64,000 nt of DNA from Atopobiaceae bacterium. GTDB taxonomy: Bacteria; Actinomycetota; Coriobacteriia; Coriobacteriales; Atopobiaceae. Location of the stretch: positions 806,001 to 870,000 of the forward strand of contig JAKVOB010000001.1 in assembly GCA_022483015.1 (NCBI GenBank), given 5' to 3'. The translations under genes were made by a program, and so were the position numbers. The notes beneath the pieces were generated by a model that ran no database searches, was not told the origin of the DNA, and saw only the letters and a list, made by a program, of their open reading frames with translations. How positions within the stretch are numbered: the first letter of the stretch is position 1; every line of letters starts with the position of its first letter. This document shows, piece by piece, positions 1 to 64,000 of the stretch.

Positions 1-644
1 CCGTCCGTGAGGCCATCGAGACCGACTCGACCCTTGACTCGGCCAAGCAGGATGACGGCACCTACACGGTACCTTCCGCGGACACCGTCGTCTCGATCGC
101 CCGCAACGCCATCGTTCAGAAGCAGGTCGCGGCAGAGGGCATCACGGTGAGTGATGACGACGTCTCCTCCTATGCGGAGAGCTCCCTGGGCTCCTCCGAC
201 TATGCCACGATCGCCTCGCAGTACGGCATGACCGAGGATGCGGTCAAGGAGACCCTCACGGAGAGCTGTGGCACCAAGAAGCTCTATGACAGCGTCGTGA
301 CCACCACCACGACCTCGGCTCCCACGGCCCCCACGTCGCCTGCCGATGGTACCGACAACGACACCATGACGGCTGACTATGGCGCCTACGTCGTGAACCT
401 CCTCGGTGACGAGTGGGACTCGACCACCAACACCTGGGCTCGTACCGACGGCTCGTTCTACTCGGCCATGAAGGACATGCAGTTCACGAGCGACTCCGCG
501 AGCTACACGCAGGCCGAGACCGCCTACTACGTCGCCTACCAGCAGTACTCTCAGACCGCGAGTGACGCCTCCTCGCAGTGGACCTCCTATGTGAACGGCC
601 TGCTGTCCAAGGCGACCATCTCGCTCAGCACGCTCGTCTCCTAG
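1..644 (+). CDS. Secreted SurA/trigger-factor-like chaperone, C-terminal part (partial)
   Basis: The gene enters from the left edge; the reading frame is open from base 3 and ends at a stop at 644, so the start and any signal peptide lie outside the window. About 213 residues are visible. An alpha-helical stretch with the pattern expected of SurA-N or trigger-factor C domains (SDDDVSSYAE, then a QYGMTEDAVKETL helix) is followed by a Thr/Ser/Pro-rich linker (TTTTTSAPTAPTSP) and a Tyr-rich C-terminal segment. No parvulin domain is visible in this part. Known SurA/PrsA-like proteins assist folding outside the membrane; that role is inferred here. A strong UUCG hairpin follows the stop, so this is probably the last gene of its transcript. 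Confidence 0.55.
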   Translation, partial: VREAIETDSTLDSAKQDDGTYTVPSADTVVSIARNAIVQKQVAAEGITVSDDDVSSYAESSLGSSDYATIASQYGMTEDAVKETLTESCGTKKLYDSVVTTTTTSAPTAPTSPADGTDNDTMTADYGAYVVNLLGDEWDSTTNTWARTDGSFYSAMKDMQFTSDSASYTQAETAYYVAYQQYSQTASDASSQWTSYVNGLLSKATISLSTLVS

Positions 645-678
645 AAGAGGCGCGTTCGCAGATAGCACGCGTGATGGC

Positions 679-696
679 GGGGCCCTTCGGGGCCCC
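679..696 (+). terminator. Hairpin terminator with UUCG tetraloop
   Basis: A perfect 7-bp stem (ggggccc / gggcccc) closes a TTCG loop 35 bases after the preceding stop. It lacks a long T run, as is common for terminators throughout this window. Confidence 0.7.
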
Positions 697-786
697 GTTC
701 GCGTATGGTGGCAAGGAACTGCGGACGGCCCGTCGACTTCGGGCCCTTCGCAGGCAGACAGCATGAGACGTTCGAGCGGAGGCAGG

Positions 787-1977
787 ATGAAGGTCGTCGT
801 GAGCAGGTGCCTGCTGGGCGAGGCATGTAGGTACGACGGCGAGGCGCGCCCGTGTGAGGCCGTTCGCCAGATGCGGGATGCCTTCGATGTGGTTGGGGTA
901 TGTCCCGAGACGGAGGGAGGCCTCGCGTCCCCACGCCCGCCTGCCGAGAGGAGAGACGGGCGGGTCGTGCTCGAGGATGGGACGGACGTCACGGTCGAGT
1001 TCGCCCGCGGTGCCCAGGCGGCCCTCCGTCGTGCGTTCACGGCTGATGCGGGCCTGGCCGTACTCAAGGCAAAGAGCCCCTCCTGCGGGAGCGGCTGCAT
1101 CTATGACGGAAGCTTCACGGGAACGCTCGTGCCAGGCGATGGCGTCTGTGCCGAGCTCATGAAGGGGGAGGGGATCTGCGTGGTAGACGAGAACATGGTC
1201 ACCAAGTGCAAACCTACGATGGAGCATCCGGTCGCTCTCGTGCTCGGCAGCGGGCTGGGCGCGCTCGCCAACGACGTCAAGCCCGTGCGACGCATCGACT
1301 ACCATGACATCCCCGGCTTCCCCGAGGACGCCACCCCGGTGGAGGGGCATCGCTTCGAGGCGACCATCGGTACCGTCGATGGCGTGCCCGTGGTGGTCTA
1401 CCCGGGGCGCGTCCATCTGTACCAGGGCTATGGCGCCTCAGAGGTCACGGCGCTCGTGCGGCATGCCCACAGGCTCGGCTGCCGTGACATCGTCTTCGCG
1501 TGTGCCACGGGTGCCATCCCCGGCAAGGCCGAGATGGGTCTGGGCCTCATCACCGACCAGATCAACCTCACGGGGACCAACCCGCTGGTCGACCAGCAGG
1601 ACCTCTGCGACGTGGACTCGCCGTTCGTGGGCATGACCGATGCCTATACGCCCTACCTCACGGCCATTGCCAGGGGCGTCGCGGCGGACCAGGGCATCAC
1701 GCTGGGCGAGGGTGTCTATGCCGGGATGCTCGGCCCCAACTTCGAGACCGCCGCAGAGAATGCCGCGCTGGGTGCGTTGGGCGTCTCGTACGTGGGGGTC
1801 TCCACGGTGCTTGAGGTCATCATGGCGCATGCCTTGGGCATGAACGTCCTCGGTCTCACGCTCGCGGCCAACATGGCAGGGGACGCCAGCGTGACGCATG
1901 AGACGGTGCTCGAGGCGGCGGAGACCTATGCGGACGACTTCGAGGACCTCGTGAGGGGCGTGCTCACCAAGCTGTAG
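787..1977 (+). CDS. DUF523 domain fused to purine nucleoside phosphorylase
   Basis: A 396-residue two-domain protein. Residues 1-138 match DUF523: an SRCLLGEACRYDG start, a GVCPETEGGL motif, and the Cys cluster of SPSCGSGCIYDG. Residues from about 145 form a trimeric-type purine nucleoside phosphorylase: the VLGSGLGALA phosphate loop, the GRVHLYQGY segment, GPNFETAAE and the late TLAANMAG motif. PNP cleaves purine nucleosides with phosphate to base and ribose-1-phosphate. The ATG at 787 is chosen because GGAGG lies just upstream and it begins directly with the DUF523 core; an in-frame ATG at 763 has a weak ribosome site. DUF523 has no firm function; its Cys pattern suggests metal binding. The fusion links it physically to purine salvage. 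Confidence 0.88.
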   Translation: MKVVVSRCLLGEACRYDGEARPCEAVRQMRDAFDVVGVCPETEGGLASPRPPAERRDGRVVLEDGTDVTVEFARGAQAALRRAFTADAGLAVLKAKSPSCGSGCIYDGSFTGTLVPGDGVCAELMKGEGICVVDENMVTKCKPTMEHPVALVLGSGLGALANDVKPVRRIDYHDIPGFPEDATPVEGHRFEATIGTVDGVPVVVYPGRVHLYQGYGASEVTALVRHAHRLGCRDIVFACATGAIPGKAEMGLGLITDQINLTGTNPLVDQQDLCDVDSPFVGMTDAYTPYLTAIARGVAADQGITLGEGVYAGMLGPNFETAAENAALGALGVSYVGVSTVLEVIMAHALGMNVLGLTLAANMAGDASVTHETVLEAAETYADDFEDLVRGVLTKL

Positions 1978-1996
1978 CCAAGAGGCTCATTCGGGC

Positions 1997-2026
1997 TTGC
2001 CATCGCGCTGGAAGATAGGGTAAAGT
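1997..2026 (+). promoter_or_regulatory. Sigma70-type promoter of tRNA-Thr
   Basis: TTGCCA (1997-2002), an 18-bp spacer and TAAAGT (2021-2026) stand about 40 bases before the mature tRNA start, in the gap after the PNP gene. Confidence 0.55.
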
Positions 2027-2067
2027 AGGTGCCCGTTGCGTGCTTTCGTGCGCGTGGCCCATAGTGT

Positions 2068-2143
2068 GCCGGCTTAGCTCAGTTGGTAGAGCACCGCTCT
2101 CGTAAAGCGGGGGTCAACAGTTCGAGTCTGTTAGCCGGCTCCA
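2068..2143 (+). tRNA. tRNA-Thr (anticodon CGU)
   Basis: A complete cloverleaf. The 7-bp acceptor stem (2068-2074 with 2133-2139) is perfect, the D arm has gctc/gagc, the anticodon stem 2094-2098/2106-2110 encloses the loop CTCGTAA with anticodon CGT at 2101-2103, the T arm contains TTCGAGT, and the 3' CCA is encoded (2141-2143). It reads ACG threonine codons, which are frequent in this GC-rich genome. Confidence 0.97.
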
Positions 2144-2229
2144 GAGAATACGCAGGCCATCGGGTATGTCCCGGTGGCCTGCTCTGCCCTGTCGAGGAAG
2201 TTCGCACTCGGGGTGCGGAGCGTGCCGCA

Positions 2230-3135
2230 TCATCCCGGTACCGTCTGCCCCGTGACTCCACAGACGGTGCGGGCGGCCTGCACGAAAGCCCGTATGCCGT
2301 CCGTGGCCTCCGAGTGGTGCCAGGCGATCCCATAGCACAGGTGCTCGTCGGAATCGAACGGGACGAGGGCGAGGCCCGGGTCGAGGTCCGCCTCGAAGTC
2401 GGGCATGATGGCGACGCCCAACCCGCCCCTGATCATGGTGCATGCCGCGGTGGCCGAATCGGCATAGTACATGATGGCCCCAGGGCATTCCGCTTGGAGC
2501 GTCGCGTAGAGGCGTAGCATCTCGGGTGGCGACTTCGAGGGGTCCAGGACGATGAGGGCCTGGTCGATGACGTCCGTCGCGACGAGGGACTTCCTGCCCG
2601 CCAGTGGGTTGCTCGCTGGCATGAGACAGACGAGGCTCGCGTCGAGGAGCGGCTGGAAGCAGACGCCGTCCCTCGAGGGGCCCTTGTCGGCGACCGTGAA
2701 GATGACGTCGCGCTCATGATTCCTGAGACGCCGGATCCGGGATGCGTTGTCCTCCATCCTGAGCTGGATGTACGTGTCGGGACATTGCCGCGTGCACCGG
2801 CTGATGACCTGCGGCAGTATGTCCGTCTCCCAGACGTTGCCCTCATAGCTGACGCTGAGGCTTCCCCGGTATTCCCGCGCATAGTTCCGCGCCTTGGCAA
2901 TCGACGAGTCGAGGGTGACCAGGACGTCCCGTGCGTCCTCGTGCAAGGACGCTCCGGCGGGGGTGAGCCGCACCGAATGCCTGTTCCGGTAGAAGAGGGC
3001 GAAGCCGAGCTCGCGTTCGAGTGCGTCGATCTGGTGGCTCACCGATGACTGTGCCATGAACAGGTTCTGTGCCGTGGTCGAGAAGCTGAGCGTCTCTCCC
3101 AGCATCACGAACGTCTCGAGCTGCGCGACTCTCAT
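2230..3135 (-). CDS. LysR-family transcriptional regulator
   Basis: A 301-residue LysR regulator. Residues 1-60 are the winged helix-turn-helix (MRVAQLETFVMLGETLSFSTTA, then MAQSSVSHQIDALERELG), followed by a linker helix and a periplasmic-binding-type effector domain (about 90-295). The ATG at 3135 is preferred over the longer reading frame at 3174 because AAGGAG lies 8 bases before it and because LysR proteins usually start right at this helix. It is divergent from an NmrA-type oxidoreductase gene, and two palindromes sit in the shared gap. By the usual LysR arrangement it probably controls that neighbour and itself. The inducer cannot be read from the sequence. Confidence 0.9.
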   Translation of the reverse strand: MRVAQLETFVMLGETLSFSTTAQNLFMAQSSVSHQIDALERELGFALFYRNRHSVRLTPAGASLHEDARDVLVTLDSSIAKARNYAREYRGSLSVSYEGNVWETDILPQVISRCTRQCPDTYIQLRMEDNASRIRRLRNHERDVIFTVADKGPSRDGVCFQPLLDASLVCLMPASNPLAGRKSLVATDVIDQALIVLDPSKSPPEMLRLYATLQAECPGAIMYYADSATAACTMIRGGLGVAIMPDFEADLDPGLALVPFDSDEHLCYGIAWHHSEATDGIRAFVQAARTVCGVTGQTVPG

Positions 3136-3153
3136 GTTCCGGCTCCTTCCCCA

Positions 3154-3191
3154 GTTATCGATAACATGCATCAATCATGACATACATGATT
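3154..3191. promoter_or_regulatory. Two palindromes between divergent lysR and nmrA-like genes
   Basis: A perfect 12-bp palindrome GTTATCGATAAC covers 3154-3165. A second site, AATCATG-ACATA-CATGATT, covers 3173-3191 with perfect 7-bp arms and contains the T-N11-A pattern of LysR boxes. Both lie in the 123-bp gap between the divergent starts. LysR binding is inferred. Confidence 0.6.
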
Positions 3192-3258
3192 TAAGAAATG
3201 GCTAATAGCAGGGTATCTTACTGACAAACACAAACCATGACAAGAAGGAGCCACGAGG

Positions 3259-4230
3259 ATGAAGTACATCGTCACCGGCAGTGATGGCCAGCTTGGCGGA
3301 AGGGTCGCCAGCAACATGCTCAAGGAGGTCCCCGCGGAGGACCTCATCTTCACCTGCCCAGACCTTGGGAGGCTCGATGCGGGGAAGCGCTCCGCGTGGG
3401 AGTCGGCTGGCGTCTCGGTGCGCGAGGCTAACTATGACGACCAGGCTGGCATGGTCGAGGCATTCAAGGGCGGCGACAGGATCTACTTCGTCTCTGGCAT
3501 ACTGAACGGCCCCGAGCGCGTGGTCCAACACAAGAGGGTGCTCGATGCCTGTGTGGAGGCAGGTGTGGGGCATATCATCTACACCTCGTTCTTCGGGGCC
3601 AACAGGCCCGACTACCACCAGTATGTCCTGCCCGACCACACCGCTACCGAGGCTTACCTCAAGGAGATGTCGAGCCGGCTCGGCTTCACCTACAACGTGA
3701 TGCGCAACAACCTCTACATGGAGAACTACCTCACCAACTCCGTGATGCTGGCGAACCTGTCGGGCTACCTCTGGGGTTCGAATGCCGGGGACGGCGTGTT
3801 CACACCCATCGCCAAGGACGACTCGGCGGCCTGCGCCACGGCGCTCCTACTGGGCAAGGCCGATCCCAACACCGATTATGACCTCACGAGCGAGACTCCC
3901 GTGAGCGAGCGTGACATCTGCGCGATGGTGGCGGCGCACAGCGGAAGGCCCTACGTCTACCAGGCGATGGATGACGAGGAGTTCCTGGCCTACCTGAGCG
4001 CCCTCGGCATATCGAGCTCGACCCAAGGCTACGATTCGAAGGCGCCGGTGCTCTGGTGCAGCAACGACATGGTCACCAACGAGGGGGGCATCCGCAACGG
4101 ACAGATGGGCGTCGTGTCCCACGACGTGGAGCGGCTCCTCGGCCGCAAGCCCCTCGAGGTCTCCGACATCATCGACAGGTACTCCTATATGTGGGAGGAG
4201 AACGTGTCCAACTGGCGCCAGATTCGCTAG
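3259..4230 (+). CDS. NmrA/atypical-SDR NAD(P)-binding protein
   Basis: A 323-residue Rossmann-fold protein. The N-terminus carries a dinucleotide motif (VTGSDGQLGGRVASNML, residues 4-20), followed by IYFVSGILNG and HIIYTSFFGA, typical of NmrA/QorB-like atypical short-chain dehydrogenases. Family members are NAD(P)H:quinone oxidoreductases, isoflavone-reductase-like enzymes or redox-sensing regulators without catalysis, so the reaction stays open. The start at 3259 has AAGGAG upstream. It is transcribed divergently from the LysR gene, its probable regulator, and ends at a strong hairpin. Confidence 0.8.
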   Translation: MKYIVTGSDGQLGGRVASNMLKEVPAEDLIFTCPDLGRLDAGKRSAWESAGVSVREANYDDQAGMVEAFKGGDRIYFVSGILNGPERVVQHKRVLDACVEAGVGHIIYTSFFGANRPDYHQYVLPDHTATEAYLKEMSSRLGFTYNVMRNNLYMENYLTNSVMLANLSGYLWGSNAGDGVFTPIAKDDSAACATALLLGKADPNTDYDLTSETPVSERDICAMVAAHSGRPYVYQAMDDEEFLAYLSALGISSSTQGYDSKAPVLWCSNDMVTNEGGIRNGQMGVVSHDVERLLGRKPLEVSDIIDRYSYMWEENVSNWRQIR

Positions 4231-4251
4231 CGACAGCCATACGTCGGTATG

Positions 4252-4285
4252 CGGGGACCTGTCGGCAGAAGCCGGCGGGTCCCCG
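4252..4285 (+). terminator. Terminator after the NmrA-like gene
   Basis: An 8-bp perfect outer stem, cggggacc (4252-4259) with ggtccccg (4278-4285), encloses a smaller cggc/gccg hairpin. It lies 22 bases after the stop and insulates the ilv operon promoter. Confidence 0.75.
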
Positions 4286-4354
4286 TCGTTGTCTGGAGGA
4301 CATGCCCTCCCTGGTCCTTCATATGTCGGTCGTGTTTCGCGACGTGCAATCCGT

Positions 4355-4383
4355 TTGACACTGCCACGCTGCTGGGATAGTCT
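4355..4383 (+). promoter_or_regulatory. Promoter of the ilv operon
   Basis: A consensus TTGACA (4355-4360) is followed after 17 bp by TAGTCT (4378-4383). Transcription would start near 4390, giving a leader of about 209 nt before ilvB. Confidence 0.6.
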
Positions 4384-4389
4384 GCTCGC

Positions 4390-4598
4390 AACACGTTTTT
4401 CCACACGGTTAATGACGTGCTACCAGCTCATATCTCGTATGAGGCCCTCCCAGGTCTGGCTGTCTCAGAAGCCTGGGGGGCTTCGCAGCACTAAGCCCCC
4501 TTCGTGGGCCACCGGCATCACGGGTGACGCCTACGCTCGTACCCACGGGGCTTGCACGTGTCGGAACGATTCTGGCAACGAGAAGGAGTGAATCATAG
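4390..4598 (+). promoter_or_regulatory. ilvB leader with mutually exclusive hairpins
   Basis: The untranslated leader can form a stem between 4446-4454 and 4472-4480 (ccctcccagg region with cctgggggg). The same G run is needed for a competing 8-bp hairpin, gggggctt (4476-4483) with aagccccc (4493-4500). This is the geometry of an attenuator. No T-box core sequence was found, and no leader ORF rich in Ile, Val or Leu codons with a ribosome site could be recognised, so the signal sensed is unknown. The hairpin lacks a T run; it could act on translation or through Rho. Confidence 0.45.
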
Positions 4599-6305
4599 AT
4601 GCAGGTCACAGGGGCAAAGATCCTTCTGGAATGTCTCCTCGAGCAAGACGTCGACACCGTCTTCGGCTACCCCGGTGGGACGATCCTGAACGTCTATGAC
4701 GAGCTCTACTCCTACAAGGACCGCATCCGTCACATCCTCACCTCGCACGAGCAGGGTGCGGCCCATGCCGCCGACGGCTATGCCCGCTCCACCGGCAAGG
4801 TCGGCGTCTGCTTTGCCACCTCGGGCCCAGGATGCACCAACCTCACCACGGGCATCGCCACGGCCTACATGGACAGCTCGCCCACGGTCTTCATCACCTG
4901 CAACGTCCCCGAGCCGCTCGTGGGCAGGGACTCGTTCCAGGAGGTCGACATCACGGGCATCACCATGCCCATCACCAAGAGCAACTACCTCGTCCACCAT
5001 GCCTCCGAGATGGCCGACGTCGTGCGCGAGGCCTTCGCGGTGGCCCATGGCGGACGCCCCGGCCCCGTGCTCATCGACATGACGAAGAACGCCACCTCCG
5101 AGCTTGCTGACTATGAGTTCCTCCCCAAGGAGAAGCACTTCACGCAGGGACGCCTCGGCGACCTCGTCCGCCGCTCGAGCCATGGGCTCAAGCTCCCCGA
5201 GCCTGATGCCGCCGACGTGAAGACCCTGGTAGACATGATTGCCGAGTCAGACAAGCCTCTGCTCATCTGCGGCGGCGGCGTCGTGCGTGGTCGTGCCAAC
5301 GTGGAGTTCACCGAGTTCGCCGAGAAGGTCGACGCGCCCGTGGCCATCAGCCTCATGGGTGCCGGCGGATTCAAGGGCAGGAACCCACTCACCACCGGCA
5401 TGATCGGCATGCATGGCACGCAGGCCTCCAACATGGCCGTCGACGGCTGCGACCTGCTCATCGCGGTCGGGTGTCGCTTCTCCGACCGCGTCGCGCTCAA
5501 CCCCGAGACCTTCGCGAGCCAGGCCAAGATCGTCCAGATCGACATCGACCGCTCCGAGATCAACAAGAACGTCATGACCGACCATCACATCATCGGCGAT
5601 GCAAAGCAGGTGCTCGCCGCCCTGAACGAGCAGCTCTCCCAGCAGCACCATGACGCCTGGAAGAAGTACGTCTTCTCGTTCGCGACGGAGACCGAGTACG
5701 ACGAGGCCGGTGACACCCTCACTCCCAAGCAGATCAACGATGCCATCGCCCGCATCTGTCCCCAGGACACCATCGTCGCGACCGACGTGGGCCAGCACCA
5801 GATCTGGGTCGCGCAGCACTTCCACTACGACTACCCCGGCCAGCTCATCACCTCGGGTGGCTTCGGTGCCATGGGATTCGGCCTGGGGGCCGCCATCGGC
5901 GCCCAGGTGGGCAACCCCGACAAGACGGTCATCCACGTGACGGGCGACGGCAGCTTCCGCATGAACTGCAACGAGCTCGCCACCGAGCAGTTCTACGACC
6001 TGCCCATCATCACCATCGTCTACAACAACGGGGTCCTCGGCATGGTGCGTCAGTGGCAGACGCTCATCTACGACGAGCGCTACTCCCAGACCACGCTCGA
6101 CCGTGGTCCTGACTTCGTGAAGCTCGCCGAGGCCTATGGTCTCGCCGGCGCCCACGTCCATACCGTGGACGAGCTCGAGGCAGCCTTGAGGGAGGCTCTC
6201 GCGTCCGGTCATGGCTATGTGGTCGACTGCGCCATCAACGAGGACGAGATGGTCCGCCCGATGGTCCCCGGCGGCGCAGGTATCACTGACTTTCTGGTCT
6301 GCTAA
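4599..6305 (+). CDS. ilvB: Acetolactate synthase, large catalytic subunit
   Basis: A 568-residue ThDP-dependent enzyme of the usual length, making acetolactate or acetohydroxybutyrate from pyruvate (and 2-oxobutyrate), the first common step of Val, Leu and Ile synthesis. Visible features are the N-terminal pyrimidine-binding domain with the catalytic-Glu segment TSHEQGAAHAADGYAR, the central FAD-binding domain with RFSDRV, and the C-terminal ThDP/Mg motif GDGSFRMNCNELAT followed by NNGVLGMVRQWQ. AAGGAG lies upstream of the ATG at 4599. The regulatory subunit ilvN follows 11 bases later, so the two are cotranscribed. Confidence 0.96.
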   Translation: MQVTGAKILLECLLEQDVDTVFGYPGGTILNVYDELYSYKDRIRHILTSHEQGAAHAADGYARSTGKVGVCFATSGPGCTNLTTGIATAYMDSSPTVFITCNVPEPLVGRDSFQEVDITGITMPITKSNYLVHHASEMADVVREAFAVAHGGRPGPVLIDMTKNATSELADYEFLPKEKHFTQGRLGDLVRRSSHGLKLPEPDAADVKTLVDMIAESDKPLLICGGGVVRGRANVEFTEFAEKVDAPVAISLMGAGGFKGRNPLTTGMIGMHGTQASNMAVDGCDLLIAVGCRFSDRVALNPETFASQAKIVQIDIDRSEINKNVMTDHHIIGDAKQVLAALNEQLSQQHHDAWKKYVFSFATETEYDEAGDTLTPKQINDAIARICPQDTIVATDVGQHQIWVAQHFHYDYPGQLITSGGFGAMGFGLGAAIGAQVGNPDKTVIHVTGDGSFRMNCNELATEQFYDLPIITIVYNNGVLGMVRQWQTLIYDERYSQTTLDRGPDFVKLAEAYGLAGAHVHTVDELEAALREALASGHGYVVDCAINEDEMVRPMVPGGAGITDFLVC

Positions 6306-6316
6306 GGAGGCTTGAC

Positions 6317-6868
6317 GTGGAAGACGAAACCAGGCGTTCGATCTCCGTGCTGGTGAACAACGAGGCGGGCGTGCTTTCGCAGGTCTCGAGGCTCTTCTCC
6401 CGCAAGGGCTACAACATCGAGTCGCTGGCCGTGGGCACCACCGACGACCCTGTGGTCTCACGTATCACCATCGAGATCATGGCCGACGACCCCCACATCG
6501 AGCTCATCTGCAACCAGCTCAGGAAGCTCATCCCCGTGAGGTCCGTCAAGATGCTCAAGCCCGAGAACTCGATCAGGCGCGAGCTCGTCCTGCTCAAGGT
6601 CCTGGCCATCGACGCCGGGGCGAGCGACCGCATCATCCAGATCGCCAACATCTTCAGGGCGTCGATCATCGACGTCTCACCGACCACGCTGACCATCGCC
6701 CTCATCGGCGAGGAAAGCAAGAACGAGGCCATCGTCGACCTCGTCAGCCAGTTCGGCATCCTCGAGCTAGTGCGCACCGGAATGGTCGCAATAGAGCGAG
6801 GTACTGATACGATATACGACGCGACGAAGGAAAAGGGAGAGTTCGATTATGGCAAAAATGTATTATGA
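6317..6868 (+). CDS. ilvN: Acetolactate synthase, small regulatory subunit
   Basis: A 183-residue protein starting at GTG 6317, with AAGGAGG directly upstream. The ACT domain (residues 6-75: [30 protein letters not shown]) binds valine for feedback control, and the C-terminal ALS small-subunit domain ([10 protein letters not shown], then [17 protein letters not shown]) follows. It is slightly longer than the common 160-175 residues. Its end overlaps the ilvC start by 20 bases, which implies translational coupling. Confidence 0.95.
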
Positions 6869-7868
6869 GGCAGACTGTGACCTTTCCAAGCTCGACGGTA
6901 AGAAGATTGCCATCATCGGCTATGGCTCGCAGGGCCACGCACACGCGCTGAACCTCAAGGACTCCGGCTGCGACGTCGTCGTGGGCCTCCGCGAGGGCAG
7001 CAAGTCCATCGCCGTCGCCGAGAAGGCCGGGCTCACCGTCAAGAGCATCCCCGATGCCTCCAAGTGGGCAGACATCATCATGATCCTCGTGAACGACGAG
7101 GTCGCGGCTGACGTCTACAAGAAGAGCATCGCCCCCTACCTCGAGGAGGGCAACGCCATCGCCTTCGCGCATGGCTTCAACATCCGCTACAAGCAGGTCG
7201 TCCCGCCCGCAGGCGTCGACGTCTTCATGGCCGCCCCCAAGGGCCCGGGCCACACCGTCCGCTCGCAGTACGTGGCCGGCCACGGCGTCCCCTGCCTGAT
7301 CGCTGTCGAGCAGGATGCCACGGGCACCTGCAAGGACATCGCCCTGGCCTACATCGCTGGCATCGGTGGCGCTCGCGCCGGCATCATGGAGACCACGATG
7401 CATGACGAGACCGAGACCGACCTGTTCGGCGAGCAGTGCGTGCTCTGCGGCGGCATCGTCGACCTCATGCAGTGCGGCTTCGAGACCCTCGTCGAGGCTG
7501 GCTATGCCCCCGAGAACGCCTACTTCGAGTGCATCCACGAGATGAAGCTCATCGTCGACCTGATCAACAAGGGCGGCGTCGCAGCCATGAACTACTCCAT
7601 CTCCGACACGGCCGAGTACGGCGAGTACGTCTCCGGCCCCCGCGTCCTTCCCCACGACGAGGTCAAGAAGAACATGCGCGCCGTGCTCTCCGACATCCAG
7701 GACGGCACCTTCGCCAGCCGCTGGATCGCCGAGAACAAGAACGGCCGCTGCTACTTTACGTCCAAGCATGACGACCTCGCCAAGCACCAGATGGAGATCG
7801 TGGGCGACCAGCTCCGCACCCAGATGATCTGGGGCAACGACAAGGACCTCGACAACGCGTCCGACTAG
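6849..7868 (+). CDS. ilvC: Ketol-acid reductoisomerase (class I)
   Basis: A 339-residue class I enzyme that isomerises and reduces acetolactate to dihydroxyisovalerate. The Rossmann motif [17 protein letters not shown] (residues 24-40) is followed by GLREGSKS, which sets cofactor choice. The knotted C-terminal domain supplies the Mg ligands in [16 protein letters not shown] and the later ECIHEMK. The start lies inside the end of ilvN. A large hairpin follows at 7902-7931. Confidence 0.96.
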
Positions 7869-7901
7869 TCACAGATCCGTGCGGTAGGAATCGAGAATCC
7901 G

Positions 7902-7931
7902 CCGCTCTGGGCCATCCGGCCCAGGGCGGCG
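7902..7931 (+). terminator. Strong hairpin between ilvC and ilvD
   Basis: A 13-bp stem with one G-T wobble (7902-7914 with 7919-7931) and a 4-base loop ATCC. It may end or thin out ilvBNC transcripts, so that ilvD is expressed at a different level, or it may stabilise the ilvBNC messenger 3' end. Confidence 0.7.
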
Positions 7932-7979
7932 CTTTGCAAGCGGACATATCCGGCACCCGTCGGCAGAACAGGGGACACC

Positions 7980-9644
7980 ATGCAGTCTGACCAGATCAAG
8001 AACGGCATCGGCCGCGCACCAAACCGCAGCCTGCTCTATGCGCTTGGGCTCACCAAGGAGGAGCTCGCCCGGCCCATCGTGGGCGTGGTGAGCTCGTACA
8101 GCGAGGTCGTCCCCGGTCACATGAACCTCGACAAGATCGCCGAGGCCGTGAAGGCCGGCGTGCGCGCCGCGGGAGGCACCCCCATCATGTTCCCCGCCAT
8201 CGCGGTGTGCGACGGCATCGCCATGGGCCACATCGGCATGAAGTACTCGCTCGCCACCCGTGAGCTCATCGCCGACTCCACCGAGTGCATGGCAATCGCC
8301 CATCAGTTCGATGGGCTGGTCATGATTCCCAACTGCGACAAGAACGTGCCAGGGCTGCTCATGGCGGCGGCCCGTCTCAACCTGCCCACCATCTTCTGCG
8401 CGGGCGGCCCCATGCTCGCCGGACACATGCCGAGCGGCAAGCGCACGTGCCTCTCGAGCATGTTCGAGGCCGTGGGCGAGTACCAGGCCGACAAGCTCGA
8501 CGATGCCGGCGTGGAGGAGTACGAGGAGTATGCCTGCCCCAGCTGCGGGAGCTGCTCGGGCATGTACACCGCCAACTCGATGAACTGCCTCACGGAGGCC
8601 ATCGGCATGGGGCTCCGTGGCAACGGGACCATCCCCGCGCCCTACTCCGCGCGGCTGCGTCTTGCCAAGCACACGGGCATGCAGGTCATGAGGCTCATCG
8701 AGGACGACATCCGTCCGCTCGACATCATGACCCCTGCCGCCTTCCACAACGCCGAGACGGTGGACATGGCCTTGGGCTGCTCCACCAACACGATGCTGCA
8801 CCTGCCGGCCATCGCGCACGAGGCCGGCGTCACCATCGACCTCGACATGGCCAATGACATCTCCGCGCACACGCCCAACGTCTGCCACCTGGCCCCGGCT
8901 GGTCCCACCTTCATGGAGGACCTCGACCTGGCTGGCGGCGTCTATGCCGTGATGGCCGAGTTGGCCGAGGGCGGTCTTCTCGACACCTCGCTCATGACCT
9001 GTACGGGGCATACCGTCGCCGAGAACCTGGCCGGCGTCACGAACAAGGACCCCGAGACGATCCGTCCGCTCGACAACCCCTACTCCAAGAGCGGCGGCAT
9101 CGCCGTCCTGCGCGGCAACCTCGCTCCTGACGGCTGCGTCGTGAAGCAGTCCGCCGTGGACCCGGCCATGATGCGCCACACCGGACCGGCCCGCGTCTTC
9201 GACTCCGAGGAGGACGCCATCGCCTGCATCTATGCCAAGGGCATCAACGCCGGCGACGTCGTCGTCATCCGCTACGAGGGTCCCAAGGGCGGTCCTGGCA
9301 TGCGAGAGATGCTGAACCCCACATCGGCCATCTGCGGCATGGGTCTGGGCGACTCGGTGGCGCTGCTCACCGACGGGCGCTTCTCGGGTGCCACGCGCGG
9401 GGCGTCCATCGGTCACATCAGCCCCGAGGCTGCCGCGGGCGGCACCATCGGCCTGGTGGAGGAGGGCGACACCATCTCCATCGACATCCCTGCCTGCTCC
9501 ATCACGCTCGAGGTCGCCGATGACGAGCTCGCACGTCGTCGCGCCGTCTGGGTATGCCCGGAGCCAAAGATCAAGACGGGCTACCTGGCCCGCTATGCCA
9601 AGCTCGTCACATCCGCCGACAAGGGCGCCATCCTGGAGGTCTGA
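7980..9644 (+). CDS. ilvD: Dihydroxy-acid dehydratase
   Basis: A 554-residue Fe-S dehydratase that converts 2,3-dihydroxy acids to 2-oxo acids in Val/Ile synthesis. Cluster-ligand regions are visible: [11 protein letters not shown] and [18 protein letters not shown], plus [17 protein letters not shown]. The C-terminal swivelling domain has [13 protein letters not shown] and HISPEAA. Length matches the family. It follows ilvC after 111 bases holding a strong hairpin, and DUF815 follows 7 bases downstream. Confidence 0.95.
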
Positions 9645-9651
9645 TCAACCC

Positions 9652-10986
9652 ATGTACCATAAGGTATCGAAGCTGCTCCTCTACAGCGACCTCGGCGAGG
9701 ACTCCGTCCTCGTGGGCCTGTCCGACATCTTCCGTGACTGGGAGGCCGGCACGGCCGACCATGCCGAGCTCGTGCGGCGTGCCCATGTGCAGGTGAAGCA
9801 CATCCTCGACATCGCCACCACCTATGGGTTCGACCAGAACCTCTGGCAGGACTACCTCACCTTCGTGCTCCTCACCAACGAGAACTCCTTCACGCTCACC
9901 GCCGAGCGTCGGGGTGCTGCCGAGGGAGGGTCGGTCAACCACTTCGCCAAGGCGGACCTCGAGGTCTTCCGCGAGCTGTTCCACTTCGACTTCGCGCCCA
10001 TCGAGCATGACCTGGGGCTGGATTGCTTCAGCGTGCTCGAGGACTACCACGCCATCACCAAGCCCGAGAAGAACTACTACCGCAGCGTGAGCGAGCTCGT
10101 GAGGCGCCTCTCGGACGAGCTCGCCGCCGCCCCCGACGTCGATGCGATGTTCGATGCCCTCACGGCCAGCTACAAGGCCTATGGGGTCGGCATGTTCGGG
10201 CTCAACCGAGCCTTCCACATCCATGGCCTGCCCGATGGCACGGTGCAGTTCCTGCCCATCAACAACATCGGGGGTGGGCGCCTCTCAGACCTCGTGGGAT
10301 ACGAGGACCAGAAGAAGCAGCTCACCGACAACACCGATGCGTTCGTCGCAGGGCTCCCCGCCAACAACGTGCTTCTCTACGGGGATGCCGGTACGGGCAA
10401 GTCGACCTCGGTGAAGGCGCTCGTCAACGAGTACTACGACTCGGGCCTGCGCATGATCGAGATCTACAAGCACCAGTTCAAGTACCTCTCGGCCGTCATC
10501 GCGGCCATCAAGGGACGCAACTATCGCTTCGTCATCTACATCGACGACCTGTCGTTCGACGAGGGGGAGCTCGAGTACAAGTTCCTGAAGGCCGTCATCG
10601 AGGGCGGCGTCGAGACGCGCCCTGACAACATCCTCATCTATGCCACGTCCAACCGTCGCCACCTCGTCAAGGAGGACTGGAAGGACCGTACTGACATGGA
10701 GTACGAGGGCGACATGCATCGCTCCGACACCATGCAGGAGAAGCTCTCGCTCGCCGCGCGCTTCGGCGTCGCGATCAACTTCTCGTCGCCGCGCCAGCAG
10801 GCCTACCACGAGATCGTGCAGACGCTCGCGTCCCGTCAGCTCACGGACCCTCCCGAGCCCGAGCAGCTCCTGCTCCTGGCAGACCGCTGGGAGCTCCGCC
10901 ATGGTGGCATGAGCGGGCGCGTGGCCCAGCAGTTCGTGGACTATCTGGCAGGCCAGGAGGGCACTGCCGAGAAGGACGAGGCGTAG
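9652..10986 (+). CDS. DUF815 AAA-type ATPase
   Basis: A 444-residue protein. An N-terminal helical region (1-210) precedes a DUF815 AAA domain with Walker A GDAGTGKSTSVKAL, Walker B FVIYIDDLSFDEGE and a sensor-like LIYATSNRRHLVKE. The ATG at 9652 is used because the longer reading frame upstream runs inside ilvD in another phase; GGAGG inside the ilvD end can serve it. DUF815 members are predicted ATPases without a settled role. The placement 7 bases after ilvD suggests cotranscription, not shared function. Confidence 0.85.
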   Translation: MYHKVSKLLLYSDLGEDSVLVGLSDIFRDWEAGTADHAELVRRAHVQVKHILDIATTYGFDQNLWQDYLTFVLLTNENSFTLTAERRGAAEGGSVNHFAKADLEVFRELFHFDFAPIEHDLGLDCFSVLEDYHAITKPEKNYYRSVSELVRRLSDELAAAPDVDAMFDALTASYKAYGVGMFGLNRAFHIHGLPDGTVQFLPINNIGGGRLSDLVGYEDQKKQLTDNTDAFVAGLPANNVLLYGDAGTGKSTSVKALVNEYYDSGLRMIEIYKHQFKYLSAVIAAIKGRNYRFVIYIDDLSFDEGELEYKFLKAVIEGGVETRPDNILIYATSNRRHLVKEDWKDRTDMEYEGDMHRSDTMQEKLSLAARFGVAINFSSPRQQAYHEIVQTLASRQLTDPPEPEQLLLLADRWELRHGGMSGRVAQQFVDYLAGQEGTAEKDEA

Positions 10987-11070
10987 AGGCCCGTTCGCTG
11001 CGGGCGCCCCTGTTCCTCTCGGCGCTGTGGCCGTGACGCAAGTCCCACGGCTGCGGTACCTGCGGAGCGT

Positions 11071-11213
11071 TGGGTCACTCTGACCATGCAACCTTCGCAT
11101 GATGCGACGTTGCCTGGCCAAAGTGACCCAAGCTGGCCCTGCGTTTGGCCTCCAGGGTCGCTCTGGGCAAGCAACGTCCATGTGGCGCGGCATTGTCTGG
11201 CTTGGGTGACCCA
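11071..11213. repeat. Tandem pair of palindromic intergenic elements
   Basis: Unit 1 (11071-11130) is a 60-bp imperfect palindrome: arms 11071-11092 and 11109-11130 match at 19 of 22 positions (TGGGTCACTYTG core) around CGCA-TGA-TGCG. Unit 2 (11153-11213) repeats the same layout in degenerate form: gggtcgctctgggcaagcaac on the left and ctggcttgggtgaccca on the right. Both lie in the gene-free gap between convergent DUF815 and 5'-nucleotidase genes. No ORF or transposase is associated. It resembles a REP/BIME-type element. Confidence 0.6.
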
Positions 11214-11227
11214 GCGACCTCGCGACC

Positions 11228-13189
11228 CTACGCCTGCGCTGCCGCCCTCTTCGCACGATGTCGGCGTATCAGGTGCCGCACCAGGAAGACCGTGCCCACC
11301 ACGAGCGCGACCACGGCAACGACGGCCCCATAGACCACCCAGGCAAAGGTGTTGAGGCCGGTGAGGTGCTCGGCGAGGAAGCCCTGGCTCCCCTGGGTGG
11401 TGCGCTCGTCGACCGTGGTGCCTGCCGGGAAGACCTGCGGTAGCCCATCGGCGCCCTTGTCGAAGGTCTGTACGTACTGGTAGAGGGCGATCCACTCCTT
11501 GAGCTCGCGTGTCTCGCCGCCGGTGGTCTGATAGGTGACCACGCGGCCCGAGAGGTCGTCCCCGAGGAGCGCCCCTCCCTCGTCGCGCAGGTTGATCGAG
11601 AGCATGCCGTACGACTGGTCATGCACCAGGCTCAGCTGGCTCGCCACCTCCTGCGTGGTGCTCACCTTGTAGAGCGTGTCGTCACGAGGCACCTCGACCC
11701 ACTGTCCTGTGTCCTTGTCGTAGGCCTCGACCTGGTAGACGCGGTTCATGAAGAGCCGGTCGGGGTCGTAGCTGAAGCGCAGGCCCGAGAAGGCCAGCTG
11801 CACGCCGCTCATGAGGTCGCTGATCGAGGCCGAGACCTCGCAGAGGTTCCAGACGTCGCTTCCGGTGAGGCATGCGGTGACGAGCGGGCTGCCTGCCTTG
11901 CCGTCACCTGGTGACTGGTACAGCGACAGGATGTCGAAGAGGTCACCGCATGTGACGTCTCCCTGGTAGAAGGCGTTCCTGATCGAGCCCGTGGGGGTCA
12001 CGCAGATGTCGACGTCATCCACGCCGGCCTGCTCCAGGGCTGAGGCGTAGGCGTCTGCCACGAAGTTCGCCGTGAGGTGGTTGCCGAGGTTGCCGTCCAT
12101 GTCCATGAGGGTCTCGGTCGTGGTGCCCGAGGTCGCCACCGTGTCGTCGATTCCGGCTGTGATGCCGTAGTAGCCGAGGTAGTCCTGCTGGATCTCGCCC
12201 TCGAGGGTGGAGAGCTCGGAGGCCACCTGGGGGTCGTCGGCGACCGTCGCGTCGAGGGGGTCGACCTTCCACCCGTCCACGGACCAGGTGCCGTCCGAGC
12301 AGGTGAGGTCGAGCACCCCGAGCCCTTCGAGGGAGTAGCCGGGGCTCACGATGGTGCAGCCGTTGATCGAGACGGGCTCGTCGGTCGTGACGTGGGCGTG
12401 CCCGGAGACGATGACGTCGATGCCGCTCACGTCCTTGGCCAACGCCTGGTCCTCGCCGGTCACCGTCCCCGCATGCGAGAGGAGCACCACGAGGTCGCAG
12501 CCCTCCTGGTTGCGGAGGGTGTCTGCCGTGGCCTGCGCGGTCTTGGTGGCATCGGCGAAGGCATAGTCGGTCGTGGAGGTGTAGTCGGCCGCCTCCTTGC
12601 CCATGACCGAGAAGAGCCCGACCTTGTGGCCGCCCACCGTGACGGTCGTGTAGTTGGCGACACCCTGGCCGGAGAGGGGGTTGTCACCCGAGGCGGCCTG
12701 GGAGGTGTCCGAGCCGGCCGCGACCAGGTTCGAGCAGAGCAGCTGCGTGTGGGCGCCTTCCGCGGAGAAGACGGCGAGCTCCTGGCGAAGTGCCGCGTCC
12801 CCGTAGTCGAAGTCGTGGTTGCCCAGGGCCACGGCGTCATAGCCGAGCTCTCCCAGGAAGTGCAGCTCGGGGGCGCGGGTGGTGAGCAGGGTCGAGAACA
12901 TCGTCCCCTCCGAAAAGTCACCGGAGTCGACCACGAGGGTCTGCCCCTCGATGCGCTCGGACGAGAGGGCCGTGGCGAGCCGGGCGAAGCCGCCCAGCTC
13001 CTCGAAGGAGGTGTCGCCGGTCTTGAACTTCCCGGGGATGTCCTGCGAATGGATGTCCGTGGTGCAGAGGATGCGTACGGAGCCCGTGGTCGAGTCTGCG
13101 GCAGACGCCTGGGCGGGGCTTGCGAGGACGCCCGTGAGCATGAGCGCCACCATGGCGACGAGCGTGCAGATCGTGCGGGAGAGCCTCAT
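11228..13189 (-). CDS. Membrane-anchored 5'-nucleotidase/2',3'-cyclic phosphodiesterase (UshA type)
   Basis: A 653-residue secreted enzyme. The signal peptide (residues 1-32, ending around ASPAQASAAD) precedes a calcineurin-like metallophosphatase domain with ILCTTDIHSQD, VVDSGDF, ALGNHDFDYG and VIVSGHAHV, which supply the dinuclear metal ligands. The 5'-nucleotidase C-terminal domain follows, and the chain ends in one transmembrane helix (AVVAVVALVVGTVFLV) with a basic tail, so it is held on the cell surface. It would release nucleosides and phosphate from extracellular nucleotides. The ATG at 13189 fits the signal peptide and has GAGGGG upstream; the longer reading frame adds about 86 arginine-rich residues that look spurious. 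Confidence 0.9.
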   Translation of the reverse strand: MRLSRTICTLVAMVALMLTGVLASPAQASAADSTTGSVRILCTTDIHSQDIPGKFKTGDTSFEELGGFARLATALSSERIEGQTLVVDSGDFSEGTMFSTLLTTRAPELHFLGELGYDAVALGNHDFDYGDAALRQELAVFSAEGAHTQLLCSNLVAAGSDTSQAASGDNPLSGQGVANYTTVTVGGHKVGLFSVMGKEAADYTSTTDYAFADATKTAQATADTLRNQEGCDLVVLLSHAGTVTGEDQALAKDVSGIDVIVSGHAHVTTDEPVSINGCTIVSPGYSLEGLGVLDLTCSDGTWSVDGWKVDPLDATVADDPQVASELSTLEGEIQQDYLGYYGITAGIDDTVATSGTTTETLMDMDGNLGNHLTANFVADAYASALEQAGVDDVDICVTPTGSIRNAFYQGDVTCGDLFDILSLYQSPGDGKAGSPLVTACLTGSDVWNLCEVSASISDLMSGVQLAFSGLRFSYDPDRLFMNRVYQVEAYDKDTGQWVEVPRDDTLYKVSTTQEVASQLSLVHDQSYGMLSINLRDEGGALLGDDLSGRVVTYQTTGGETRELKEWIALYQYVQTFDKGADGLPQVFPAGTTVDERTTQGSQGFLAEHLTGLNTFAWVVYGAVVAVVALVVGTVFLVRHLIRRHRAKRAAAQA

Positions 13190-13349
13190 ATGTGCCGCCA
13201 CCCCTCGTCTGTCGTGAGAACGTGCAACAGCCTGCATGCGGCCTGATGGTACCATCGCGTGCCGGCCGTCGGCATGGTCTGTGCGCCAGGGGTCGGGCGC
13301 GTGCGGCAGACGGCAGCGAGCACGGGCGTGCCGTGGCGCGATCGAGGCC

Positions 13350-14207
13350 CTACGCCTGCTCCTGTGCGTTCTGCCTGAGGGTCCTGCGCAGATGGCGGGG
13401 TACGGCGTGCAGGACGTTGGAGCCGACGACGGAGGTCGCAGCGGCACGGGCCTCGTCGGTGGCGCAGGAGGTCACGTAGGCGTGGTCGAAGCGCTCGAGC
13501 ATGGTGACGTCATTGCCGCCGTCACCGTAGACCGCGACCTCGTCCTCGGGGATGTCCAGGTGGTCGGCAAGCCAGGCCACGGCCGAGCCCTTGTTCACGC
13601 CGACGTTCGTGATCTCGAAGAGCGACGGCCTGAAGGGTGCGTCGGTGACGGTGTCGGCGTGGTCTGCGAGGAACGCCTCGAGCCTGTGGTGCCTCTCGGC
13701 ATCAGGGACGCGCACGTTCACCTTGCAGACCTCGTGGGAAAGTACCTGGCTGGCGGTCGCGTCGAAGACGTACTCGCCTGCGGCATGCTCGACGCGCGAC
13801 TTCCGCATGCCGCGCATGGCCACGGCGGCAAGCGGGTTCGGCGGCGTGTTCGTGGACTGGAAGGTCCTCTCGCTCGCCGTCACATAGGTATGGTCGCAGG
13901 CGATGCAGGCAAAGGGGAGGTCGGGGAAGGTGGCCAGGAGCTCTTCGAGGAACGACTGGTCGATCCGGCTGTGGTCGAGCAGGGTGCCCTTGGCGTCATA
14001 GATGAGCGAGCCGTTGGAGCAGGCGATGTCCACGGGGATGTCCTGGAAGCCGAAGCACTCGTTGGAACGCATGCAGCGGCCGGTGGCGATGACGAAGTGG
14101 CAGCCTTGTTCGCACGTCTCGGCGACGGAGCCGAGAATCGCACGATCGACGTCATGCACGACGTTGAGGAGCGTACCATCGAGGTCGCTTGCGAAGAGCC
14201 GAATCAC
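13350..14207 (-). CDS. Cof-type HAD phosphatase
   Basis: A 285-residue haloacid dehalogenase phosphatase of the Cof/YidA class. Motif I is FASDLDGTLL with the Asp nucleophile, motif II lies in the FVIATGR segment, and motifs III/IV are VNKGSAVAWL and YGDGGNDVTML. The substrate is not predictable; relatives act on sugar phosphates or FMN/PLP. GTG 14207 is chosen because AGAGGGG lies just before it; ATG 14228 is in frame but has no ribosome site. Confidence 0.85.
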   Translation of the reverse strand: MIRLFASDLDGTLLNVVHDVDRAILGSVAETCEQGCHFVIATGRCMRSNECFGFQDIPVDIACSNGSLIYDAKGTLLDHSRIDQSFLEELLATFPDLPFACIACDHTYVTASERTFQSTNTPPNPLAAVAMRGMRKSRVEHAAGEYVFDATASQVLSHEVCKVNVRVPDAERHHRLEAFLADHADTVTDAPFRPSLFEITNVGVNKGSAVAWLADHLDIPEDEVAVYGDGGNDVTMLERFDHAYVTSCATDEARAAATSVVGSNVLHAVPRHLRRTLRQNAQEQA

Positions 14208-14339
14208 GGGTTCCCCTCTTTTGGGCATGTCATTTACTATGACTTAACATATCCTATCACAGACCGAGCACGTGGCACCTAGTTGTTCAAACATCATAAC
14301 GCTTCAAGCAGAGCGGCGAGGCCGCTGGCAGAACCCTCG

Positions 14340-14369
14340 TTGACACTATACCAACAGGCAGGGTAGCCT
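14340..14369 (+). promoter_or_regulatory. Promoter of the polytopic membrane protein gene
   Basis: TTGACA (14340-14345), an 18-bp spacer and TAGCCT (14364-14369) in the divergent gap between the HAD gene and the membrane protein at 14471. Confidence 0.45.
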
Positions 14370-14470
14370 GCTGGTTATGACCATTCGCACATGGCCCCTC
14401 ATGGGGTGGGGGCTCGCGTCGCGGCTCCCACGGTGCGTGATGGGCCGGCATCCGAGGAGGGGAGGGCGAC

Positions 14471-15541
14471 ATGCTGTTCGACGTGTATGGGGAGAACTCC
14501 CTCTACCAGTGGCTGGGATGGCTGCTCGTCTTCGTGGTGCTGATCCTTCTGAACGAGGTCTCGCGGCGCTCGAAGGCCGGCGGCCTGGTGATGTTCGGCG
14601 TGCTGCCGGTGGCGATGACCGTCTACTGCATCGTGGTCACCCTGGGCGCTGGCACCTGGGCTGCGAACAATCCCACGGTCCTGTTCCAGAACGGCTGGTT
14701 CCACTATGCCAAGGTCTATGCGGCCCTCGTCGGATGCCTCGGGTTCATGGTCATCAAGTACCACTGGGGCAGGCTCGGGAAGGCCTCGTGGTTCAGGTGG
14801 TTCCCCTTCGTCATCGTGGCCGTCAACATCCTCATAGCCGTGGCCAGCGACTTCGAGAGCGCCATGCACTACTTCGACTTCCTGGCCGGCGTGGTGCAGA
14901 CCACGGACGGGGGACGGGGTGCCATCCTCCAGGGCTCGTCGGTGCTGTGGGTGACGAGCGAGCATGCCACGGAGGTGTGCGGCTGGAACAACGTCCTCAA
15001 TGGGGTCGCGGGAATCGTCAACATCTTCTGCATGACGGGGCTGCGCGAGGTCTATTCGAGCAGGCGTCAGCAGGACATGGTCTGGGCGGACATGACCTGG
15101 GTCTACATCATCGCCTATGACCTCTGGAACTTCTGCTATACGTACAACTGCCTGCCCAACCATGCCTGGTACTGCGGGCTTGCCCTGCTGCTGGCTCCCA
15201 CCGTGGCCAACGCCCTCTGGAACAGGGGAGGATGGATCCAGAACCGCGCCAACACGCTGGCCATCTGGTGCATGTTCGCCCAGGTGTTCCCCCAGTTCCA
15301 GGACAGCTTCCCACAGTTTGGCTACGACTCGGTCTTCGCCGTCCAGTCCACGTTGGACACCACCACGGCCACGGTCGTGGCACTCGTGGCGCTCGTCGCC
15401 AACTGTGCCGCCCTCGCCTATGTCATCTATCGTGGCGTCCACCTGCACCGTAACCCCTATGGTCATGAGGTCTTCGTGGGCACGCGGGACTACGAGCAGG
15501 CGCATGCCCGCATCGAGCCGACGGAGCTCATGGGGGCATAG
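14471..15541 (+). CDS. Polytopic membrane protein (DUF5692-like)
   Basis: A 356-residue protein with about eight hydrophobic helices (for example WLGWLLVFVVLILL, VMFGVLPVAMTVYCIVV, WFPFVIVAVNILIAVA, ATVVALVALVANCAALAYVI). It is rich in Trp, Tyr and Asn near the membrane faces and has conserved-looking segments WNNVLNGVAGIVNIFCM and YDLWNFCYTYNCLPNHAWY. I believe it belongs to DUF5692, from memory only; no function is known. GGAGGGGAGGG precedes the ATG. It has its own promoter and ends at a bidirectional terminator. Confidence 0.8.
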   Translation: MLFDVYGENSLYQWLGWLLVFVVLILLNEVSRRSKAGGLVMFGVLPVAMTVYCIVVTLGAGTWAANNPTVLFQNGWFHYAKVYAALVGCLGFMVIKYHWGRLGKASWFRWFPFVIVAVNILIAVASDFESAMHYFDFLAGVVQTTDGGRGAILQGSSVLWVTSEHATEVCGWNNVLNGVAGIVNIFCMTGLREVYSSRRQQDMVWADMTWVYIIAYDLWNFCYTYNCLPNHAWYCGLALLLAPTVANALWNRGGWIQNRANTLAIWCMFAQVFPQFQDSFPQFGYDSVFAVQSTLDTTTATVVALVALVANCAALAYVIYRGVHLHRNPYGHEVFVGTRDYEQAHARIEPTELMGA

Positions 15542-15572
15542 CCTCCCCGCCACCCGTGCACGGCCAAGACGA

Positions 15573-15600
15573 AGGGCCTCGCCATGTGCGACGAGGCCCT
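15573..15600. terminator. Bidirectional terminator
   Basis: A perfect 9-bp stem (AGGGCCTCG / CGAGGCCCT) with a 10-base loop between the convergent membrane-protein and metY genes. Confidence 0.75.
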
Positions 15601-15629
15601 CATGGGTCGCTTCCCTGTCGGTGCTGGCC

Positions 15630-16895
15630 CTAGTCGATGGCGGCGAGCGCCTGCTTGAGGTCGGCGATGATGTCGTCCACGTCCTCGAGGCCCACGGAGA
15701 GGCGCACCATGCCCGGGTCGATGCCGGCTGCCGCGAGCTGCTCATCGGTGAGCTGACGATGGGTCTCGCTGGCGGGATGCAGGACGCAGGTACGGATGTC
15801 TGCCACGTGCACCTCGTTGGAGGCGAGGTCGAGCGCGTTCATGAACTTGATGGCATTGTCCTTGCCGCCACGGATGTCCATCGAGATGACGCCGCTCGCG
15901 CCCTTGAGGTACTTCTCGGCCTTGGCGTGGTTGACGTCATCGGGAAGGCCGGGATAGGTGATGTGGGCGATCTGGGGCTGGTCCTTCAGGAACTCGGCCA
16001 CCTTCATGGCGTTGGCGCAGTACTGACGCATGCGGACGGCGAGCGTCTCGAGCGAGAGGTTGAGCAGGAAGGCGGAGTGCGCGGCCGGGTACATGCCGAA
16101 GTCGCGCATGAGCTGCATGCGGGCCTTGATGATGTAGGCTGCCTTGCCGTAGTCCTTGGTGTAGACGACGCCGTGGTAGGACTCGTCAGGCTCGGTGAGC
16201 TCGGGGAAGTTGCCGCTCGTCCAGTCGAACTTGCCGGAGTCGACGATGACGCCGCCTACCTGCACGGCATGGCCATCCATGTACTTGGTGGTGGAGTGGA
16301 TCACGATGTCGGCACCGAACTGGAACGGCTTGCACAGGATGGGCGTGGCGAACGTGTTGTCCATGATGAGGGGGACGTTATGGGCATGGGCGATGTTCGC
16401 GAAGCGCTCGATGTCGAAGACGGTGAGCGACGGGTTGGCGATCGTCTCGCCGAAGACGAGCTTGGTGTTGGGCTTGAAGGCTGCGTCGATCTGCTCGTCG
16501 GTCCAGTCCTCCTTCACGAAGATGCACTCGATGCCGAGCTTCTTGAGCGTGAAGGCGAAGAGGTTCAGGGTGCCGCCATAGATCTCGGTCGTGGAGACGA
16601 TCGAGTCTCCTGCCTGGCAGATGTTCAGCACCGAGAGGAGCGAGGCAGCCTGGCCGGACGTGGTGCACATGGCACCGATACCGCCCTCGAGAGCAGCGAT
16701 CTTGTCCTCGACGGCCATGACGGTGGGGTTGCCGAAGCGGGAGTAGATGAGGGCCTTGGTGGGGTCGTCGAAGACGGCGGCCACCTCCTCGGTCGTGTCG
16801 AAGACGTAGGTGGTGCTCTGGACGATGGGGCAGACGCCCGGCTCGGAGTTCTTGGGCTTGTAACCAGCGTGCAGGCAGAGCGTGTCGTCCTTCAT
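15630..16895 (-). CDS. metY: O-acetylhomoserine (thiol)-lyase type PLP enzyme
   Basis: A 421-residue Cys/Met-metabolism PLP enzyme. Near the N-terminus, IVQSTTYVF and RFGNPTVMAVEDKIAALEGG are typical of the MetY group, and the Schiff-base lysine lies in IHSTTKYMDGHAVQVGG. The family makes homocysteine from O-acetylhomoserine and sulfide. Length (about 420-430) and the early motifs favour MetY over the shorter MetB/MetC. AGGGGAG lies before the ATG at 16895. It is a single-gene unit, and no SAM riboswitch could be recognised in the short upstream gap. Confidence 0.88.
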   Translation of the reverse strand: MKDDTLCLHAGYKPKNSEPGVCPIVQSTTYVFDTTEEVAAVFDDPTKALIYSRFGNPTVMAVEDKIAALEGGIGAMCTTSGQAASLLSVLNICQAGDSIVSTTEIYGGTLNLFAFTLKKLGIECIFVKEDWTDEQIDAAFKPNTKLVFGETIANPSLTVFDIERFANIAHAHNVPLIMDNTFATPILCKPFQFGADIVIHSTTKYMDGHAVQVGGVIVDSGKFDWTSGNFPELTEPDESYHGVVYTKDYGKAAYIIKARMQLMRDFGMYPAAHSAFLLNLSLETLAVRMRQYCANAMKVAEFLKDQPQIAHITYPGLPDDVNHAKAEKYLKGASGVISMDIRGGKDNAIKFMNALDLASNEVHVADIRTCVLHPASETHRQLTDEQLAAAGIDPGMVRLSVGLEDVDDIIADLKQALAAID

Positions 16896-17030
16896 ATATG
16901 TCTCCCCTTATGTCCGGTGCGGTCTGGGTAATCTTACGCCGTATGGGATGTGCGCTCAACGCAGAATCACGAGGAGGGTCAGGTGCGTAACGGGTACCAA
17001 CTGGTCAAACGGGCGTCAGGGGGAGGTCCC

Positions 17031-17600
17031 ATGTCAACGTTGTTCGTGAACGCTTGTCTGCGTGGCCGGGAGTCGCGCACGCTCGGGCTCTGCAGGGAGT
17101 ACCTCGCAGGTACCTCGGACGTGGAGGAGGTCGACCTCGCGGCGCTGGCGCTCGTCCCGCTCGATGGGCCGACCGTGGCCCAACGCTCCGACCTCATTGC
17201 CTCTGCGACCTGGGATGACCCCATCTTCGACCTGGCCCATCAGCTCGCCGCAGCAGACGAGGTGGTCGTGGGCGCTCCGTACTGGGACCTCTCGTTCCCC
17301 TCGGCGCTCAAGGTCTACCTCGAGCGCGCGAGCGTGTGCGGGATCACCTTCGACTACACCGAGAGGGGCGAGTGCGTGGGCAGATGCCGGGCACATGAGC
17401 TCACCTATATCACCACCTGCGGCGGGACCATCGGCGAGGCCGACTACGGCTATGACTACGTCCGCGGGATGGCCCACATGTTCGGCATCCCCAGGACGCA
17501 CCTTGTGGCGGCGGAGCTGCTCGACGTGGTCGGCATCGACGTGGACGCCCGGATGGACCTGGCACGCAGGCAGATGGCTGCGATCGCGGCGGAGCGGTAG
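17031..17600 (+). CDS. Flavodoxin-fold NAD(P)H oxidoreductase (AzoR/MdaB-like)
   Basis: A 189-residue protein with a flavodoxin-like fold: TLFVNACLRGRESRT at the N-terminus for the FMN phosphate, AADEVVVGAPYWDLSFPSALKVYLER as the core of FMN-dependent quinone/azo reductases, and LTYITTCGGTIG. It probably moves two electrons from NAD(P)H to quinones or other acceptors. The ATG at 17031 has GGGAGG 8 bases upstream, whereas the longer frame from 16950 lacks support. Confidence 0.82.
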   Translation: MSTLFVNACLRGRESRTLGLCREYLAGTSDVEEVDLAALALVPLDGPTVAQRSDLIASATWDDPIFDLAHQLAAADEVVVGAPYWDLSFPSALKVYLERASVCGITFDYTERGECVGRCRAHELTYITTCGGTIGEADYGYDYVRGMAHMFGIPRTHLVAAELLDVVGIDVDARMDLARRQMAAIAAER

Positions 17601-17645
17601 GGGACGACCACGGGTCCCAGGCGAGGCGCTTGCGGCGGTCGCTGC

Positions 17646-17894
17646 CTATCGGCCCTGGGCATCGTCCTCGGTCGCGGCGTGCTTACCTGCTGGCAGCGGC
17701 CTCTCCGCAGCGACGGCACCCGTCGAGGGGTCCTTGCGCAAGGTGGCTATCAGGCAGACGGCGCCGATGCCTATGACGAGGATTCCCCCCAGCACCGAGG
17801 CGAACAGCTCGAGGACGCCCACCAGGATGATGGCGACCGAGACGGCGACGAGGAGCGTCTTCGGGTTACGGGCCTTGTCTGCAGGCTTGGTCAT
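17646..17894 (-). CDS. Small two-helix membrane protein
   Basis: An 82-residue protein with a basic N-terminus (MTKPADKARNPKT), two adjacent hydrophobic helices (LLVAVSVAIILVGVLELFAS and GGILVIGIGAVCLIATL) and a polar C-terminal tail ending near EDDAQGR. GGAAGG lies upstream of the ATG. I do not recognise a family. Its small size and the convergent position beside the reductase give no clear role. Strong hydrophobicity in this frame makes it likely real. Confidence 0.6.
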   Translation of the reverse strand: MTKPADKARNPKTLLVAVSVAIILVGVLELFASVLGGILVIGIGAVCLIATLRKDPSTGAVAAERPLPAGKHAATEDDAQGR

Positions 17895-18060
17895 GGTAAG
17901 GCTACCTTCCCTGTGGGACGATGCATGCACGGCCCATCATGGCAGATTCCCCCGTCGGATGCGTGGGTGACGCACCGCCCATGGTCCGTGAGCCCCGCCC
18001 GTGGTCAGTCCTTCTCGAGGTGGTCCCTCTCGTCCGTCGCTCGCCTTCGAGAAGATTCTC

Positions 18061-18083
18061 GACCTTGAACCACGGTTTAGGTC
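18061..18083. promoter_or_regulatory. MerR-type operator-like inverted repeat
   Basis: GACCTTGAACC-AC-GGTTTAGGTC is an imperfect inverted repeat similar to the GACCTTGAA/TTCAAGGTC dyads bound by MerR-family regulators. It lies about 60 bases before the remains of a MerR gene. Confidence 0.45.
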
Positions 18084-18140
18084 GATGCCCCCCTTGGGAA
18101 GAGTTCTGGCGGAGGGGACGAGGGACCACGGGGGACCTTC

Positions 18141-18329
18141 TATGCCAGCGGTGGCGCTGCATCCGAGCTGGGGGTTCCTGCATCGACCCTGCGCCTCTAC
18201 GAGAAGAGGGGACTTCTGCCCCATCTGGGCCGCACGCCTGGCGGCGGGGGAGTCCCAGCAGGCGTGCGATGCCTGGGTTGGGGAGACGCCTCTGCCTCGG
18301 TGAGTCCATGGAACCCCGCTGGCGTGTGA
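18141..18329 (+). pseudogene. Broken MerR-family regulator (N-terminal fragment)
   Basis: In frame 3, bases 18165-18236 encode a clear MerR DNA-binding helix: ELGVPASTLRLYEKRGLLP, then GRTPGG, the start of the wing. The only likely ATG (18142) is in a different frame, so a frameshift separates it from the helix. After RTPGG the homology is lost, and the frame stops at 18327 with no dimerisation or effector part. It is therefore a decayed remnant. The retained operator-like dyad upstream supports the reading. Confidence 0.6.
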
Positions 18330-18514
18330 AATGGGTGCCGATATCCTGAGCGAATCGGCGGTTGCGCGAAGTTCTGTGGCGCTCGCGGGGCGGTCGTCGA
18401 ATCGGCACCCGGATTCGTGCCGCTGAACAGCTGGTTTGCAGGTGACGTTCTGGGGCTCGTTCCCAAGTTTCGCGCAACCGCAATTCTCATCAGGAATCGG
18501 GCCCCGGTTTCGCA
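18327..18514. repeat. Long imperfect inverted repeat in a gene-free gap
   Basis: Arms of about 55 bases (18327-18382 and 18461-18514) are complementary with small gaps; the best block is GCGGTTGCGCGAA (18358-18370) against TTCGCGCAACCGC (18469-18481). The central 80 bases are unpaired. With the MerR remnant it fills most of the 747-bp gap before the aldolase gene. No intact ORF is convincing here. It may be a decayed miniature element or a structured RNA. Confidence 0.5.
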
Positions 18515-18641
18515 CATCCTCTGTCGGTCGGCTTTCGTGGCCTTAGGGACCACCCCCTCCAGCCGCCGGGCCAGAGGGACTATCCTAGGATGAGACCGAC
18601 CGCCTCGTGCGGCCCTGCCATATCCTCCGGAAAGGACCCCC

Positions 18642-19304
18642 ATGCTCGAGGACCTCAAGCTTCAGGTCATGAACGTCGCCAAGCGTGCCCAGGCGGAAGG
18701 CCTCTGCAAGCATAAGTCGGGCAACTTCTCGCAGCGTGACCCCGAGACCGGCCTCGTGGTGATCACGCCCAGCGGCGTGGACCGCGAGGCGCTCGCGGTG
18801 GACGACATGGTGGTATGCGATGCCGGGGCCCGTGTGGTCGAGAGCGCCCATGGCCTGCGTCCTACGAGTGAGCTGCTCATGCACCTCAAGGCCTACGAGG
18901 TACGACCGGACGTGGTCGCCATCGCCCATACCCACTCGACGTATGCCACCACCTTCGCCGTGCTGGGCCGTCCCATTCCTGCCGTGGTCTATGAGCACTC
19001 CTACCTCGGCTGCGCACAGGGCGTCGTCCCGGTGGCACCGTACGGCCGTCCGGGTACGCAGGCCCTGGCCGACTCGATCGCAGCCCCTGCGACCGAGAAT
19101 GACACCTTCCTGCTCAGGAGCCATGGTGCCGTCGCGCTCGATGAGACCGACATCGCTGGGGCCTATCTCAAGGCCTGCTACCTGGAGGAGGTCGCAGAGA
19201 TCTACTATCTCGCCCTCACGGCCGCAGGCGGGGCCGAGCCTGAGTCCCTGCCTGCCGAGGAGCTTGAGAAGTGGGCCTATCCCGAGCAAATCAAGCTGTC
19301 CTGA
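18642..19304 (+). CDS. Class II aldolase (FucA/AraD family)
   Basis: A 220-residue zinc aldolase or epimerase. Visible motifs are KHKSGNFSQRD near the N-terminus (phosphate binding), VITPSGVDREAL, the zinc ligands in AIAHTHSTYATTFA and the later LLRSHGAVAL, with the catalytic acid region VYEHSYLG between them. Length fits L-fuculose-1-phosphate aldolase or a related sugar-phosphate aldolase; AraD epimerases are usually about 230. Substrate is not certain because no pathway partners lie nearby. Confidence 0.82.
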   Translation: MLEDLKLQVMNVAKRAQAEGLCKHKSGNFSQRDPETGLVVITPSGVDREALAVDDMVVCDAGARVVESAHGLRPTSELLMHLKAYEVRPDVVAIAHTHSTYATTFAVLGRPIPAVVYEHSYLGCAQGVVPVAPYGRPGTQALADSIAAPATENDTFLLRSHGAVALDETDIAGAYLKACYLEEVAEIYYLALTAAGGAEPESLPAEELEKWAYPEQIKLS

Positions 19305-19350
19305 CGCCGGGTCCCTCGCGCCTGACGCCCAGCCCTGCCCGTGACATGTG

Positions 19351-19379
19351 TTGACAACCCATACGAGCGGGTACACAAT
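19351..19379 (+). promoter_or_regulatory. Promoter of the mgtA-type transcript
   Basis: A perfect TTGACA (19351-19356) followed after 17 bp by CACAAT (19374-19379). Transcription would start near 19386, leaving a leader of about 255 nt that contains a small ORF. Confidence 0.55.
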
Positions 19380-19463
19380 CCACAGGTCGATGTCATCCGG
19401 AGCGGTGATGCGGCTTGAGCGTTCCAGCGGGCCCACGGCCCCGATCCCAAGGAGGTGCCACCC

Positions 19464-19553
19464 ATGAGAGACAGCCACGCCCGACCGTGCGATCCCTGCC
19501 ATGTCACGGGAGCGGCGCCTGCGAACAGGGAGCAGCGCGCCCGCCTCGTCTGA
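19464..19553 (+). CDS. 29-residue leader ORF upstream of the Mg2+ ATPase gene
   Basis: AAGGAGG, one of the strongest ribosome sites in the window, stands 8 bases before the ATG at 19464. The ORF runs 29 codons (starts MRDSHARPCDPCHVTG, ends RARLV) and stops at 19551-19553, 87 bases before the ATPase start. It is proline-, acid- and cysteine-bearing at its N-terminus and carries a CDPC motif. In Salmonella, the mgtA leader peptide MgtL controls transcription of the ATPase gene; sequence identity is not claimed, only the same arrangement. A function as a sensing peptide is inferred. Confidence 0.55.
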   Translation: MRDSHARPCDPCHVTGAAPANREQRARLV

Positions 19554-19589
19554 CCAGGGGAGCGGCTACGGTCGTACCTCCAGCCAGAT

Positions 19590-19620
19590 GGTCCCAGCCA
19601 GCCCGGTGGGCCGGCATCCC
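19590..19620 (+). promoter_or_regulatory. Leader hairpin before the Mg2+ ATPase ribosome site
   Basis: The leader between the small ORF and the ATPase start can fold with an outer CCCAG/CTGGG pair around an inner GCCC-GGT-GGGC hairpin. It ends just before the gaggtgg ribosome site, so folding could affect readthrough or translation. Confidence 0.35.
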
Positions 19621-19640
19621 TGGGAGAAGCGAGGTGGACC

Positions 19641-22346
19641 ATGTCCCTTCGTCCCATCACGGAGCAGCGCTCCATAGACCGTGACCGTCTGCGCCATCTT
19701 GCCCAGATCGACGTCGCGGAGGTCTACCGCGAGCTCGGCAGCGCCCCCGGCGGCCTCACCTCCGACCAGGTCACGGCGTCGCGTGCGGCACATGGCGCCA
19801 ACTCGGTCACCCATGCCAAGCGCGACCCCGCCATCAAGCGGCTCGTCCTCTCGTTCGTGGACCCGTTCACCGGCATCCTCGTGGTGTTGGCCTTCGTCTC
19901 GCTCATGACGGACGTGGTCCTCGTCGCGCCGGCAGACCGTAATCCCTCCACCACGATCATCATCCTCACGATGGTCGCGCTCTCGGGCATCCTGCGCTTC
20001 GTGCAGGAGTCCAAGAGCGGCGATGCCGCGGCAGCCTTGGCCTCGATGATCTCGAACACCTGCGACTGCGAGCGCGCGGGTGGCGACCGCAAGGAGATCC
20101 CGCTCGACCAGCTCGTGGTAGGGGACGTGGTGCACCTCTCGGCCGGCGACATGGTCCCGGCTGACCTCAGGCTCGTCGCGGCCAAGGACCTGTTCGTGGC
20201 GCAGTCCTCGCTCACGGGCGAGTCCGCCCCCCAGGAGCGTGGGAGCCACCTCACGGCAGATGCCCGGACGGCGGCCATCACCGACCTCGATGACCTCGTC
20301 TTCATGGGATGCACCGTCGTCTCGGGAGGCGCGGCGGGTGTGGTCGTGAGCTGCGGGTCGGGCACCCTCTTCGGCGAGATGACCAACATGCTCACCACCC
20401 GTCCCCAGAAGACGGCCTTCGATGCAGGCATCGCGTCCGTCTCGCGCCTGCTCATCCGCTTCATGCTCGTGATGGCGCCCATCGTCTTCGTGATCAACGG
20501 CGTCACCAAGGGCAGCTGGCTCGACGCCCTGCTCTTCGCCCTCTCGGTGGCGGTGGGCCTCACGCCCGAGATGCTGCCCATGCTCGTGACGAGCTGCCTG
20601 GCCAAGGGGGCCGTCGACCTCAGCCATGACAAGGTCATCGTGAAGAAGCTCGACGCCATCCAGAACCTGGGCTCGATCGACGTGCTCTGCACCGACAAGA
20701 CCGGAACCCTCACCGAGGACCGCGTGGTCCTCGAGCGCCACCTCGACGTGGCTGGTCACGACGACCCGCGCGTCCTGCGCTATGCGTTCCTCAACAGCTT
20801 CTTCGAGACGGGCCTGCGCAACCTCATCGACTCCGCCATCATCACGCGTGCCTGCGAGGAGGGCACGCGTGATGGCGACGCGCCTACGGCCGACGACCTC
20901 TCGGCGACCTACTACCGCATCGACGAGCTGCCCTTCGACTTCGACCGCCGCCGCGTGAGCGTCGTCGTGGGCGACCGGGACGGGCATACCCGCATGATCA
21001 CCAAGGGGGCCGTGGAGGAGGTGCTCGCCGTCTGCTCCACCGTGGAGTACGAGGGGAAGGTGCGCCCGCTCACCAAGGACATGGTCGACATCGTGATGAG
21101 GCATGCATCCAGCCTGGCCGACGAGGGGATGCGCGTGCTCGGCGTCGCCCGCAAGGACGAGCCGGCGGGTGCGGGCACGCTCACCAACGATGACGAGAGG
21201 GACATGTGCCTGATCGGCTACCTGGCATTCCTCGACCCGCCCAAGGCGAGCGCCGCCGACGCCATCGCGGCACTCTCGGCCCATGGCGTGGCTACCAAGG
21301 TGCTCACCGGCGATTCCGCCCGCGTGGCCTGCCACGTCTGTCGTGCGATCGGCATCCCTGCCGACGACGTCCTCCAGGGGACCGACGTCGATGCCCTCAC
21401 CGACGAGCAGCTCGCCCAGCGGGTCAGGGAGGTCACGGTCTTCGCCAAGCTCTCGCCCGACCAGAAGGCGCGCGTGGTCCATGCGCTGCGTGGCCTCGGG
21501 CATTCGGTCGGATACATGGGCGACGGCGTGAACGACGCGGCCGCGATGCGCGAGAGCGACTGCGGGATCTCGGTCGACTCGGCCGTGGACGTGGCCAAGG
21601 AGACGGCCGACATCATCCTGCTCGAGAAGGACCTCATGGTGCTCGAGCGGGGCATCGTGGAGGGCCGGCGCACCTATGCCAACATGATCAAGTACATCAA
21701 GATGACCGCGAGCTCCAACTTCGGGAACATCTTCTCGGTGCTGGTGGCGAGCGCGTTCCTGCCGTTCCTGCCCATGGCGGCCGTGCACCTGCTGCTGCTG
21801 AACCTCATCTATGACGTGTCCTGCTCGGCCATCCCCTGGGACAACGTGGACGCCGAGTACCTGGCGCGACCCCGCGCATGGGACGTGGGGTCCATCGGCT
21901 CGTTCATGCGTTGGATCGGTCCCACGAGCTCGGTCTTCGACATCATGACATACCTGGTGCTGTTCTTCGTGGTGTGCCCGGCGGTGTGCGGCGGCTCCTG
22001 GGCGCAGGTCGCGGGTGACCCGTCCCTGAGCCTCCTCTTCGTGGGGACGTTCCAGGCGGGGTGGTTCGTCGAGAGCATGTGCACGCAGACCCTCGTGGTG
22101 CATATGATTCGCACGCCCAAGGTGCCCTTCGTGGAGAGTCGCGCCTCGGCGCCGCTCACGCTGCTGGGCCTTGTCGGCATCGTGGTGGCAACGGTCATCC
22201 CGTACACGCCGGTGGGCACATCCTTGGGATTCTGCCCGCTGCCGGCGTCCTACTACGGATGGCTCGTCCTCATCGTGTGCTGCTACATGGTGCTCGTCAC
22301 GGTGGTGAAGCGTCTCTATGTGAGGCACTTCGGGGAGCTGCTGTGA
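19641..22346 (+). CDS. mgtA: MgtA/MgtB-type Mg2+-importing P-type ATPase
   Basis: A 901-residue P3B ATPase. N-terminal actuator features include LTGESAPQ (191-198). The helix M4 motif GLTPEMLPMLVTSC (306-319), typical of MgtA/MgtB, precedes the phosphorylation loop CTDKTGTLTED with Asp352. The hinge GYMGDGVNDAAAMRESD and KMTASSNFGNIFSVL, which leads into the C-terminal helices, are intact. It imports Mg2+ at the membrane at the cost of ATP. Length matches the family (about 900). It stands alone behind a long leader with its own ORF, and ends at a strong hairpin. Confidence 0.95.
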   Translation: MSLRPITEQRSIDRDRLRHLAQIDVAEVYRELGSAPGGLTSDQVTASRAAHGANSVTHAKRDPAIKRLVLSFVDPFTGILVVLAFVSLMTDVVLVAPADRNPSTTIIILTMVALSGILRFVQESKSGDAAAALASMISNTCDCERAGGDRKEIPLDQLVVGDVVHLSAGDMVPADLRLVAAKDLFVAQSSLTGESAPQERGSHLTADARTAAITDLDDLVFMGCTVVSGGAAGVVVSCGSGTLFGEMTNMLTTRPQKTAFDAGIASVSRLLIRFMLVMAPIVFVINGVTKGSWLDALLFALSVAVGLTPEMLPMLVTSCLAKGAVDLSHDKVIVKKLDAIQNLGSIDVLCTDKTGTLTEDRVVLERHLDVAGHDDPRVLRYAFLNSFFETGLRNLIDSAIITRACEEGTRDGDAPTADDLSATYYRIDELPFDFDRRRVSVVVGDRDGHTRMITKGAVEEVLAVCSTVEYEGKVRPLTKDMVDIVMRHASSLADEGMRVLGVARKDEPAGAGTLTNDDERDMCLIGYLAFLDPPKASAADAIAALSAHGVATKVLTGDSARVACHVCRAIGIPADDVLQGTDVDALTDEQLAQRVREVTVFAKLSPDQKARVVHALRGLGHSVGYMGDGVNDAAAMRESDCGISVDSAVDVAKETADIILLEKDLMVLERGIVEGRRTYANMIKYIKMTASSNFGNIFSVLVASAFLPFLPMAAVHLLLLNLIYDVSCSAIPWDNVDAEYLARPRAWDVGSIGSFMRWIGPTSSVFDIMTYLVLFFVVCPAVCGGSWAQVAGDPSLSLLFVGTFQAGWFVESMCTQTLVVHMIRTPKVPFVESRASAPLTLLGLVGIVVATVIPYTPVGTSLGFCPLPASYYGWLVLIVCCYMVLVTVVKRLYVRHFGELL

Positions 22347-22370
22347 GGGCGGGGGCGTAGGTCCCCGCCC
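22347..22370. terminator. Bidirectional terminator between convergent units
   Basis: GGGCGGGG (22347-22354) pairs perfectly with CCCCGCCC (22363-22370) over an 8-base loop, between mgtA and the convergent dehydratase operon. Confidence 0.75.
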
Positions 22371-22387
22371 CTTCGGGCAACCCTTGG

Positions 22388-24220
22388 CTAGTCCTTCTCG
22401 CCGAGGGACTCCAGGCCCAGGAGCGCCGCACCGATGGCCCCGCAGAGCTGCGAGTCCTCGTGCGTCGACACCTCGCTGCCCAGCACCTCGGACAGGGCTC
22501 GGACCACGCCCTCGTTGTTGGCCACGCCACCCGTCATGAGGTAGGGTGGCTCGGCCTTCACGCGCTTGGCGAGCGCCGCCGTCTTGGTGGCCACGGCGAC
22601 ATCGAGTCCGTGCACGATGTCAGGCACCGGGGTGTCGTCGGCCACGAGCGAGACGACCTCGCTCGTGGCGAACACGGTGCACATGTTCGAGATGCGCACC
22701 TCGTGCTTCCAGTCGAGTCCCGCCGCGCAGAACCCGTCGAGCGGCATCTCGAGGGTCGTGGCCATCATCTCGAGGAAGCGGCCGGTGCCTGCGGCGCACT
22801 TGTCGTTCATGACGAAGTTCACCACGGCGCCCGTGTCAGAGAGGTGGATGACCTTCGAGTCCTGGCCGCCGATGTCCACGATGGTCAGGGCCGAGGGGTC
22901 GAGGAAGTGGGCACCTGCGGCATGGCAGGTGATCTCGGTGATGGTGGTGTCCATGTTGGGGATGGCGTCGCGTCCGTAGCCGGTGGCCACGCTCACGGCC
23001 ATGTCGCCGCGCGAGAGGTGCGCCTGCTCCAGGACGGCCGCGATGGCCTTGGAAGCCCCTGCGGTGGCCTTGGCGCCGGTGGCCACGATGACGCTTGCCA
23101 CGAGCTCGGGCTCGCCGTCCTCGCCGATGTCCATGATGACGGCGTCGGTCGAGGTCGATCCTGAGTCGACGCCCAACACGTAGGTCTGGCCGTCGCCCGT
23201 GCGCTTGAGGGCTGCGCGGCCCTTGTCTGCCACGCCGTGCAGGGTCTCGTCAAAGGCGCGCAGGCGGGTGCGCAGCTGGCCAGCGCTTGCACGGGTGCCG
23301 TCGGTCTCGATCTTGAGCATCGGCGTGTGAGCCTCCTTGGCGGCCTCGAGGTACTCGAAGCCGTAGTAGTCGCAGAACTTCATGGTGTGATAGATGATGC
23401 CATCCTGGCCTGTGGCGCCTATGAGCGAGCGTCTGCCCGAGATGTCATCCATGCGCATGCAGGGGAGCTGGCCCAGGAGTACCGGGGCGTACCAGTCGAG
23501 GAAGGCGTCGAGGGGCGCCGCCTCCGGAGGGGTGGCGCCGGCGGTGGTGTCATCGGCTGCCTGCTCGTCCATGCAGTAGTCGCAGGTTCCGGTGCGCGGC
23601 GCGCGGCCCAGCTCGGGAGGGGGCGTCTCCATGAGGCGTGCGCCCGTGCAGGTGAGGTTCTCGAGCGGGAGCGACACCTGTGCGCCGCACGTGTCGAGGA
23701 GCGACGCCGAGGCATGGGCGCCCACGACGGAGATGTGCTCGTCCCGGCGGCGCGGCTTGGGCGGGAACGAGGCCACGGCTGCGCCGGCATCGAACTCGCA
23801 GCCGGTATAGGCCGCATAGGCGTCGGCCAGGCGGGCGAGCTCGTCGCGGAAGCGCCTCGCCTCGATGGGCCCACGCTTGTGGGGCAAGTCCACGAGGAAG
23901 AGGAAGTCGAGCTCGTCCGACGCCGCGAGGACGTCGTAGATGCGCCTGATGACGTCACAGCAGCTCGTGAGCACGAGGGCATGCACGTCCGGCTGCATGG
24001 CGAACGAGAGGAGCGACTTGCCGTAGCCGCAGAGGTTGGGATGGGCCAGGCGGTCTGCCTCCTCGAAGGAGGTGGCCTCATAGGCGACCGGTCGGCAGGT
24101 GGCCCCGAAGCCGGCCAGGAGCTCGGCGGGCACGTACTTGCAGGGATAGTAGACCACGCGGTCGTCGGAGGTCGTCGCAGGTGCCGTGGTCACGTCGGCC
24201 GGGATGTCCTTCTCGGTCAT
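22388..24220 (-). CDS. 2-hydroxyacyl-CoA dehydratase-like domain fused to ATP-dependent activase
   Basis: A 610-residue fusion. Residues 20-325 have the fold signature of dehydratase D-type subunits: Cys27, LCGYGKSLL, LTSCCDVIRR, LVDLPHKRGPIEA, GIIYHTMKFCDYYGFEY and MLKIETDGTRASAGQLRTR. Residues 345-605 are the BcrAD/BadF/HgdC-type activator: GVDSGSTSTDAV (phosphate loop), DIGGQDSKVI, NDKCAAGTGRF with Cys475 and SNMCTVFATSE with Cys514, the two expected ligands of the [4Fe-4S] cluster bridged across the dimer. Such activators hydrolyse ATP to inject one low-potential electron into a partner dehydratase or double-cubane reductase. Its ATG overlaps the upstream subunit stop by 4 bases (ATGA), after GAGGAGG. 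The substrate is unknown. Confidence 0.87.
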   Translation of the reverse strand: MTEKDIPADVTTAPATTSDDRVVYYPCKYVPAELLAGFGATCRPVAYEATSFEEADRLAHPNLCGYGKSLLSFAMQPDVHALVLTSCCDVIRRIYDVLAASDELDFLFLVDLPHKRGPIEARRFRDELARLADAYAAYTGCEFDAGAAVASFPPKPRRRDEHISVVGAHASASLLDTCGAQVSLPLENLTCTGARLMETPPPELGRAPRTGTCDYCMDEQAADDTTAGATPPEAAPLDAFLDWYAPVLLGQLPCMRMDDISGRRSLIGATGQDGIIYHTMKFCDYYGFEYLEAAKEAHTPMLKIETDGTRASAGQLRTRLRAFDETLHGVADKGRAALKRTGDGQTYVLGVDSGSTSTDAVIMDIGEDGEPELVASVIVATGAKATAGASKAIAAVLEQAHLSRGDMAVSVATGYGRDAIPNMDTTITEITCHAAGAHFLDPSALTIVDIGGQDSKVIHLSDTGAVVNFVMNDKCAAGTGRFLEMMATTLEMPLDGFCAAGLDWKHEVRISNMCTVFATSEVVSLVADDTPVPDIVHGLDVAVATKTAALAKRVKAEPPYLMTGGVANNEGVVRALSEVLGSEVSTHEDSQLCGAIGAALLGLESLGEKD

Positions 24221-25536
24221 CGGGATGCCTCCTCGTCCTTGCGTGCGCGGAGCATCTCGAGGAAGGCCCCCATGCGCGTGGCGATCTGGCCCTCGGGGCA
24301 GTTCGAGCGGTCGCAGCCGTCGCCGTCGAGCACGAGGGTGGGGAAGCCCGCGTCCTCCAGCTCTCGGCGCATGAGCTGCGAGACGCCCAAGGTCTCCTTG
24401 CAGCCCCAATGGCAGAAGACCACGGCGCCGTCGGCCTGGGTGCGCTCGCAGAGCTCGCGCACCCGGTCGATGCGACGCTCGCCCGGGCCGTTGAACGAGT
24501 TGCGGAGCAGCCGCTCGGCCATGGCCTCGAAGGGTCGCTCGGGACCGTAGCGCCAACCGTCGAAGGAGACCTGGTTGAAGCACATGTCCGAGGCGACGAT
24601 CTGTGCCACGGGTGAGTCGTCCAGCACCTTCTGGAGCGGCACCGAGAAGTACGGCGTGGAATGGGCCCAGACCAGGTTGAGACCCTCGTAGGGCTCGGCC
24701 GAGACGAGGTCCTCCTCCATCTGGTGGGCCATGCGCTCGGTCTGGGGGTGACCCAGCATGAGGTGGAGCGCCAGGGCCTCCTGCATCTCGAGGCCCATGT
24801 CGTTGTGGAGGAAGCGTCCATGGCGCAGGGGAAGCGTCCGCACCATGGCATCGAGCGTCGCCTGCGTGCGGGCCACGTACTGCGAGAGGAGCTCGCGGTC
24901 GAGCTTGCGACCAAAGCGGTCCTCGGCAAGTGCCGCCATCTCGCGGAGCTGGTCGGCCACGTAGGGGACCGACCCGTCCCCGGCCTCGAACGGCACATCG
25001 AGGTAGTAATGCTCGGTGCCGAGCGTCTTGGCGAGCCACTTGAACGTGATGTTGTTCGCGTCGCAGGCCACGGAGCAGTTCGCGATGAGCCTGGGCGCCT
25101 GGAGCACGCCGGTCTCGGCGGCCCCGATGAGGATCTTGTGGTACGAGCAGTACGTCTCGGGGACGCCGCGCTGCTCGGCCGCCTTCACGAAGCCCTGCTC
25201 GGAGCGTGCCCCGGTGAAGAAGTCCGAGATGGCCTCCGCCATGACAGGCTTGAGCCCCATGGCCATGAAGATCTCGTTGGGCAGGAAGATCGAGGTGATG
25301 ACGGAGTCGTCGGCGTCCTCCAGGGCGTCGGTCACGGCCTCGATGGCGATGCGCGCGCCGATGCGACCGCTCGGGAGCTTGCAGCGCTCGGGGAGATGGC
25401 GCACCTGGAACCGCTTGAACTGGAAGGCCATGGTCAGCCAGAAGCGGGCGGTGTCAGGGTCGTCCTCGTCGATGCCGTCCATGATGGAGCCGAAGTAGTC
25501 GAGGATGCGGATGCCAGGCTTGGTGTCGTCTGCCAC
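24217..25536 (-). CDS. 2-hydroxyacyl-CoA dehydratase/double-cubane-type Fe-S subunit
   Basis: A 439-residue partner of the downstream activase. Cysteines that could bind clusters are Cys52 (RCKLPSG), Cys130 (ETYCSYHK), Cys154 and Cys158 (ANCSVAC), Cys319 (SDMCFNQ), Cys375 and Cys379 (VFCHWGCKE), and Cys408 and Cys413 (GCDRSNC). The C-terminal VFCHWGCKETLG and GDGCDRSNCPEGQIATRM segments are typical of the HgdB/YjiM family. Known members dehydrate 2-hydroxyacyl-CoA or, as double-cubane cluster proteins, reduce small molecules. The GTG start at 25536 shares a base with the stop of the peptidase gene (TAGTG), so the three genes are coupled. Which reaction it performs cannot be told from sequence. 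Confidence 0.85.
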   Translation of the reverse strand: MADDTKPGIRILDYFGSIMDGIDEDDPDTARFWLTMAFQFKRFQVRHLPERCKLPSGRIGARIAIEAVTDALEDADDSVITSIFLPNEIFMAMGLKPVMAEAISDFFTGARSEQGFVKAAEQRGVPETYCSYHKILIGAAETGVLQAPRLIANCSVACDANNITFKWLAKTLGTEHYYLDVPFEAGDGSVPYVADQLREMAALAEDRFGRKLDRELLSQYVARTQATLDAMVRTLPLRHGRFLHNDMGLEMQEALALHLMLGHPQTERMAHQMEEDLVSAEPYEGLNLVWAHSTPYFSVPLQKVLDDSPVAQIVASDMCFNQVSFDGWRYGPERPFEAMAERLLRNSFNGPGERRIDRVRELCERTQADGAVVFCHWGCKETLGVSQLMRRELEDAGFPTLVLDGDGCDRSNCPEGQIATRMGAFLEMLRARKDEEASR

Positions 25537-28514
25537 TATGCCTGCCCCCCGGACTGGCTGCGCCCATCGTCCACGAGCTCCTGCACGTCGAGGTCGGCCG
25601 AGGAGGCGGCGATGACGTCGCGACCGCCGAAGACGCAGGTGCCGCGGTGTTCGGGCAGCTGCGACAGCGGCCCGGCGAGCTTGCGTACGTCGTCGGCCGT
25701 GCAGTCGAGGAGCCCCTGCCTGATCTGGGAGCGCCATTGGGGTGTGCGTCCCGAGAGCCGCAGCGAGTCCTGCCTCCTGGCGAGGGCACGCGGCTTCACC
25801 GGTGCGTCGTGGCCTGCCACGGCCGAGACCACGTAGCCATCGAGCTCCGAGGTGGTGGGCTCCCAGGAGGCGAGCCATGCGGAGGCTCCCTCGAACCGTG
25901 CGATCGTGGGGTCGACGGCGGGGTCACGGTACGAGTAGAACTGCAGCTGCGAGAGGGGCGTGCACCTGAAGCCGCAGCCGTAGGCGCCGCCCAGCACACG
26001 TACCTCGTTCCAAAGGTAGTCGAACGAGAGCGCACGTCCCGCCACGAGCCAGGGGCCGCTGATCGTCTCGCCGAGGGCGCTCGCGTCCATGCCCTCGCCC
26101 ACGTAGCAGACGTCGGACGGGACCACGAAGGCCTCGCTGGTGGACGTGGCAGGTGGGACCTCGAGGACGTCGAACGGATGGTGCTCGTCGTCGAGTCCGA
26201 GGTCGCCGGCGGCCTTCCAGTAGCGGGCGCGGTCCTCGGGCGTGCCGGTGAGGCTCGCCTCGGCCCCATCCGTGCAGAAGACGCGGCCGCAGATGTTGTA
26301 GCAGATCTCGGTGAGGCCCTGGAAGCGCTCGTCGAAGTTCGCGAGGAGCCGCTTGAGGAAGCGGTAGTAGTCCACGCCGCCCATCTGCTGGGCAACGCGT
26401 GCGGGCGCACTCGTGTAGGAGGCCACGCGTGAGAGGGCCGCCGTGTGCCCTGCCGAGACGAATCCCTGCTCGAGGGCGATGCGGCGCTGGGTCAGGATGG
26501 CACGGATGCGCTCCTTGTCGGAAAAGAGCGTCTTGCCCCAGACCTCTGCAGGGAGGGTCGCCAGGGCATCCACGTTCTCGGACAGCGCGCTTGCCGAGAC
26601 CACGAGGCGCGGGCGGGCGACCGTGGGGTCGGCGTCGTCGCCGTACGTCTCGCAGAAGAAGTCGAGGTTGCCGAGGTCGGTCTCGACCAGGGTGTCGAGC
26701 TGCTCGGCCGTGTGGACCTTGGTGTCGAGCTGGCCCAGGAGGCTCGTGAGCACGCTCACGTAGGGCAGCTCGGCCCAGTGCAGGCACGACAGGTCGAAGT
26801 AGAGGTAGGCGTAGTCGATGTGGTGCGTGGGTATGTCGTGCGCGTGGCTCGGCACCGGGGTGCCCTGCTCAGGCGTGCAGGCAGGCTCCGGTGCGACATC
26901 GCCGATGTCAGCCACGGTGAGGCGTGGGAGGGTGGCGAGGGCCTCGGGCGAGTCGGGTGCGGACTGCTCGGCATGGAGGGCAGCCGTCTCGGCCACGCAG
27001 GCCTCGACGTCGGCATCGTCCATGGCGGCACGCGCGGAGGCCAGGCGCGTCGCCTCGGGGTTGTCCTTCTCCTTGGCGATGGGTTCGAGCTCGACCTGAG
27101 CATGGTGGTCGCTCTGGCAGACCAGTTCGGCGAGGAGGTGCTCGAACAGGCCCTTGTCCAGGCCCTCGCGCAGGTGGGCGAGGGTGTCCTCGTAGCGCAG
27201 GTAGTCGCAGGAGGCACCGTCGTCATAGAGCCAGCCGCTCAGGGCGTTCATGGCCAGCGCCACGCCGTCCGGGTAGCCATAGTCACCCTCGCGCAGGTTG
27301 AACTCGGCCTGGGCGAGGGAGGCGGCCAGGTTGTCATGGCCGAGGCCCTCCTGCGAGAGGCGCTCGCAGGTGGACTCCACCAAGGTGCGGAACTCGTCGC
27401 CCACACCCTCGTGCGCTCCCTTGAGCTCGATGAACACGAAGGGCTGGAGGCACCCGTCGCTGAGCATGCCCACCACGTCGTCGCCGAGGTGGGCGTCGAG
27501 GATGGCACGCTTCAACGGGGCCTCGTTCGAGCCGAGAAGGGCGTCGAGAAGGATGTCCGCGGCAAGCACCCGCTCGGGGTCATGGCTCGTGCCGATGACA
27601 TAGGCCAGGCCCACGGCAGCGTTGTCGGGGGAGGTGGCCATCTCGACATGGCGGGTCAGCGGCGTGACGGGGTCCTGCAGCTGCAGGGGGTTGGGAGCGC
27701 CGACGTCCGTGCGCACCGCGCCGAGGAGGGCGTCGTCGACGAGGCCCAGGAAGTGGTCGACGTCAAGGTTGCCGTAGAGGGTCACGTAGGAGTTGGAGGG
27801 CTGGTAGTGGCGGGCATGCGTGTCGAGGAACTTCTCGTAGGTGAGGTCGGGAATGGTGTCGGGGTGCCCTCCCGACTCGCAGGCGTAGCAGGTGTCGGGG
27901 AAGAGGGCGCGGCTCATCTCGAGGTACATGACATCATCGGGGTCGGAGAGCGCGCCCTTCATCTCGTTCAGGACCACGCCGTTGAGCGAGAGGTCGGCGT
28001 CCTTCTCGGCAAGCTCGTAGTGCCATCCCTCCTGCTCGAAGATCCGCGGGCGGTGCGTGATGGCAGGATGGAAGACGGCGTCGAGGTAGACCTCCATGAG
28101 GTTCTCGAGGTCCTGGGCGTTGGTGGAGGCCACGGGGTACATGGTCTTGTCGGGGAAGGTGAGGGCGTTCAGGAACGTCTGCATGCTCGTCTTGAGCAGG
28201 TTGACGAACGGCTCCTTCACGGGATAGCGGTCAGACCCGCAGAGCACCGAGTGCTCGAGGATGTGGAAGACGCCGGTGTCGTCGGTGGGAGGGGTCTTGA
28301 AGGCGATGGAGAAGGCCTTGTTGGTGTCGGCGCAGGCGAGCCACAACGCGCGTGCGCCGGTGGCGACGTGGCGCAGGACGTAGGCGCTACCGTCGATCTC
28401 GGGCAGGGGGTCGGCTGACTCCACCACGAAGCCGGCATGGGTGGTGCCGGGTGCCATCGAGGGTGCGGGGGTCAGGAACGGCGTGGCAGTGCCACGCGGG
28501 GAATCTTCGGCCAT
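25536..28514 (-). CDS. M16C zinc metallopeptidase (PreP/insulinase family)
   Basis: A 992-residue peptidase of presequence-protease size. The inverted zinc motif HILEH is at residues 84-88 (His84, Glu87, His88), with the distal acidic ligand expected in the GVVLNEMKGALSD segment; FINAL-type features KTSMQTFLNALTFPDKTMYPVAS are also present. There is no signal peptide, so it probably acts on short unfolded peptides in the cytoplasm. The ATG at 28514 has GAAAGG upstream; longer frames add arginine-rich residues. Its last codon overlaps the first of the dehydratase-type subunit, so peptidase and Fe-S genes are made from one message. Confidence 0.9.
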   Translation of the reverse strand: MAEDSPRGTATPFLTPAPSMAPGTTHAGFVVESADPLPEIDGSAYVLRHVATGARALWLACADTNKAFSIAFKTPPTDDTGVFHILEHSVLCGSDRYPVKEPFVNLLKTSMQTFLNALTFPDKTMYPVASTNAQDLENLMEVYLDAVFHPAITHRPRIFEQEGWHYELAEKDADLSLNGVVLNEMKGALSDPDDVMYLEMSRALFPDTCYACESGGHPDTIPDLTYEKFLDTHARHYQPSNSYVTLYGNLDVDHFLGLVDDALLGAVRTDVGAPNPLQLQDPVTPLTRHVEMATSPDNAAVGLAYVIGTSHDPERVLAADILLDALLGSNEAPLKRAILDAHLGDDVVGMLSDGCLQPFVFIELKGAHEGVGDEFRTLVESTCERLSQEGLGHDNLAASLAQAEFNLREGDYGYPDGVALAMNALSGWLYDDGASCDYLRYEDTLAHLREGLDKGLFEHLLAELVCQSDHHAQVELEPIAKEKDNPEATRLASARAAMDDADVEACVAETAALHAEQSAPDSPEALATLPRLTVADIGDVAPEPACTPEQGTPVPSHAHDIPTHHIDYAYLYFDLSCLHWAELPYVSVLTSLLGQLDTKVHTAEQLDTLVETDLGNLDFFCETYGDDADPTVARPRLVVSASALSENVDALATLPAEVWGKTLFSDKERIRAILTQRRIALEQGFVSAGHTAALSRVASYTSAPARVAQQMGGVDYYRFLKRLLANFDERFQGLTEICYNICGRVFCTDGAEASLTGTPEDRARYWKAAGDLGLDDEHHPFDVLEVPPATSTSEAFVVPSDVCYVGEGMDASALGETISGPWLVAGRALSFDYLWNEVRVLGGAYGCGFRCTPLSQLQFYSYRDPAVDPTIARFEGASAWLASWEPTTSELDGYVVSAVAGHDAPVKPRALARRQDSLRLSGRTPQWRSQIRQGLLDCTADDVRKLAGPLSQLPEHRGTCVFGGRDVIAASSADLDVQELVDDGRSQSGGQA

Positions 28515-28662
28515 GAGGTGCCTTTCGCGCGTGCCCGCAGGGCGGGCGGATGTTTGACAGGTCGATTGTACCCTCTGGGAGAGGGGACGCTTGCAGCGAC
28601 GGCCCGGCTCGTGGGGGCTACACTGTTCCGCGGCATCCATCCGGCGGGGTAGGGGAGCACAC

Positions 28663-29271
28663 GTGGGCATCGAAGACATCGACATCCGCATGGCGACCAT
28701 CGAGGACGCGCCTGCCCTCCTGGCCATCTATGCCCCCTATGTGACCGAGACCGCCATCAGCTTCGAGTGTCAGGTCCCGAGCGTGGACGAGTTCACCTCG
28801 CGCATGGAGGCGACCTTCGCGCGCTATCCCTACCTGGTCGCCGAGCTGAGCTCTACGGGCAGACCCGTGGGCTATGCCTACACGAGCGCCTTCGTGGGCC
28901 GTGCCGCCTACGACTGGTCGGCCGAGACGTCCATCTACGTTGATCGCAGGACCCGCCACCACGGTGTGGGCGGGGCGCTCTACCAGGTCCTCGAGGCGGC
29001 ATCGCGGGCGCAGGGAATCTTGAACCTCAACGCCTGCATCGGCTATCCGGCCGAGGCGGGCGACGGGCACCTGACCACCAACAGCGTCGACTTCCACGCG
29101 CACCTGGGATATTCGATGGTCGGCCGCTTCCACGCGAGCGGCTACAAGTTCGGCACCTGGTATGACATGGTCTGGATGGAGAAGATGCTTGGGCCCCACC
29201 CGTCGGAGCCCACACCCTTCGTGCCCTTTCCCTGTCTCCCGGCATCCGCACGGGCTACACTTGCCCTATGA
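28663..29271 (+). CDS. GNAT acetyltransferase (phosphinothricin acetyltransferase-like)
   Basis: A 202-residue GNAT protein. It opens IRMATIEDAPALLAIYAPYV and has ETAISFECQVPS, as in the Pat/PhnO group, then the acetyl-CoA loop RRTRHHGVGGALY and late FHAHLGYSMVGRFHASGYKFG. The group N-acetylates amines such as phosphinothricin or methionine derivatives; the substrate here is unknown. GTG 28663 has GGGGAG upstream and fits the family start. The C-terminal 30 residues are Pro-rich and unusual. The end overlaps a possible ATG of the next gene. Confidence 0.8.
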   Translation: MGIEDIDIRMATIEDAPALLAIYAPYVTETAISFECQVPSVDEFTSRMEATFARYPYLVAELSSTGRPVGYAYTSAFVGRAAYDWSAETSIYVDRRTRHHGVGGALYQVLEAASRAQGILNLNACIGYPAEAGDGHLTTNSVDFHAHLGYSMVGRFHASGYKFGTWYDMVWMEKMLGPHPSEPTPFVPFPCLPASARATLAL

Positions 29272-29312
29272 CCCAGAAGGGCCATGGCTTACCATCGGAC
29301 GCTAGGAAGCGC

Positions 29313-30278
29313 ATGTCACAGAGCCAGTCCATGTCACCCGCCTCCGAGCAATCCGCGACGGCTCCCACGGCACGGCCCGACGCAGACGTACCCTCGTCCC
29401 GTCGTCATGCCCTGGCCATGGGGATCGTCTGCACGCTTGCCGGCGGTGCCTGCTGGGGCTTCTCGGGTACCTGTGCCAAGTTCCTCATGGAGACCTACGC
29501 GGTGGACCCCATCTGGCTCATCGTGGTCCGTGAGCTGGGGAGCTGTCCGCTCTTCCTCATTGCTGCCTGGTTCACCAACCGTGCGGGGCTGCTGGCCGTC
29601 CCGCGGAGCCGCCAGGCCGTGCTCGAGGTCGTGAAGATAGCGCTCTTCGTGGTCCTGCTCTCGCAGGCGGGCTACATCATGACCATCGCCTGGACCAACT
29701 CGGCCACGGCCACCGTGCTCCAGAGCCTGAACCTGCTGCTGGTGCTCGCCTATGTGTGCGTGCGCGAGCGCCGCCGGCCTCGCCGTCGCGAGGTCGTGGG
29801 GATGCTCCTCGCCCTCGTGGGGACCTTCCTCATCGCCACCGGAGGCAACCCCAGCCAGCTTCAGATCGCCCCACAGGGCCTGGCCTGGGCTGCGGTCATG
29901 ATCGTGGCGGCAGCGCTCCTGGCCATCCTTCCGGTCCGTGCCTTGGCCAAGTGGGGGAGCTTCGTGGTGAACGGCTATGCCATGCTCATCTCGGGACTGA
30001 TCCTGCTCGTGGTCACGAGGCCCTGGGAGATGATGCCTGCCCTCGATGCCGCCGGGTGGGGTTGGGTCGCCGCCATCGTGGTGGTGGGGACGTTCGGGGC
30101 CTATGCCCTGTTCCTCCAAGGCGTCAAGATGGTCGGCTCGCTCAAGGCCAACCTGCTCGGGACCATGGAGCCGGTCACGGCCACGGTCCTCTCGATCCTC
30201 TGGATGGGCACGGCCTTCTCGCCGGCCGACCTCGTGGGCTTCGTGCTCGTCATCGCGATGGTGTTCCTCACGGTGTGA
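29313..30278 (+). CDS. EamA/DMT-family permease
   Basis: A 321-residue drug/metabolite transporter with about ten helices in two EamA repeats. The first repeat begins at GIVCTLAGGACWGFSGTCAKFLM and ends near SATATVLQSLNLLLVLAYV; the second begins at GLAWAAVMIVAAALLAILPV and ends with NLLGTMEPVTATVLSILWMG. The family exports amino acids or metabolites, or imports nutrients. ATG 29313 has AGGA close by; an ATG at 29268, overlapping the acetyltransferase stop, is also in frame and would allow coupling. Helices 4 and 9 show the usual family pattern. Confidence 0.85.
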   Translation: MSQSQSMSPASEQSATAPTARPDADVPSSRRHALAMGIVCTLAGGACWGFSGTCAKFLMETYAVDPIWLIVVRELGSCPLFLIAAWFTNRAGLLAVPRSRQAVLEVVKIALFVVLLSQAGYIMTIAWTNSATATVLQSLNLLLVLAYVCVRERRRPRRREVVGMLLALVGTFLIATGGNPSQLQIAPQGLAWAAVMIVAAALLAILPVRALAKWGSFVVNGYAMLISGLILLVVTRPWEMMPALDAAGWGWVAAIVVVGTFGAYALFLQGVKMVGSLKANLLGTMEPVTATVLSILWMGTAFSPADLVGFVLVIAMVFLTV

Positions 30279-30401
30279 GGTGCCGGCCCGCTCGCCATGT
30301 GGGCGTCGGGGGATTTCGTCCGTCTCCTCATAAGATGACATCCCGTCGCCCAGGGGTGGAGGCGGCGGGATGTCGGGGGAGGAGGACCTTCTTGCAGGGG
30401 C

Positions 30402-30437
30402 CCCGCGCTCCCAGCACGGGTTCGGCTGGGGCGCGGG
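30402..30437 (-). terminator. Terminator of the UspA gene
   Basis: A 13-14-bp stem with one bulge (30402-30415 against 30425-30437) and a 9-base loop, about ten bases beyond the minus-strand stop at 30447. Confidence 0.7.
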
Positions 30438-30446
30438 CCCGGCTTG

Positions 30447-30896
30447 TCACTTCACGACGAGGATGTCACATGTGCAGTTGCGTAGCAGGTAGGTGGATAT
30501 CGAGCCGAGAAGTGCGTACTTGATCGAGCTGAGGCCACGGGCACCGCAGATCACGAGGTCTGGCTTGACGACGTCGAGCATCTCTTCCTTCAAGGTCTCG
30601 CGGATGCGACCCGTGCGCACCTGCACCTCGACCTTCTTGATCTGGGACTCGGACTCGGCCTTCTTGACCTCGTCCGCGATGGACTCGCGGAACGCCTTCT
30701 CGAGCCCAGGGATGAGGTCGACGGGATAGGTGCCAGCCGTCTCGAGCGCCGTGGAGTCGATGACATGGCCGATGGTGAGCTCGGCGTTGTTGTTCGCTGC
30801 CACGATGATGGCGCGGTCGAGCACCTTGTCCTGCTCCTCGGTGCCGTCCAACGAGACGAAGATCTTGTCATAGCCAAGGTCCTGATAGGTCTGCAT
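30447..30896 (-). CDS. Universal stress protein (UspA family)
   Basis: A 149-residue single-domain UspA protein of normal length. After DKIFVSLDGTEEQDKVLDRA, the ATP-binding signature G-2x-G-9x-G(S/T) is seen as GARGLSSIKYALLGSIST, so it is probably an ATP-binding type. GAGGAGG precedes the ATG. Such proteins help cells survive stress and starvation through unclear interactions. Monocistronic. Confidence 0.9.
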   Translation of the reverse strand: MQTYQDLGYDKIFVSLDGTEEQDKVLDRAIIVAANNNAELTIGHVIDSTALETAGTYPVDLIPGLEKAFRESIADEVKKAESESQIKKVEVQVRTGRIRETLKEEMLDVVKPDLVICGARGLSSIKYALLGSISTYLLRNCTCDILVVK

Positions 30897-31172
30897 CGTA
30901 ACCTCCTCGTGCTCGTTCGGTCCCTCGTTGTTTTTTGTGTACCCAGCACGCGTCGTCTATTCATGGGGGACGCGTGGAGAAGTGCGTGAGCGGCGCACAT
31001 GGGGGCCGTGGACGGCAGGTCCGCTGGCATTCGTGACCCGCATGCTCGGCCATGGGGCACCGGAGGGTCGCGTGTCGAACGGTTCTGTAAGCTTTGGGAC
31101 CGAGGGCTGCGGCGGCCCGTCGCTTGGTGCATCATGTCTTCCGTACCTGCTACGACGGATTTGGAGACACTC

Positions 31173-32108
31173 TTGGATCTTCTCGAACTGGCTAAGGCCG
31201 CCCTCTATGGGCTCGTGGAGGGCATCACCGAATGGCTGCCCATCTCGTCGACCGGCCATATGCTGCTGCTGAACGAGGTCCTGCCCATGGCCGTCTCGGC
31301 GGACTTCTGGGACATGTTCCTGGTCGTCATCCAGCTGGGAGCCATACTGGCCGTCTTCGTGCTCTTCTTCCACGAGCTCAATCCCTTCTCGGGCAAGAAG
31401 TCACCAGACGAGCGGCATGACACCTGGGGCCTCTGGGCCAAGATCATCGTGGCCTGTCTTCCCGCCGTCATCGTGGGAATCCCGCTTGACGACTGGATGA
31501 GCGAGCACCTCGAGACCCCCTACGTGATCGCGGCGGCGCTCATCGTCTACGGCGTCATCTTCATCGTCATCGAGACGGTGCGTGAGCATAAGGCCGAACG
31601 TCTGGCGGCCTCTGGTGCCATGGCCCCTTCGGGTGGTGCGCACTTCTCCCAGCCTGACACCTCCACCATGAGCGCGACCCAGCTTGCCGATATGGACGCG
31701 CCCATCCAGGAGGTCGCAGACATCGACATGAAGCACGCGCTGGGCATCGGCTGCTTCCAGGTGCTCTCGCTCGTGCCAGGCACGTCCCGCTCGGGGTCGA
31801 CCATCATCGGCGGCCTGCTCCTGGGCTGCTCGCGCTCGGCCGTGGCCGAGTTCACCTTCTACCTCGCCATCCCCGTGATGGTGGGGGCGAGCGGGCTCAA
31901 GCTCGTGAAGTACTTCCTCAAGGGCAACACCTTCACCAGCATGGAGGCAGCCATCCTCGTGGTGGGCTGCGTCGTGGCCTTCCTCGTGTCGATGGCCGCC
32001 ATCCGCTTCCTCATGGGCTTCGTCAAGAAGCACGACTTCAAGCCCTTCGGCTGGTATCGCATCGTGCTGGGCGTGGCCGTGATCGCCTACTTCATGCTGC
32101 TGGGGTAG
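31173..32108 (+). CDS. uppP: Undecaprenyl-diphosphate phosphatase
   Basis: A 311-residue BacA/UppP membrane enzyme that recycles undecaprenyl pyrophosphate for cell-wall synthesis. The hallmark motifs are present: LVEGITEWLPISSTGHMLL with the catalytic Glu and His, and VPGTSRSGSTIIGGLLLGCSR with the phosphate-binding Arg. The TTG start at 31173, with GGAG just upstream, gives the family-typical MDLLELAKA; an ATG at 31134 is in frame but lacks a ribosome site. The loop between helices 4 and 5 has an extra insert of about 40 polar residues (SGAMAPSGGAHFSQ to ADMDAPIQEV), so the chain is longer than the usual 265-280. Confidence 0.93.
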   Translation: MDLLELAKAALYGLVEGITEWLPISSTGHMLLLNEVLPMAVSADFWDMFLVVIQLGAILAVFVLFFHELNPFSGKKSPDERHDTWGLWAKIIVACLPAVIVGIPLDDWMSEHLETPYVIAAALIVYGVIFIVIETVREHKAERLAASGAMAPSGGAHFSQPDTSTMSATQLADMDAPIQEVADIDMKHALGIGCFQVLSLVPGTSRSGSTIIGGLLLGCSRSAVAEFTFYLAIPVMVGASGLKLVKYFLKGNTFTSMEAAILVVGCVVAFLVSMAAIRFLMGFVKKHDFKPFGWYRIVLGVAVIAYFMLLG

Positions 32109-32136
32109 TGTCCGGATCGCTCGGCTGCCATGCTCG

Positions 32137-33159
32137 CTACGCTCGGCTCGCGACGTCCGCGGCCTCTGGGTTCACGGCGTTGGTGGGCAGGCGCCCCTCC
32201 ACGAGCAGCTCGACCACGGCCGCGAGCGCCATCTGGCGCAGGGCGTCCGCTGCCTCGACCGAGTCGTAGGCCGAGTGCGGCGTCACGAGGCAGCGCGGAT
32301 GGTCGATGAGCCGCGGGTTGCGGTCATGGCCCTCGTGCGCGAGGGTGTCGAGGCCAGCTGCCCTGATCGTGCCGGCGTCGAGCGCGTCTGCCAGGGCGTC
32401 CTCGTCCATGCACTCGCCACGGGCGGTGTTGACGAGGAACGCATCCGGTCCCATGAGCGCGAGCTCGTGTGCCCCGATGAGGCCCTCGGTGTCGGGTACG
32501 AGCGGGCAGTGGAGGCTCACGACGTCTGATGCCGTGCAGAGCTCGTCTATGGTGTCGACCTTCTCGGCGCCAGCCTCTGTGACCTCGGCTGCCGTCTTGG
32601 TGGGGGCCCAGACGAGCACACGCATCCCGAGGGCTCGTGCCATGGGCACCACGGCTCGGGCGATATGACCCAGGAACACCAGACCCAACGTCTGGCCCGA
32701 GAGCCTGTGTACGGGATAGCCCGCCTTGGGGTCCCATGAGCCGGCGCGCACGCCCTCGTTGGCGAAGCTCACCTTGTGCTCGAGGTCGAGCATGAGGGCG
32801 ATCGCATGGGTCGCCACGTCCTCGGCGCAGTATCCGGGGCAGTTCGAGACGAGGATGCCGGCCTGCGTGAGACGGTCCACGTCCATGTGGTTGAGCCCTA
32901 TGGACATGCTGGCGACGAGCCGTATGCCCGCGGCGACGCAGTCGTCCACCCCCTTGCCGCGCACGGGGCAGAACTCTCCCACGATGGCCTCGCAGCCTGC
33001 GAGGTCCTCGCTCGAGGGGGCCACGAACGGCGTGTGGGTCACCTCCCTGAGCTCGATGGCATCAGAGGCACCCAGTGCATCGAGGATCTCGCGACCTCGT
33101 GGTGCGTCGTGGGTGAGCGTGTACCAGAGCACCACATGGTGCGTGTCGTCTCGTCTCAT
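32137..33159 (-). CDS. D-2-hydroxyacid dehydrogenase with divergent nucleotide motif
   Basis: A 340-residue protein of the PGDH/LDH/CtBP family. Catalytic residues look intact: Arg247 (NTARGE), Glu276 (LAHEGH) and His295 (TPHSAY). The GxGxxG motif is altered, because the loop reads LGLVFLGHIARAV (158-170), with Phe and Ala at two glycine positions. NAD binding may be changed. Several ATGs are possible; 33159 has GGGAG 6 bases upstream and 33171 has AGG. The family reduces 2-oxo acids to D-hydroxy acids. It is divergent from the hydrolase gene at 33243. Confidence 0.82.
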   Translation of the reverse strand: MRRDDTHHVVLWYTLTHDAPRGREILDALGASDAIELREVTHTPFVAPSSEDLAGCEAIVGEFCPVRGKGVDDCVAAGIRLVASMSIGLNHMDVDRLTQAGILVSNCPGYCAEDVATHAIALMLDLEHKVSFANEGVRAGSWDPKAGYPVHRLSGQTLGLVFLGHIARAVVPMARALGMRVLVWAPTKTAAEVTEAGAEKVDTIDELCTASDVVSLHCPLVPDTEGLIGAHELALMGPDAFLVNTARGECMDEDALADALDAGTIRAAGLDTLAHEGHDRNPRLIDHPRCLVTPHSAYDSVEAADALRQMALAAVVELLVEGRLPTNAVNPEAADVASRA

Positions 33160-33242
33160 GTCGTCTCCCATCGCCTCGTGAGCGATTCCGCTGGTGGGGT
33201 ATATTCTGCCAGACACCATCCATCAACCCAGAGGGTAGAGCA

Positions 33243-34709
33243 ATGGCAGACAAAGACGTTCCAGGGACCGACGACACAGCAGGGGACATCGACGACCGGC
33301 TCGAGGACATCGAGCATCAGATAGACGACGTGCAGGGTGCCGAGCTCGACGAGGAGGTCGCCGAGCAGATCGACGAGGGCTTGGGCCGGGAGCCCAAGGC
33401 AGAGCCTTCGGATGCCCGGGGGACCGAGGCCGCTGGCTCCCCCGATGCGTCCACGCCTCCCGATGACATGCCTGCCTCCCGTATCCCGCCGCTCCCCAGG
33501 TTCGCGGACACCGAGGGCGCCAGCTGGGAGCAGCCCACCTGGAAGCACATCGCGAACCTCGCGTGCTTCGTGGTGGCGATGCTGCTCATCGCCGTGGTCG
33601 CCGGCGTCTTCGGGAGTCCCGTCGCTGGTGTCATCATCGCCATCGTGTCCATCGCCATCGTGGTCGCGATGTACGTCCAGTCGCGCACGTTCGTGGCCAA
33701 GGCGCTCGCGCCACATCGCGACCCCATCCTCACGCCTTCCGAGCAGAAGGCGCTCGACGGGGACGACCCCGCGGCCGCGCTCGAGGCGAGGAAGGTCCTG
33801 CGACTCGGTCGCCTGGTCATGGGAGGCACCGGGAGCCCCATGTCGGGCTTCTCGGGAGCCCTCGACCCCGACGAGGCCAAGGTCATCGAGGACAACCAGA
33901 GCAGGGAGGCCGATGCCAGCTGGGAGTGGGTGTGTGACCTGCCCGAGCCCGAGGAGGTCTCGACCACCTCGGATGACGGCTGCAGGCTCGTGGGGCACGT
34001 GATGGCCGTGAACCCGGACTCCAGGCGTTGGGTCCTCATCGCACATGGCTACAACGGCGTCTGGAACGAGGGCATGCTCTATGCCCGGCACTATGCCGAG
34101 CATGGCTTCAACCTCCTCTTCGTCGAGATGCGCGCCCATGGCAAGAGCGAGGGCGAGCTCATCGGCATGGGCTTGCCCGACCGTCGTGACCTCGTGGCTT
34201 GGGCCCAGTGGCTCGTGGCCCAGGAGGGCGACGACGTTCAGGTCGTCTTCCATGGCCACTCCATGGGCGGGGCCTCGGTCTGCCTGGCCAACGGCGAGCA
34301 GGACCTGCCCTCCCAGGTCAAGGCCGTCGTCTCTGACTGCGGGTACTCGGACCTCTGGAACGTGCTCATAGGCATCATGGCCCCCGCCACGCGGGTGCCG
34401 ATCCATCCCCTGGTGGACCTCATGCGGGTCGCCCTCCGCTCGCTGCCGGGCGGATACGACATCGCCGACGTGTCACCCGAGCGCGCCTTGGCCCAGGCCA
34501 AGGCCCCGACCCTCATCATCCATGGCGATTGTGACACCTTCGTGCCACCCTACATGGCCAAGCGTCTCGGTGATGCCTGCGGGGGAGCCGCCGCCGGTGC
34601 GGGCCATGAGGTCCTCATGGTGCGTCATGCCGGCCACTGCCAGTCGTCGTTCGCCGACCCTCAGACGTACTTCTCGCATATCTTCTTCTTCCTGGACCGC
34701 TACCTGTAG
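33243..34709 (+). CDS. Membrane-linked alpha/beta hydrolase
   Basis: A 488-residue protein. An acidic, disordered N-terminus (1-100) precedes two transmembrane helices (about 101-145: ACFVVAMLLIAVVAGVFG and GVIIAIVSIAIVVAMYV) and an alpha/beta-hydrolase domain from 235 onward. The oxyanion region LIAHGYNG, the nucleophile elbow HGHSMGGAS with the catalytic Ser, Asp in HGDCDTFVPP and His in RHAGHCQS form the triad. It would be an esterase or thioesterase with its catalytic domain on one face of the membrane. The acidic head may be cytoplasmic. A good terminator follows. Confidence 0.83.
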   Translation: MADKDVPGTDDTAGDIDDRLEDIEHQIDDVQGAELDEEVAEQIDEGLGREPKAEPSDARGTEAAGSPDASTPPDDMPASRIPPLPRFADTEGASWEQPTWKHIANLACFVVAMLLIAVVAGVFGSPVAGVIIAIVSIAIVVAMYVQSRTFVAKALAPHRDPILTPSEQKALDGDDPAAALEARKVLRLGRLVMGGTGSPMSGFSGALDPDEAKVIEDNQSREADASWEWVCDLPEPEEVSTTSDDGCRLVGHVMAVNPDSRRWVLIAHGYNGVWNEGMLYARHYAEHGFNLLFVEMRAHGKSEGELIGMGLPDRRDLVAWAQWLVAQEGDDVQVVFHGHSMGGASVCLANGEQDLPSQVKAVVSDCGYSDLWNVLIGIMAPATRVPIHPLVDLMRVALRSLPGGYDIADVSPERALAQAKAPTLIIHGDCDTFVPPYMAKRLGDACGGAAAGAGHEVLMVRHAGHCQSSFADPQTYFSHIFFFLDRYL

Positions 34710-34739
34710 GACTGGGAAGACAGATGTCATCGTGTGTGG

Positions 34740-34773
34740 GCGGGCCTCCTTCCAGGGGGCCCGCCTCTTTTTT
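34740..34773 (+). terminator. Rho-independent terminator
   Basis: GCGGGCC (34740-34746) pairs with GGCCCGC (34758-34764), followed by CTCTTTTTT, the best T-tract terminator in the window. Confidence 0.9.
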
Positions 34774-34916
34774 CGTCGTGACGGTAGTTGCGGTCCTGCC
34801 TGGCTGGTTATCCGGTTTACATACCAGTCATGTTGTCATCAAGACCGTTCGCCGACGCTTCTGGGCGATTTTGGGCGTTTGACCCATCCGAAGATAGTTT
34901 TGGACAATAATCATTC

Positions 34917-34943
34917 CGCAACGAAACAGTTGCGATTGCAACT
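34917..34943. promoter_or_regulatory. Clustered GTTGC half-sites before the mannose-family PTS operon
   Basis: CGCAAC (34917-34922), GTTGCG (34929-34934) and GCAACT (34938-34943) make two overlapping inverted repeats, one of them AGTTGC-GATT-GCAACT with a 4-base centre. Another gttgcgg lies near 34788. They sit between the terminator and the IIA start. No clear sigma54 -24/-12 box was found, and a TTGACC (34879-34884) is possible as a -35. A regulator that binds them is inferred; none is encoded here. Confidence 0.5.
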
Positions 34944-35014
34944 ATCCATGGCGCGACGGGATGGTCGTGTCGCCCACGGACGGATGTGCCCGCATCCAGA
35001 CGAGAGGAACAGAC

Positions 35015-35453
35015 ATGAGGTATCTGCTCATGGTCAGCCATGGCACGCTCGCTCCCGGACTCCACAGCGTTCTCAAGATGCTCTCGGGCTCCTGTGACGG
35101 CGTACTGAGCTGCAGCATGGAGGACGGCATGGGCGCGGATGACTTCGTCTGCCGCCTGGAAGGGACCATCGCCCCCATCACGTCCGCCGACGAGGTGCTC
35201 GTGCTCGGGGACATCATCGGTGGGTCCCCCCTCACCAACACGCTCGACACCCTTGCGCGCCATGGGCTTCTCGCAAAGGCGGTCGCCTTCGGCGGCATGA
35301 ACCTCCCCATGGCGCTCACCGCGCTGATGGGACTGCAGACAGGCCGAACTCGACGCCCTGCGGGCGGAGATGCTCTCGGAGGGCCGGGATGCCATCCGGG
35401 AGGTCGACCTCGCCGCCACCGAGGACGACGAGGATGACGAGGACGACATCTGA
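35015..35453 (+). pseudogene. PTS mannose-family IIA, interrupted by a +1 frameshift
   Basis: The first part (MRYLLMVSHGTLAPGLHSV) has the phospho-accepting His9 and then DEVLVLGDIIGGSPLTNT and KAVAFGGMNLPMALTALMGL of EIIA-Man. At about 35325-35342 the frame shifts: the original frame turns Arg/Gly-rich and ends at 35437, while the +1 frame resumes a natural helix (AELDALRAEMLSEGRDAI) and an acidic tail to a stop at 35451. Removing one base there gives a normal protein of about 145 residues. This could be a real mutation, a programmed shift or a sequencing error. The rest of the operon looks intact. Confidence 0.75.
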
Positions 35454-35507
35454 CCTCGTCCCGTTCCGCATGGAGGCCCTCCCACCAACCGAGCATTGGA
35501 GAAGCAC

Positions 35508-35996
35508 ATGATCTCGTTCATCCGTATCGACGACCGCATGATCCATGGACAGACCTGCACCCGCTGGGCGCTCGAGTATCCCTGCGACGGCCTCATCGCC
35601 GTCAACGACGCCGCGGCGACCAACCCCGTGCTCAAGGCGGCCTACAAGAACGCCTCCGAGAAGAAGACCTTCGTCTGGACGATGGAGCACTTCGACGAGG
35701 TCAAGGACAAGGTCCTCTCCAGCAAGGACCGCTACTTCCTCATCACCAAGAACCCCCTCGACATGAGGAGGATCCTCGTGGACATGGGCTTCGAGCCTGG
35801 CATCGACCGGGTGATCGTGGGTCCCTGCAACGACCGGCCCAACACGGTCAAGCTCGGCAACAACCAGTCCATCACCCAAGAGGAGGCCCAGGCCTTCGAG
35901 GACATCACCAACGCCGGCTACACCGTCGAGTTCGCCCTCCTCAAGGAGAAGTCCATCGGCGAGTGGCCCAAGTTCCGCGCTCAGTTCGGCTTCTAG
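35508..35996 (+). CDS. PTS mannose-family IIB component
   Basis: A 162-residue EIIB-Man/Sor domain. The phosphohistidine lies in ISFIRIDDRMIHGQ (His at position 14 from the ATG at 35508), which takes phosphate from IIA and gives it to the sugar bound by IIC/IID. ATG 35508 has GGAG upstream and matches the family start; a Met four codons earlier is also in frame. Order IIA-IIB-IIC-IID is standard. Substrate (mannose, sorbose, fructose, GalNAc or another) is not readable. Confidence 0.92.
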   Translation: MISFIRIDDRMIHGQTCTRWALEYPCDGLIAVNDAAATNPVLKAAYKNASEKKTFVWTMEHFDEVKDKVLSSKDRYFLITKNPLDMRRILVDMGFEPGIDRVIVGPCNDRPNTVKLGNNQSITQEEAQAFEDITNAGYTVEFALLKEKSIGEWPKFRAQFGF

Positions 35997-36147
35997 CCTC
36001 CCCATCAGGTTCCTCGTCGGACCCGATCACAAGGATTCTCATGCATGACCTGGGAGCGCGCGCCCGGGCCTTGGGAGGGTCTGCGTCGAGGGAGTCCGAC
36101 TCGCGTTCTGGACAGTAGGAAGCACACCTCAGGAAGGGTGGTACTAC

Positions 36148-37002
36148 ATGGCAGTCAATGCGTTCCAAGCGGCCTTGTTCGGGCTGTTCGCATGCCTGGC
36201 CTCGATGCCTGGCATGGGCGGCACGACCATCGGCAACTACACGCTAGGCAGGCCCCTCGTCGCAGGCCTCGTCGTGGGCCTCATCATGGGTGACGTCAGG
36301 AGCGGCATCATCGTGGGTGCCGCGATCCAGGTCATCTACATCGCGTTGGTGACGCCAGGCGGCACCGTCTCGGCCGACGTCCGTGCCATCAGCTACATCG
36401 GCATCCCCCTGGCCATCCTCGCCATCAGGGCGAACGGGCTCGACCCTGCGTCGACCGAGGCGCAGAGCATGGCCGCATCGCTCGGTGCTGCCGTCGGCAC
36501 GCTCGGCACGGTCCTCTTCTATGGCACCGCGACCATCAACCTGATCTGGCAGGGCATCGGCTGGAAGACCCTCGAGAAGGGCAAGCTCAGCAAGCTCTAC
36601 GTCGTCGACATGGTCCTCCCCTGGATCGGCCACTTCGTGTGCTCGTTCCTCCCGACCTTCATCATCACGATGGCCGGTGCCGGAATGGTCGACCTCATGA
36701 AGGCCTATCTCCCCATGGACGGCTTGGCCATGAAGACCCTCTTCACGGTAGGCTCGCTCCTTCCCACGGTCGGTATCGCCATCCTGCTCAAGCAGGTCGT
36801 CAACAAGCCCACAGACTTCCTCACGTTCTTCTTCGGCTTCATCCTCTCGGCAGTCATGGGCTGCAACCTGATCGCCGCGGCCCTCATCGGCTGCTTCTTC
36901 GCGGTCATCAACTACAAGATCGAGTCCGTCAGGATCGATGCCGCCTCGAGGCCGGCCCTCGAATCGGCTGGGTCATCGGATGACGAGGAGGAGGACATCT
37001 AA
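36148..37002 (+). CDS. PTS mannose-family IIC component
   Basis: A 284-residue IIC membrane component with about six to seven helices. It opens FQAALFGLFACLASMPGMGGTTIGNYTLGRPL, with IVGAAIQVIYIALVTPGGTVSADV as in the IIC family, and FFFGFILSAVMGCNLIAAAL late. It forms the sugar pathway together with IID. It follows IIB after 151 bases, the largest gap in the operon, with AGGAAGG before the ATG. Its stop overlaps the IID start by one base (TAATG). Confidence 0.93.
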   Translation: MAVNAFQAALFGLFACLASMPGMGGTTIGNYTLGRPLVAGLVVGLIMGDVRSGIIVGAAIQVIYIALVTPGGTVSADVRAISYIGIPLAILAIRANGLDPASTEAQSMAASLGAAVGTLGTVLFYGTATINLIWQGIGWKTLEKGKLSKLYVVDMVLPWIGHFVCSFLPTFIITMAGAGMVDLMKAYLPMDGLAMKTLFTVGSLLPTVGIAILLKQVVNKPTDFLTFFFGFILSAVMGCNLIAAALIGCFFAVINYKIESVRIDAASRPALESAGSSDDEEEDI

Positions 37003-37853
37003 TGGCTAAGACCACGCAAACGACGGCTCCCAGCGAGGGCGGCAGGAAGCTCTCGGAGAAGACCCTCAAGAAGTCGTTCTGGATCTGGTTCTATGGCAAC
37101 CTCACCTGCTTCTCGCAGGAGCACATGCAGACCTTCGGCTACCTGTGCGCCATGCTGCCGATCGTCCAGGAGCTCTATGACACCGAGGACGAGCAGCGCG
37201 AGGCGCTCACGACCTACAGCGCGTTCTTCAACACCGAGCCGCAGATCGGCAGCATGGTGGTAGGCATCACCGCAGGCCTCGAGGAGGCTCGCGCCAATGG
37301 CGAGCCCGTCGACGACGAGACCATCAACGGCATCCGTGCCGGTCTCATGGGGCCGCTCGCAGGCCTCGGCGACTCGCTCATCGTGGGCACGCTCATCCCG
37401 ATCCTGTTGGGTATCGCCCTCGGCCTCTCGACCGACGGAAGCCCCCTTGGCGCCATCTTCTACATCGTGGTGTGGAACGCGCTCATGATCTTCGGGATGC
37501 GCTTCGCCTACAACCAAGGCTACTCGTTGGGCGGCAAGGCCGTCGAGGCACTCGTCGGCCCCAAGGCCACGGCGCTTCGCGACTCCATCGTCATGGTGGG
37601 GACCATGGTCATCGGTGCGGTCGCGGCCACATGGGTGAGCATCACCACCTCGTTCGAGATCCCTGGGGTGCTGGTGCTGCAGGACACCTTCGACAACATC
37701 TTCCCCAAGCTGCTGCCGCTCCTGTTCACCCTGCTCTGCTGGTGGCTCATGTCCAAGAAGAAGATCCAGCCCACGGTCGTCATGCTGATCCTCGTGGTCA
37801 TCGCCTTCGTCGGCGTCCTCGTCGGCTTCTTCAACCCCGGACTGTCCTACTAG
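37002..37853 (+). CDS. PTS mannose-family IID component
   Basis: A 283-residue IID component. Typical features are LKKSFWIWFYGNLTCFSQEHMQTFGYLCAM, ALTTYSAFFNTEPQIGS, GLEEARANGEPVD and the GLMGPLAGLGDSLIVGTLIPILLG motif, followed by C-terminal helices. It pairs with IIC to carry the sugar across. The long amphipathic N-terminus and single-base overlap with IIC fit an obligate pair. Confidence 0.94.
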   Translation: MAKTTQTTAPSEGGRKLSEKTLKKSFWIWFYGNLTCFSQEHMQTFGYLCAMLPIVQELYDTEDEQREALTTYSAFFNTEPQIGSMVVGITAGLEEARANGEPVDDETINGIRAGLMGPLAGLGDSLIVGTLIPILLGIALGLSTDGSPLGAIFYIVVWNALMIFGMRFAYNQGYSLGGKAVEALVGPKATALRDSIVMVGTMVIGAVAATWVSITTSFEIPGVLVLQDTFDNIFPKLLPLLFTLLCWWLMSKKKIQPTVVMLILVVIAFVGVLVGFFNPGLSY

Positions 37854-37886
37854 CCCCCTCGACCCCTTCGTGCATGGGAGGAAACC

Positions 37887-38261
37887 ATGGCCATCGATAC
37901 GAGCGCCTGGCAGCGTGACGACCTTCTCCGGGAGGCCAGGCTCCAGACTGACGCGATCCAACGGTTGGACGTATGGCTCCGCGTCGGCTACTCGCTCCTG
38001 GCGGTCGGGTTCCTCCTCGGGTACTGGGGGTTCTACGGTGCCGGCGGCACGGGGTTCGGGGTTGCCGGGATCGTGATGCTCGTCGTCGGCCTCGTGATCG
38101 CCGTCCCGCTCAAGCTGGGGACGACGCGCGCCAAGGCGAACGTCGAGCACATCATGTCTGCTGCCGGGGTCGATATCTCTTCTCGGAAGGAGAGGGACGT
38201 GCCGCCCGGCTCGTCGGGAGGCACGTCCGGAAGGGCCGAACACCCAGAGACCTCGCGGTAG
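37887..38261 (+). CDS. Small membrane protein at the end of the PTS operon
   Basis: A 124-residue protein with two helices (YSLLAVGFLLGYWGFYG and GFGVAGIVMLVVGLVIAVPL) between a charged N-terminal helix and a polar C-terminal tail that looks disordered. GGGAGG lies before the ATG, 33 bases after the IID stop, and the terminator follows it, so it is probably part of the operon. I do not recognise a family. A PTS accessory role is only a guess from position. Confidence 0.7.
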   Translation: MAIDTSAWQRDDLLREARLQTDAIQRLDVWLRVGYSLLAVGFLLGYWGFYGAGGTGFGVAGIVMLVVGLVIAVPLKLGTTRAKANVEHIMSAAGVDISSRKERDVPPGSSGGTSGRAEHPETSR

Positions 38262-38262
38262 C

Positions 38263-38288
38263 GACAGGGGACCTTCGGGTCCCCTGTC
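38263..38288 (+). terminator. Terminator of the PTS operon (UUCG loop)
   Basis: An 11-bp perfect stem GACAGGGGACC (38263-38273) with GGTCCCCTGTC (38278-38288) around TTCG, one base after the small membrane protein stop. Confidence 0.85.
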
Positions 38289-38335
38289 TCATGCTGTGGG
38301 GCCAAGGGCGTATCGATGGGAAGGGAGTGCCAGCC

Positions 38336-39160
38336 ATGGTCCCCAGGATCGTGTTCACGGATGTCGATGGCACGCTGCTCGATCGCAATCATCATGTCCG
38401 TCCCAGGACGGCAGAGGTCACGAGGGAACTTGCGCGGCGCGGCATCCCGTTCGTGCTCGTGAGCGCCCGCATGCCCGAGGCGCTCCATCCGGTCCAGGAT
38501 GACCTCGGCATCTCGGGCCCGCTCGTGTGCTACGGCGGCGCCTATGTGCTTGACGAGGATGGTGGCGAGCTCCTGAGCCGCACGATCGGGCTCGCGCGTG
38601 CCGGCGAGGTCGGGCGGATGGTCGCCAGCGAGCTGCCCGACGTCTGCTGCAGCGCATATGGCTTCCACGTCTGGGCCTGCAGCGACCGGAGCGATCCCCG
38701 GATAGCCCATGAGGAGCAGGTCGTGCACACGACAGCCGTGGCTGCCACCCTCGAGGCGGCCTTCGACGAGAGGGGCGTGCACAAGTTCCTGCTCATGGGC
38801 CGGCCCGACCAGGTCCTCGCGGCAGAGCGCCTGCTCGGGGCGGCGTGCCCCGACCTCACGGTCGTCCGCTCCAGCGATACGCTCTGCGAGGTCATGTCGG
38901 GCGGCGTGAGCAAGGCCGAGGGCATCAGGCGGGTCTGCAGGCGGTACGGCATCGCCCTGGAAGATGCCGTGGCATTCGGTGACGGCTGCAACGACGTCGG
39001 GATGCTCGCTGCCGTGCCTCAGAGCTACGCCATGGCGAACGGCGCCCCCGAGGCGCGCGCGGCGGCGGCCCATGTCACCGAGCTCGACAACGACCACGAT
39101 GGTCTGGCGACGCAGCTCTCCGTTCTTCTCGAGGGTCCGAGAAAGAGGCGCGGGTTATGA
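38336..39160 (+). CDS. Cof-type HAD phosphatase
   Basis: A 274-residue Cof-class HAD phosphatase. Motif I is IVFTDVDGTLLDR, motif II is FVLVSARMPE, and the later VSKAEGIRRV and FGDGCNDVGMLAA are motifs III and IV. The cap domain is of the C2 type between them. AGGGAG precedes the ATG at 38336. It follows the PTS operon terminator, so it may dephosphorylate a sugar phosphate that the PTS makes; that link is a guess. Confidence 0.88.
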   Translation: MVPRIVFTDVDGTLLDRNHHVRPRTAEVTRELARRGIPFVLVSARMPEALHPVQDDLGISGPLVCYGGAYVLDEDGGELLSRTIGLARAGEVGRMVASELPDVCCSAYGFHVWACSDRSDPRIAHEEQVVHTTAVAATLEAAFDERGVHKFLLMGRPDQVLAAERLLGAACPDLTVVRSSDTLCEVMSGGVSKAEGIRRVCRRYGIALEDAVAFGDGCNDVGMLAAVPQSYAMANGAPEARAAAAHVTELDNDHDGLATQLSVLLEGPRKRRGL

Positions 39161-39251
39161 GGGATGCTGGGTAGAAGTGAGGGGGACTGGTCGGTTGGCC
39201 TGGTAAGATGTATGCCTGTGCCGTCAAGGGTGGAAGGGACTTCGGGACGTC

Positions 39252-39725
39252 GTGGCAGAGCGAGAGACAGACAAGATGGACTACGAGGACGCGGCGAAGA
39301 AGCTCATCGTCTATTCGCGCGGCGTCGCAAAGGGATTCCTCAGCACGGCCGTGGGACTCTCGGCCGGCGAGGCTCCCATCCTCGAGTACCTGTCGCGTGA
39401 CGATCAGGGGCAGAACCCCTCCGAGCTCGCTGAGCGTCTTGGTTACACGCGCCCGCGGACGACGCGCATCCTCGACTCGTTGGAGTCGAAGGGCTACGTC
39501 GAGCGCACGCAGGACGTGCATGACCGGAGACGCGTCATCGTGCGTGCCACGCCGGCGGGTCGCGCGCATGCCAGCTCCGAGGAGTCCGAGGGCGTGAACA
39601 GCCTGGCGGGAGCGCTCAGCTCCATGGGCGAGCATGATGCGAAGCAGCTGCTCAAGGCGCTTGAGCAGGCCTACAGCCTTACCTATGACCGTGACGACAT
39701 CCTCGGTGACACCAAGGGCGACTGA
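39252..39725 (+). CDS. MarR-family transcriptional regulator
   Basis: A 157-residue MarR protein. The winged helix is SELAERLGYTRPRTTRILDSLESKGYVER, followed by the beta wing DVHDRRRVIVRATPAGRAHA, with N- and C-terminal helices for the dimer. The GTG at 39252 is chosen with AAGGG upstream; ATG 39276 is an alternative. A TAAGAT -10-like hexamer lies near 39204. Neighbours give no clear target; by family habit it might regulate itself or a stress or efflux gene elsewhere. Confidence 0.85.
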   Translation: MAERETDKMDYEDAAKKLIVYSRGVAKGFLSTAVGLSAGEAPILEYLSRDDQGQNPSELAERLGYTRPRTTRILDSLESKGYVERTQDVHDRRRVIVRATPAGRAHASSEESEGVNSLAGALSSMGEHDAKQLLKALEQAYSLTYDRDDILGDTKGD

Positions 39726-39854
39726 CGGGCCCGTGGGTGCTGCGCGCTTTTCCTGGCGAGGGCACGTTTGTGTCAGCTCCAGCGGGTAGACTGTTCAGGC
39801 ATGGCGAGAGGAACCATCACCCCTCGCACCAACGTCTATCCCAGGAGTCATTGC

Positions 39855-42320
39855 ATGTCCCTCGAGCAACCTGCCTCACTCTTCGATACCGTGCCCCCTG
39901 CGCCGGCACCACGTCCCTCCGACATCTTCGCGCCGGCAGCTGCCACCATCGACCTCTCGGGGCTCAACCCTGCCCAACGCACCGCCGCGGAGTGCACGCA
40001 GGGTCCGCTGCTGGTGCTTGCCGGGGCCGGTTCCGGCAAGACCCGCGTGCTCACCTATCGCATCGCGCACATGGTGTCCGACGAGGGCGTCGCCCCCTGG
40101 CAGGTGCTCGCCATCACGTTCACCAACAAGGCGGCGGCAGAGATGCGCGAGCGGCTCGGCCGGCTCCTCCCCGGTGGCATGCGAGGCATGTGGGTGTGCA
40201 CCTTCCATGCCATGTGCGTGCGGATCCTACGCGAGGACGCCGAGCTCCTGGGCTACCGTCCCAACTTCTCGATCTACGACGACGACGACTCGCGTCGCCT
40301 GGTCCGTCGCATCATGGCCGACCGCGACATCGACCAGAAGCACTTCCCGATCAACATGATCAGGTCGAAGATCAGCTCGGCCAAGAACGCCATGGTGGGG
40401 CCCGACGAGTTCTCTGACCTTGCGTCCGACCCGTCCGAGGAGAAGGCCGCCCTCGTCTACCACGACCTCCAGTCGAGGCTCATGAGGGCCAACGCCATGG
40501 ACTTCGACGACCTCCTCGTCCGCGCGTATGACCTGCTCTCCACCCAGCCCGAGGTGCTCGCCCGCTACCAGGAGCGCTTCCGCCAGATCAGCGTGGACGA
40601 GTACCAGGACACCAACCACGTCCAGTACGAGATCACCAACCTGCTGGCTGCGGCGCACAAGAACCTCATGGTCGTGGGCGACGACGACCAGTCCATCTAC
40701 TCGTGGCGTGGCGCCGACATCCAGAACATCCTCGACTTCGAGAAGGACTACCCGGACGCCACCGTGGTCAAGCTCGAGGAGAACTACCGTTCCACGGGCC
40801 ACATCCTCTCGGCTGCCAACGCCGTGGTGTGCCACAACTCCCGTCGGACCGACAAGCACCTCTTCACCTCGGCGGGCGAGGGCGAGCCGGTCCGTGCCTA
40901 CCAGGCCTCCGACGAGCGCGACGAGGGACGTTGGATCGCCGGCGAGATGGACAAGCTCCACGCGGCGGGCACCAGCTACGACGAGATGGCCGTGTTCTAT
41001 CGCACCAACGCGCAGTCGCGCGTGCTCGAGGACATGTTCCTCCGTGCCGGCGTGCCCTACAAGATCGTCGGCGGCACGCGCTTCTTCGACCGTGCCGAGG
41101 TCCGTGACGTCATGGCCTACCTCAAGCTCGTCGTGAACCCGGCCGACGACGTCTCGGCCCAGCGCGTCATCAACACGCCGCGCCGTGGCATCGGCTCAAC
41201 CTCGGTGGACGCGATCTCGCGCTACGCCGCGTCACATGGCCTCTCGTTCTTCGATGCCTGCCAGGCATGCGTGGCCGAGCCTGACGTGGTCGGGCCACGT
41301 GCCCGCAAGGCGCTCGGTGGCTTCACGAGCACCATCGCGGCCTGCCGTCACTTCGACGGCGAGCTCCCCAAGGTCGTCGAGGCCATCGTGGACCGCTCGG
41401 GGCTCATCACGGCGCTCCAGGCCGAGTCGACGCCGGAGTCGGAGGGCCGCGTCGAGAACATCCGCGAGTTCCTGGGCGTGGCGTCCGAGTTCGACGAGAG
41501 CCACGAGGACGTCGAGGCGGCACTCGAGACCATGGCCGAGCTGCGTGCGGCAGGTGCCGCGAGCGCACAGACGCAGGTCCCCGCCCCTGACGTGCCGGGG
41601 CCGGCTGCGGCCGCACCCCAGCCGGCTGCCGCCCAGAAGCTCCCCGCCTTCATGGAATGGCTCGCCCTCCGGAGCGACCTCGACTCCCTCGACGGCTCCG
41701 CGAGCGCCGTCACCATGATGACGATCCACTCGGCCAAGGGCCTCGAGTTCCCCGTGGTCTTCGTCGCCGGCATGGAGGAGGGCCTCTTCCCCCACATGGG
41801 GATGGACACCGACCCCTCCAGGCTCGAGGAGGAGCGCAGGCTCGCCTACGTGGCCATCACGCGCGCCGAGCGCCGGCTCTACCTCACCTATGCCTCGACG
41901 CGACGGGTCTTCGGCACCACCCAGGCCTATCCACGGAGCCGCTTCGTGGAAGAGATCCCCGCCTCCGACCTCGAGGTCGTGGGCGTGGGGTCCGCAGGTT
42001 TCTCGGGTACGGGTTGGGAGAAGCGCGGGGACCGCCACGGCACCTTCGGAAGCGGCACGGCGAGCATGTACTCGGGCCACGTCTTCGGGGCGCAGACCCG
42101 CTCCACCGGGGGCAGCCCGGCACGCCAGCCGGGCATCAAGCGCGATGCCGCCAAGGCGGCCGAGGAGTTCGTCCCGGGTGACAAGGTCTCGCACAAGACC
42201 TTCGGCCCCGGTACGGTCATCTCGGTCGACAAGGACACCATCGAGGTCAAGTTCCCCCGTACCGGCAAGACCAAGAAGCTCATGAAGGGGTTCGCCCCCA
42301 TCGTCAAGATCGCAGGCTAG
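39855..42320 (+). CDS. pcrA: UvrD/PcrA-type DNA helicase
   Basis: An 821-residue superfamily 1A helicase. Motif I is LVLAGAGSGKTRVL, Ia ITFTNKAAAEM, II SVDEYQDTN, III GDDDQSIYSWRGA, IV LEENYRST, V MTIHSAKGLEFPVVF and VI AYVAITRAERRLYL. The C-terminus (FVPGDKVSHKTFGPGTV) is the Tudor-like domain by which PcrA/UvrD touch RNA polymerase. It unwinds DNA 3' to 5' in repair and replication restart. An Ala/Pro-rich insert (AGAASAQTQVPAPDVPGPAA) lies between domains 2A and 2B. ATG 39855 has AGGAG 8 bases upstream. Confidence 0.94.
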   Translation: MSLEQPASLFDTVPPAPAPRPSDIFAPAAATIDLSGLNPAQRTAAECTQGPLLVLAGAGSGKTRVLTYRIAHMVSDEGVAPWQVLAITFTNKAAAEMRERLGRLLPGGMRGMWVCTFHAMCVRILREDAELLGYRPNFSIYDDDDSRRLVRRIMADRDIDQKHFPINMIRSKISSAKNAMVGPDEFSDLASDPSEEKAALVYHDLQSRLMRANAMDFDDLLVRAYDLLSTQPEVLARYQERFRQISVDEYQDTNHVQYEITNLLAAAHKNLMVVGDDDQSIYSWRGADIQNILDFEKDYPDATVVKLEENYRSTGHILSAANAVVCHNSRRTDKHLFTSAGEGEPVRAYQASDERDEGRWIAGEMDKLHAAGTSYDEMAVFYRTNAQSRVLEDMFLRAGVPYKIVGGTRFFDRAEVRDVMAYLKLVVNPADDVSAQRVINTPRRGIGSTSVDAISRYAASHGLSFFDACQACVAEPDVVGPRARKALGGFTSTIAACRHFDGELPKVVEAIVDRSGLITALQAESTPESEGRVENIREFLGVASEFDESHEDVEAALETMAELRAAGAASAQTQVPAPDVPGPAAAAPQPAAAQKLPAFMEWLALRSDLDSLDGSASAVTMMTIHSAKGLEFPVVFVAGMEEGLFPHMGMDTDPSRLEEERRLAYVAITRAERRLYLTYASTRRVFGTTQAYPRSRFVEEIPASDLEVVGVGSAGFSGTGWEKRGDRHGTFGSGTASMYSGHVFGAQTRSTGGSPARQPGIKRDAAKAAEEFVPGDKVSHKTFGPGTVISVDKDTIEVKFPRTGKTKKLMKGFAPIVKIAG

Positions 42321-42333
42321 GAAGGAGGCCCTG

Positions 42334-43101
42334 ATGTCCGATCAGACCGTGCAGGTGCTAGGCATCGGCCTCGAGAAGCTCATCTATCTCGCCGTCATCG
42401 TCATCATCGCCCTCGTGGTGCAGCACATCGTGGTGCGCATCGCCCGCAGGGCCCTCGACGCCTCGAGGATTCCCTCGGCCTCGATCTTCATCAATCTGCT
42501 GCGGGCCCTCATCTGGGTCGTCGCCCTCCTGAGCGTGCTCCAGCCGGTCTTCGGCGTGGAACCCACGGGGTTCGTGGCGGCCCTGGGCGTGACCTCCGTC
42601 GTCATCTCGTTCGGCCTGCAGGACACGGTCTCCAACGTGGTGGGCGGTCTTGGCCTCATGGGAGGCAAGGTCATCCAGCCGGGAGACCATGTGAGGATCG
42701 GTGACGTCTCGGGCGTGGTGACTGACATCACCTGGCGCCAGACCTGCGTCCGTGACCGTCTGGGCAACGTGGACGTCATCCCCAACTCGCAGCTCAACAA
42801 GACGTCCTTGGTCCGTCTGTCACCCATGCAGGCCTGCGAGTGCCACATGCCGATCCTCGTGACGCCGACGGCAGACCTCGTCGAGGTCACGGCTGATGTC
42901 GAGAGGACCCTGCCCGAGGCCCTGGGCAAGAGCTACCTGTCAGAGTTCGGCTGCCAGGTGCGCTTCATCGAGTCGGGCCCGTACGGCATCCAGGCTGACG
43001 TCCTCGTGCACGTGAGCGATGACATGTCCTTCTCGAAGGCAAAGGACGCCTGCATGCGGGCGCTGTCCGGTCGCGACTGGCTCGAGTACGCCGAGCCGTA
43101 G
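42334..43101 (+). CDS. MscS-family small mechanosensitive channel
   Basis: A 255-residue MscS family protein. Helices 1-3 (LIYLAVIVIIALVVQHIVV, LLRALIWVVALLSVL) include the pore helix GVTSVVISFGLQDTVSNVVGG. The beta domain begins at GDHVRIGDVSGVVTDITWRQT and has the VDVIPNSQLNKT motif of the family. It should open under membrane tension to release small osmolytes. AAGGAGG precedes it, 13 bases after pcrA. A hairpin follows. Confidence 0.93.
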   Translation: MSDQTVQVLGIGLEKLIYLAVIVIIALVVQHIVVRIARRALDASRIPSASIFINLLRALIWVVALLSVLQPVFGVEPTGFVAALGVTSVVISFGLQDTVSNVVGGLGLMGGKVIQPGDHVRIGDVSGVVTDITWRQTCVRDRLGNVDVIPNSQLNKTSLVRLSPMQACECHMPILVTPTADLVEVTADVERTLPEALGKSYLSEFGCQVRFIESGPYGIQADVLVHVSDDMSFSKAKDACMRALSGRDWLEYAEP

Positions 43102-43186
43102 GCCCCTGTCCCCAAGCCGCCCCGCGAATGGTGGCCTTCGCGTACGTACGTGGTCATGCGCATGAGCTCTGGGGGAGTTCCGCAAT

Positions 43187-43207
43187 GCTCGGCGTCCTTT
43201 GCCGAGC
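43187..43207 (+). terminator. Hairpin after the MscS gene
   Basis: A 7-bp perfect stem, GCTCGGC (43187-43193) with GCCGAGC (43201-43207), and loop GTCCTTT. Confidence 0.6.
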
Positions 43208-43225
43208 GGGATGAGGACTGCCCGA

Positions 43226-43277
43226 GCACATGAGGGACCTGCGCACCATCGCCCTGGTGCACATGAGGGACCTGCGC
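43226..43277. repeat. Two exact copies of a 19-bp direct repeat
   Basis: GCACATGAGGGACCTGCGC occurs at 43226-43244 and again at 43259-43277, a spacing of 33 bases. The 14-base spacer has ACCA/TGGT ends. Copy 2 ends next to the stop of the minus-strand cell-wall protein. No third copy is visible nearby. Confidence 0.75.
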
Positions 43278-43278
43278 C

Positions 43279-44373
43279 CTAGATCGATTCCATCTCCGAG
43301 AGGGTGTTGTAGTACCAGGCCTGCCAGTTGGGCGGGCAGTACTTCTGGGCGGCGCTCGGGGTGATCGTGTAGCCATATCCGGCGGCCAGGCCTGACACGT
43401 GGGCACGAATCGCATCGTCCCAGGTGCCCCAGCTCGAGTTGCCCCAGCCCCAGGCGTTGTGCGACTTGAAGCAGTAGAGGCCCTTCGAGCTCTCGGTGTT
43501 CGAGATCGCGGGACTCCAACGTGGGTCGACGCCGTAGTCCCAGGCGGCCTCGGCAAAGGTGCCGCCATGGCCTGCCATGGGAGACCCTGCCAGGTAGTTG
43601 TTGATGCGTCCGGTCCACTCGGACACGAAGGATGCCTTGTCGGATCCCATGTCGACCGTGCTCGCCGAGGACGAGTCGGTGCCGTTCGTGCTGGTGGTGA
43701 GCGTGGTGCCGCTCCCGTCCGCGGTCGTGGCCGACGCCTGCGCCGCGGCCTGGGCGGCAGCCTGTGCCGCGGCGGCCTCTGCGGCGGCCTTCTCCTCGGC
43801 CTTGCGCTGGGCCTCCTCGCGCGCCGACCGTGCGTCCTGGAGCGCCTGCTGTGCCGTCGCCGCCTCGGAGTCTGCCTCGGCCTTCGCGGTGTCGAGCTCA
43901 GTCTGGGCGGTGTTGAGCTCGGTCTCCATGTCGTTCAGGGTCTCGAGCTCGTTGAGGTTGCGGGTCTGGATGACGTCAAGGTACTGCACTGTGGTGAGGA
44001 GGTCGTTGAAGTCCTCCGCGTTGAGGAGCATGTCCACGAGGCCGGTGCCCTGCTGCTGGTACTTGTAGAGCATGCGGATGGCACTGGAGGCCTTCTCACG
44101 CTGGGCTGGGAGCTTGGCCTCGACCTCGTCGATCCTCGCCTGGTTCTCGTCGGCCTTCTGCTGGGCCTCCTGCTGCTTGGATGCGGCCGTCTCGTAGGCG
44201 GTGTTAGTGTCCTCCACGCGCTGCTGGAGCTCCTCGAGGGAGGGGTCTGCCGCCGTCTGGTCCTCGTCGGCCAAGGCGCGCATGGGGAGTGCGAACGTAC
44301 CGCAGACGATGGCAAGCAGGAGGGCGACGGCGGGGCGTGTCCAAGGCATGCTCGCATTGTGGGAGGGCGACAT
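43279..44373 (-). CDS. Secreted coiled-coil cell-wall protein with lysozyme-like C-terminus
   Basis: A 364-residue exported protein. Signal peptide: PAVALLLAIVCGTFALPMRALADED (residues about 14-38; cut probable after ALA). A long coiled coil (about 45-220; heptads such as KQQEAQQKADENQARIDEVE and ARSAREEAQRKAEEKAAAEA) resembles the PcsB/CwlO N-terminus. An Ala/Thr/Ser linker leads to a C-terminal domain with AGHGGTFAEAAWDYGVDPRWSPAISNTESSKG, the active-site pattern of glucosaminidase or transglycosylase folds, with Glu in NTESSKG. ATG 44373 has AGGAG upstream. It probably cuts or remodels peptidoglycan, with the coil keeping it inactive until needed. Confidence 0.8.
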   Translation of the reverse strand: MSPSHNASMPWTRPAVALLLAIVCGTFALPMRALADEDQTAADPSLEELQQRVEDTNTAYETAASKQQEAQQKADENQARIDEVEAKLPAQREKASSAIRMLYKYQQQGTGLVDMLLNAEDFNDLLTTVQYLDVIQTRNLNELETLNDMETELNTAQTELDTAKAEADSEAATAQQALQDARSAREEAQRKAEEKAAAEAAAAQAAAQAAAQASATTADGSGTTLTTSTNGTDSSSASTVDMGSDKASFVSEWTGRINNYLAGSPMAGHGGTFAEAAWDYGVDPRWSPAISNTESSKGLYCFKSHNAWGWGNSSWGTWDDAIRAHVSGLAAGYGYTITPSAAQKYCPPNWQAWYYNTLSEMESI

Positions 44374-44562
44374 GGTGCTCCTCATCTGGGGCGTGCGTTC
44401 ATGCCGTTCCGGCCGACGTCCGACCAGAGCGACAGGCTCCATCGGTGGTTGCATACCATATGAGTCTAGCTTTCAGGCTAGTCACAGGCCAAGGGTCGGT
44501 CCCATCACCGCAAAACCTGCAGAGGACCTCATGGGGGAGCGCCGTCCGGAGTTCCGAGCCGG

Positions 44563-45423
44563 CTAGTCGCGTGCGGGCTGTACGCCCATCCCCACGACGC
44601 GGGGGCCGGTGTGGACCATGAGGGCAGGCGAGAAGCTCGACCTGATGATGCGGGTCATGTTGGGGATGCGCTCCTTTGCCTTGGCCTCGAGCAGGTCGAA
44701 GTCGTCCTCTGCCTCGCTGCAGCAGATGGCGATGACCGTCTTGGGGAACTTGGCGGCACAGCCGGCGATGAGGCCGACCATGGAGTCCATGGCCTTCTCC
44801 CAGCCGCGGGCCTTCTTGCAGGGGACGTAGCGCCCCTCGGGGTTGCAGGTGATGATCGGCTTGATGTTCAGGACCGAGCCCATACGGTAGGTCGGCTCAG
44901 AGATGCGGCCGCCCTTGCGGAGGTGCTCGAGCTCGCGGCAGCAGAAGAAGACATCGGTCTGCTCGGCGAGAGGAACGAGCCTGCCCTCGAGCTCCTCGAA
45001 GGGAATGCCCTCCTCGACCATCTCGGTCGCAGCCATGACGACCATGCCGGCCGCCACGCCGATGCTCTTGGAGTCGATGATGAGCACGGGGAAGTCCTCG
45101 AGCTGGCTCGCGACCAGGTGGACCGTCTGGTTGGTGGCCGAGAGGCCCGAGCTCAGCGAGACGAAGACGGCACGCTCGTAGCCGGCGGAACGGGCGTCCT
45201 CGAAGCAGGTGCGAATCTCCTCGGGGGTCGGAAGGCTCGTCGTGGGCGTCTCCTGCGCGAAGCGCCTGACGACCTCCGCAGACGTGATGTCGACGCCGGC
45301 GCGGTAGGAGCCGTCCGTGTAGTTGATGGTGAGGGGGACCACGCGCACGTCATGCTCGGCGCAGAACTCGGCAGGGGTGTCCGTGCCCGAATCCGTAACG
45401 ATCGCGATGTGCTGGTCGTTCAT
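44563..45423 (-). CDS. DegV family fatty-acid-binding protein
   Basis: A 286-residue DegV protein. It opens IAIVTDSGTDTPAE (the Ser/Thr pair near the carboxylate), with TTSLPTPEEI, VFVSLSSGLSATNQTV and FFCCRELEHLRKGGRIS as in the family. DegV (FakB) proteins hold a fatty acid for phosphorylation by FakA; no fakA is seen here. GAGGAG precedes ATG 45423. Confidence 0.9.
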   Translation of the reverse strand: MNDQHIAIVTDSGTDTPAEFCAEHDVRVVPLTINYTDGSYRAGVDITSAEVVRRFAQETPTTSLPTPEEIRTCFEDARSAGYERAVFVSLSSGLSATNQTVHLVASQLEDFPVLIIDSKSIGVAAGMVVMAATEMVEEGIPFEELEGRLVPLAEQTDVFFCCRELEHLRKGGRISEPTYRMGSVLNIKPIITCNPEGRYVPCKKARGWEKAMDSMVGLIAGCAAKFPKTVIAICCSEAEDDFDLLEAKAKERIPNMTRIIRSSFSPALMVHTGPRVVGMGVQPARD

Positions 45424-45698
45424 GTGTGGCTCCTCGAGTTGGCAATCATGGGGGATGGTCTGATACGTGCAGACATACACTAGCGCAAACCATAGCACGC
45501 GCGATGTGGGCCGCGCCCCAGATTCGCCTGTCATGGCCCGGATGTGTGCACGCGTCTGTGTGGAGCGGATGCTACCGGGCCCGGACGGCACCGTGCGATC
45601 GGAAGGGCAAGGTACAATTCAGCCTGTTGTACGTCTACAAGCTCACTCTGCCGCGACCGGTCCGGTGCCCTGGGACCGACGCGGCGGGAAGGAATGCG

Positions 45699-47141
45699 AT
45701 GCCCCAGAAGACCGAGCAGCAAACGACGAGGTCAACGGTCTCACCGATCATATCGGTGCCCACGGTCGCCCGTCGCGTGGCCCGACGTCCTGCCTGGCAG
45801 AGGCTCACCTCCAACGGGACGGTCGCGGCTGCCGTCATGGTCTTCGCGGCGATACTGGCCATCATCGTGGCCAACTCCTCCGCCTACGAGGTGGTCCATG
45901 AGGCCCTTTCGACACCGCTGACCCTAGGGGTGGGAGACCTCGTGGGGAGCATGACCTTCGAGGAGTTCGTGAACGACTTCCTCATGGCCATCTTCTTCCT
46001 GCTCGTAGGCATCGAACTCAAGTACGAGATGACGGTGGGACAGCTCAGGCGCCCCCGCCAGGCGGCCCTGCCGATGCTCGCCGCCGTGGGTGGCGTCGTG
46101 GTCCCGTCGCTCATATACGTGCTCGTGAACCAGGGTGGGGCCACGCACGGCTGGGCCGTCCCCATGGCCACCGACATCGCCTTCGCCCTCGGCGTCATGA
46201 GCCTCCTCGGTGACCGCGTGGCGCCTGCGACCAAGGTGTTCTTCTCGACCCTCGCCATCGCCGACGACATCCTCGCCATCGTGGTCATCGCCGTGTTCTA
46301 CGGCGAGACGCCCAACATCGCGTGGCTCGCGGCCTCCCTCGGCGTGGTCGTGGTGCTGGCACTGCTCAACAAGGCACACGTCTATCAGGCCCGTGCCTAC
46401 CTTGCGGTCGGCCTCGTGCTGTGGTTCTGCATGTTCAACTCGGGGATCCATGCCACCCTTGCCGGTGTGGTGCTGGCGCTGTTCCTGCCGGCTCGTTCCG
46501 ACATCAAGCTCGGGAGCCTCAAGGGCTGGCTCGGCGAGCGGGCGCGCAGCCTCGACGACGAGTACGACGAGGACACCCACGTGCTGGGCCAGCACCGCTT
46601 CACGCAGGAGGCCGAGAGCGTGGAGCGTGTCATGCACCACGTGACGCCGCCCCTCCAGCGCGTGGAGAACATGATCTCGGTCCCGGTGAACTTCCTCATC
46701 CTGCCGCTCTTCGCCTTCGTGAACGCACAGGTGCGCCTGGTGGGCGTCGACCTCGGGGCGCTCGTGGCCGACCCGGTGGGGCAGGGGGTCTTCCTTGGCG
46801 CCTTCCTGGGCAAGCCCATCGGCATCATCTCGGTGACCTGGGTCCTGGTGAAGGTCGGCTTCGCCAAGCTCCCCAAGGGGGTCAACTGGCTGCAGGTCAT
46901 AGGCATGGGCATCATGGGCGGGCTCGGCTTCACGATGTCGATTCTCATCGCGGGCCTCGCCTTCACCGATCCCTCCGAGGTCCTCGTGGCCAAGTGCGCC
47001 ATCCTTGCGGGGTCGGTGGCCTCGGGTGTGGTCGGCTGCCTGTTCATCACCGTCGCAGAGGACCTGTCCGACAAGCGCTCGGGCACGGTGCGGCGCCATA
47101 AGAGCAAGCGTGCCCTGCGTCGCGAGAACCGGGCGCGCTAG
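45699..47141 (+). CDS. nhaA: Na+/H+ antiporter NhaA
   Basis: A 480-residue NhaA antiporter with twelve helices. The ion site pair is Asp189-Asp190 (TLAIADDILAIVV), matching Asp163-Asp164 of E. coli, and Asp159 in MATDIAFALG matches Asp133. The N-terminal tail is 40 residues, longer than usual, and an acidic, His-bearing loop (SLDDEYDEDTHVLGQHRFTQ) is inserted between helices 8 and 9. ATG 45699 has GGAAGGA. It exports Na+ in exchange for protons and is pH-controlled. Confidence 0.94.
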   Translation: MPQKTEQQTTRSTVSPIISVPTVARRVARRPAWQRLTSNGTVAAAVMVFAAILAIIVANSSAYEVVHEALSTPLTLGVGDLVGSMTFEEFVNDFLMAIFFLLVGIELKYEMTVGQLRRPRQAALPMLAAVGGVVVPSLIYVLVNQGGATHGWAVPMATDIAFALGVMSLLGDRVAPATKVFFSTLAIADDILAIVVIAVFYGETPNIAWLAASLGVVVVLALLNKAHVYQARAYLAVGLVLWFCMFNSGIHATLAGVVLALFLPARSDIKLGSLKGWLGERARSLDDEYDEDTHVLGQHRFTQEAESVERVMHHVTPPLQRVENMISVPVNFLILPLFAFVNAQVRLVGVDLGALVADPVGQGVFLGAFLGKPIGIISVTWVLVKVGFAKLPKGVNWLQVIGMGIMGGLGFTMSILIAGLAFTDPSEVLVAKCAILAGSVASGVVGCLFITVAEDLSDKRSGTVRRHKSKRALRRENRAR

Positions 47142-47446
47142 CTCACCGTGCCGTAGGTCTGGCCCCATCCATGGGCCGTGAGCGCCGAGTTGAGCTGGTC
47201 GCACATCCGGCCGCGCGTGTAGCGTCCAGGCGGGAGCAGCTCCACGATCTGCAGGAGGTCCTCGTCGAGGTCGTTCGCCTCGGCGAGAAGCACCAGGTCG
47301 AGCCGGTCCGCCTGGGCACCTCGTTCGAAGAGGGCATCGACGACGTGCTGGAGCTCTCCGTAGGCCTCTGCCTTCGTGTTGATGGGGCCACGCTTGGGCT
47401 TCTCGCCCTCGTCCGGTGTTGCATGTGCTCTGTCGGCATGTGACAT
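47138..47446 (-). CDS. Small conserved protein (DUF2795-like)
   Basis: A 102-residue soluble protein. The core NDLDEDLLQIVELLPPGRYTRGRMCDQLNSAL recalls DUF2795, a short helical family without a known role; the assignment is tentative. AAGGA lies before the ATG. Its 3' end overlaps that of nhaA by 4 bases, a convergent pair. Confidence 0.65.
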   Translation of the reverse strand: MSHADRAHATPDEGEKPKRGPINTKAEAYGELQHVVDALFERGAQADRLDLVLLAEANDLDEDLLQIVELLPPGRYTRGRMCDQLNSALTAHGWGQTYGTVS

Positions 47447-47556
47447 GTGGCGTCCTTGCGGGTCGGGTTTCGTCTCGGCCCATGGTAGCAGGCTGGCTCA
47501 CGATTGCGTCTATACTCCTCCTCATGGTGGTACGGACTGGGACGCAAGGGGGAGAC

Positions 47557-48843
47557 ATGCCAGACGCATACGAGGGACTCGACACGGACGCGCTACGTCA
47601 TGAGGTGGCCACGCTCGAGGAAGAGGCGAACCGCCTCCGTGGCCTCGACCTCTCGCTCGACATGGCCCGCGGCAAGCCCAGTCCCGAGCAGGTGGCCCTC
47701 TCGAAGCCCATGCTCGACTGCCTCGGCTCCTCGAGCGAGCTCGTGGACGAGGGGGTCGACGCCGGCAACTATGGGACGCCTGACGGGCTCCCTGCCGCGC
47801 GACGCCTCATGGCCGAGATCCTCGGCGTCGATGCCGCGAACGTCTCGGTGACCGGGTCGTCGAGCCTCTCCATCATGTATGACGTCGTCTGCCACGCCTG
47901 GGTCCACGGCGTTCAGGGGGAACGTCCCTGGAGCGAGCAGGGGTCGGTGCGCTTCCTGTGCCCGAGCCCCGGGTATGACCGCCATTTCTCGGTGACGGCG
48001 AGCTTCGGCATCGAGAACGTGCCGGTGGCGATGGGCTCGGACGGCCCTGACATGGACGAGGTCTGCCGTCTGGTCGAGGGCGACCCCTCCGTCAAGGGCA
48101 TCTGGTGCGTCCCCAAGTACGAGAACCCCACGGGCATCACCTATTCCGACGAGGTCGTGCGTCGGTTCGCCTCGCTCAGGCCTGCCGCCCCCGACTTCCG
48201 CATCTTCTGGGACAACGCCTATGTGGTCCACGACCTCGAGCAGCCGGGCGACGAGCTCCTCGAGCTCTTCTCGGCCATCGCCGCGGCCGGGACCTCGGAC
48301 CTGGCCTATGAGTTCGCCTCGACCTCTAAGGTGACCTTCCCTGGGTCGGGCATCGCATGCGTGGCGGCGAGCGCCGCCGACATGGCCGACCTCCGGGCGT
48401 CCTTCTCCATCCAGCGCGTGTGCCCTGACAAGCTGGACCAGCTCATGCATGTGCGCTACCTGCCCGATGCCGATGCCGTGCGCGCACACATGGCCGAGCA
48501 GGCCGCCATCCTGCGTCCCCGCTTCGACCTCGTCGAGCGCAAGCTCACCGAGGGCCTGGGCAGCCTGGGTTGCGCCAGCTGGACGCATCCGCGCGGCGGC
48601 TACTTCGTCTCCTTCGAGGGACCCGAGGGCTCGGCGAAGGCCATCGTGGCCCTCATGGCCGAGCTCGGTGTGAAACTCACCGGGGCCGGTGCCACCTGGC
48701 CCTATGGGAAGGACCCGCACGACTCCAACATCCGTATCGCCCCCACCTATCCGTCGACCGCCGACCTCTCGCAGGCGCTCGACGTCCTCGTGGTGGCCGT
48801 CAAGCTCGTCTCGGCTCGCCTCGCCCTCGCTGCCAGGGGGTAG
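47557..48843 (+). CDS. PLP-dependent aminotransferase (Asp_aminotransf/PF12897 type)
   Basis: A 428-residue aminotransferase. RGKPSPEQVALSKPMLD and GNYGTPDGLPAARRLMAE (70-100) are typical of the group, KYENPTGITYS carries the conserved Asn-Pro-Thr-Gly, DNAYVVHDLE the Asp/Tyr pair that holds the pyridoxal ring, and FASTSKVTFPGSGI the Schiff-base lysine. Near the end, DSNIRIAPTYPS has the carboxylate-binding Arg. The group transfers amino groups between amino acids and 2-oxo acids, in a clade of its own distinct from AspC. ATG 47557 has GGGGGAG upstream. Confidence 0.87.
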   Translation: MPDAYEGLDTDALRHEVATLEEEANRLRGLDLSLDMARGKPSPEQVALSKPMLDCLGSSSELVDEGVDAGNYGTPDGLPAARRLMAEILGVDAANVSVTGSSSLSIMYDVVCHAWVHGVQGERPWSEQGSVRFLCPSPGYDRHFSVTASFGIENVPVAMGSDGPDMDEVCRLVEGDPSVKGIWCVPKYENPTGITYSDEVVRRFASLRPAAPDFRIFWDNAYVVHDLEQPGDELLELFSAIAAAGTSDLAYEFASTSKVTFPGSGIACVAASAADMADLRASFSIQRVCPDKLDQLMHVRYLPDADAVRAHMAEQAAILRPRFDLVERKLTEGLGSLGCASWTHPRGGYFVSFEGPEGSAKAIVALMAELGVKLTGAGATWPYGKDPHDSNIRIAPTYPSTADLSQALDVLVVAVKLVSARLALAARG

Positions 48844-48884
48844 GTTCCGGCGCCTCTGCCTCCGTCGTAGCGGCACCCGGACGG

Positions 48885-48912
48885 TTCCGGCTGGGCGTTC
48901 TCTATGTAGAAT
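48885..48912 (+). promoter_or_regulatory. Probable promoter of the TPR protein gene
   Basis: TTCCGG (48885-48890), a 16-bp spacer and TAGAAT (48907-48912), about 110 bases before the start at 49025. Confidence 0.35.
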
Positions 48913-49024
48913 GGGTACCATTGTTGGGACGCGACGTCGGTCTGGTCTAGTCTCAGACCGTCTCCCCACCGTCGGGAGGGTCCAAGGCCCACCCGGTACC
49001 GGCTCAAGGAAAGGTTCTCGGTCG

Positions 49025-49948
49025 ATGTCATCGAAGTCCAAGAAGGCTAACAAGGGTCACAAGACCAACAAGCAGGCCACCCAGTCGAGGGCCAAGGCTG
49101 CCGAGGCCGCGCGCAAGGCCGACGAGGCCAAGTCCAAGAAGGACCGCAAGAAGCACCTCATCGAGATCCTCGTGGTGGTCTTCGCCGTCATCATGGTCAT
49201 GTCCATGATGCTGCCGTCCCTCTCGCAGATCTTCACGAGCTCGTCGAGCTCGAGCAGCGCGACCACGGCCGAGACCTCCGCTACCACCGATGCCACCACG
49301 GACTCCGACACCGCGGCCACCACGGAGGCCACCACCGCCTCGGTCTCCTATGTCGACAGCGAGTACTCGTCCACCGTCTCGACCCTGGAGTCCAAGCTCG
49401 ACGGCGACCCCAACAACCTCGCGACGCTCATCAACGTGGCCAACGACTACTTCGCCTGGGGCTACAACGCCCTGTCCTATGCCACGACCGATGACGAGAA
49501 GACCCACGTGAACGACCTGTTCACCAAGGCCGAGGGGTACTACGACCGTTACCTCGCCCTGAACGACTCGGGCTCGGCCCATGTGGACCGTGCCCTGTGC
49601 CAGTACTACTCGGGTGATACCGACGGCGCCATCTCGGCGCTGGAGTCCTACACCCAGCAGGACCCGACCTTCGCGAGTGCCTGGGCCAACCTCGGCATGA
49701 TCTACTATGCAGACAATCGCACGGACGATGCCAAGGCAGCCTTCCAGAAGGGCATCGACAACGACCCCGACGACAAGTACGGCGTGAAGACCTATGCGGA
49801 GCAGTACCTGTCCTACATCTCGTCCGCCGAGACGGCGTCCACGTCGAGCAGCACAGGCACCTCGTCCGATGCGACCACGAGCGGCTCGAGCTCCTATGGC
49901 ACGAGCCTCTCGGACGCCCTTGCCAGCGCATCTGGAACCACGCTCTAG
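49025..49948 (+). CDS. Membrane-anchored TPR protein
   Basis: A 307-residue protein. A Lys-rich N-terminus (1-43) precedes one transmembrane helix (44-64: LIEILVVVFAVIMVMSMML), then a Ser/Thr/Ala-rich linker and tetratricopeptide repeats from about 120 to 260, such as ATLINVANDYFAWGYNAL, AHVDRALCQYYSGDTDGAI and SAWANLGMIYYADNRTDDAKAAF. The tail is Ser/Thr-rich. The topology puts the TPR part outside. It is a scaffold for partner binding, partner unknown. It heads a cluster with a STAS gene and the Tat genes. Confidence 0.8.
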   Translation: MSSKSKKANKGHKTNKQATQSRAKAAEAARKADEAKSKKDRKKHLIEILVVVFAVIMVMSMMLPSLSQIFTSSSSSSSATTAETSATTDATTDSDTAATTEATTASVSYVDSEYSSTVSTLESKLDGDPNNLATLINVANDYFAWGYNALSYATTDDEKTHVNDLFTKAEGYYDRYLALNDSGSAHVDRALCQYYSGDTDGAISALESYTQQDPTFASAWANLGMIYYADNRTDDAKAAFQKGIDNDPDDKYGVKTYAEQYLSYISSAETASTSSSTGTSSDATTSGSSSYGTSLSDALASASGTTL

Positions 49949-49965
49949 GTCAAGAGAGGAACACC

Positions 49966-50280
49966 ATGGACCTTTCCATAGCACCCACCACCACAGGCAG
50001 CGTGACGCGACTCGCCGTCACCGGTGAGGTGGACGTCTCCAATGCCTCCATCCTGCGCGACGCGCTCGACAAGGCGCTGGGCAAGGACATGCGCCTCGAG
50101 GTCGACATGTCCGATGTGCCCTACATCGACTCCACCGGTATCGGCGTGCTCGTGGGGACGGCCCATCGCGCCACCGAGCTCGGTGGCAGCCTCGCCGTCA
50201 TGCATCCGCAGGCGAACGTGAGCCGAGTGCTCGGGCTCCTGGGTGTGGCTGACGACCTCAACGTCATAGAGGGAGACTAG
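49966..50280 (+). CDS. STAS-domain anti-sigma factor antagonist
   Basis: A 104-residue SpoIIAA/RsbV-like protein. The phosphorylation site is Ser56 in VPYIDSTGIGVLVG, and TGEVDVSNASILRDAL is the family start. Such proteins free a sigma factor by binding its anti-sigma kinase. No kinase or sigma gene lies in the window, so the partner is elsewhere. It lies 17 bases after the TPR gene and 1 base before the TatA/B gene. Confidence 0.88.
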   Translation: MDLSIAPTTTGSVTRLAVTGEVDVSNASILRDALDKALGKDMRLEVDMSDVPYIDSTGIGVLVGTAHRATELGGSLAVMHPQANVSRVLGLLGVADDLNVIEGD

Positions 50281-50281
50281 C

Positions 50282-50980
50282 GTGTTCGGCATCGGAGAGA
50301 CCGAGCTCGCCCTCATCCTGGTCTTTGCGTTCCTGCTCTTCGGTCCGGACAAGCTCCCGGCCATGGGACGCACGATCGGGCGGATGCTGCGTCAGTTCAG
50401 GACCGCGCAGGAGGGCTTCACCAAGGTCGTCCAGACCGAGGTCATCGACCCCATGAACTCCGCCTCGAACGACCCCGACAGCAAGGTCGCCAAGGTCGTC
50501 GGCGGCGATGACGACGACGCCCCCGCGCCGCGGGACCATCCGTCGGAGACGTTCGCCGAGCGGCGTGCCCGCCTCGAGGCCGAGCGTGGCGACAAGGCCA
50601 CCAAGGCCGATGAGCCCGTGAGCCCAGACGATGCCGCAGACACGACTTCCGCGTCGGCTGTCGCGGCAGATGTCGACGATGCCGATGCCATGACCGACGA
50701 CCAGACCACCGCGGCCAAGGAGGCAGCGGAGGCCGAGGAGAGGGCCAAGGCAGAGGCCGAGGAGGCCGAGAGGGCCGCTGACGAGCGTCGTCGAAGCGCG
50801 GCCGCCCTCTATGGCCTCGATGACGTCCCCGAGCCCGCCCCTGCGTCCGACCCCGACGTCGATGCCGCGGACGATGCGCCCGCGACGCCTGCAGACGATG
50901 CCGATTCTGACGCGGACGTCGGTTCCGCCGCAGATGCGGCTCCCACAACCGACCCTGGGAAGGAGGACGAGGACGCGTAA
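50282..50980 (+). CDS. TatA/TatB-type Sec-independent translocase subunit
   Basis: A 232-residue protein. The N-terminal helix and hinge MFGIGETELALILVFAFLLFGPDKLP, with the family's FGP turn, is followed by an amphipathic helix (MGRTIGRMLRQFRTAQEGF). The rest is a long acidic Asp/Ala-rich tail with no counterpart in short TatA proteins. A single A/B protein before tatC could serve both TatA and TatB roles. GTG start at 50282 with GAGGGAG upstream. Confidence 0.87.
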   Translation: MFGIGETELALILVFAFLLFGPDKLPAMGRTIGRMLRQFRTAQEGFTKVVQTEVIDPMNSASNDPDSKVAKVVGGDDDDAPAPRDHPSETFAERRARLEAERGDKATKADEPVSPDDAADTTSASAVAADVDDADAMTDDQTTAAKEAAEAEERAKAEAEEAERAADERRRSAAALYGLDDVPEPAPASDPDVDAADDAPATPADDADSDADVGSAADAAPTTDPGKEDEDA

Positions 50981-50986
50981 GGCCGC

Positions 50987-51847
50987 ATGGCCTCCCGTCC
51001 CCACACCACCATGCCCATCGGACCAGCTCGTATGCCCCTGCTCGACCACCTCGGTGAGCTCCGCCGGCGTCTCACCATCGTCGTCGTCGCGCTCCTCGTG
51101 GCCGCCGTCATCATCTACATGGCCACGCCCGCGCTCATCGAGGTCCTCATGGACCCCATTCGCCAGTTCCTGCCCGATGACGGCCAACTCACGGTGCTCT
51201 CGGCCCTCGGCGGCTTCACCATCCGCTTCAAGGTCGCCATCTTCTTCGGCATGATCGTCTGCTCGCCGATCATCATCTGGGAGGTCATGGCCTTCTTCCT
51301 CCCGGCCTTCACCGAGAGCGAGCGCAAGTGGGTCGTGCCGACCGTCGCCGCGATGGTGGCCCTCTTCTTCCTTGGCATGATCTTCTGCTACTTCGTGATC
51401 CTGCAGGCCGCCTTCGGCTGGATGATCGGGGAGTCCGCGGCCTTCGCCACGGTCACCCCCAACGCCGAGGACTACCTCAGCATCATGATGATGCTCGAGA
51501 TTGGCTTCGGATTGGCCTTCCAGCTGCCGCTTGTGGTCTTCTACCTGGCCATCTTCCACATCGTGCCCTATCGCGACCTCCGTGGTAACTGGCGCTACAT
51601 CTACGTGGGGCTGCTGGTCCTCTCGGCCGTCGTCACGCCCGATGCCAGCCCGGTCACCATGTTCTTCATGTTCGCCGCCCTCATCTCCCTCTACGAGATA
51701 TCCCTGGCCGTCGCCCGTTCCGTCATCGTGGGACGTGACGGCAAGGAGGCCCTCAAGTGGACCCGCGACGACTATGACCAGCACGAGATGGAGAAGGACG
51801 ACGTGGACGATGACGACCCCACCGGTCTCTCGACCACCAAGAACTGA
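50987..51847 (+). CDS. tatC: Twin-arginine translocase TatC
   Basis: A 286-residue TatC with six helices. The conserved start MPLLDHLGELRRRL has the Glu/Leu/Arg cluster that meets the twin-arginine signal, and the loop FFLPAFTESERKWV follows the second helix. LEIGFGLAFQLPLVVF is typical. An acidic C-terminal tail (DDVDDDDPTG) extends past the usual end. It forms the receptor for folded proteins sent out by Tat, with the subunit just upstream. Confidence 0.95.
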   Translation: MASRPHTTMPIGPARMPLLDHLGELRRRLTIVVVALLVAAVIIYMATPALIEVLMDPIRQFLPDDGQLTVLSALGGFTIRFKVAIFFGMIVCSPIIIWEVMAFFLPAFTESERKWVVPTVAAMVALFFLGMIFCYFVILQAAFGWMIGESAAFATVTPNAEDYLSIMMMLEIGFGLAFQLPLVVFYLAIFHIVPYRDLRGNWRYIYVGLLVLSAVVTPDASPVTMFFMFAALISLYEISLAVARSVIVGRDGKEALKWTRDDYDQHEMEKDDVDDDDPTGLSTTKN

Positions 51848-51892
51848 CCCAGGCGCCGGTCATAGGCCCGCGCCAGATGTGAGGAGTACCTC

Positions 51893-54499
51893 TTGAAGCT
51901 CGTCGTCACCGAGAAGAACAATGCGGCCCAGAAGATCGCGCAGCTCCTGTGCGACGTCGGCAGGCCGAAGACGGACAAGGTCTATGACACGTCGGTCTAC
52001 CGCTTCGACCATGACGGCGAGGAATGGGTGACGATCGGCCTGCGCGGCCACATCCTGGCCCCGGACTTCCCGCCCGAGCTCCGCTATACCGCCAAGGACG
52101 GCTGGTTCGGCCTCACCGAGGACGGCGAGGTCCTGCCTGCCCGCATCCCCGACGACCTGCCGCGTCCCCCGTTCAAGAAGAAGAAGCCGTTCCTCGAGGA
52201 CGGTGTGGACATCAAGGGCTGGAAGGTCTCGAGCCTGCCGTACCTCGTCTGGGCCCCCATCCAGAAGGAGCCGGCCGAGAAGGGCATCATCCGTGCCCTC
52301 AAGAACCTCGCCAAGAAGGCCGACTCCATCGTGATCGGTACCGACTTCGACCGTGAGGGCGAGCTCATCGGCTCGGACGCCCTGGCTCAGATGCGCGAGG
52401 TGGCACCTGACGTGCCCGTCTCGCGTGCGCGCTACTCGGCACTCACGAAGGGCGAGATCGACCATGCCTTCGAGAACCTCGTCGACCTCGACCAGGACCT
52501 GGCCGATGCCGGCGAGTCACGTCAGTACATCGACCTCATCTGGGGTGCCGCCCTCACGCGGTACCTCACGATGGCCAAGTTCGGTGGCTTCGGCAACGTG
52601 CGCTCGGCCGGCCGCGTCCAGACGCCGACCCTGGCCCTCGTGGTGGCTCGCGAGAAGGAGCGGGACGCCTTCGACCCCAAGGACTACTGGGTCATCTCCG
52701 GCATGGGTTCCCACGCTGGGGAGGACTTCAAGCTCACGCATGCCACGGCTCGCTTCTGGGAGAAGCCCGCGGCTGACCTTGCCTTCTCGCACATCGAGGG
52801 CAGGACCTCGGCCATGGTGACCAACGTGACCACGCGCAGCCGCACTCAGCGGCCGCCTGTGCCCTTCAACACGACGACGCTCCAGACCACGGCTGCCGGC
52901 GAGGGCCTGAGCCCCGCTCGCACGATGCGCCTCGCCGAGTCCCTCTACATGGACGGACTCATCTCGTACCCGCGTGTCGACAACACCGTGTACCCCAAGA
53001 GCCTCGACCTGCGCGGTACCGTGAAGGCGCTCTCGGCCGTCCCGCAGTACGCCTCCGTCTGCCGTGGCCTCCTTGCCCAGGACGCGCTCGTACCGACCCG
53101 CGGCAAGCAGGAGACCACCGACCACCCGCCCATCCATCCCACGGCGGCCGCCGATCCAGACAAGCTCGAGCCTGCCGCATGGAAGCTCTACAACCTCATC
53201 GCGCGGCGCTTCCTCGCCACCCTCATGGGACCTGCCACGATCGAGGGCACCAAGGTCGAGTTCGACTGCGGCGGCGAGCCGCTCCAGACCTCAGGGGACG
53301 TGCTGGCGGATGCAGGGTTCCGTGCCATCTATCCATTCGGGCTCAAGCGTGACGAGCAGCTCCCGGCCCTCGCGGCGGGTGATGCCGTGGACGTGTCCAA
53401 GATGTCCCTCGACGCCAAGCAGACCGAGCCGCCTGCACGCTACAGCCAAGGCAGGCTCATCCAGGAGATGGAGAAGGCCGGCCTCGGCACCAAGTCCACG
53501 CGCGCGAGCATCATCGAGCGCCTCTATACCGTGAAGTACCTCAAGAACGATCCTATCGAGCCCAGCAAGCTCGGCATGGCCGTCATCGAGGCGCTCCACT
53601 CCTATGCGCCCCACATCACGACCCCCGACATGACGAGCGAGCTCGAGGCCGACATGACCAAGGTGGCCGAGGGCACGGACACGCAGGATGCCGTCGTCGA
53701 CCACTCGCGCGCCCTTCTCGCCGGCATGCTCGATGACCTCATCGACCACAAGGACGACCTCGGCGAGGCCATCTCGGATGCCGTCACGGCCGACGCCAAG
53801 GTCGGCGTCTGCCCCAAGTGCGGCCGCGACCTTGTGATGAAGCACTCGGCCAAGAACCGTTCGAGCTTCATCGGCTGCATGGGTTGGCCCGACTGCGACG
53901 TCACCTATCCCGTCCCCAACGGGCGCATCAGCCCCATCGAGGGCGAGGCCGGCGTCTGCCCCGACTGTGGCGCCCCTCGCGTCAAGGTGAGCCCCTTCCG
54001 CAGCAAGCCCTACGAGTGCTGCGTGAACCCGGCCTGTCCCACCAACCAGGAGCCCGACGTGCTGGTGGGGGAGTGTGCCGCCTGCAAGGCCGCCGGCAAG
54101 CACGGCGACCTCGTGGCCCACAAGTCGGAGCGCACCGGCAAGCGCTTCATCCGATGCACCAACTACGATGAGTGTGGCACGAGCTATCCGCTGCCGCAGC
54201 GAGGCGAGCTCCATGCCACGGGAGAGACCTGCCCTGACTGTGGCGCCCCCATCGTGGAGGTCATCACCGCCCGCGGCCCTTGGCGCATCTGCGTCAACAT
54301 GGACTGCCCTGGCAAGGAGAAGAAGGCTGCCGGTCCGCGAGGCCGTGGGGGTCGTGGCGCCGCCAAGAAGCCCACTGCCAAGAAGTCGACCAAGAAGGCA
54401 ACTGCCAAGAAGGCAACCAAGAAGCCTGCCAAGAAGACGACCACCAAGAAGACGACCACCAAGAAGGCTGCCAAGAAGGTCCCTTCCGACAAGGAATGA
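51893..54499 (+). CDS. topA: DNA topoisomerase I, archaeal-type core with zinc ribbons and Lys-rich tail
   Basis: An 868-residue type IA topoisomerase. The Toprim domain has LVVTEKNNAAQKIA (Glu7) and GTDFDREGELIG (Asp151, Asp153). The active-site tyrosine is Tyr359 in DGLISYPRVDN, where most bacterial TopA read YMRTDS. At the C-terminus three or four CxxC zinc ribbons (CPKCGRD, CPDCGAP, CVNPAC, CPDCGAP) lead to a repeated K/A/T tail (KKATAKKATKKPAKKTTTKK) of the histone-H1 kind. The enzyme relaxes negative supercoils; the tail should tighten DNA binding. TTG start at 51893 with GAGGAG upstream. Confidence 0.93.
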   Translation: MKLVVTEKNNAAQKIAQLLCDVGRPKTDKVYDTSVYRFDHDGEEWVTIGLRGHILAPDFPPELRYTAKDGWFGLTEDGEVLPARIPDDLPRPPFKKKKPFLEDGVDIKGWKVSSLPYLVWAPIQKEPAEKGIIRALKNLAKKADSIVIGTDFDREGELIGSDALAQMREVAPDVPVSRARYSALTKGEIDHAFENLVDLDQDLADAGESRQYIDLIWGAALTRYLTMAKFGGFGNVRSAGRVQTPTLALVVAREKERDAFDPKDYWVISGMGSHAGEDFKLTHATARFWEKPAADLAFSHIEGRTSAMVTNVTTRSRTQRPPVPFNTTTLQTTAAGEGLSPARTMRLAESLYMDGLISYPRVDNTVYPKSLDLRGTVKALSAVPQYASVCRGLLAQDALVPTRGKQETTDHPPIHPTAAADPDKLEPAAWKLYNLIARRFLATLMGPATIEGTKVEFDCGGEPLQTSGDVLADAGFRAIYPFGLKRDEQLPALAAGDAVDVSKMSLDAKQTEPPARYSQGRLIQEMEKAGLGTKSTRASIIERLYTVKYLKNDPIEPSKLGMAVIEALHSYAPHITTPDMTSELEADMTKVAEGTDTQDAVVDHSRALLAGMLDDLIDHKDDLGEAISDAVTADAKVGVCPKCGRDLVMKHSAKNRSSFIGCMGWPDCDVTYPVPNGRISPIEGEAGVCPDCGAPRVKVSPFRSKPYECCVNPACPTNQEPDVLVGECAACKAAGKHGDLVAHKSERTGKRFIRCTNYDECGTSYPLPQRGELHATGETCPDCGAPIVEVITARGPWRICVNMDCPGKEKKAAGPRGRGGRGAAKKPTAKKSTKKATAKKATKKPAKKTTTKKTTTKKAAKKVPSDKE

Positions 54500-54648
54500 C
54501 GAGCGGGCCTCGAGCGAGGCGAGCGGTGACGAGGTACGCGGGGCTGCCCAATGGGGCCGTTCGCCGGTTCCCATGGCGGGGGCTGGCCTTGCTGTAACTC
54601 AGTTGATATAGTTGTCATAGGTATGAATGGACTCCAGGAGGTAGGGCG

Positions 54649-55356
54649 ATGGCGCAGGTGAGGCATCAGAGGATGGTCGTCGTGGCGGCACGAGCCCTCG
54701 CCATCGTCCTTGCGTGCGTCTGCGTCCTCCTGGCCGTGCCCAGCCCCGCATCGGCCCAGACCCTGGTGGCGGGTGACCTCACCTTCACACAGGACTTCGT
54801 CTCTGACACCAAGGGCGTGGCCGACACCTTCACCTATGAGATCACGGCCGACTCCGCCGACGCACCTCTGCCGGAGGGCGCCTCCAACGGCACTTACACC
54901 TTCACGATGACGGGCACGGACACCGTCGTAGTCAACTTCCAGGTGAACGAGCCCTCAGCCGATTCCGTCTATACGTACACCGCCCGCCAGGTGACACCTG
55001 CCGATGCCGACGGCTACACCTATGACGACACGGTCTACACCATCAAGTTCTATGTGTATGGCAACAGTGCCACGGGCTACATCTTCACCTACGACGAGCA
55101 GGGCGACAAGGTCCATGACCCCGGCTGGACCATCACCTATGCCCAGCCTGTGGTGACGAGTCCCTCAAGCCCCACGACCCCTACGACCCCCGAGGCGGCC
55201 ACGCAGGCAGCCACCGTGGTCCCCGTCTCCGACACGCAGCAGCTCGTGAAGACCGGAGATGCCGTCGAGTTCGGCGTGCTCCTGGGGGTCGGCATAGCGG
55301 CCGTGGCCGTGGCCTGCCTCGGCCTCGTGGTCCGTCTGCGCGGGCGCTCACGCTGA
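54649..55356 (+). CDS. Pilin-like FctA-type surface protein with LVKTG sorting signal
   Basis: A 235-residue exported protein. Signal peptide: residues 1-36 (ALAIVLACVCVLLAVPSPASA). The core (38-165) is an FctA/Spy0128-like beta sandwich: LTFTQDF, DTFTYEITADS, NGTYTFTMTGTDTVVVNFQV and DSVYTYTARQV. A Thr/Pro/Ser stalk (about 168-195) leads to LVKTG (199-203), a variant of LPXTG, then a hydrophobic helix and the RGRSR tail. A sortase should fix it to the wall or to a pilus. No sortase gene is in the window. AGGAGG stands before the ATG. Confidence 0.8.
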   Translation: MAQVRHQRMVVVAARALAIVLACVCVLLAVPSPASAQTLVAGDLTFTQDFVSDTKGVADTFTYEITADSADAPLPEGASNGTYTFTMTGTDTVVVNFQVNEPSADSVYTYTARQVTPADADGYTYDDTVYTIKFYVYGNSATGYIFTYDEQGDKVHDPGWTITYAQPVVTSPSSPTTPTTPEAATQAATVVPVSDTQQLVKTGDAVEFGVLLGVGIAAVAVACLGLVVRLRGRSR

Positions 55357-55431
55357 GCCTCTCCCCTCATGCTCCCATCATCCCGACCTGTTAGAGTCAT
55401 GGGTCACGTCCAAGCGCGACCCGAGGAGACC

Positions 55432-56112
55432 ATGCGCATGCCAGCAAAGACCATGACGGGTGCCTTCGTCTCGCTCGAGGGCATCGATGGCTGTGGGAAG
55501 TCGACGCAGGCCAAGCTGCTGGTCGACCGACTGACGAGCGCAGGACTCGACGTCGTCTCGCTGAGGGAGCCAGGAGGCACGCCCATCTCCGAGAAGGTCA
55601 GGTGCCTCCTGCTCGACCCGGCCAACGCCGAGATGAGCGACGAATGCGAGCTCCTCCTCTATGAGGCCGCCCGCGCGCAGCTGGTTCGTGAGGTCATCGA
55701 GCCGGCACTCGCACGGGGAGCCGTGGTCGTCTGCGACCGGTTCTATGACTCGACCACGGCCTACCAAGGGGCGGCCCGAGGGCTTTCCCCCGAGGTGGTC
55801 GAGCAAGCCAATCGTCTCGGTTCCTGCGGGACATGCCCGACCCGCACCCTCGTGCTCGACCTCGACCCCGCCGAGGCCTTCTCTCGTGCGACGGTCGACG
55901 GCAAGGACCGCCTGGAGGGCGAGGGCCTCGCCTTCCAGCGCCGCGTCCGTGAGGGCTTCCGCGCATCCTCGAGGCGCGAGCCCACCCGGATGCGGGTGGT
56001 CGATGCCGCCGGCACGGTCGATGACGTCGCCGCACGGATCGACGCCGTGCTTGCGGACCTCATCCCCTCCCTCTCCGCTTCCGATGGGGGTGAGCCCGCA
56101 GATGCCCGATGA
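55432..56112 (+). CDS. tmk: Thymidylate kinase
   Basis: A 226-residue dTMP kinase. The P-loop is FVSLEGIDGCGKSTQAKLL, and the DR motif VVVCDRFYDSTTAYQGAARG holds dTMP. The LID region (DGKDRLEGEGLAFQRRV) is intact. It makes dTDP from dTMP for DNA synthesis. ATG 55432 has GAGGAG upstream. The end overlaps holB by 11 bases. Confidence 0.95.
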   Translation: MRMPAKTMTGAFVSLEGIDGCGKSTQAKLLVDRLTSAGLDVVSLREPGGTPISEKVRCLLLDPANAEMSDECELLLYEAARAQLVREVIEPALARGAVVVCDRFYDSTTAYQGAARGLSPEVVEQANRLGSCGTCPTRTLVLDLDPAEAFSRATVDGKDRLEGEGLAFQRRVREGFRASSRREPTRMRVVDAAGTVDDVAARIDAVLADLIPSLSASDGGEPADAR

Positions 56113-57262
56113 GCCATCCCCTACCATGGCACCTGAACCCGTCGTCCTCGAGAAGATCGAGGGACAGCCTCGCGTGAGCGGCTTCCTCGCCGATGCCGTG
56201 AGGGAACGGCGCGTCTCCCATGCCTACCTCTTCGTGGGTGCCCCAGGCAGCGGGCAGATGGCTGCCGCGACCGCGCTCGCCAAATGCCTGGTGTGTCCCA
56301 CGGGCGGATGCGGGTCATGTGACGAGTGCATCCGCGTCTCGCACGGCACGCATCCCGACGTCCATGTGCTCCAACCCGAGAGCGTCGTGGGTTACATGAT
56401 CGATCAGGTGCGCGCCCTCGTGGACGACGTCTCGCTCACGCCCGTGCGTGCCAAGGCCAAGGTCTATATCCTCGACCGTGCCGAGCTGCTCAAGGGCGCT
56501 CCTGCAAATGCCCTGCTCAAGACTATCGAGGAACCTCCTGAGGGAGTCGTGTTCATCCTCATCTCGCGGTCGGTGGATGCCATGCTCCCCACCATCGTCT
56601 CCCGCTGCCAGGTCGTCCCCTTCAGGGTCGTGTCCCCTGACCTGGCAAGTGGCATGGTGGCCAGGAGGTGCGGCGAGGAGGGGATGCGCGCCCGCATCGC
56701 CCTCGACGTCGCGGGCACCCCCGAGGCGGCTTGCGGGTTCCTCTCGTCGTCGTCGCGCAGGGATGTTCGGAGGCTCGTCGTGCGGGCCCTCTCTGACCTG
56801 TCCTCGTGCGACCTCTGGGACGTGCTCGTCGCCGCGCGTGGGATCGTGGAGGCAGCCAAGGTGCCGCTCGATGACGTGCGCACCCGCCAGGCCGAGGCGC
56901 TCGAGGCCGACTCGGAGTTCCTTTCGCCCAAGGCCATGAAGGCCCGTGAGCAACGCAACAAGCGCGAGCTCTCCGCCCGCGAGCGTTCGGGTATGATGGA
57001 GGCCATCACAGCTGCGGAGTCGCTGCTGAGGGACGTCCTCATGCAGCTCGAGGGCACGGGTGGCACCATCGTCAACGGCGACATGTCAGACGTCGAGGAC
57101 CGCCTTGCCGCCACTGCCCGCCCCGAGGGTGTGCTGCGAGCCCTCGAGGCCTGCACGTCAGCCTCGGATGACCTCGCACACAACGTATCGCCTCAGCTGA
57201 CCATGGAGGTCATGCTGTGTTCCATCAAGGAGGCACTCTCATGCCCGTCATCATCCCGGTAA
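56102..57262 (+). CDS. holB: DNA polymerase III delta' subunit
   Basis: A 386-residue clamp-loader subunit. It opens with a degenerate P-loop (GAPGSGQMAAAT at 47-58; Gln replaces Lys, as expected of delta', which does not use ATP), a zinc knuckle of four cysteines (Cys65, Cys70, Cys73, Cys76) and the SRC motif (TIVSRCQVVPFR) that supplies the arginine finger. LLKTIEEPPEGVVFIL is also typical. It lies between tmk and the PSP1 gene, overlapping both, which is a widespread order. Confidence 0.92.
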   Translation: MPDEPSPTMAPEPVVLEKIEGQPRVSGFLADAVRERRVSHAYLFVGAPGSGQMAAATALAKCLVCPTGGCGSCDECIRVSHGTHPDVHVLQPESVVGYMIDQVRALVDDVSLTPVRAKAKVYILDRAELLKGAPANALLKTIEEPPEGVVFILISRSVDAMLPTIVSRCQVVPFRVVSPDLASGMVARRCGEEGMRARIALDVAGTPEAACGFLSSSSRRDVRRLVVRALSDLSSCDLWDVLVAARGIVEAAKVPLDDVRTRQAEALEADSEFLSPKAMKAREQRNKRELSARERSGMMEAITAAESLLRDVLMQLEGTGGTIVNGDMSDVEDRLAATARPEGVLRALEACTSASDDLAHNVSPQLTMEVMLCSIKEALSCPSSSR

Positions 57263-58770
57263 AGTTCAAGTACGCGACCCGTGACCTCTGGTTCGACCCG
57301 GCCGAGAGCGGGGCCACCCAGGCCGACCACGTCATCTGCTCCACCGACCGTGGGACCGAGATCGGCCTTGCCACGGGTGCCCCCGTCGAGGTCACGCCCG
57401 AGCAGCTTCGCGACAAGACCTCGGGTGCGGCCCTGAAGCCGGTCCTGCGCGTCGCCACCGACGAGGACCTCGAGCTGGCCGAGTCGCTGGCCGACCGTGG
57501 TGACGAGGGGCTCCCCATCTTCCGTAGGCTCGTGGAGGCCTCGGGCCTCGACATGAAGCCGGTGGGCGTGGAGTACCTCTTCGACGGCAGCAAGGTCGTC
57601 TGCTACTTCGCGGCCGAGGAGCGCGTCGACTTCCGTCAGCTCGTGCGCGACCTCTCGCGCGAGCTGCACGAGCGCGTGGACATGCGTCAGATCGGCGTGC
57701 GCGAGGAGGCCGGGCTGGTCGGTGGCTTCGGCCACTGTGGCCAGGAGCTGTGCTGCGCACGCTTCGGCTGCGGGTTCGACCCCGTCTCCATCCGCATGGC
57801 CAAGGAGCAGGACCTGCCGCTCAACTCCACCAAGATCTCGGGCGCCTGCGGCAGGCTCATGTGCTGCCTGCGCTACGAGTTCGAGGCCTACCGCGACTTC
57901 AAGGGCCGCGCTCCCAAGAAGAACGCCGTGATCAAGACGCCGCTCGGCAAGGCCAAGATCATCGAGTACGACACGCCCAAGGAGCAGCTGGCCCTTCGCC
58001 TCGAGAACGGCAAGCAGGTGCGCGTGCCCCTCTCGGGCATGGAGGCCTCAGAGGCGGCCCACAAGAAGAGCGAGGAGCTCGGGTGCCCCTGCCGTCCTGA
58101 CACGGTGACGCGCGAGGCGCTCGACGCCCTCGAGTCGAGCGACGTCCAGATGGCACTCGCTGACCTCGACCGTGCAAACGGCATCATCCCCGAGGAGAAG
58201 TACGACGAGTCGGACATCTTCGTCGAGCGTGGCGGCAAGGGAAGGCACGGTCGCGGCAAGGGCGGCCAGCAGGGCGGCAACGGTCGCGGCAAGGGCGAAT
58301 CGGGCTCTGGCAACGGCTCGGGCGAGAGGTCTTCGGACGCGTCGTCCAAGCCGCGCCGCAGGCGTCGCAAGGGCTCCGGCTCCGGCCAGGGCAACGGTAA
58401 CGGGGCCGGCACGCAGCAGGGCTCCCAGGCCAATGGCTCATCCCAGCAGCAGGGCCAGGGTCAGCACGCGAGCAGGCGCCGGCACCATGCGGCAGGAGAG
58501 GGGACCTCGGGCGAGGGCATGCAGCAGGCTGCGGCCAAGCAGGGTGCCAAGCGCACGCGTCGCCCTGGTGACCATGGGGGACAGGCACAGGCCGCAGGCC
58601 AGACGCCGGCGGCCGATGCCGGCTCCGCGACCGATGCCCCCAAGCGCAAGCGGCGCCATCGCGGTGGCCGTGGCCACGGCAAGGGCGGCAACGGTGGAGC
58701 TGCCGGCAACGGTGGGAACGGCGGCAACGGCGGCAACGGCGGCGGCACGGAGTCGGGTTCAAGCGAGTAG
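57241..58770 (+). CDS. PSP1-domain (RicT/YaaT-like) protein with long Gly/Arg-rich tail
   Basis: A 509-residue protein. The PSP1 domain (about 60-280) includes the Cys cluster GHCGQELCCARFGCG (Cys166, 171, 172, 177) and CGRLMCCLRYE (Cys203, 208, 209). From about 330 the chain turns into a 180-residue low-complexity tail rich in Gly, Asn, Arg, Gln and Lys (for example GNGGNGGNGGNGGG). In Bacillus, RicT acts with RicA and RicF on RNase Y and in sporulation; such partners are not seen here. The tail looks RNA-binding. ATG 57241 has AAGGAGG upstream and lies inside the end of holB. Confidence 0.85.
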   Translation: MPVIIPVKFKYATRDLWFDPAESGATQADHVICSTDRGTEIGLATGAPVEVTPEQLRDKTSGAALKPVLRVATDEDLELAESLADRGDEGLPIFRRLVEASGLDMKPVGVEYLFDGSKVVCYFAAEERVDFRQLVRDLSRELHERVDMRQIGVREEAGLVGGFGHCGQELCCARFGCGFDPVSIRMAKEQDLPLNSTKISGACGRLMCCLRYEFEAYRDFKGRAPKKNAVIKTPLGKAKIIEYDTPKEQLALRLENGKQVRVPLSGMEASEAAHKKSEELGCPCRPDTVTREALDALESSDVQMALADLDRANGIIPEEKYDESDIFVERGGKGRHGRGKGGQQGGNGRGKGESGSGNGSGERSSDASSKPRRRRRKGSGSGQGNGNGAGTQQGSQANGSSQQQGQGQHASRRRHHAAGEGTSGEGMQQAAAKQGAKRTRRPGDHGGQAQAAGQTPAADAGSATDAPKRKRRHRGGRGHGKGGNGGAAGNGGNGGNGGNGGGTESGSSE

Positions 58771-58801
58771 CCGCGTCCTTGAGAGGACGCTTCGACAGGA
58801 C

Positions 58802-58843
58802 ATCCCCGGACGAGAGGCCATTCTCGTCCGGGGATTTCCTTTT
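58802..58843 (+). terminator. Strong Rho-independent terminator
   Basis: A 14-bp perfect stem (58802-58815 with 58822-58835), 6-base loop, followed by TTTCCTTTTC. It ends the tmk-holB-PSP1 unit. Confidence 0.92.
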
Positions 58844-58856
58844 CATGTGAGACTGC

Positions 58857-58862
58857 TAAAAT
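58857..58862 (+). promoter_or_regulatory. Possible -10 element of the radical SAM gene
   Basis: TAAAAT is the only good -10 hexamer in the 100 bases between the terminator and the radical SAM start at 58952; the -35 is unclear. Confidence 0.35.
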
Positions 58863-58951
58863 CGAACGCAGTTCAAAAAGGTCTCGGTGACTCCCTCCCC
58901 CAGCACGGTCGGTTCCACGCGATTCCGATCTTCGTCCAGAGGGGTCCTCAC

Positions 58952-60436
58952 ATGCTTTCTTCCATCACGCACGCAGCCGAGCGCAAGGCGTTCGGTGCCA
59001 TCATCGACCAGGTCATCGATGCCAAGCCGGGGAAGGACCGCGAGGAGAAGCTCGAGCGGTTCCTCGACATGGGCCAGAAGCTCCTCTCGGCCACGGCGCC
59101 TGACATGGGCAACACGTTGCGAAAGGCCTTCTACCCTGGCTCCAAGTGGGAGAAGGAGCTCCTGCGCATCGTCGACCAGACCGACCCGCACGTACTCAAG
59201 ACGTCCGTGCTGGACGGTGCCTACGAGGCAGCCTTCCGAGGGCTGCGCACCACCACCCAGAGCGCCGAGAAGTACCAGTGCAACGTACCCTGGATCATCA
59301 TCTTCGACCCTACGAGCGCCTGCAACATGCACTGCAAGGGCTGCTGGGCGGCCGACTATGGCAACCGCCTCAACCTCTCGTTCGAGGACATGGACAAGAT
59401 CGTGACCGAGGGCTCGGAGCTCGGCTGCCACTTCTATATGATGACCGGCGGAGAACCGATGGTCCGCAAGCGCGACGTCGTCAGGCTTGCCGAGAGGCAC
59501 GAGGACTGCATCTTCGGCCTCTTCACCAACGGCACCCTCATCGACCAGGACTTCTGTGACGACTGCAAGCGTGTGGGCAACCTCGTCTTCTCGATCTCGC
59601 TCGAGGGCTTCGAGAAGGCCAACGACGGCCGTCGTGGCGACGGCTGCTTCGACAAGGTCATGGCCGCGATGGACCTGCTCCACGAGAACGGGATCCCCTT
59701 CGGCACCTCCACGGCCTACACGCGTGACAACTACAAGGACGTCACCTCGGACGAGTACTTCGACCTCCTGTACGAGAAGGGCGCCGACTGGGCCTGGTAC
59801 TTCCACTACATGCCCGTAGGCGAGGGCGCCAACGCCGACCTCATGTGCACCCCCGAGCAACGTGAGTACATGCTGCACCGCATCCGCGAGCTTCGTGACT
59901 TCGAGGGCGGCAAGCCGGTCATGTGCATGGACTTCCAGAATGACGGCGAGTTCGTGGGCGGTTGCATCGCCGGCGGCCGTGTCTTCTGCCACATCAACGC
60001 CCGCGGCGACGTCGAGCCCTGCGTCTTCATTCACTACTCGAACGCCAACATCCATGACAAGTCGCTGGTGGAGTGCCTGCAGCAACCGATCTTCCAGGCC
60101 TATCGCAAGCACTGGCCCTGGAACGACAACATGCTGCGGCCCTGCCCCATGCTCGAGAACCCCGAGATCCTGCCCCAGATCGTGCACGAGGCTGGCGCGA
60201 CCTCGACGGAGTACACGAGCCCCGAGAGCGTCGACCACCTCTGCGAGCGCACCGCCCCCTATGCCAAGGCCTGGAAGCCCAAGGCCGACGAGCTCTGGCG
60301 CGCCGAGCATCCGACGGGCAAGAAGGTCTATGACGATGACATCTCGATGATGGAGGTCGACAGGAAGGCCAGGATGCTCGAGGCCGACGACGAGGCCTCC
60401 GACGAGGCCGTCGCTGCGGGCAAGGCCGTTCTCTAG
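58952..60436 (+). CDS. Radical SAM/SPASM protein
   Basis: A 494-residue radical SAM protein. The cluster motif CNMHCKGC (Cx3Cx2C) follows a 125-residue N-terminal helical region, then MMTGGEPMVR and LVFSISLEGFEKAND as in the family. C-terminal cysteines (CMDF, GGCIAGG, CHINARGDVEPCVF, CPML) fit a SPASM-type domain for extra clusters. The substrate cannot be told; relatives are in peptide maturation or sugar/lipid modification. AGAGGGG lies before the ATG. The gene is monocistronic between two good terminators. Confidence 0.88.
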   Translation: MLSSITHAAERKAFGAIIDQVIDAKPGKDREEKLERFLDMGQKLLSATAPDMGNTLRKAFYPGSKWEKELLRIVDQTDPHVLKTSVLDGAYEAAFRGLRTTTQSAEKYQCNVPWIIIFDPTSACNMHCKGCWAADYGNRLNLSFEDMDKIVTEGSELGCHFYMMTGGEPMVRKRDVVRLAERHEDCIFGLFTNGTLIDQDFCDDCKRVGNLVFSISLEGFEKANDGRRGDGCFDKVMAAMDLLHENGIPFGTSTAYTRDNYKDVTSDEYFDLLYEKGADWAWYFHYMPVGEGANADLMCTPEQREYMLHRIRELRDFEGGKPVMCMDFQNDGEFVGGCIAGGRVFCHINARGDVEPCVFIHYSNANIHDKSLVECLQQPIFQAYRKHWPWNDNMLRPCPMLENPEILPQIVHEAGATSTEYTSPESVDHLCERTAPYAKAWKPKADELWRAEHPTGKKVYDDDISMMEVDRKARMLEADDEASDEAVAAGKAVL

Positions 60437-60462
60437 GCACCAGCCGAAGGCATGTCGCATGT

Positions 60463-60498
60463 CACGGGGGTGGTCGGGACGTTCCGGCCACCCCCGTG
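60463..60498 (+). terminator. Terminator after the radical SAM gene
   Basis: An 11-bp perfect stem (CACGGGGGTGG 60463-60473 with CCACCCCCGTG 60488-60498), with a partly paired 14-base centre. Confidence 0.85.
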
Positions 60499-60646
60499 TC
60501 GTACTCATTCCTTGTAGAGTCGGCCCGGCCGGGGAAGGTAGTGTAATCTTATGGGAGGTGCGCGTGGCTGGTTGTCGCAGAGAGCGTGTCTGCCGCCCGA
60601 TGCGCCCTGCAAGTAATCGATCGATGTCAAAGACGAGGCAGTCTGC

Positions 60647-61435
60647 ATGAATATCAACATCGATGGATACTCTGTCAACTACAAGGTATCCGGAGACGGG
60701 CCGAGAACGGCTGTCATGTTGCAAGGATGGGGCACCACCCTCGAGGTGTACGACTCGGTCGCGAGTGCCATCGATTCCGACTATCGGTTCGTCCAGCTCG
60801 ACCTTCCGGGCTTCGGCAAGAGCGACGAGCCGAGGGAGCCTTGGGACGTCGACGCATATGCCGACTTCTTCTGCAAGTTCATGGCGGCACTCGACATCCG
60901 TGAGGCGACGCTGATCGGCCATTCCTATGGCGGACGCGTCATCATCAAGCTGGCCGCGCGGGAGGACCTCCCGTTCACCATCCGCGACATCGTCCTCATC
61001 GACAGTGCGGGGATCGTGCCCGAGAAGTCCTTCTCGCAGCGCATGAGGGTCAAGAGGTACAAGGCCCTGAAGGGGGTCGCCAGCAACAAGGTCGTCTATG
61101 CGCTCTTCCCCGAGCTGATCGATGACTGGCGTCAGCACCAGGGATCTGAGGACTACCGCAACGCCTCGCCCATCATGCGGCGCTGCCTCGTCCTGGCGGT
61201 CAACGAGGACCTTCGCGACCTGTTCCCCAAGGTCGGGCAGGACGTGCTCCTCGTCTGGGGGGACCTCGACACGGCGACGCCCATCGGCGATGCCAAGCTC
61301 ATGGAGCAGGGGATCCCCGGTGCGGGCCTGGTCGTGCTCGAGGGTGCCGGCCACTTCTCGTTCCTCGAGCAACCGACGCGGTTCGCATGTGTCCTGAGGG
61401 AGTTTCTCAAGGTTGGTGCCGACGATGCTCATTAG
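60647..61435 (+). CDS. Alpha/beta hydrolase
   Basis: A 262-residue alpha/beta hydrolase. GWGTTLEVYDSVA is the oxyanion loop, IGHSYGGRV the elbow with the nucleophile Ser, and GDLDTATP and GAGHFSFLEQ give Asp and His. It overlaps the murF start, followed by ddl. The link to cell-wall genes suggests a role in wall metabolism; the substrate is unknown. Confidence 0.87.
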   Translation: MNINIDGYSVNYKVSGDGPRTAVMLQGWGTTLEVYDSVASAIDSDYRFVQLDLPGFGKSDEPREPWDVDAYADFFCKFMAALDIREATLIGHSYGGRVIIKLAAREDLPFTIRDIVLIDSAGIVPEKSFSQRMRVKRYKALKGVASNKVVYALFPELIDDWRQHQGSEDYRNASPIMRRCLVLAVNEDLRDLFPKVGQDVLLVWGDLDTATPIGDAKLMEQGIPGAGLVVLEGAGHFSFLEQPTRFACVLREFLKVGADDAH

Positions 61436-62987
61436 TACCCTGCTGGTCGCGGCCCTCGCGGTCCCGGCTTACTATCTCGCCATGCGCTACAACATGCACA
61501 TGCTCCAGCTCAACGGGTATGTGAACACGACCCATCTGCGGTGGCTCAGGGGGACCTTCACCCACCAGTGGCTCCTCATGGTCGGCTTCGTGCTCGGCCT
61601 CGTCAGGGTGCTCCTGCCCTCGGTCGCCCTCGATGTCGTCGAGTGCGTGGTGCTCGTGCTGGTCATCCTGGTCTACCGGGCGATGAAGCACCTCAACACC
61701 AAGATCCTCCTGGCCTATACGCCTCGTGTGAGGAGGATGGTCGCGACCGACCTCGTCATCTGCGGCCTCGTCGTCCTTCTCGTCGGGCTCCTCGCCGGAC
61801 TGTCGCCCCTGTCGGGTGCCATCATGATGCTCGTCTCGGCCCAGCTGCTCATGTGCCTGCTCGTGAACCTGGTCAACCATCCGGTGGAGGCAGGCATCAA
61901 CCGCCACTACATCAACGACGCGAAGCGCAAGCTCGCTGAGGTTCCAGGTCTCAAGGTCCTGGGCGTCACGGGCAGCTACGGGAAGACGAGCGTGAAGTTC
62001 TACCTCCAGACGCTCCTGCAGGACCGCTTCAACGTCCTGGTGACCCCCGAGAGCTACAACACCCCCATGGGCGTCGTGAAGACGATCCGTGGCCAGCTCA
62101 AGCCTACCGACGAGCTCTTCATCTGCGAGATGGGAGCCCGCTGCGTGGGCGAGATCAAGGAGATCTGCGACATCGTCCATCCCGACTGGGGCGTGATCAC
62201 CTCGATCGGCCCCCAGCACCTCGAGACGTTCCATACGATCGAGAACATCAAGAGCACGAAGTTCGAGCTCGGCGATGCCCTTCCCGCTGGCGGGCTGCTC
62301 TTCCTGAACGGCGACAACGAGTACATCCAGCAGAAGGCGCCTGGTTATGACAACGTCGTCTTCTACTATGCCGACGGTGACGGCGACGGCTACCGTGCCT
62401 CGGACGTGTCCGTGTCGGAGACGGGGACGGAGTTCACGGTCACGGCACCCGACGGCGAGTCGGAGCGCTTCCGGATCAGGCTGATCGGTGCGCATAACGT
62501 CATCAACGTCGTAGGTGCGATCGCGGTCGCGAACAAGCTCGGCATCCCCCTGAGGGACCTCCTGGTTCCCGCCCGTAGGCTGCAGCCGGCCGAGCATCGC
62601 ATGCAGATGCGCGACCATGGCCAGGTCACCATCATCGACGACGCGTACAACTCGAACCCCGTCGGCTCGAAGGCGGCCGTCGAGACGCTCGCGCTGTTCC
62701 ATGGGACGAGGGTCCTCGTCACGCCTGGCATGGTCGAGCTGGGCGATGAGGAGGCGGAGTACAACCGCAAGTTCGGGACGTACGCGGCGAGCTGCTGCGA
62801 CTATGTCGTGCTCGTCGGACGCACCCGCGCCGTGCCCATCCGGGAGGGGCTGCTCGCCGAGGGGTTCCCCGAGGAGAAGTGTATCGTATGCGATAGGCTC
62901 GAGGAGGGCCTTGCCTACGCCTATGGCATCGGCACCGAGGAGCACAAGTACATCCTCCTCGAGAACGACCTTCCAGACAACTACTAG
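61425..62987 (+). CDS. murF: MurF-type UDP-MurNAc-peptide ligase with N-terminal membrane domain
   Basis: A 520-residue protein. Four hydrophobic segments fill residues 1-155 (LISTLLVAALAVPAYYLA, LLMVGFVLGLVRVLL, VVECVVLVLVILVY, VICGLVVLLVGLLAGL). The Mur ligase then starts with the P-loop VLGVTGSYGKTSVK (178-191), followed by the central domain and the C-terminal VTIIDDAYNSNP motif with the ligase's Asn/Asp. It adds D-Ala-D-Ala to the UDP-MurNAc-peptide. The short ATP-grasp gene ddl follows directly, which makes that dipeptide. Start 61425 (ATG) or 61413 (GTG) are both possible. Confidence 0.85.
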   Translation: MLISTLLVAALAVPAYYLAMRYNMHMLQLNGYVNTTHLRWLRGTFTHQWLLMVGFVLGLVRVLLPSVALDVVECVVLVLVILVYRAMKHLNTKILLAYTPRVRRMVATDLVICGLVVLLVGLLAGLSPLSGAIMMLVSAQLLMCLLVNLVNHPVEAGINRHYINDAKRKLAEVPGLKVLGVTGSYGKTSVKFYLQTLLQDRFNVLVTPESYNTPMGVVKTIRGQLKPTDELFICEMGARCVGEIKEICDIVHPDWGVITSIGPQHLETFHTIENIKSTKFELGDALPAGGLLFLNGDNEYIQQKAPGYDNVVFYYADGDGDGYRASDVSVSETGTEFTVTAPDGESERFRIRLIGAHNVINVVGAIAVANKLGIPLRDLLVPARRLQPAEHRMQMRDHGQVTIIDDAYNSNPVGSKAAVETLALFHGTRVLVTPGMVELGDEEAEYNRKFGTYAASCCDYVVLVGRTRAVPIREGLLAEGFPEEKCIVCDRLEEGLAYAYGIGTEEHKYILLENDLPDNY

Positions 62988-62997
62988 GGAGAACCTG

Positions 62998-64000
62998 ATG
63001 AAGCCAAGAGTCGCCGTGATGTTCGGTGGGAAGAGCGTCGAGCACGAGGTGTCCGTCATCTCGGGCATCCAGGCCTTCCTTGCCATCGATGCCACGAAGT
63101 ATGATGCGATCCCCGTCTACATCACCAAGGGCAACGAGCTCTATATAGGCGACTCGATCGGCAAGATGGAGTCCTACAAGGACATCGACGCCCTCCTCGC
63201 ACGCTCGCAGAGGGTCCTGCTCATGGAGGACGCCGGCCAGGCCCAGCTCGTCTCGTATCCGCCCAAGCGCTTCGGGAAGACCGAGACCACCTGCATAGAC
63301 GTCGTGCTCCCGGTCGTGCATGGCACGAACATGGAGGACGGCGCGTTCCAGGGCTACCTCAAGACCCTCGGCGTCCCCTTTGCGGGCTGTGACGTCATGG
63401 CCTCGGCGCTCGGCATGGACAAGTACCTCTCGAAGACGGTGCTCAAGCAGGCTGGCATCCCGGTGCTCGACGCCGAGCAGTTCGGTGTCGCGGACTATGC
63501 CGACATCGACGGGCTCGTCGCGAAGGTCGAGGGGACGCTCGGCTATCCCGTCATCGTGAAGCCCGTCGACCTCGGCTCGAGCGTCGGGATCAGCGTCGCG
63601 AAGAGCCGTACCGAGCTCCTCTCGGCGGTGGATGACGCGTTCCTGTATGCGACGAGGATCATCGTCGAGCATGCGATCCTGAACCTGCGCGAGATCAACT
63701 GTGCGGTCCTCGGCGACGACGAGGAGGCCGTCGCCTCCGAGTGCGAGGAGCCCCTCCACACCGAGGACATCCTCAGCTACGAGGACAAGTACGTGAGCAA
63801 CGCGAAGGGGAGCGGCTCCAAGGGGATGGCGAGCGTCTCCCGCAAGATCCCTGCCGAGCTGTCAGCCGAGCGGAGGGAAGAGGTCAGGCAGATCGCCGTC
63901 AGGTCGTTCCAGGCGCTCGGGTGCAACGGCGTCGCACGCATCGACTTCCTGGTCGATGCCGACACCGATGCCCTCTACTTCAACGAGATCAACACCATCC
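62998..64000 (+). CDS. ddl: D-alanine--D-alanine ligase (partial at window end)
   Basis: 334 codons are visible; the 3' end lies outside. Start ATG 62998 after AGGGAGAACC. It begins VAVMFGGKSVEHEVSVISG, with the Glu that anchors the first D-Ala, and GYPVIVKPVDLGSSVGISVAK, the ATP-grasp loop with the conserved Ser. The omega loop reads SYEDKYVSNAKGSG, where a Tyr favours D-Ala over D-Lac; this reading is tentative. Together with murF it finishes the peptide stem of peptidoglycan. Confidence 0.9.
   Translation, partial: MKPRVAVMFGGKSVEHEVSVISGIQAFLAIDATKYDAIPVYITKGNELYIGDSIGKMESYKDIDALLARSQRVLLMEDAGQAQLVSYPPKRFGKTETTCIDVVLPVVHGTNMEDGAFQGYLKTLGVPFAGCDVMASALGMDKYLSKTVLKQAGIPVLDAEQFGVADYADIDGLVAKVEGTLGYPVIVKPVDLGSSVGISVAKSRTELLSAVDDAFLYATRIIVEHAILNLREINCAVLGDDEEAVASECEEPLHTEDILSYEDKYVSNAKGSGSKGMASVSRKIPAELSAERREEVRQIAVRSFQALGCNGVARIDFLVDADTDALYFNEINTI

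Follow-up and report, generated by a model that had tools for sequence, protein, structure and literature searches.

The ilvBNCD mRNA of this bacterium has a real and unusually structured 5' leader, which is an orphan found so far only in this genome. We regard it as probably a private, putative regulatory leader rather than a demonstrated new sensor. If the leader is regulatory, we tentatively suggest, as the joint best explanation, that it acts on the translation of ilvB via the ribosome-binding site. Since the predicted fold hides this site, control of translation would be the likeliest mode for a leader that regulates. Practically level with this explanation is the absence of any regulatory role, i.e., that the structure is incidental to a GC-rich untranslated leader, that the ancestral attenuator disappeared with the change of 5' neighbour, and that the operon is now constitutive or controlled by a DNA-binding regulator.

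The ilv operon and the fold of its leader

The window, i.e., the whole stretch of 64,000 nucleotides that was analysed, lies in a genome made up of a single contig of 2.28 Mb, and the host is probably a member of the Atopobiaceae. A complete ilvB-ilvN-ilvC-ilvD operon is identified by Pfam at 4599-9644 (Table 1), and a DUF815 gene is the next gene after ilvD. The 5' neighbour of the operon is an NmrA-like gene, and a LysR-type regulator (2230-3174, minus strand; Pfam) is divergent from it. A strong hairpin, GACCUGUCGGC..GCCGGCGGGUC, is found 3' of the NmrA-like gene at 4256-4281 (-21.2 kcal/mol for 4256-4290). It is terminator-like, without a good U-run.

The form TTGACA-(16..18)-TANNNT of the candidate promoter is present in 2 of 2000 shuffles. 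The site is the only one of the looser form TTGNNN-16..18-TANNNT within 4231-4598; 170 of 2000 shuffles contain this looser form, as does one of nine relatives' leaders. A stricter promoter scan, with at least 4 of 6 matches per hexamer, does not report the site. From the TTGACA-17-TANNNT arrangement we infer that transcription starts at about 4390. A 209-nt leader after a clear promoter is more length than needed, which argues against an incidental structure. The earlier note on this DNA mentioned neither this promoter nor that the ribosome-binding site is predicted to be buried, nor the second competition (4427-4443 against 4578-4589) described below.

Table 1. Features of the ilv leader and operon, and ilvB attenuators of relatives. 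Positions are those of the window, except in the last two rows.
Feature	Position	Strand	Remarks
NmrA-like gene, 5' neighbour of the ilv operon	3259-4230	+	Pfam
Weak candidate leader ORF	4302-4358	+	MPSLVLHMSVVFRDVQSV, then stop; GGAGG at 4295-4299, 2 nt before ATG
Candidate sigma-70 promoter	4355-4383	+	TTGACA (4355-4360), 17-nt spacer, TAGTCT (4378-4383)
Structured 5' leader of the ilvBNCD mRNA	4390-4598	+	209 nt; fold z-score -2.70, second of 86 by z
5' hairpin	4392-4419	+	weak, -7.5 kcal/mol
Local hairpin, competitor of the helix over the ribosome-binding site	4427-4443	+	CUCAUA..UAUGAG
Hairpin A (1:2)	4446-4480	+	first hairpin of the earlier note; 4441-4484 in the full fold
Hairpin B (2:3)	4476-4500	+	8 bp; GGGGGCUU (4476-4483) with AAGCCCCC (4493-4500)
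Hairpin C (3:4)	4488-4555	+	long, branched, no U-run after it; 4494 pairs with 4552
Hairpin D	4559-4577	+	UGUCGGAA CGA UUCUGGCA; 8 bp; pair probabilities 0.56-1.0
3' strand of the predicted base helix	4578-4589	+	pairs with 4426-4429 and 4433-4438; pair probabilities 0.72-1.0
ilvB, acetolactate synthase large subunit	4599-6305	+	Pfam TPP_enzyme N/M/C; homologues found
ilvN, acetolactate synthase small subunit	6317-6868	+	Pfam ALS_ss_C, ACT_AHAS_ss
ilvC, ketol-acid reductoisomerase	6849-7868	+	Pfam KARI_N, KARI_C
ilvD, dihydroxy-acid dehydratase	7980-9644	+	Pfam ILVD_EDD_N, ILV_EDD_C
ilvB attenuators, family	L111:1335-1440, L133:3399-3492(-), L078:1320-1423, L143:3273-3367(-), L144:3272-3368(-), L011:1341-1437, L145:3262-3356(-)		
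ilvB attenuators, order	L008:3314-3422(-), L010:1304-1413		

The earlier note had claimed two mutually exclusive hairpins that share a G run, and calculation shows both structures and their competition: hairpins A and B each need G4476-G4480, and hairpin B is incompatible with the foot of hairpin C as well. Folded alone, hairpin A has -21.1 kcal/mol (4445-4486), which 8 of 200 shuffles equal, and hairpin B has -13.8 kcal/mol, a value that 0 of 200 shuffles equal. The segment 4493-4552 of hairpin C, also taken alone, is equalled by 27 of 200. For overlapping pairs, the weaker partner of the best pair scores -25.1 (55-nt segments), which 0 of 100 dinucleotide shuffles and only two of the 86 own-genome upstream regions reach, the ilvB leader being one of the two. 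The z-score of the whole leader (Table 1) is equalled in 2 of 200 shuffles, with repeats giving -2.8 to -3.5. The 86 background regions were sampled via a crude gene caller from 460 kb of the genome, the window included. Based on the comparisons with shuffles and with the genome's own regions, the structure of the leader exceeds what composition gives, and this speaks against an incidental origin. In favor of one, the raw folding energy is ordinary, being as low in 32 of the 86 regions.

The full leader is predicted to fold as a four-way junction, with a closing helix (4426-4438/4578-4589) and arms at 4441-4484, 4488-4555 and 4559-4577. At equilibrium hairpin A has a probability of about 0.98-1.0 and hairpin B of about 0, and hairpin B enters the minimum-energy fold at only one of the 12 nascent lengths tried, 4390-4540. 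Because of these two results, hairpin B is not the stable state in the folding model.

The ribosome-binding site and a possible translational switch

The ribosome-binding site GAAGGAG (4582-4588) lies inside the 3' strand of the closing helix. Six pairs of this helix have a probability of 0.92-1.0, and the three pairs over the GAG of the site have 0.97-0.99. The local hairpin at 4427-4443 is in the minimum-energy fold at seven of the nine transcript lengths up to 4580 (it is partial at 4540 and absent at 4500) and is gone at 4586, 4590 and 4598. We suggest that, in the finished transcript, the closing helix of the four-way junction would hide the ribosome-binding site, and that in the cell the site would be buried in the same way. 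The local hairpin, which would form earlier, could capture the 5' strand of the closing helix and, with some ilvB codons present, leave part of the site exposed. Hairpins A and B would be arms of the junction, and the competition between them would not itself open the site. In the model, this layout of closing helix and local hairpin resembles a translational switch, a weakly supported likeness.

Burial of the site was dropped as strong evidence for such a switch after two comparisons with shuffles. The mean accessibility of the site is not significant (277 of 400 shuffles are as closed), which fits an incidental structure, and 13 of the 29 own-genome leaders with a Shine-Dalgarno (SD) sequence, the ilvB leader included, have a site as closed. 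By a stricter count, which takes the confident long-range pairs at the SD together with those of the final 25 nt, 18 of 400 shuffles equal the leader; this measure was picked after the helix was known. The calculations also weaken the notion of a simple release of the site by the local hairpin: when this hairpin is forced in the leader alone, the site stays paired, mostly with 4390-4402 (0.53-0.71). With 14 ilvB codons added, forcing the hairpin costs 5 kcal/mol and raises the unpaired probability of 4582-4589 to 0.20-0.78; opening the site outright costs about 8 kcal/mol.

The attenuator-like character proposed in the earlier note is borne out in topology alone. The competing hairpins are there, but no terminator-like site follows them, and the ribosome-binding site is still buried when hairpin B is forced, with and without 14 ilvB codons. 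No terminator-like site is found in 4200-4700, and the 250 nt directly before ilvB contain no hairpin followed by a T-run. Thus, the choice between A and B has no visible output, which again favors an incidental structure.

Known control devices at the leader

Calculation finds no known sensor in the leader. An Rfam scan of the window at the gathering score finds only a tRNA, and a permissive Rfam 15 scan of 4231-4660 gives no family at E≤10, with T-box RF00230 and the riboswitches included. A known riboswitch class is therefore ruled out. The earlier note had seen no T-box core, and this holds. RF00230 is unmatched in the permissive scan, and a T-box search of the whole genome at E≤1 gives three T-boxes, none of them at ilvB. 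AGGGUGGNACCGCG is the T-box antiterminator motif. Within the 500 nt upstream of ilvB, nothing comes closer to the 14-base T-box motif than five mismatches, as in many relatives that are not T-box-bearing; the seven T-box relatives have none. Together these results rule out a T-box at ilvB. The three T-boxes found (G000:C1:58205-58453(-), 1709421-1709657(-) and 908040-908288(+)) have E values of 6e-16 to 2e-6, below the Rfam cut-off, and from translations they appear to precede trpE, ileS and pheS.

A diverged T-box of the translational type that senses uncharged tRNA is largely refuted by the same searches and by the motif mismatches, and we give it a negligible chance. This is the case even though the nearest ilvB rows by tree path length have T-box motifs, three T-boxes exist elsewhere in the genome, and translational T-boxes precede ileS in actinobacteria according to the cited parts of PMC1262725. 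In these parts, the actinobacterial translational T-boxes hide the SD site, as is predicted for the ilvB leader here, and the LEU element and the translational T-boxes belong to other genes, leuA and ileS, rather than to ilvB. The T-box leaders (RF00230) of the Oscillospiraceae L032-L034 precede the same gene, ilvB, in relatives with the closest proteins, but the leader here has neither the motif nor a match to the model.

The earlier note also reported no classical Ile/Val/Leu (ILV) leader peptide, and we too find no ILV-rich ORF with an SD on the transcript as inferred. Downstream of 4390, no ORF has an SD or more than 4 ILV codons among 8 consecutive ones. The better ORF, at 4302-4358, has 5 of 8 consecutive ILV codons and an SD, a combination that 30 of 500 shuffles reach, as do 3 of 53 intergenic regions, its own included. 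It overlaps the promoter region and lies upstream of the presumed start, and thus it is probably not on the ilvBNCD mRNA. The U5 at 4397-4401 is preceded by a weak long-loop stem only (-16.5 kcal/mol for 4325-4401).

We consider it unlikely that the leader is a ribosome-mediated attenuator in which GUG 4417-4494 or ORF 4302-4358 would encode a cryptic leader peptide and the terminator would be Rho-dependent or lack a U-run. Its 1:2, 2:3, 3:4 topology is like that of trp-type attenuators, relatives have ILV-rich leader peptides, and ORF 4302-4358 offers its ILV codons and SD. However, the ORFs at AUG 4412 and GUG 4417 have no SD and few ILV codons (2 to 3 of 8), the former has no Pfam match, and the better ORF is upstream of the start set by the promoter. 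There is also no U-run terminator here, whereas one is present in the nine relatives' ilvB attenuators that we aligned. The model made from that alignment, R2, leaves this genome (G000) unmatched at E≤0.01 and gives only a 26-nt, 5.2-bit fragment in 4200-4700 (E 0.37), which rules out a leader-peptide attenuator of the family type at ilvB.

According to the cited parts of PMC1262725, PMC10272879 and PMC11857589, Corynebacterium ilvB is subject to leader-peptide attenuation, and Mycobacterium and Streptomyces ilvB have candidate leader peptides with terminators. The cited part of PMC1262725 adds that changes of the leader codons in Streptomyces ilvB had no effect and that leader peptides without terminators exist; the subject of PMC9413887, as far as its cited part goes, is histidine genes. 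The Corynebacterium-type ilvB/ilvBNC attenuators (ilvB-II motif; cited parts of PMC10272879 and PMC11857589) resemble the leader in their position before ilvB, their competing hairpins and their length of a few hundred nucleotides. As described there, they differ from it in that the leader here has no ILV-rich peptide on the presumed transcript and no intrinsic terminator. In an open-literature search of titles and abstract openings, no ilvB leader in Coriobacteriia was among the matches listed.

Relatives, conservation and history

Control devices before ilvB were compared in 76 relatives with an identity of 63% or more and no less than 250 nt of upstream sequence, after removal of L081 and four duplicate loci, using crude criteria of our own in which an ILV-rich ORF has at least 6 ILV codons of 8. 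A T-box motif is found in seven (ilvB identity 77-80%), and three of the four of these scanned with Rfam reach the gathering score. A leader peptide with a terminator is found in 31 (nine members of the attenuator set and 22 others), and an ILV-rich ORF without a terminator-like site in five. Nothing was recognised in the other 33. Since so many relatives also show no device, the lack of a recognised device before ilvB is ordinary, a point in favor of an incidental structure. Among the 33 are 14 coriobacterial relatives, and eight of these 14 show the end of an upstream ORF, which we read as ilvC. The leader occupies the position at which several relatives carry a T-box or the attenuator with a leader peptide. 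Should it be regulatory, the ilv operon would be another operon that swaps its RNA control device between relatives, from T-box or leader peptide to, here, neither; if it does not, it is an ordinary structured leader. Homologous ilvB genes of Oscillospiraceae and Coriobacteriia are preceded by T-boxes and by leader peptides, and this comparative material makes turnover of the device testable.

The leader itself is not found elsewhere. Its DNA has no convincing match beyond its own genome in 140 family genomes: 105 of them match at E≤1, the best non-self match has E 0.002 over 23 bases, and the best matches compared are on contigs other than that of ilvB, or far from ilvB where it is present. 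A covariance model of the leader (R1), in effect one sequence, was searched with stricter filters against 396 class genomes, and only the leader itself is credible; nine genomes, itself included, match at E≤1, and the next best has E 0.055 over 34 positions. The earlier note had named lack of conservation as the sign against its sensor, and such a lack is what the 140 family and 396 class genomes show, the only same-genus genome in the comparison being without ilvB. This restriction to one genome also fits an incidental structure.

Thus, the different RNA sensor that the earlier note had suggested gains no positive evidence, and a conserved, covarying aptamer, as in a new riboswitch class, did not emerge from the 396 class genomes searched with R1. 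We find it improbable that the leader is a lineage-specific sensor that responds to a branched-chain metabolite or something related, in which the ligand would choose between the closing helix and hairpin 4427-4443 and which would have replaced an ancestral T-box or attenuator. For translational control, our preferred reading for a leader that regulates, we likewise only infer any link to branched-chain amino acids.

The neighbourhood of the operon suggests how the leader may have arisen. Of the 11 family relatives tested, 10 have DUF815, and in eight of the 11 it is no more than 4 kb from ilvB (e.g., in G006, ilvB at 158865-160562 and DUF815 at 164187-165428). For the NmrA-like gene, a search of these 11 relatives, which had no positive control, gives nothing at E≤1e-20; the absence of this 5' neighbour counts for an incidental structure too. 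DUF815 kept near ilvB and an unmatched NmrA-like neighbour are consistent with a 5' end that was rearranged and gained a new leader, and it is reasonable to suppose from gene order that the 5' boundary changed and that an older leader was lost or replaced. In the ilvB tree of 76 rows (77 were given and L010 was omitted), the window joins L038, six other T-box rows and 20 coriobacterial rows at an unresolved fork. With a best identity of 80%, the operon might have been imported recently from Oscillospiraceae, but this fork and the position of DUF815 near ilvB in eight of 11 relatives leave such an import unsupported.

The ilvB attenuators shared in Coriobacteriia (Table 1) consist of a branched-chain amino acid leader peptide, then a UGCAGCC/GGUUGCA hairpin, then a terminator with a U-run. 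The leader peptide, e.g., MAQRTNTAALVAQPTLVVVLIIS, ends near UAG, just before the hairpin. The nine-leader alignment behind R2 has 22 consensus pairs, three of them with double changes. These attenuators of the Atopobiaceae and the order stand before homologous ilvB genes, and DUF815 lies within 4 kb of ilvB in G006, G084, G032 and G030, but the leader in the window has none of their three elements. The attenuators that were scanned with Rfam (L008, L010, L011, L005, which duplicates L111, and L006, which duplicates L078) do not reach the gathering score. Model R2 matches strongly in seven of the 140 family genomes, at ilvB sites, and all seven are its training set. Three weak matches (E 0.001-0.002; G034:C6:2953-3031, G023:C12:87556-87638 and G109:C46:852-949) lie away from the located ilvB, where it is present. 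These could belong to attenuators of other operons or have arisen by chance.

Long ILV-rich leader ORFs are also seen in the clostridial ilvB relatives L039, L041, L045, L046, L048, L049, L051, L052, L054, L088 and L096. A C-terminal part of the [ND]SAE type is common to 10 of these 11 ORFs, L039 being the exception, and the ORFs of this type could possibly be an undescribed family of leader peptides.

Follow-up and report, generated by a model that had tools for sequence, protein, structure and literature searches.

Enterobacteria are known to have the leader ORFs MgtL and CorL. When Mg2+ is low, the acidic and proline residues of MgtL make the ribosome unstable, which releases mgtA, and the EPDP sequence lowers translation of the upstream ORF (uORF) and raises the transporter (PMC11552253, PMC11282234). 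MgtQ is an 8-codon ORF before Salmonella mgtB, between mgtC and mgtB in the operon; Asp2 and Glu5 reduce the translation of MgtQ itself and raise mgtB, and the ORF works by way of alternative stems at the ribosome site that follows (PMC8092293). Rho-dependent termination has been described for CorL, the uORF that precedes corA in Salmonella and E. coli (PMC11552253). Other Mg2+-transport leaders carry the M-box riboswitch (RF00380), which can stand in tandem with a uORF as in M. tuberculosis, where the uORF is conserved; the mycobacterial uORF2 is reported to be mycobacteria-specific and is described as the regulated ORF (PMC12810186).

We analysed a 64,000-nucleotide stretch (the window) of an Atopobiaceae genome (order Coriobacteriales; 2.28 Mb) in which a leader ORF precedes mgtA. 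Like MgtL (PMC11552253, PMC11282234), it is a short ORF that lies in the mgtA 5' leader, has a ribosome site of its own and carries an acidic residue near its N-terminus, and the stem over the uORF ribosome site in the described E. coli structure has its equivalent here in a predicted duplex called helix A (below). N-termini such as METGSKHSPDPDGRP are similar in composition to that of MgtL (MEPDP...), but the peptides are too short to show homology. Because EPDP and an Rfam match are both absent, we describe the leader as MgtL-like and do not file it as MgtL; also unlike MgtL, this leader type occurs in Coriobacteriia and Firmicutes and stands before mgtE as well. It shares with MgtQ a strong Shine-Dalgarno sequence (AGGAGG in MgtQ) and early acidic codons, and we count the stems at the next ribosome site as a further likeness, but it lies in a 5' leader and ORFs of its type are mostly 18-44 codons long. 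The M-box systems resemble it as Mg2+-transport leaders, and the window differs from them in having no M-box. As CorL does with corA, leader ORFs here also precede a Mg2+ transporter gene besides mgtA, namely mgtE, although the gene family and the organism are different. The open-access literature that we searched, outside which most subscription papers lie, does not describe such a leader in Coriobacteriia or Firmicutes.

The mgtA locus and its leader region

The gene behind the leader is a true mgtA: its product scores 1102.7 bits against NCBIfam TIGR01524 (cut-off 610.75), and its nearest PDB chains are P-type Mg2+ ATPases. The leader region extends from the end of the upstream ORF at 19304 to mgtA (Table 1); its last part, 19464-19640, runs from the start of the leader ORF to the last base before mgtA, with a gap of 87 nt between ORF and gene. 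The first-pass annotation had pointed to a 29-codon ORF with a strong ribosome site, a TTGACA and a hairpin here, and all three were found. The ORF, from its ATG at 19464 to its stop at 19551-19553, encodes MRDSHARPCDPCHVTGAAPANREQRARLV. The TTGACA (19351-19356) is followed after a 17 nt spacer by CACAAT (19374-19379), and this is the sole promoter match in 5 kb; since shuffled sequences give 0.5, it is weak evidence taken alone. Structure prediction places hairpins in the later half of the ORF and 5' of the mgtA ribosome site. The leader peptide has no Pfam match, an Rfam search of 19300-19700 (E up to 10) gave no match to any Mg2+ leader family, M-box RF00380 included, and an exact-sequence scan of viral contigs gave none.

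Table 1. Features of the mgtA leader region in the window, and leader peptides before mgtE genes of other Atopobiaceae
Feature	Position or locus	Strand	Basis
Putative sigma-70 promoter, TTGACA-17-CACAAT	19351..19379	+	10/12 matches, sequence only
Shine-Dalgarno AAGGAGGTG of leader ORF, 9 nt	19449..19457	+	chance rate; kept in relatives
Helix A, 5' arm (ribosome site and start of leader ORF)	19450..19475	+	predicted duplex, -25.7 kcal/mol; own-vs-cross test
29-codon leader ORF with conserved N-terminus (acidic residue at position 3 followed by S-H)	19464..19553	+	conservation
Helix A, 3' arm, within leader ORF	19495..19523	+	predicted duplex; own-vs-cross test
Candidate anti-SD CCGCCTCGT, end of leader ORF, complementary to mgtA ribosome site	19541..19549	+	sequence
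Stem UCCCAG/CUGGGA around inner GC hairpin, just 5' of mgtA ribosome site	19592..19625	+	predicted
mgtA ribosome site GCGAGGTGG	19629..19637	+	sequence
mgtA, Mg2+-transporting P-type ATPase, 901 aa	19641..22346	+	NCBIfam and PDB comparison
mgtE leader peptide MDGGGSTGS	L326 (G052)		
mgtE leader peptide MSDHSGHPS	L285 (G121)		
mgtE leader peptide MSDPSGHHL	L325 (G122)		
mgtE leader peptide MADGDSHRP	L323 (G170)		
mgtE leader peptide MTDGDSHRS	L324 (G169)		

Occurrence of the leader ORF and the signal at its start

How often is such an ORF expected by chance? Counted over 400 kb of the source genome (800,000 strand-nt), ATG ORFs 12-50 codons long number 0.01 per 400 nt if 7 or more contiguous nt of Shine-Dalgarno complement are required, and 0.001 per 400 nt if 8 or more are. 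A strong-SD leader ORF precedes mgtA at 47 of the 62 loci in Atopobiaceae, at 18 of 27 in the rest of Coriobacteriales and at 41 of 78 elsewhere, mostly in Firmicutes, counts that are not phylogenetically independent; the identical scan upstream of 30 Atopobiaceae copper-type P-ATPases gave 0/30. The loci were gathered by similarity to the window MgtA, their start sites were assigned by script, and several of the genomes are MAGs. No columns of the leader alignment are better conserved than those of the Shine-Dalgarno sequence and the start codon, and the start and ribosome site, whose conservation had been named as a point on which the idea should stand or fall, are kept in most relatives with mgtA. 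The original proposal of a circuit in Actinobacteria is too narrow, since Coriobacteriia and also many mgtA loci of Firmicutes type have the leader; nine mgtA-like loci from other actinobacterial families gave one weak candidate only. A degenerate DNA pattern, so strict that even known carriers escaped it, had no match in 299 genomes, and in the source genome look-alike ORFs with similar N-termini show no sign of a downstream Mg2+ gene.

About one quarter of the Atopobiaceae mgtA loci have no leader ORF in the strict scan. Some of these are second copies, namely the second mgtA of the tandem in a same-genus genome (G001, Atopobiaceae bacterium UW_MP_ATO1_2, contig JALCUE010000002.1) and the second gene of G059; in the former pair (G001:C2:319351-325027; L032, L033) the leader stands on the first gene only. 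Locus L125 (G022) has no leader, and the gene preceding it ends in RYGELL, as MgtA C-termini do.

The conserved part of the peptide is its N-terminus, which is M-x-(D/E)-x-S/H-like; typical examples are MSDSHSR, MDADSCK, MEGSHSR, MDSDSRSR, MDADGSS, METGSKHSPDPDGRP and MESQSINSPEPERP. An earlier, permissive table had chosen among candidate ORFs by an acidic-N-terminus score, which biased its acid fractions, so the count was redone on 76 representatives (<70% alike) picked without sequence selection: 70 of the 76 have Asp or Glu within positions 2-4, whereas among 20 background ORFs 3 do (Fisher p=3e-11). The acidic N-terminus is kept across phyla despite varying codons and ATG, GTG or TTG starts. 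Two nearby acids, the known ribosome-destabilising motif, are present in only 13 of 50 Atopobiaceae leader peptides. The window peptide begins MRDSHARPCDP, with a single Asp near its start (position 3) and no EPDP, and some Firmicutes leader peptides contain PDPDG or SPEPE. The annotation had also proposed metal or redox sensing by the cysteines of a CDPC motif. This is not supported: CDPC occurs in 1 of 122 unique leader peptides (that of the window), CxxC occurs in 8 of the 122 and many have no cysteine at all, so that conservation of cysteine or CDPC was rejected.

Codon choice and reading frame also bear on the start of the ORF. The serine codon AGT has a count of 70/117 in codons 2-10 of Atopobiaceae leader ORFs versus 52/1645 in mgtA, and CGA, AAA and GAA are likewise favoured in these leader codons. 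AGT triplets among the first codons have frame counts of 135:0:8 at varying distances from the ATG, and in Atopobiaceae the CATGGG block of the helix A 3' arm is in frame 20 times out of 23. Among close relatives, the changed codons comprise 18 synonymous and 25 non-synonymous in codons 2-10 (18/43), and 23 synonymous and 62 non-synonymous after codon 10 (23/85), a synonymous excess that is modest in the former and nil in the latter. Selection on the leader peptide therefore appears to be confined to its start, and RNA pairing may be the main constraint on its second half. As signs of coding, the frame-locking and the acidic N-terminus are better than dN/dS, which gives only modest evidence. 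Codons 2-10 of mgtA do not have the rare-codon excess (Ser AGT, Arg CGA, Lys AAA, Glu GAA).

Helix A and the output step

The arms of helix A co-evolve across relatives. When the two arms of one leader are compared with combinations exchanged among relatives, the native pairing is the better one in 22 of 23 leaders from Atopobiaceae (p=2.4e-7), in 10 of 14 from the rest of Coriobacteriales (p=0.007) and in 38 of the 42 remaining ones (the Firmicutes set; p=8.4e-11); taken in the window alone the helix is not exceptional, 8 of 60 shuffles being equally good. The 3' arm has a like position (ORF nt ~31-62) in the sister genome and many Atopobiaceae, and a stem over the leader-ORF ribosome site is present across relatives. 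The outline of the second stem, just 5' of the mgtA ribosome site, is conserved in Atopobiaceae, with two-sided changes in 3 pairs only. Several relatives have T-rich stretches after its equivalent.

By what step could the leader act on mgtA? Sequestration of the Atopobiaceae mgtA ribosome site GCGAGGTGG by the end of the uORF looks good by eye but is not supported, as co-evolution of the partners across Atopobiaceae is not significant (cross-pairing p=0.47), and in Coriobacteriales the site shows no co-evolving partner. In Firmicutes such sequestration is supported (p=0.006), for example CUGUACUUCC with GGAGGUACAG in alignments. A modelled ribosome on codons 6 to mid-ORF there adds 1.6-2.2 kcal/mol to the cost of opening the mgtA start, and one on codon 10 makes the start harder to open in 22 cases and easier in 2 (p=8e-8), a predicted direction that agrees with MgtL; in Coriobacteriales the same model gives no consistent effect on the mgtA start and no clear direction. 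Intrinsic terminators between ORF and gene number 19 of 42 in Firmicutes (4.2 expected) and 3 of 23 in Atopobiaceae (1.6 expected, no enrichment). The window has no stable hairpin with a U-tract between leader ORF and mgtA, and an intrinsic-terminator attenuator was rejected there. Since sequestration, the modelled ribosome-position effect and terminator enrichment are supported in Firmicutes but not in Atopobiaceae/Coriobacteriales, the output step seems to differ between lineages. At L038, L063, L074 and L090 the stretch from ORF to mgtA contains a terminator that is close to perfect and alike in sequence among these loci (CCAUCGUUUG-type hairpin plus T-tract); these leaders are probably transcription attenuators of the same class.

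Association with Mg2+ transporters and proposed mechanism

A sequence model of 33 Atopobiaceae leaders, run against 140 genomes, gave matches at E<1e-6 that are mgtA leaders by their coordinates, and the next-best matches include two mgtE genes. The leader ORF type together with helix A precedes all five testable true Atopobiaceae mgtE genes (NCBIfam TIGR00400 above cut-off; a sixth, in G129, was left out as too near a contig end), with ATG, GTG or TTG starts, and two genomes (G169 and G170) carry the leader on mgtA and mgtE alike. It is absent before ~24 MgtE_N-domain proteins of another type. An M-box lies 5' of the leader ORF at 29 of the 47 non-Coriobacteriales loci scanned (within L036-L112), which are candidates for two stacked Mg2+ controls on one mgtA; among 20 Coriobacteriales loci scanned only L163 has an M-box, and it has no typical ORF. 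At L056 (108-207) the mgtA leader ORF is preceded by a NiCo riboswitch (77.4 bits), in the place taken by the M-box at other loci. Judged from these genomes, versions of the leader precede two unrelated kinds of Mg2+ transporter in many gut bacteria, and because of the two unrelated importers and the tandem M-box association, Mg2+ is most likely its signal.

Could the same observations be explained differently? An ORF that acquired a strong ribosome site by chance is scarcely credible: GC-rich intergenic DNA is rich in open frames, but 0.001-0.01 such ORFs are expected per leader, most Coriobacteriales mgtA leaders have one and the copper-pump controls have none, so that conservation refutes this reading. 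Nor is the peptide at all likely to act as a small protein in its own right, binding MgtA or MgtE in the manner of MgtR and MgtU; its occurrence with both transporters fits that idea, but it is hydrophilic, mostly 18-44 residues long and without a Pfam match, its C-terminal part is unconserved and near-neutral, and helix A binds the ORF to its own RNA.

The two remaining alternatives deserve more weight, and we regard both as unlikely. The leader RNA itself might be the Mg2+-sensing riboswitch, the frame being incidental or supplying a ribosome that reports the RNA fold; in favour of this are helix A, the conserved stem 5' of the mgtA ribosome site and the neutral-like evolution of the ORF's second half, but it is the Shine-Dalgarno sequence and start codon that are best conserved, AGT and CATGGG are kept in frame, the acidic N-terminus outlasts changes of codon and start codon across phyla, and Rfam gives no match. 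Somewhat less probable than this is a classical codon-type attenuator that senses charged-tRNA supply or other translation stress instead of Mg2+. The rare codons (Ser AGT, CGA, AAA and GAA) do cluster in codons 2-10; however, the amino acids are mixed and clade-dependent, and what the targets have in common is Mg2+ and not amino-acid metabolism.

We consider it reasonably probable, from sequence comparison and by analogy, that the ORF is MgtL-like and that its Mg2+-dependent early translation controls mgtA; the regulatory leader ORF that had been suggested at the outset is thus supported, as a putative one, by its conservation before mgtA. We infer that the ORF is translated in vivo and responds to Mg2+ as follows. 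A ribosome would load at the very strong ribosome site and translate the first codons, an acidic residue plus Ser/His/Gly, and this early acidic stretch would be a Mg2+-dependent slow point, by analogy with MgtL and MgtQ. At low Mg2+ the early codons would be poorly translated, through stalling or ribosome drop-off, and mgtA would be on; with sufficient Mg2+ the ribosome would continue and mgtA would stay low. Helix A, formed with the ORF interior, would reclose the ribosome site and allow one timed decision per transcript. The window peptide has its single Asp3 near the start, and rare-codon-aided stalling is therefore as possible there as drop-off; candidates for the output step in the window are Rho-dependent termination and occlusion of the mgtA ribosome site. 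The leader is probably a translation-based magnesium gauge that resembles, but is distinct from, the one in Salmonella and E. coli.

A wider reading, which we put forward tentatively and at a little under an even chance, is that these leaders form an undescribed class of nascent Mg2+-sensing peptides with a rare-codon, acidic Ser/Gly/His N-terminus and a self-covering ribosome site, which would run the unrelated importers MgtA and MgtE in two or more phyla, either by themselves or together with a tandem M-box, with outputs that vary by lineage. The dozens of natural N-terminus variants would then make the residues and codons that render a ribosome Mg2+-sensitive directly testable. If the reading is true, Gram-positive gut bacteria would generally use the ribosome itself to sense Mg2+, doing so for two unrelated transporters and often on top of a Mg2+ riboswitch.

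Follow-up and report, generated by a model that had tools for sequence, protein, structure and literature searches.

A fused activase and double-cubane-type subunit with a candidate catalytic partner: a putative self-contained Fe-S reductase of gut bacteria

Described relatives and layout of the locus

In the Bzd benzoyl-CoA reductase, a heterodimer joins BzdN, in which six cysteines (Cys36, 73, 100, 263, 293 and 327) hold an [8Fe-9S] cluster, to BzdO, in which three cysteines (Cys95, 128 and 380) hold the catalytic [4Fe-4S] cluster, and BadF-type ATPases (BzdP/BzdQ) drive this heterodimer (PMC11971306). The active site of BzdO further contains the catalytic residues Glu65 and His131 and a ring-facing Trp46 (PMC11971306). 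The double-cubane protein DCCP is organized differently, as a homodimer with a cluster in each monomer (PMC11971306). Like the 2-hydroxyacyl-CoA dehydratase systems HadBC/HadI and HgdAB/HgdC, it has a separate activator.

The locus analyzed here belongs to a gut-type anaerobe (Atopobiaceae bacterium) and lies in a window, the whole stretch of DNA under study, of 64,000 nucleotides. It consists of two overlapping minus-strand genes, P2 followed by P1, preceded by a peptidase gene:

25536-28727, minus strand: M16C/PreP-type peptidase gene, upstream of P2
24217..25536, minus strand: P2, 439 amino acids, GTG start, full HGD-D domain, alpha-type (putatively catalytic) subunit
22388..24220, minus strand: P1, 610 amino acids, ATG start, double-cubane-type subunit fused to an activase

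The stop codon of P2 and the start codon of P1 share the ATGA at 24217-24220, in agreement with an earlier note on this DNA, which had described a second Fe-S subunit as translationally coupled. The GTG of P2 and the stop of the PreP-type gene overlap by one base, and the three genes are thus coupled head-to-tail. The P1 frame is open upstream of its ATG, the whole open frame comprising 883 amino acids. Both frames are kept in dozens of genomes at 29-78% identity, which is far beyond chance. P2 matches the HGD-D family (PF06050) over its full length (1.7e-57, 196 bits) and P1 matches it in two stretches (7e-30, 105.1 bits), both above the curated cut-off of 28.4 bits. A genome search returned no other HGD-D protein, and the only other activase-like protein found in the genome is a DUF2229 protein of 1609 amino acids. 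Such DUF2229 CoA-enzyme-activase proteins (about 1600 amino acids) share BadF-type ATPase domains with P1, but they combine two ATPase stretches with DUF2229 and, at the threshold applied, do not match HGD-D, and P1 was rejected as a member of this group.

P1 and P2 resemble each described system in part. Like BzdN/BzdO, the N-terminal domain of P1 (P1-N) and P2 pair a six-cysteine with a three-cysteine pattern, and a BadF-type ATPase putatively drives the pair. Unlike in the Bzd system, the activase is fused to the double-cubane subunit, a single activase type is present and the beta subunit is shortened. DCCP and DCCP-R (NF040772) share with P1-N the sequence pattern of all six aligned cysteines, but here this pattern occurs in one of two different subunits. 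The dehydratases share the HadB fold and three cluster cysteines with P2 and an HgdC-type activase with P1, yet their beta side has three cysteines instead of six. We propose, with a probability of about 0.7, that P1 and P2 constitute a complete, self-contained, ATP-driven low-potential Fe-S reductase. The earlier note had suggested a reductase of either dehydratase or double-cubane type; its self-contained character is retained, but the pair is closer to BzdN/BzdO. The gut family with its fused injector would represent a second heterodimeric double-cubane layout. It also offers a single construct that locks injector and cluster into a 1:1 ratio, of use in structural and EPR studies. In the open-licence literature, no described substrate, name or account of the P1 fusion was found.

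The two halves of P1

P1 combines the following elements:

23237..24175, minus strand: residues 16-328 (domain at about residues 16-330), shortened HGD-D domain of double-cubane type
24140..24142, minus strand: Cys27, first putative [8Fe-9S] ligand, aligned with Cys79 of a DCCP relative
24029..24031, minus strand: Cys64, putative [8Fe-9S] ligand, aligned with DCCP-relative Cys117
23957..23959, minus strand: Cys88, putative [8Fe-9S] ligand, aligned with DCCP-relative Cys147
23648..23650, minus strand: Cys191, putative [8Fe-9S] ligand, aligned with DCCP-relative Cys312
23459..23461, minus strand: Cys254, putative [8Fe-9S] ligand, aligned with DCCP-relative Cys345
23372..23374, minus strand: Cys283 in the KFCD motif, putative [8Fe-9S] ligand, aligned with DCCP-relative Cys378
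22403..23185, minus strand: residues 346-606, full BadF/HgdC-type ATP-dependent activase (PF01869, BcrAD_BadFG, 2e-58)
22796..22798, minus strand: Cys475, predicted activase cluster ligand at the position of HgdC Cys127 by alignment to 1hux, invariant
22679..22681, minus strand: Cys514, predicted activase cluster ligand at the position of HgdC Cys166 by alignment to 1hux, invariant

P1-N lacks the middle third of the Pfam HGD-D profile; in profile comparisons with solved structures, it comes closest to DCCP (8e-23). Seven cysteines (Cys27, 64, 87, 88, 191, 254 and 283) are invariant in all 53 sequences compared, and a profile-profile alignment pairs all of them except Cys87 with the six invariant cysteines of double-cubane relatives. 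In a joint alignment, P1-N shares 6/6 cluster cysteines with double-cubane proteins and with BcrC/BzdN-like subunits (a label given by tree position and cysteine pattern), whereas the HadC-like beta subunits of dehydratases have 3/6. The aligned BzdN fragments carry the later part of the P1-N cysteine pattern, including KFCD. By fold, the matches of the P1-N model (P1 pLDDT 86.8) to DCCP (Z 23.9), BzdN (23.7) and HadC (23.2) are a tie among the best matches listed, so the double-cubane assignment rests on the cysteine pattern. On this basis, P1-N should bind the rare [8Fe-9S] double-cubane cluster. The neighbour of Cys88, Cys87 (23960-23962), is invariant in the fused family (53/53) and is replaced by Thr in double-cubane relatives.

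The activase half exceeds the cut-offs of both PF01869 (198.5 versus 31.5 bits) and TIGR00241 (228.2 versus 125.4 bits), and its model superimposes on HgdC (1hux) with Z 37.7 and rmsd 1.3. The presence of HGD-D and BcrAD_BadFG matches in P1 confirms the earlier reading of an activase and a D-type subunit in one chain.

P2 as the candidate catalytic subunit

Four residues of P2 correspond to the catalytic acid and the cluster ligands of BzdO:

25234..25236, minus strand: Glu101, at the position of the BzdO catalytic acid Glu65 in HadB and HadB-like alignments, 56/56
25147..25149, minus strand: Cys130 in CSYH, putative catalytic [4Fe-4S] ligand, BzdO Cys95, 56/56
25063..25065, minus strand: Cys158, putative catalytic [4Fe-4S] ligand, BzdO Cys128, 56/56
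24400..24402, minus strand: Cys379 in HWGCK, putative catalytic [4Fe-4S] ligand, BzdO Cys380, 56/56

This single-cluster pattern matches the single cluster of BzdO. The first double-cubane cysteine is missing from P2, with Ser82 at its position and Asn in five of the 56 sequences. With six cysteines invariant in P1-N and three in P2, the cluster cysteines are retained as previously claimed, and no cluster ligand was found to be lost upon alignment.

The surroundings of the putative cluster differ from those in benzoyl-CoA reductase. The position of BzdO His131 is occupied by Asn161 in all 56 sequences according to an ungapped fit of CDANN to CCSHS, which was judged better than the HMMER alignment with its gap at this site, and Phe84 takes the position of Trp46. 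From the residue set of class I benzoyl-CoA reductases, P2 thus keeps the Glu and has both His131 and Trp46 replaced, so benzoyl-CoA-type chemistry is unsupported. His133 (in CSYH), Asn161 and His376-Trp377 (in HWGC) do not occur at these positions in HadB/BcrB-like and double-cubane references; the substrate is therefore probably none of those of the reference enzymes. Judged by sequence comparison, the active-site signature CS[YF]H and HWGC is novel. Tyr132 sits at the place of BzdO Tyr97, which contacts the thioester oxygen, and this position is Phe in 3/56 P2 sequences and in all nine sister sequences. From the Tyr132 position, a weak hint, and the likeness to HadB and BzdO, our leading guess for the substrate is an acyl thioester.

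The predicted model of P2 (pLDDT 92.4) is closest to HadB (Z 36.5, rmsd 2.7 over 375 residues) and BzdO (Z 34.9) and weaker against DCCP (Z 28.1) among the best matches listed. A tree computed by quick search for 76 rows, midpoint-rooted and without bootstrap, places P2 with the HadB/BcrB-like alpha subunits and P1-N with the DCCP and HadC-like (DCCP/BzdN/HadC) subunits, each as a clade of its own with SH-aLRT 100, and so separates P2 on the alpha side of the superfamily from P1-N on the beta side. The two D-type parts are not equivalent, a point that sharpens the earlier note: the fused part has the six-cysteine double-cubane pattern, the partner the three-cysteine catalytic one. Scores lie far below the cut-off of every curated equivalog scored, with 63.2 (P1) and 58.1 (P2) bits against 350 for DCCP (NF040772), and for P2 32 of 448.6 bits for bzdO and 31.3 of 486.6 bits for bcrB. 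By tree and family scores, neither subunit falls inside a known substrate class, in line with the earlier note, which had assigned no substrate.

The proximity to HadB raises the question of an atypical 2-hydroxyacyl-CoA dehydratase, in which P1-N would hold a single [4Fe-4S] or [4Fe-5S] cluster, water would be removed and the activase would be fused for convenience. We consider this unlikely. The best fold match and a profile match of P2 are to HadB, and the P1-N fold also matches HadC, yet six double-cubane cysteines are kept in P1-N where HadC-like subunits have three, and the scores stay far short of the equivalog cut-offs, at 37.5 bits for HadB (cut-off 750) and 26.1 bits for HadC (cut-off 700). 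In addition, the scan of flanking genes showed no CoA-transferase, ETF or acyl-CoA dehydrogenase family; over the ten adjacent frames that were covered, this bears out the earlier remark that no CoA-transferase or ETF gene is nearby.

Distribution, neighbourhood and proposed mechanism

A scan of one GTDB genome per species yielded 515 loci encoding P2 relatives, the best 80 of which were analyzed. These 80 belong to Coriobacteria (Olsenella, Tractidigestivibacter, Parafannyhessea and others) and to gut Bacillota, among them Flavonifractor, Intestinimonas, Anaerotignum and Lachnospiraceae; in the host's own family, P1 orthologues are found in many genera at 60-75% identity. Of these 80 loci, 77 have P2 immediately followed by a single open frame that contains both P1 halves. 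Of the other three, two are truncated where a contig ends, and the third has P1 divided between two neighbouring frames. This recurrence led us to dismiss a sequencing or frameshift artefact as the origin of the fusion.

The wide spread of the fusion and the existence of related three-gene versions are additions to the earlier note. Among 398 genomes sampled from the phylum to which one Bacillota locus belongs, 70 have a P2-type match (E of 1e-60 or better), counting fused and three-gene forms together. The layout is common in gut bacteria, which suggests that they carry out a low-potential reaction still to be assigned. These 70 genomes divide into a strong set of 28 and a weaker set of 42. 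In eight of the nine weaker-set loci read (L211-L217, L221), beta, alpha and activase are each encoded by a gene of their own; in the ninth (L218:6385-9533), beta and alpha form one chain of 790 amino acids and the activase is separate. These unnamed operons share with P2/P1 the alpha signature (CSFH, mostly HWGC) and the six-cysteine beta subunit, but the genes are separate and the beta subunit is of full length, the exception being one with an unaligned N-terminus. Where checked, they too score below the curated equivalog cut-offs. Since this Bacillota sister group encodes the corresponding parts in three genes, the fusion is most likely derived, in the direction of beta joining the activase and losing its mid-region. 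Two lower-scoring strong-set loci were also read: L219 is fused, and L220 (7984-12013) has a disrupted P1, with P2 followed by an activase frame that carries only part of the N-domain.

Neighbourhood mining of homologous loci revealed no partner or pathway gene conserved across phyla. PreP lies upstream in 28/29 coriobacterial loci versus 0/44 Bacillota loci and its linkage is therefore probably just synteny, and the Bacillota neighbours include XerD-type recombinase, DNA ligase and Rrf2 genes. These housekeeping neighbours, together with the mostly single copy and apparently vertical inheritance, would suit a maturation or repair factor that delivers low-potential electrons to a different protein or cofactor. 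Such a role is very unlikely, as P2 has active-site-like invariant residues around its putative cluster, like its substrate-reducing relatives, and no target gene is linked.

In a relative with a 1.0-Mb genome (L206:3150-8104), P1 comes directly after PreP, the intervening P2 being absent, and keeps all six double-cubane cysteines. Such a P1, the close profile match of P1-N to DCCP and the absence of pathway neighbours are compatible with a functional double-cubane protein, i.e., an enzyme that reduces small molecules (acetylene, azide or hydrazine type) or one for stress or detoxification, with catalysis at the double cubane and P2 mainly as a partner. This possibility seems doubtful, because DCCP is a homodimer with a cluster per monomer whereas P2 lacks the first cysteine, and nearly all genomes retain P2, with its Glu, His and three Cys unchanged, which suggests that P2 is catalytic.

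The self-contained reductase is the most economical reading of P1 and P2; the domain composition, the conserved patterns of cysteines, the matches by fold, the tree placement and the lack of conserved partner pathway genes are direct observations, from which we infer the clusters, electron path, oligomeric state and substrate. In the proposed mechanism, the activase half of P1 would dimerise around a shared [4Fe-4S] cluster and accept an electron from ferredoxin or flavodoxin. ATP binding and hydrolysis would then pass the electron to the [8Fe-9S] double cubane in the N-terminal half of P1, which may store electrons and relay them to the three-cysteine, open-site [4Fe-4S] cluster of P2. At this cluster a radical mechanism would bring about reduction or dehydration of the substrate. 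Glu101 would be the likely proton donor, and His133, Asn161 and His376-Trp377 would take the place of the residues used by benzoyl-CoA reductase.

The number of P2 genes per P1 varies. A tandem P2-P2-P1 arrangement is present in several Olsenella-type genomes (L071, L072, L073, L091 and L093), the second P2 frame of L093 being incomplete. Five related genomes have a single P1 and a second, distant P2 paralogue that is 32-36% identical, keeps all cluster and active-site residues and has no adjoining P1 (L202:8550-9842, L203:8811-10208, L204:8988-10256, L200:2608-3870 and L201:2530-3819). Because of these tandem and distant extra copies, one could speculate that P1, with ATPase and double cubane in one chain, serves as a portable power supply for interchangeable catalytic subunits, each P2 reducing a different undescribed substrate of gut anaerobes, although we regard this as rather improbable. 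The neighbours of the solitary P2 genes give no common hint at a substrate; one has a nitroreductase nearby, and another lies near pyruvate kinase and 2-hydroxyacid dehydrogenase genes.
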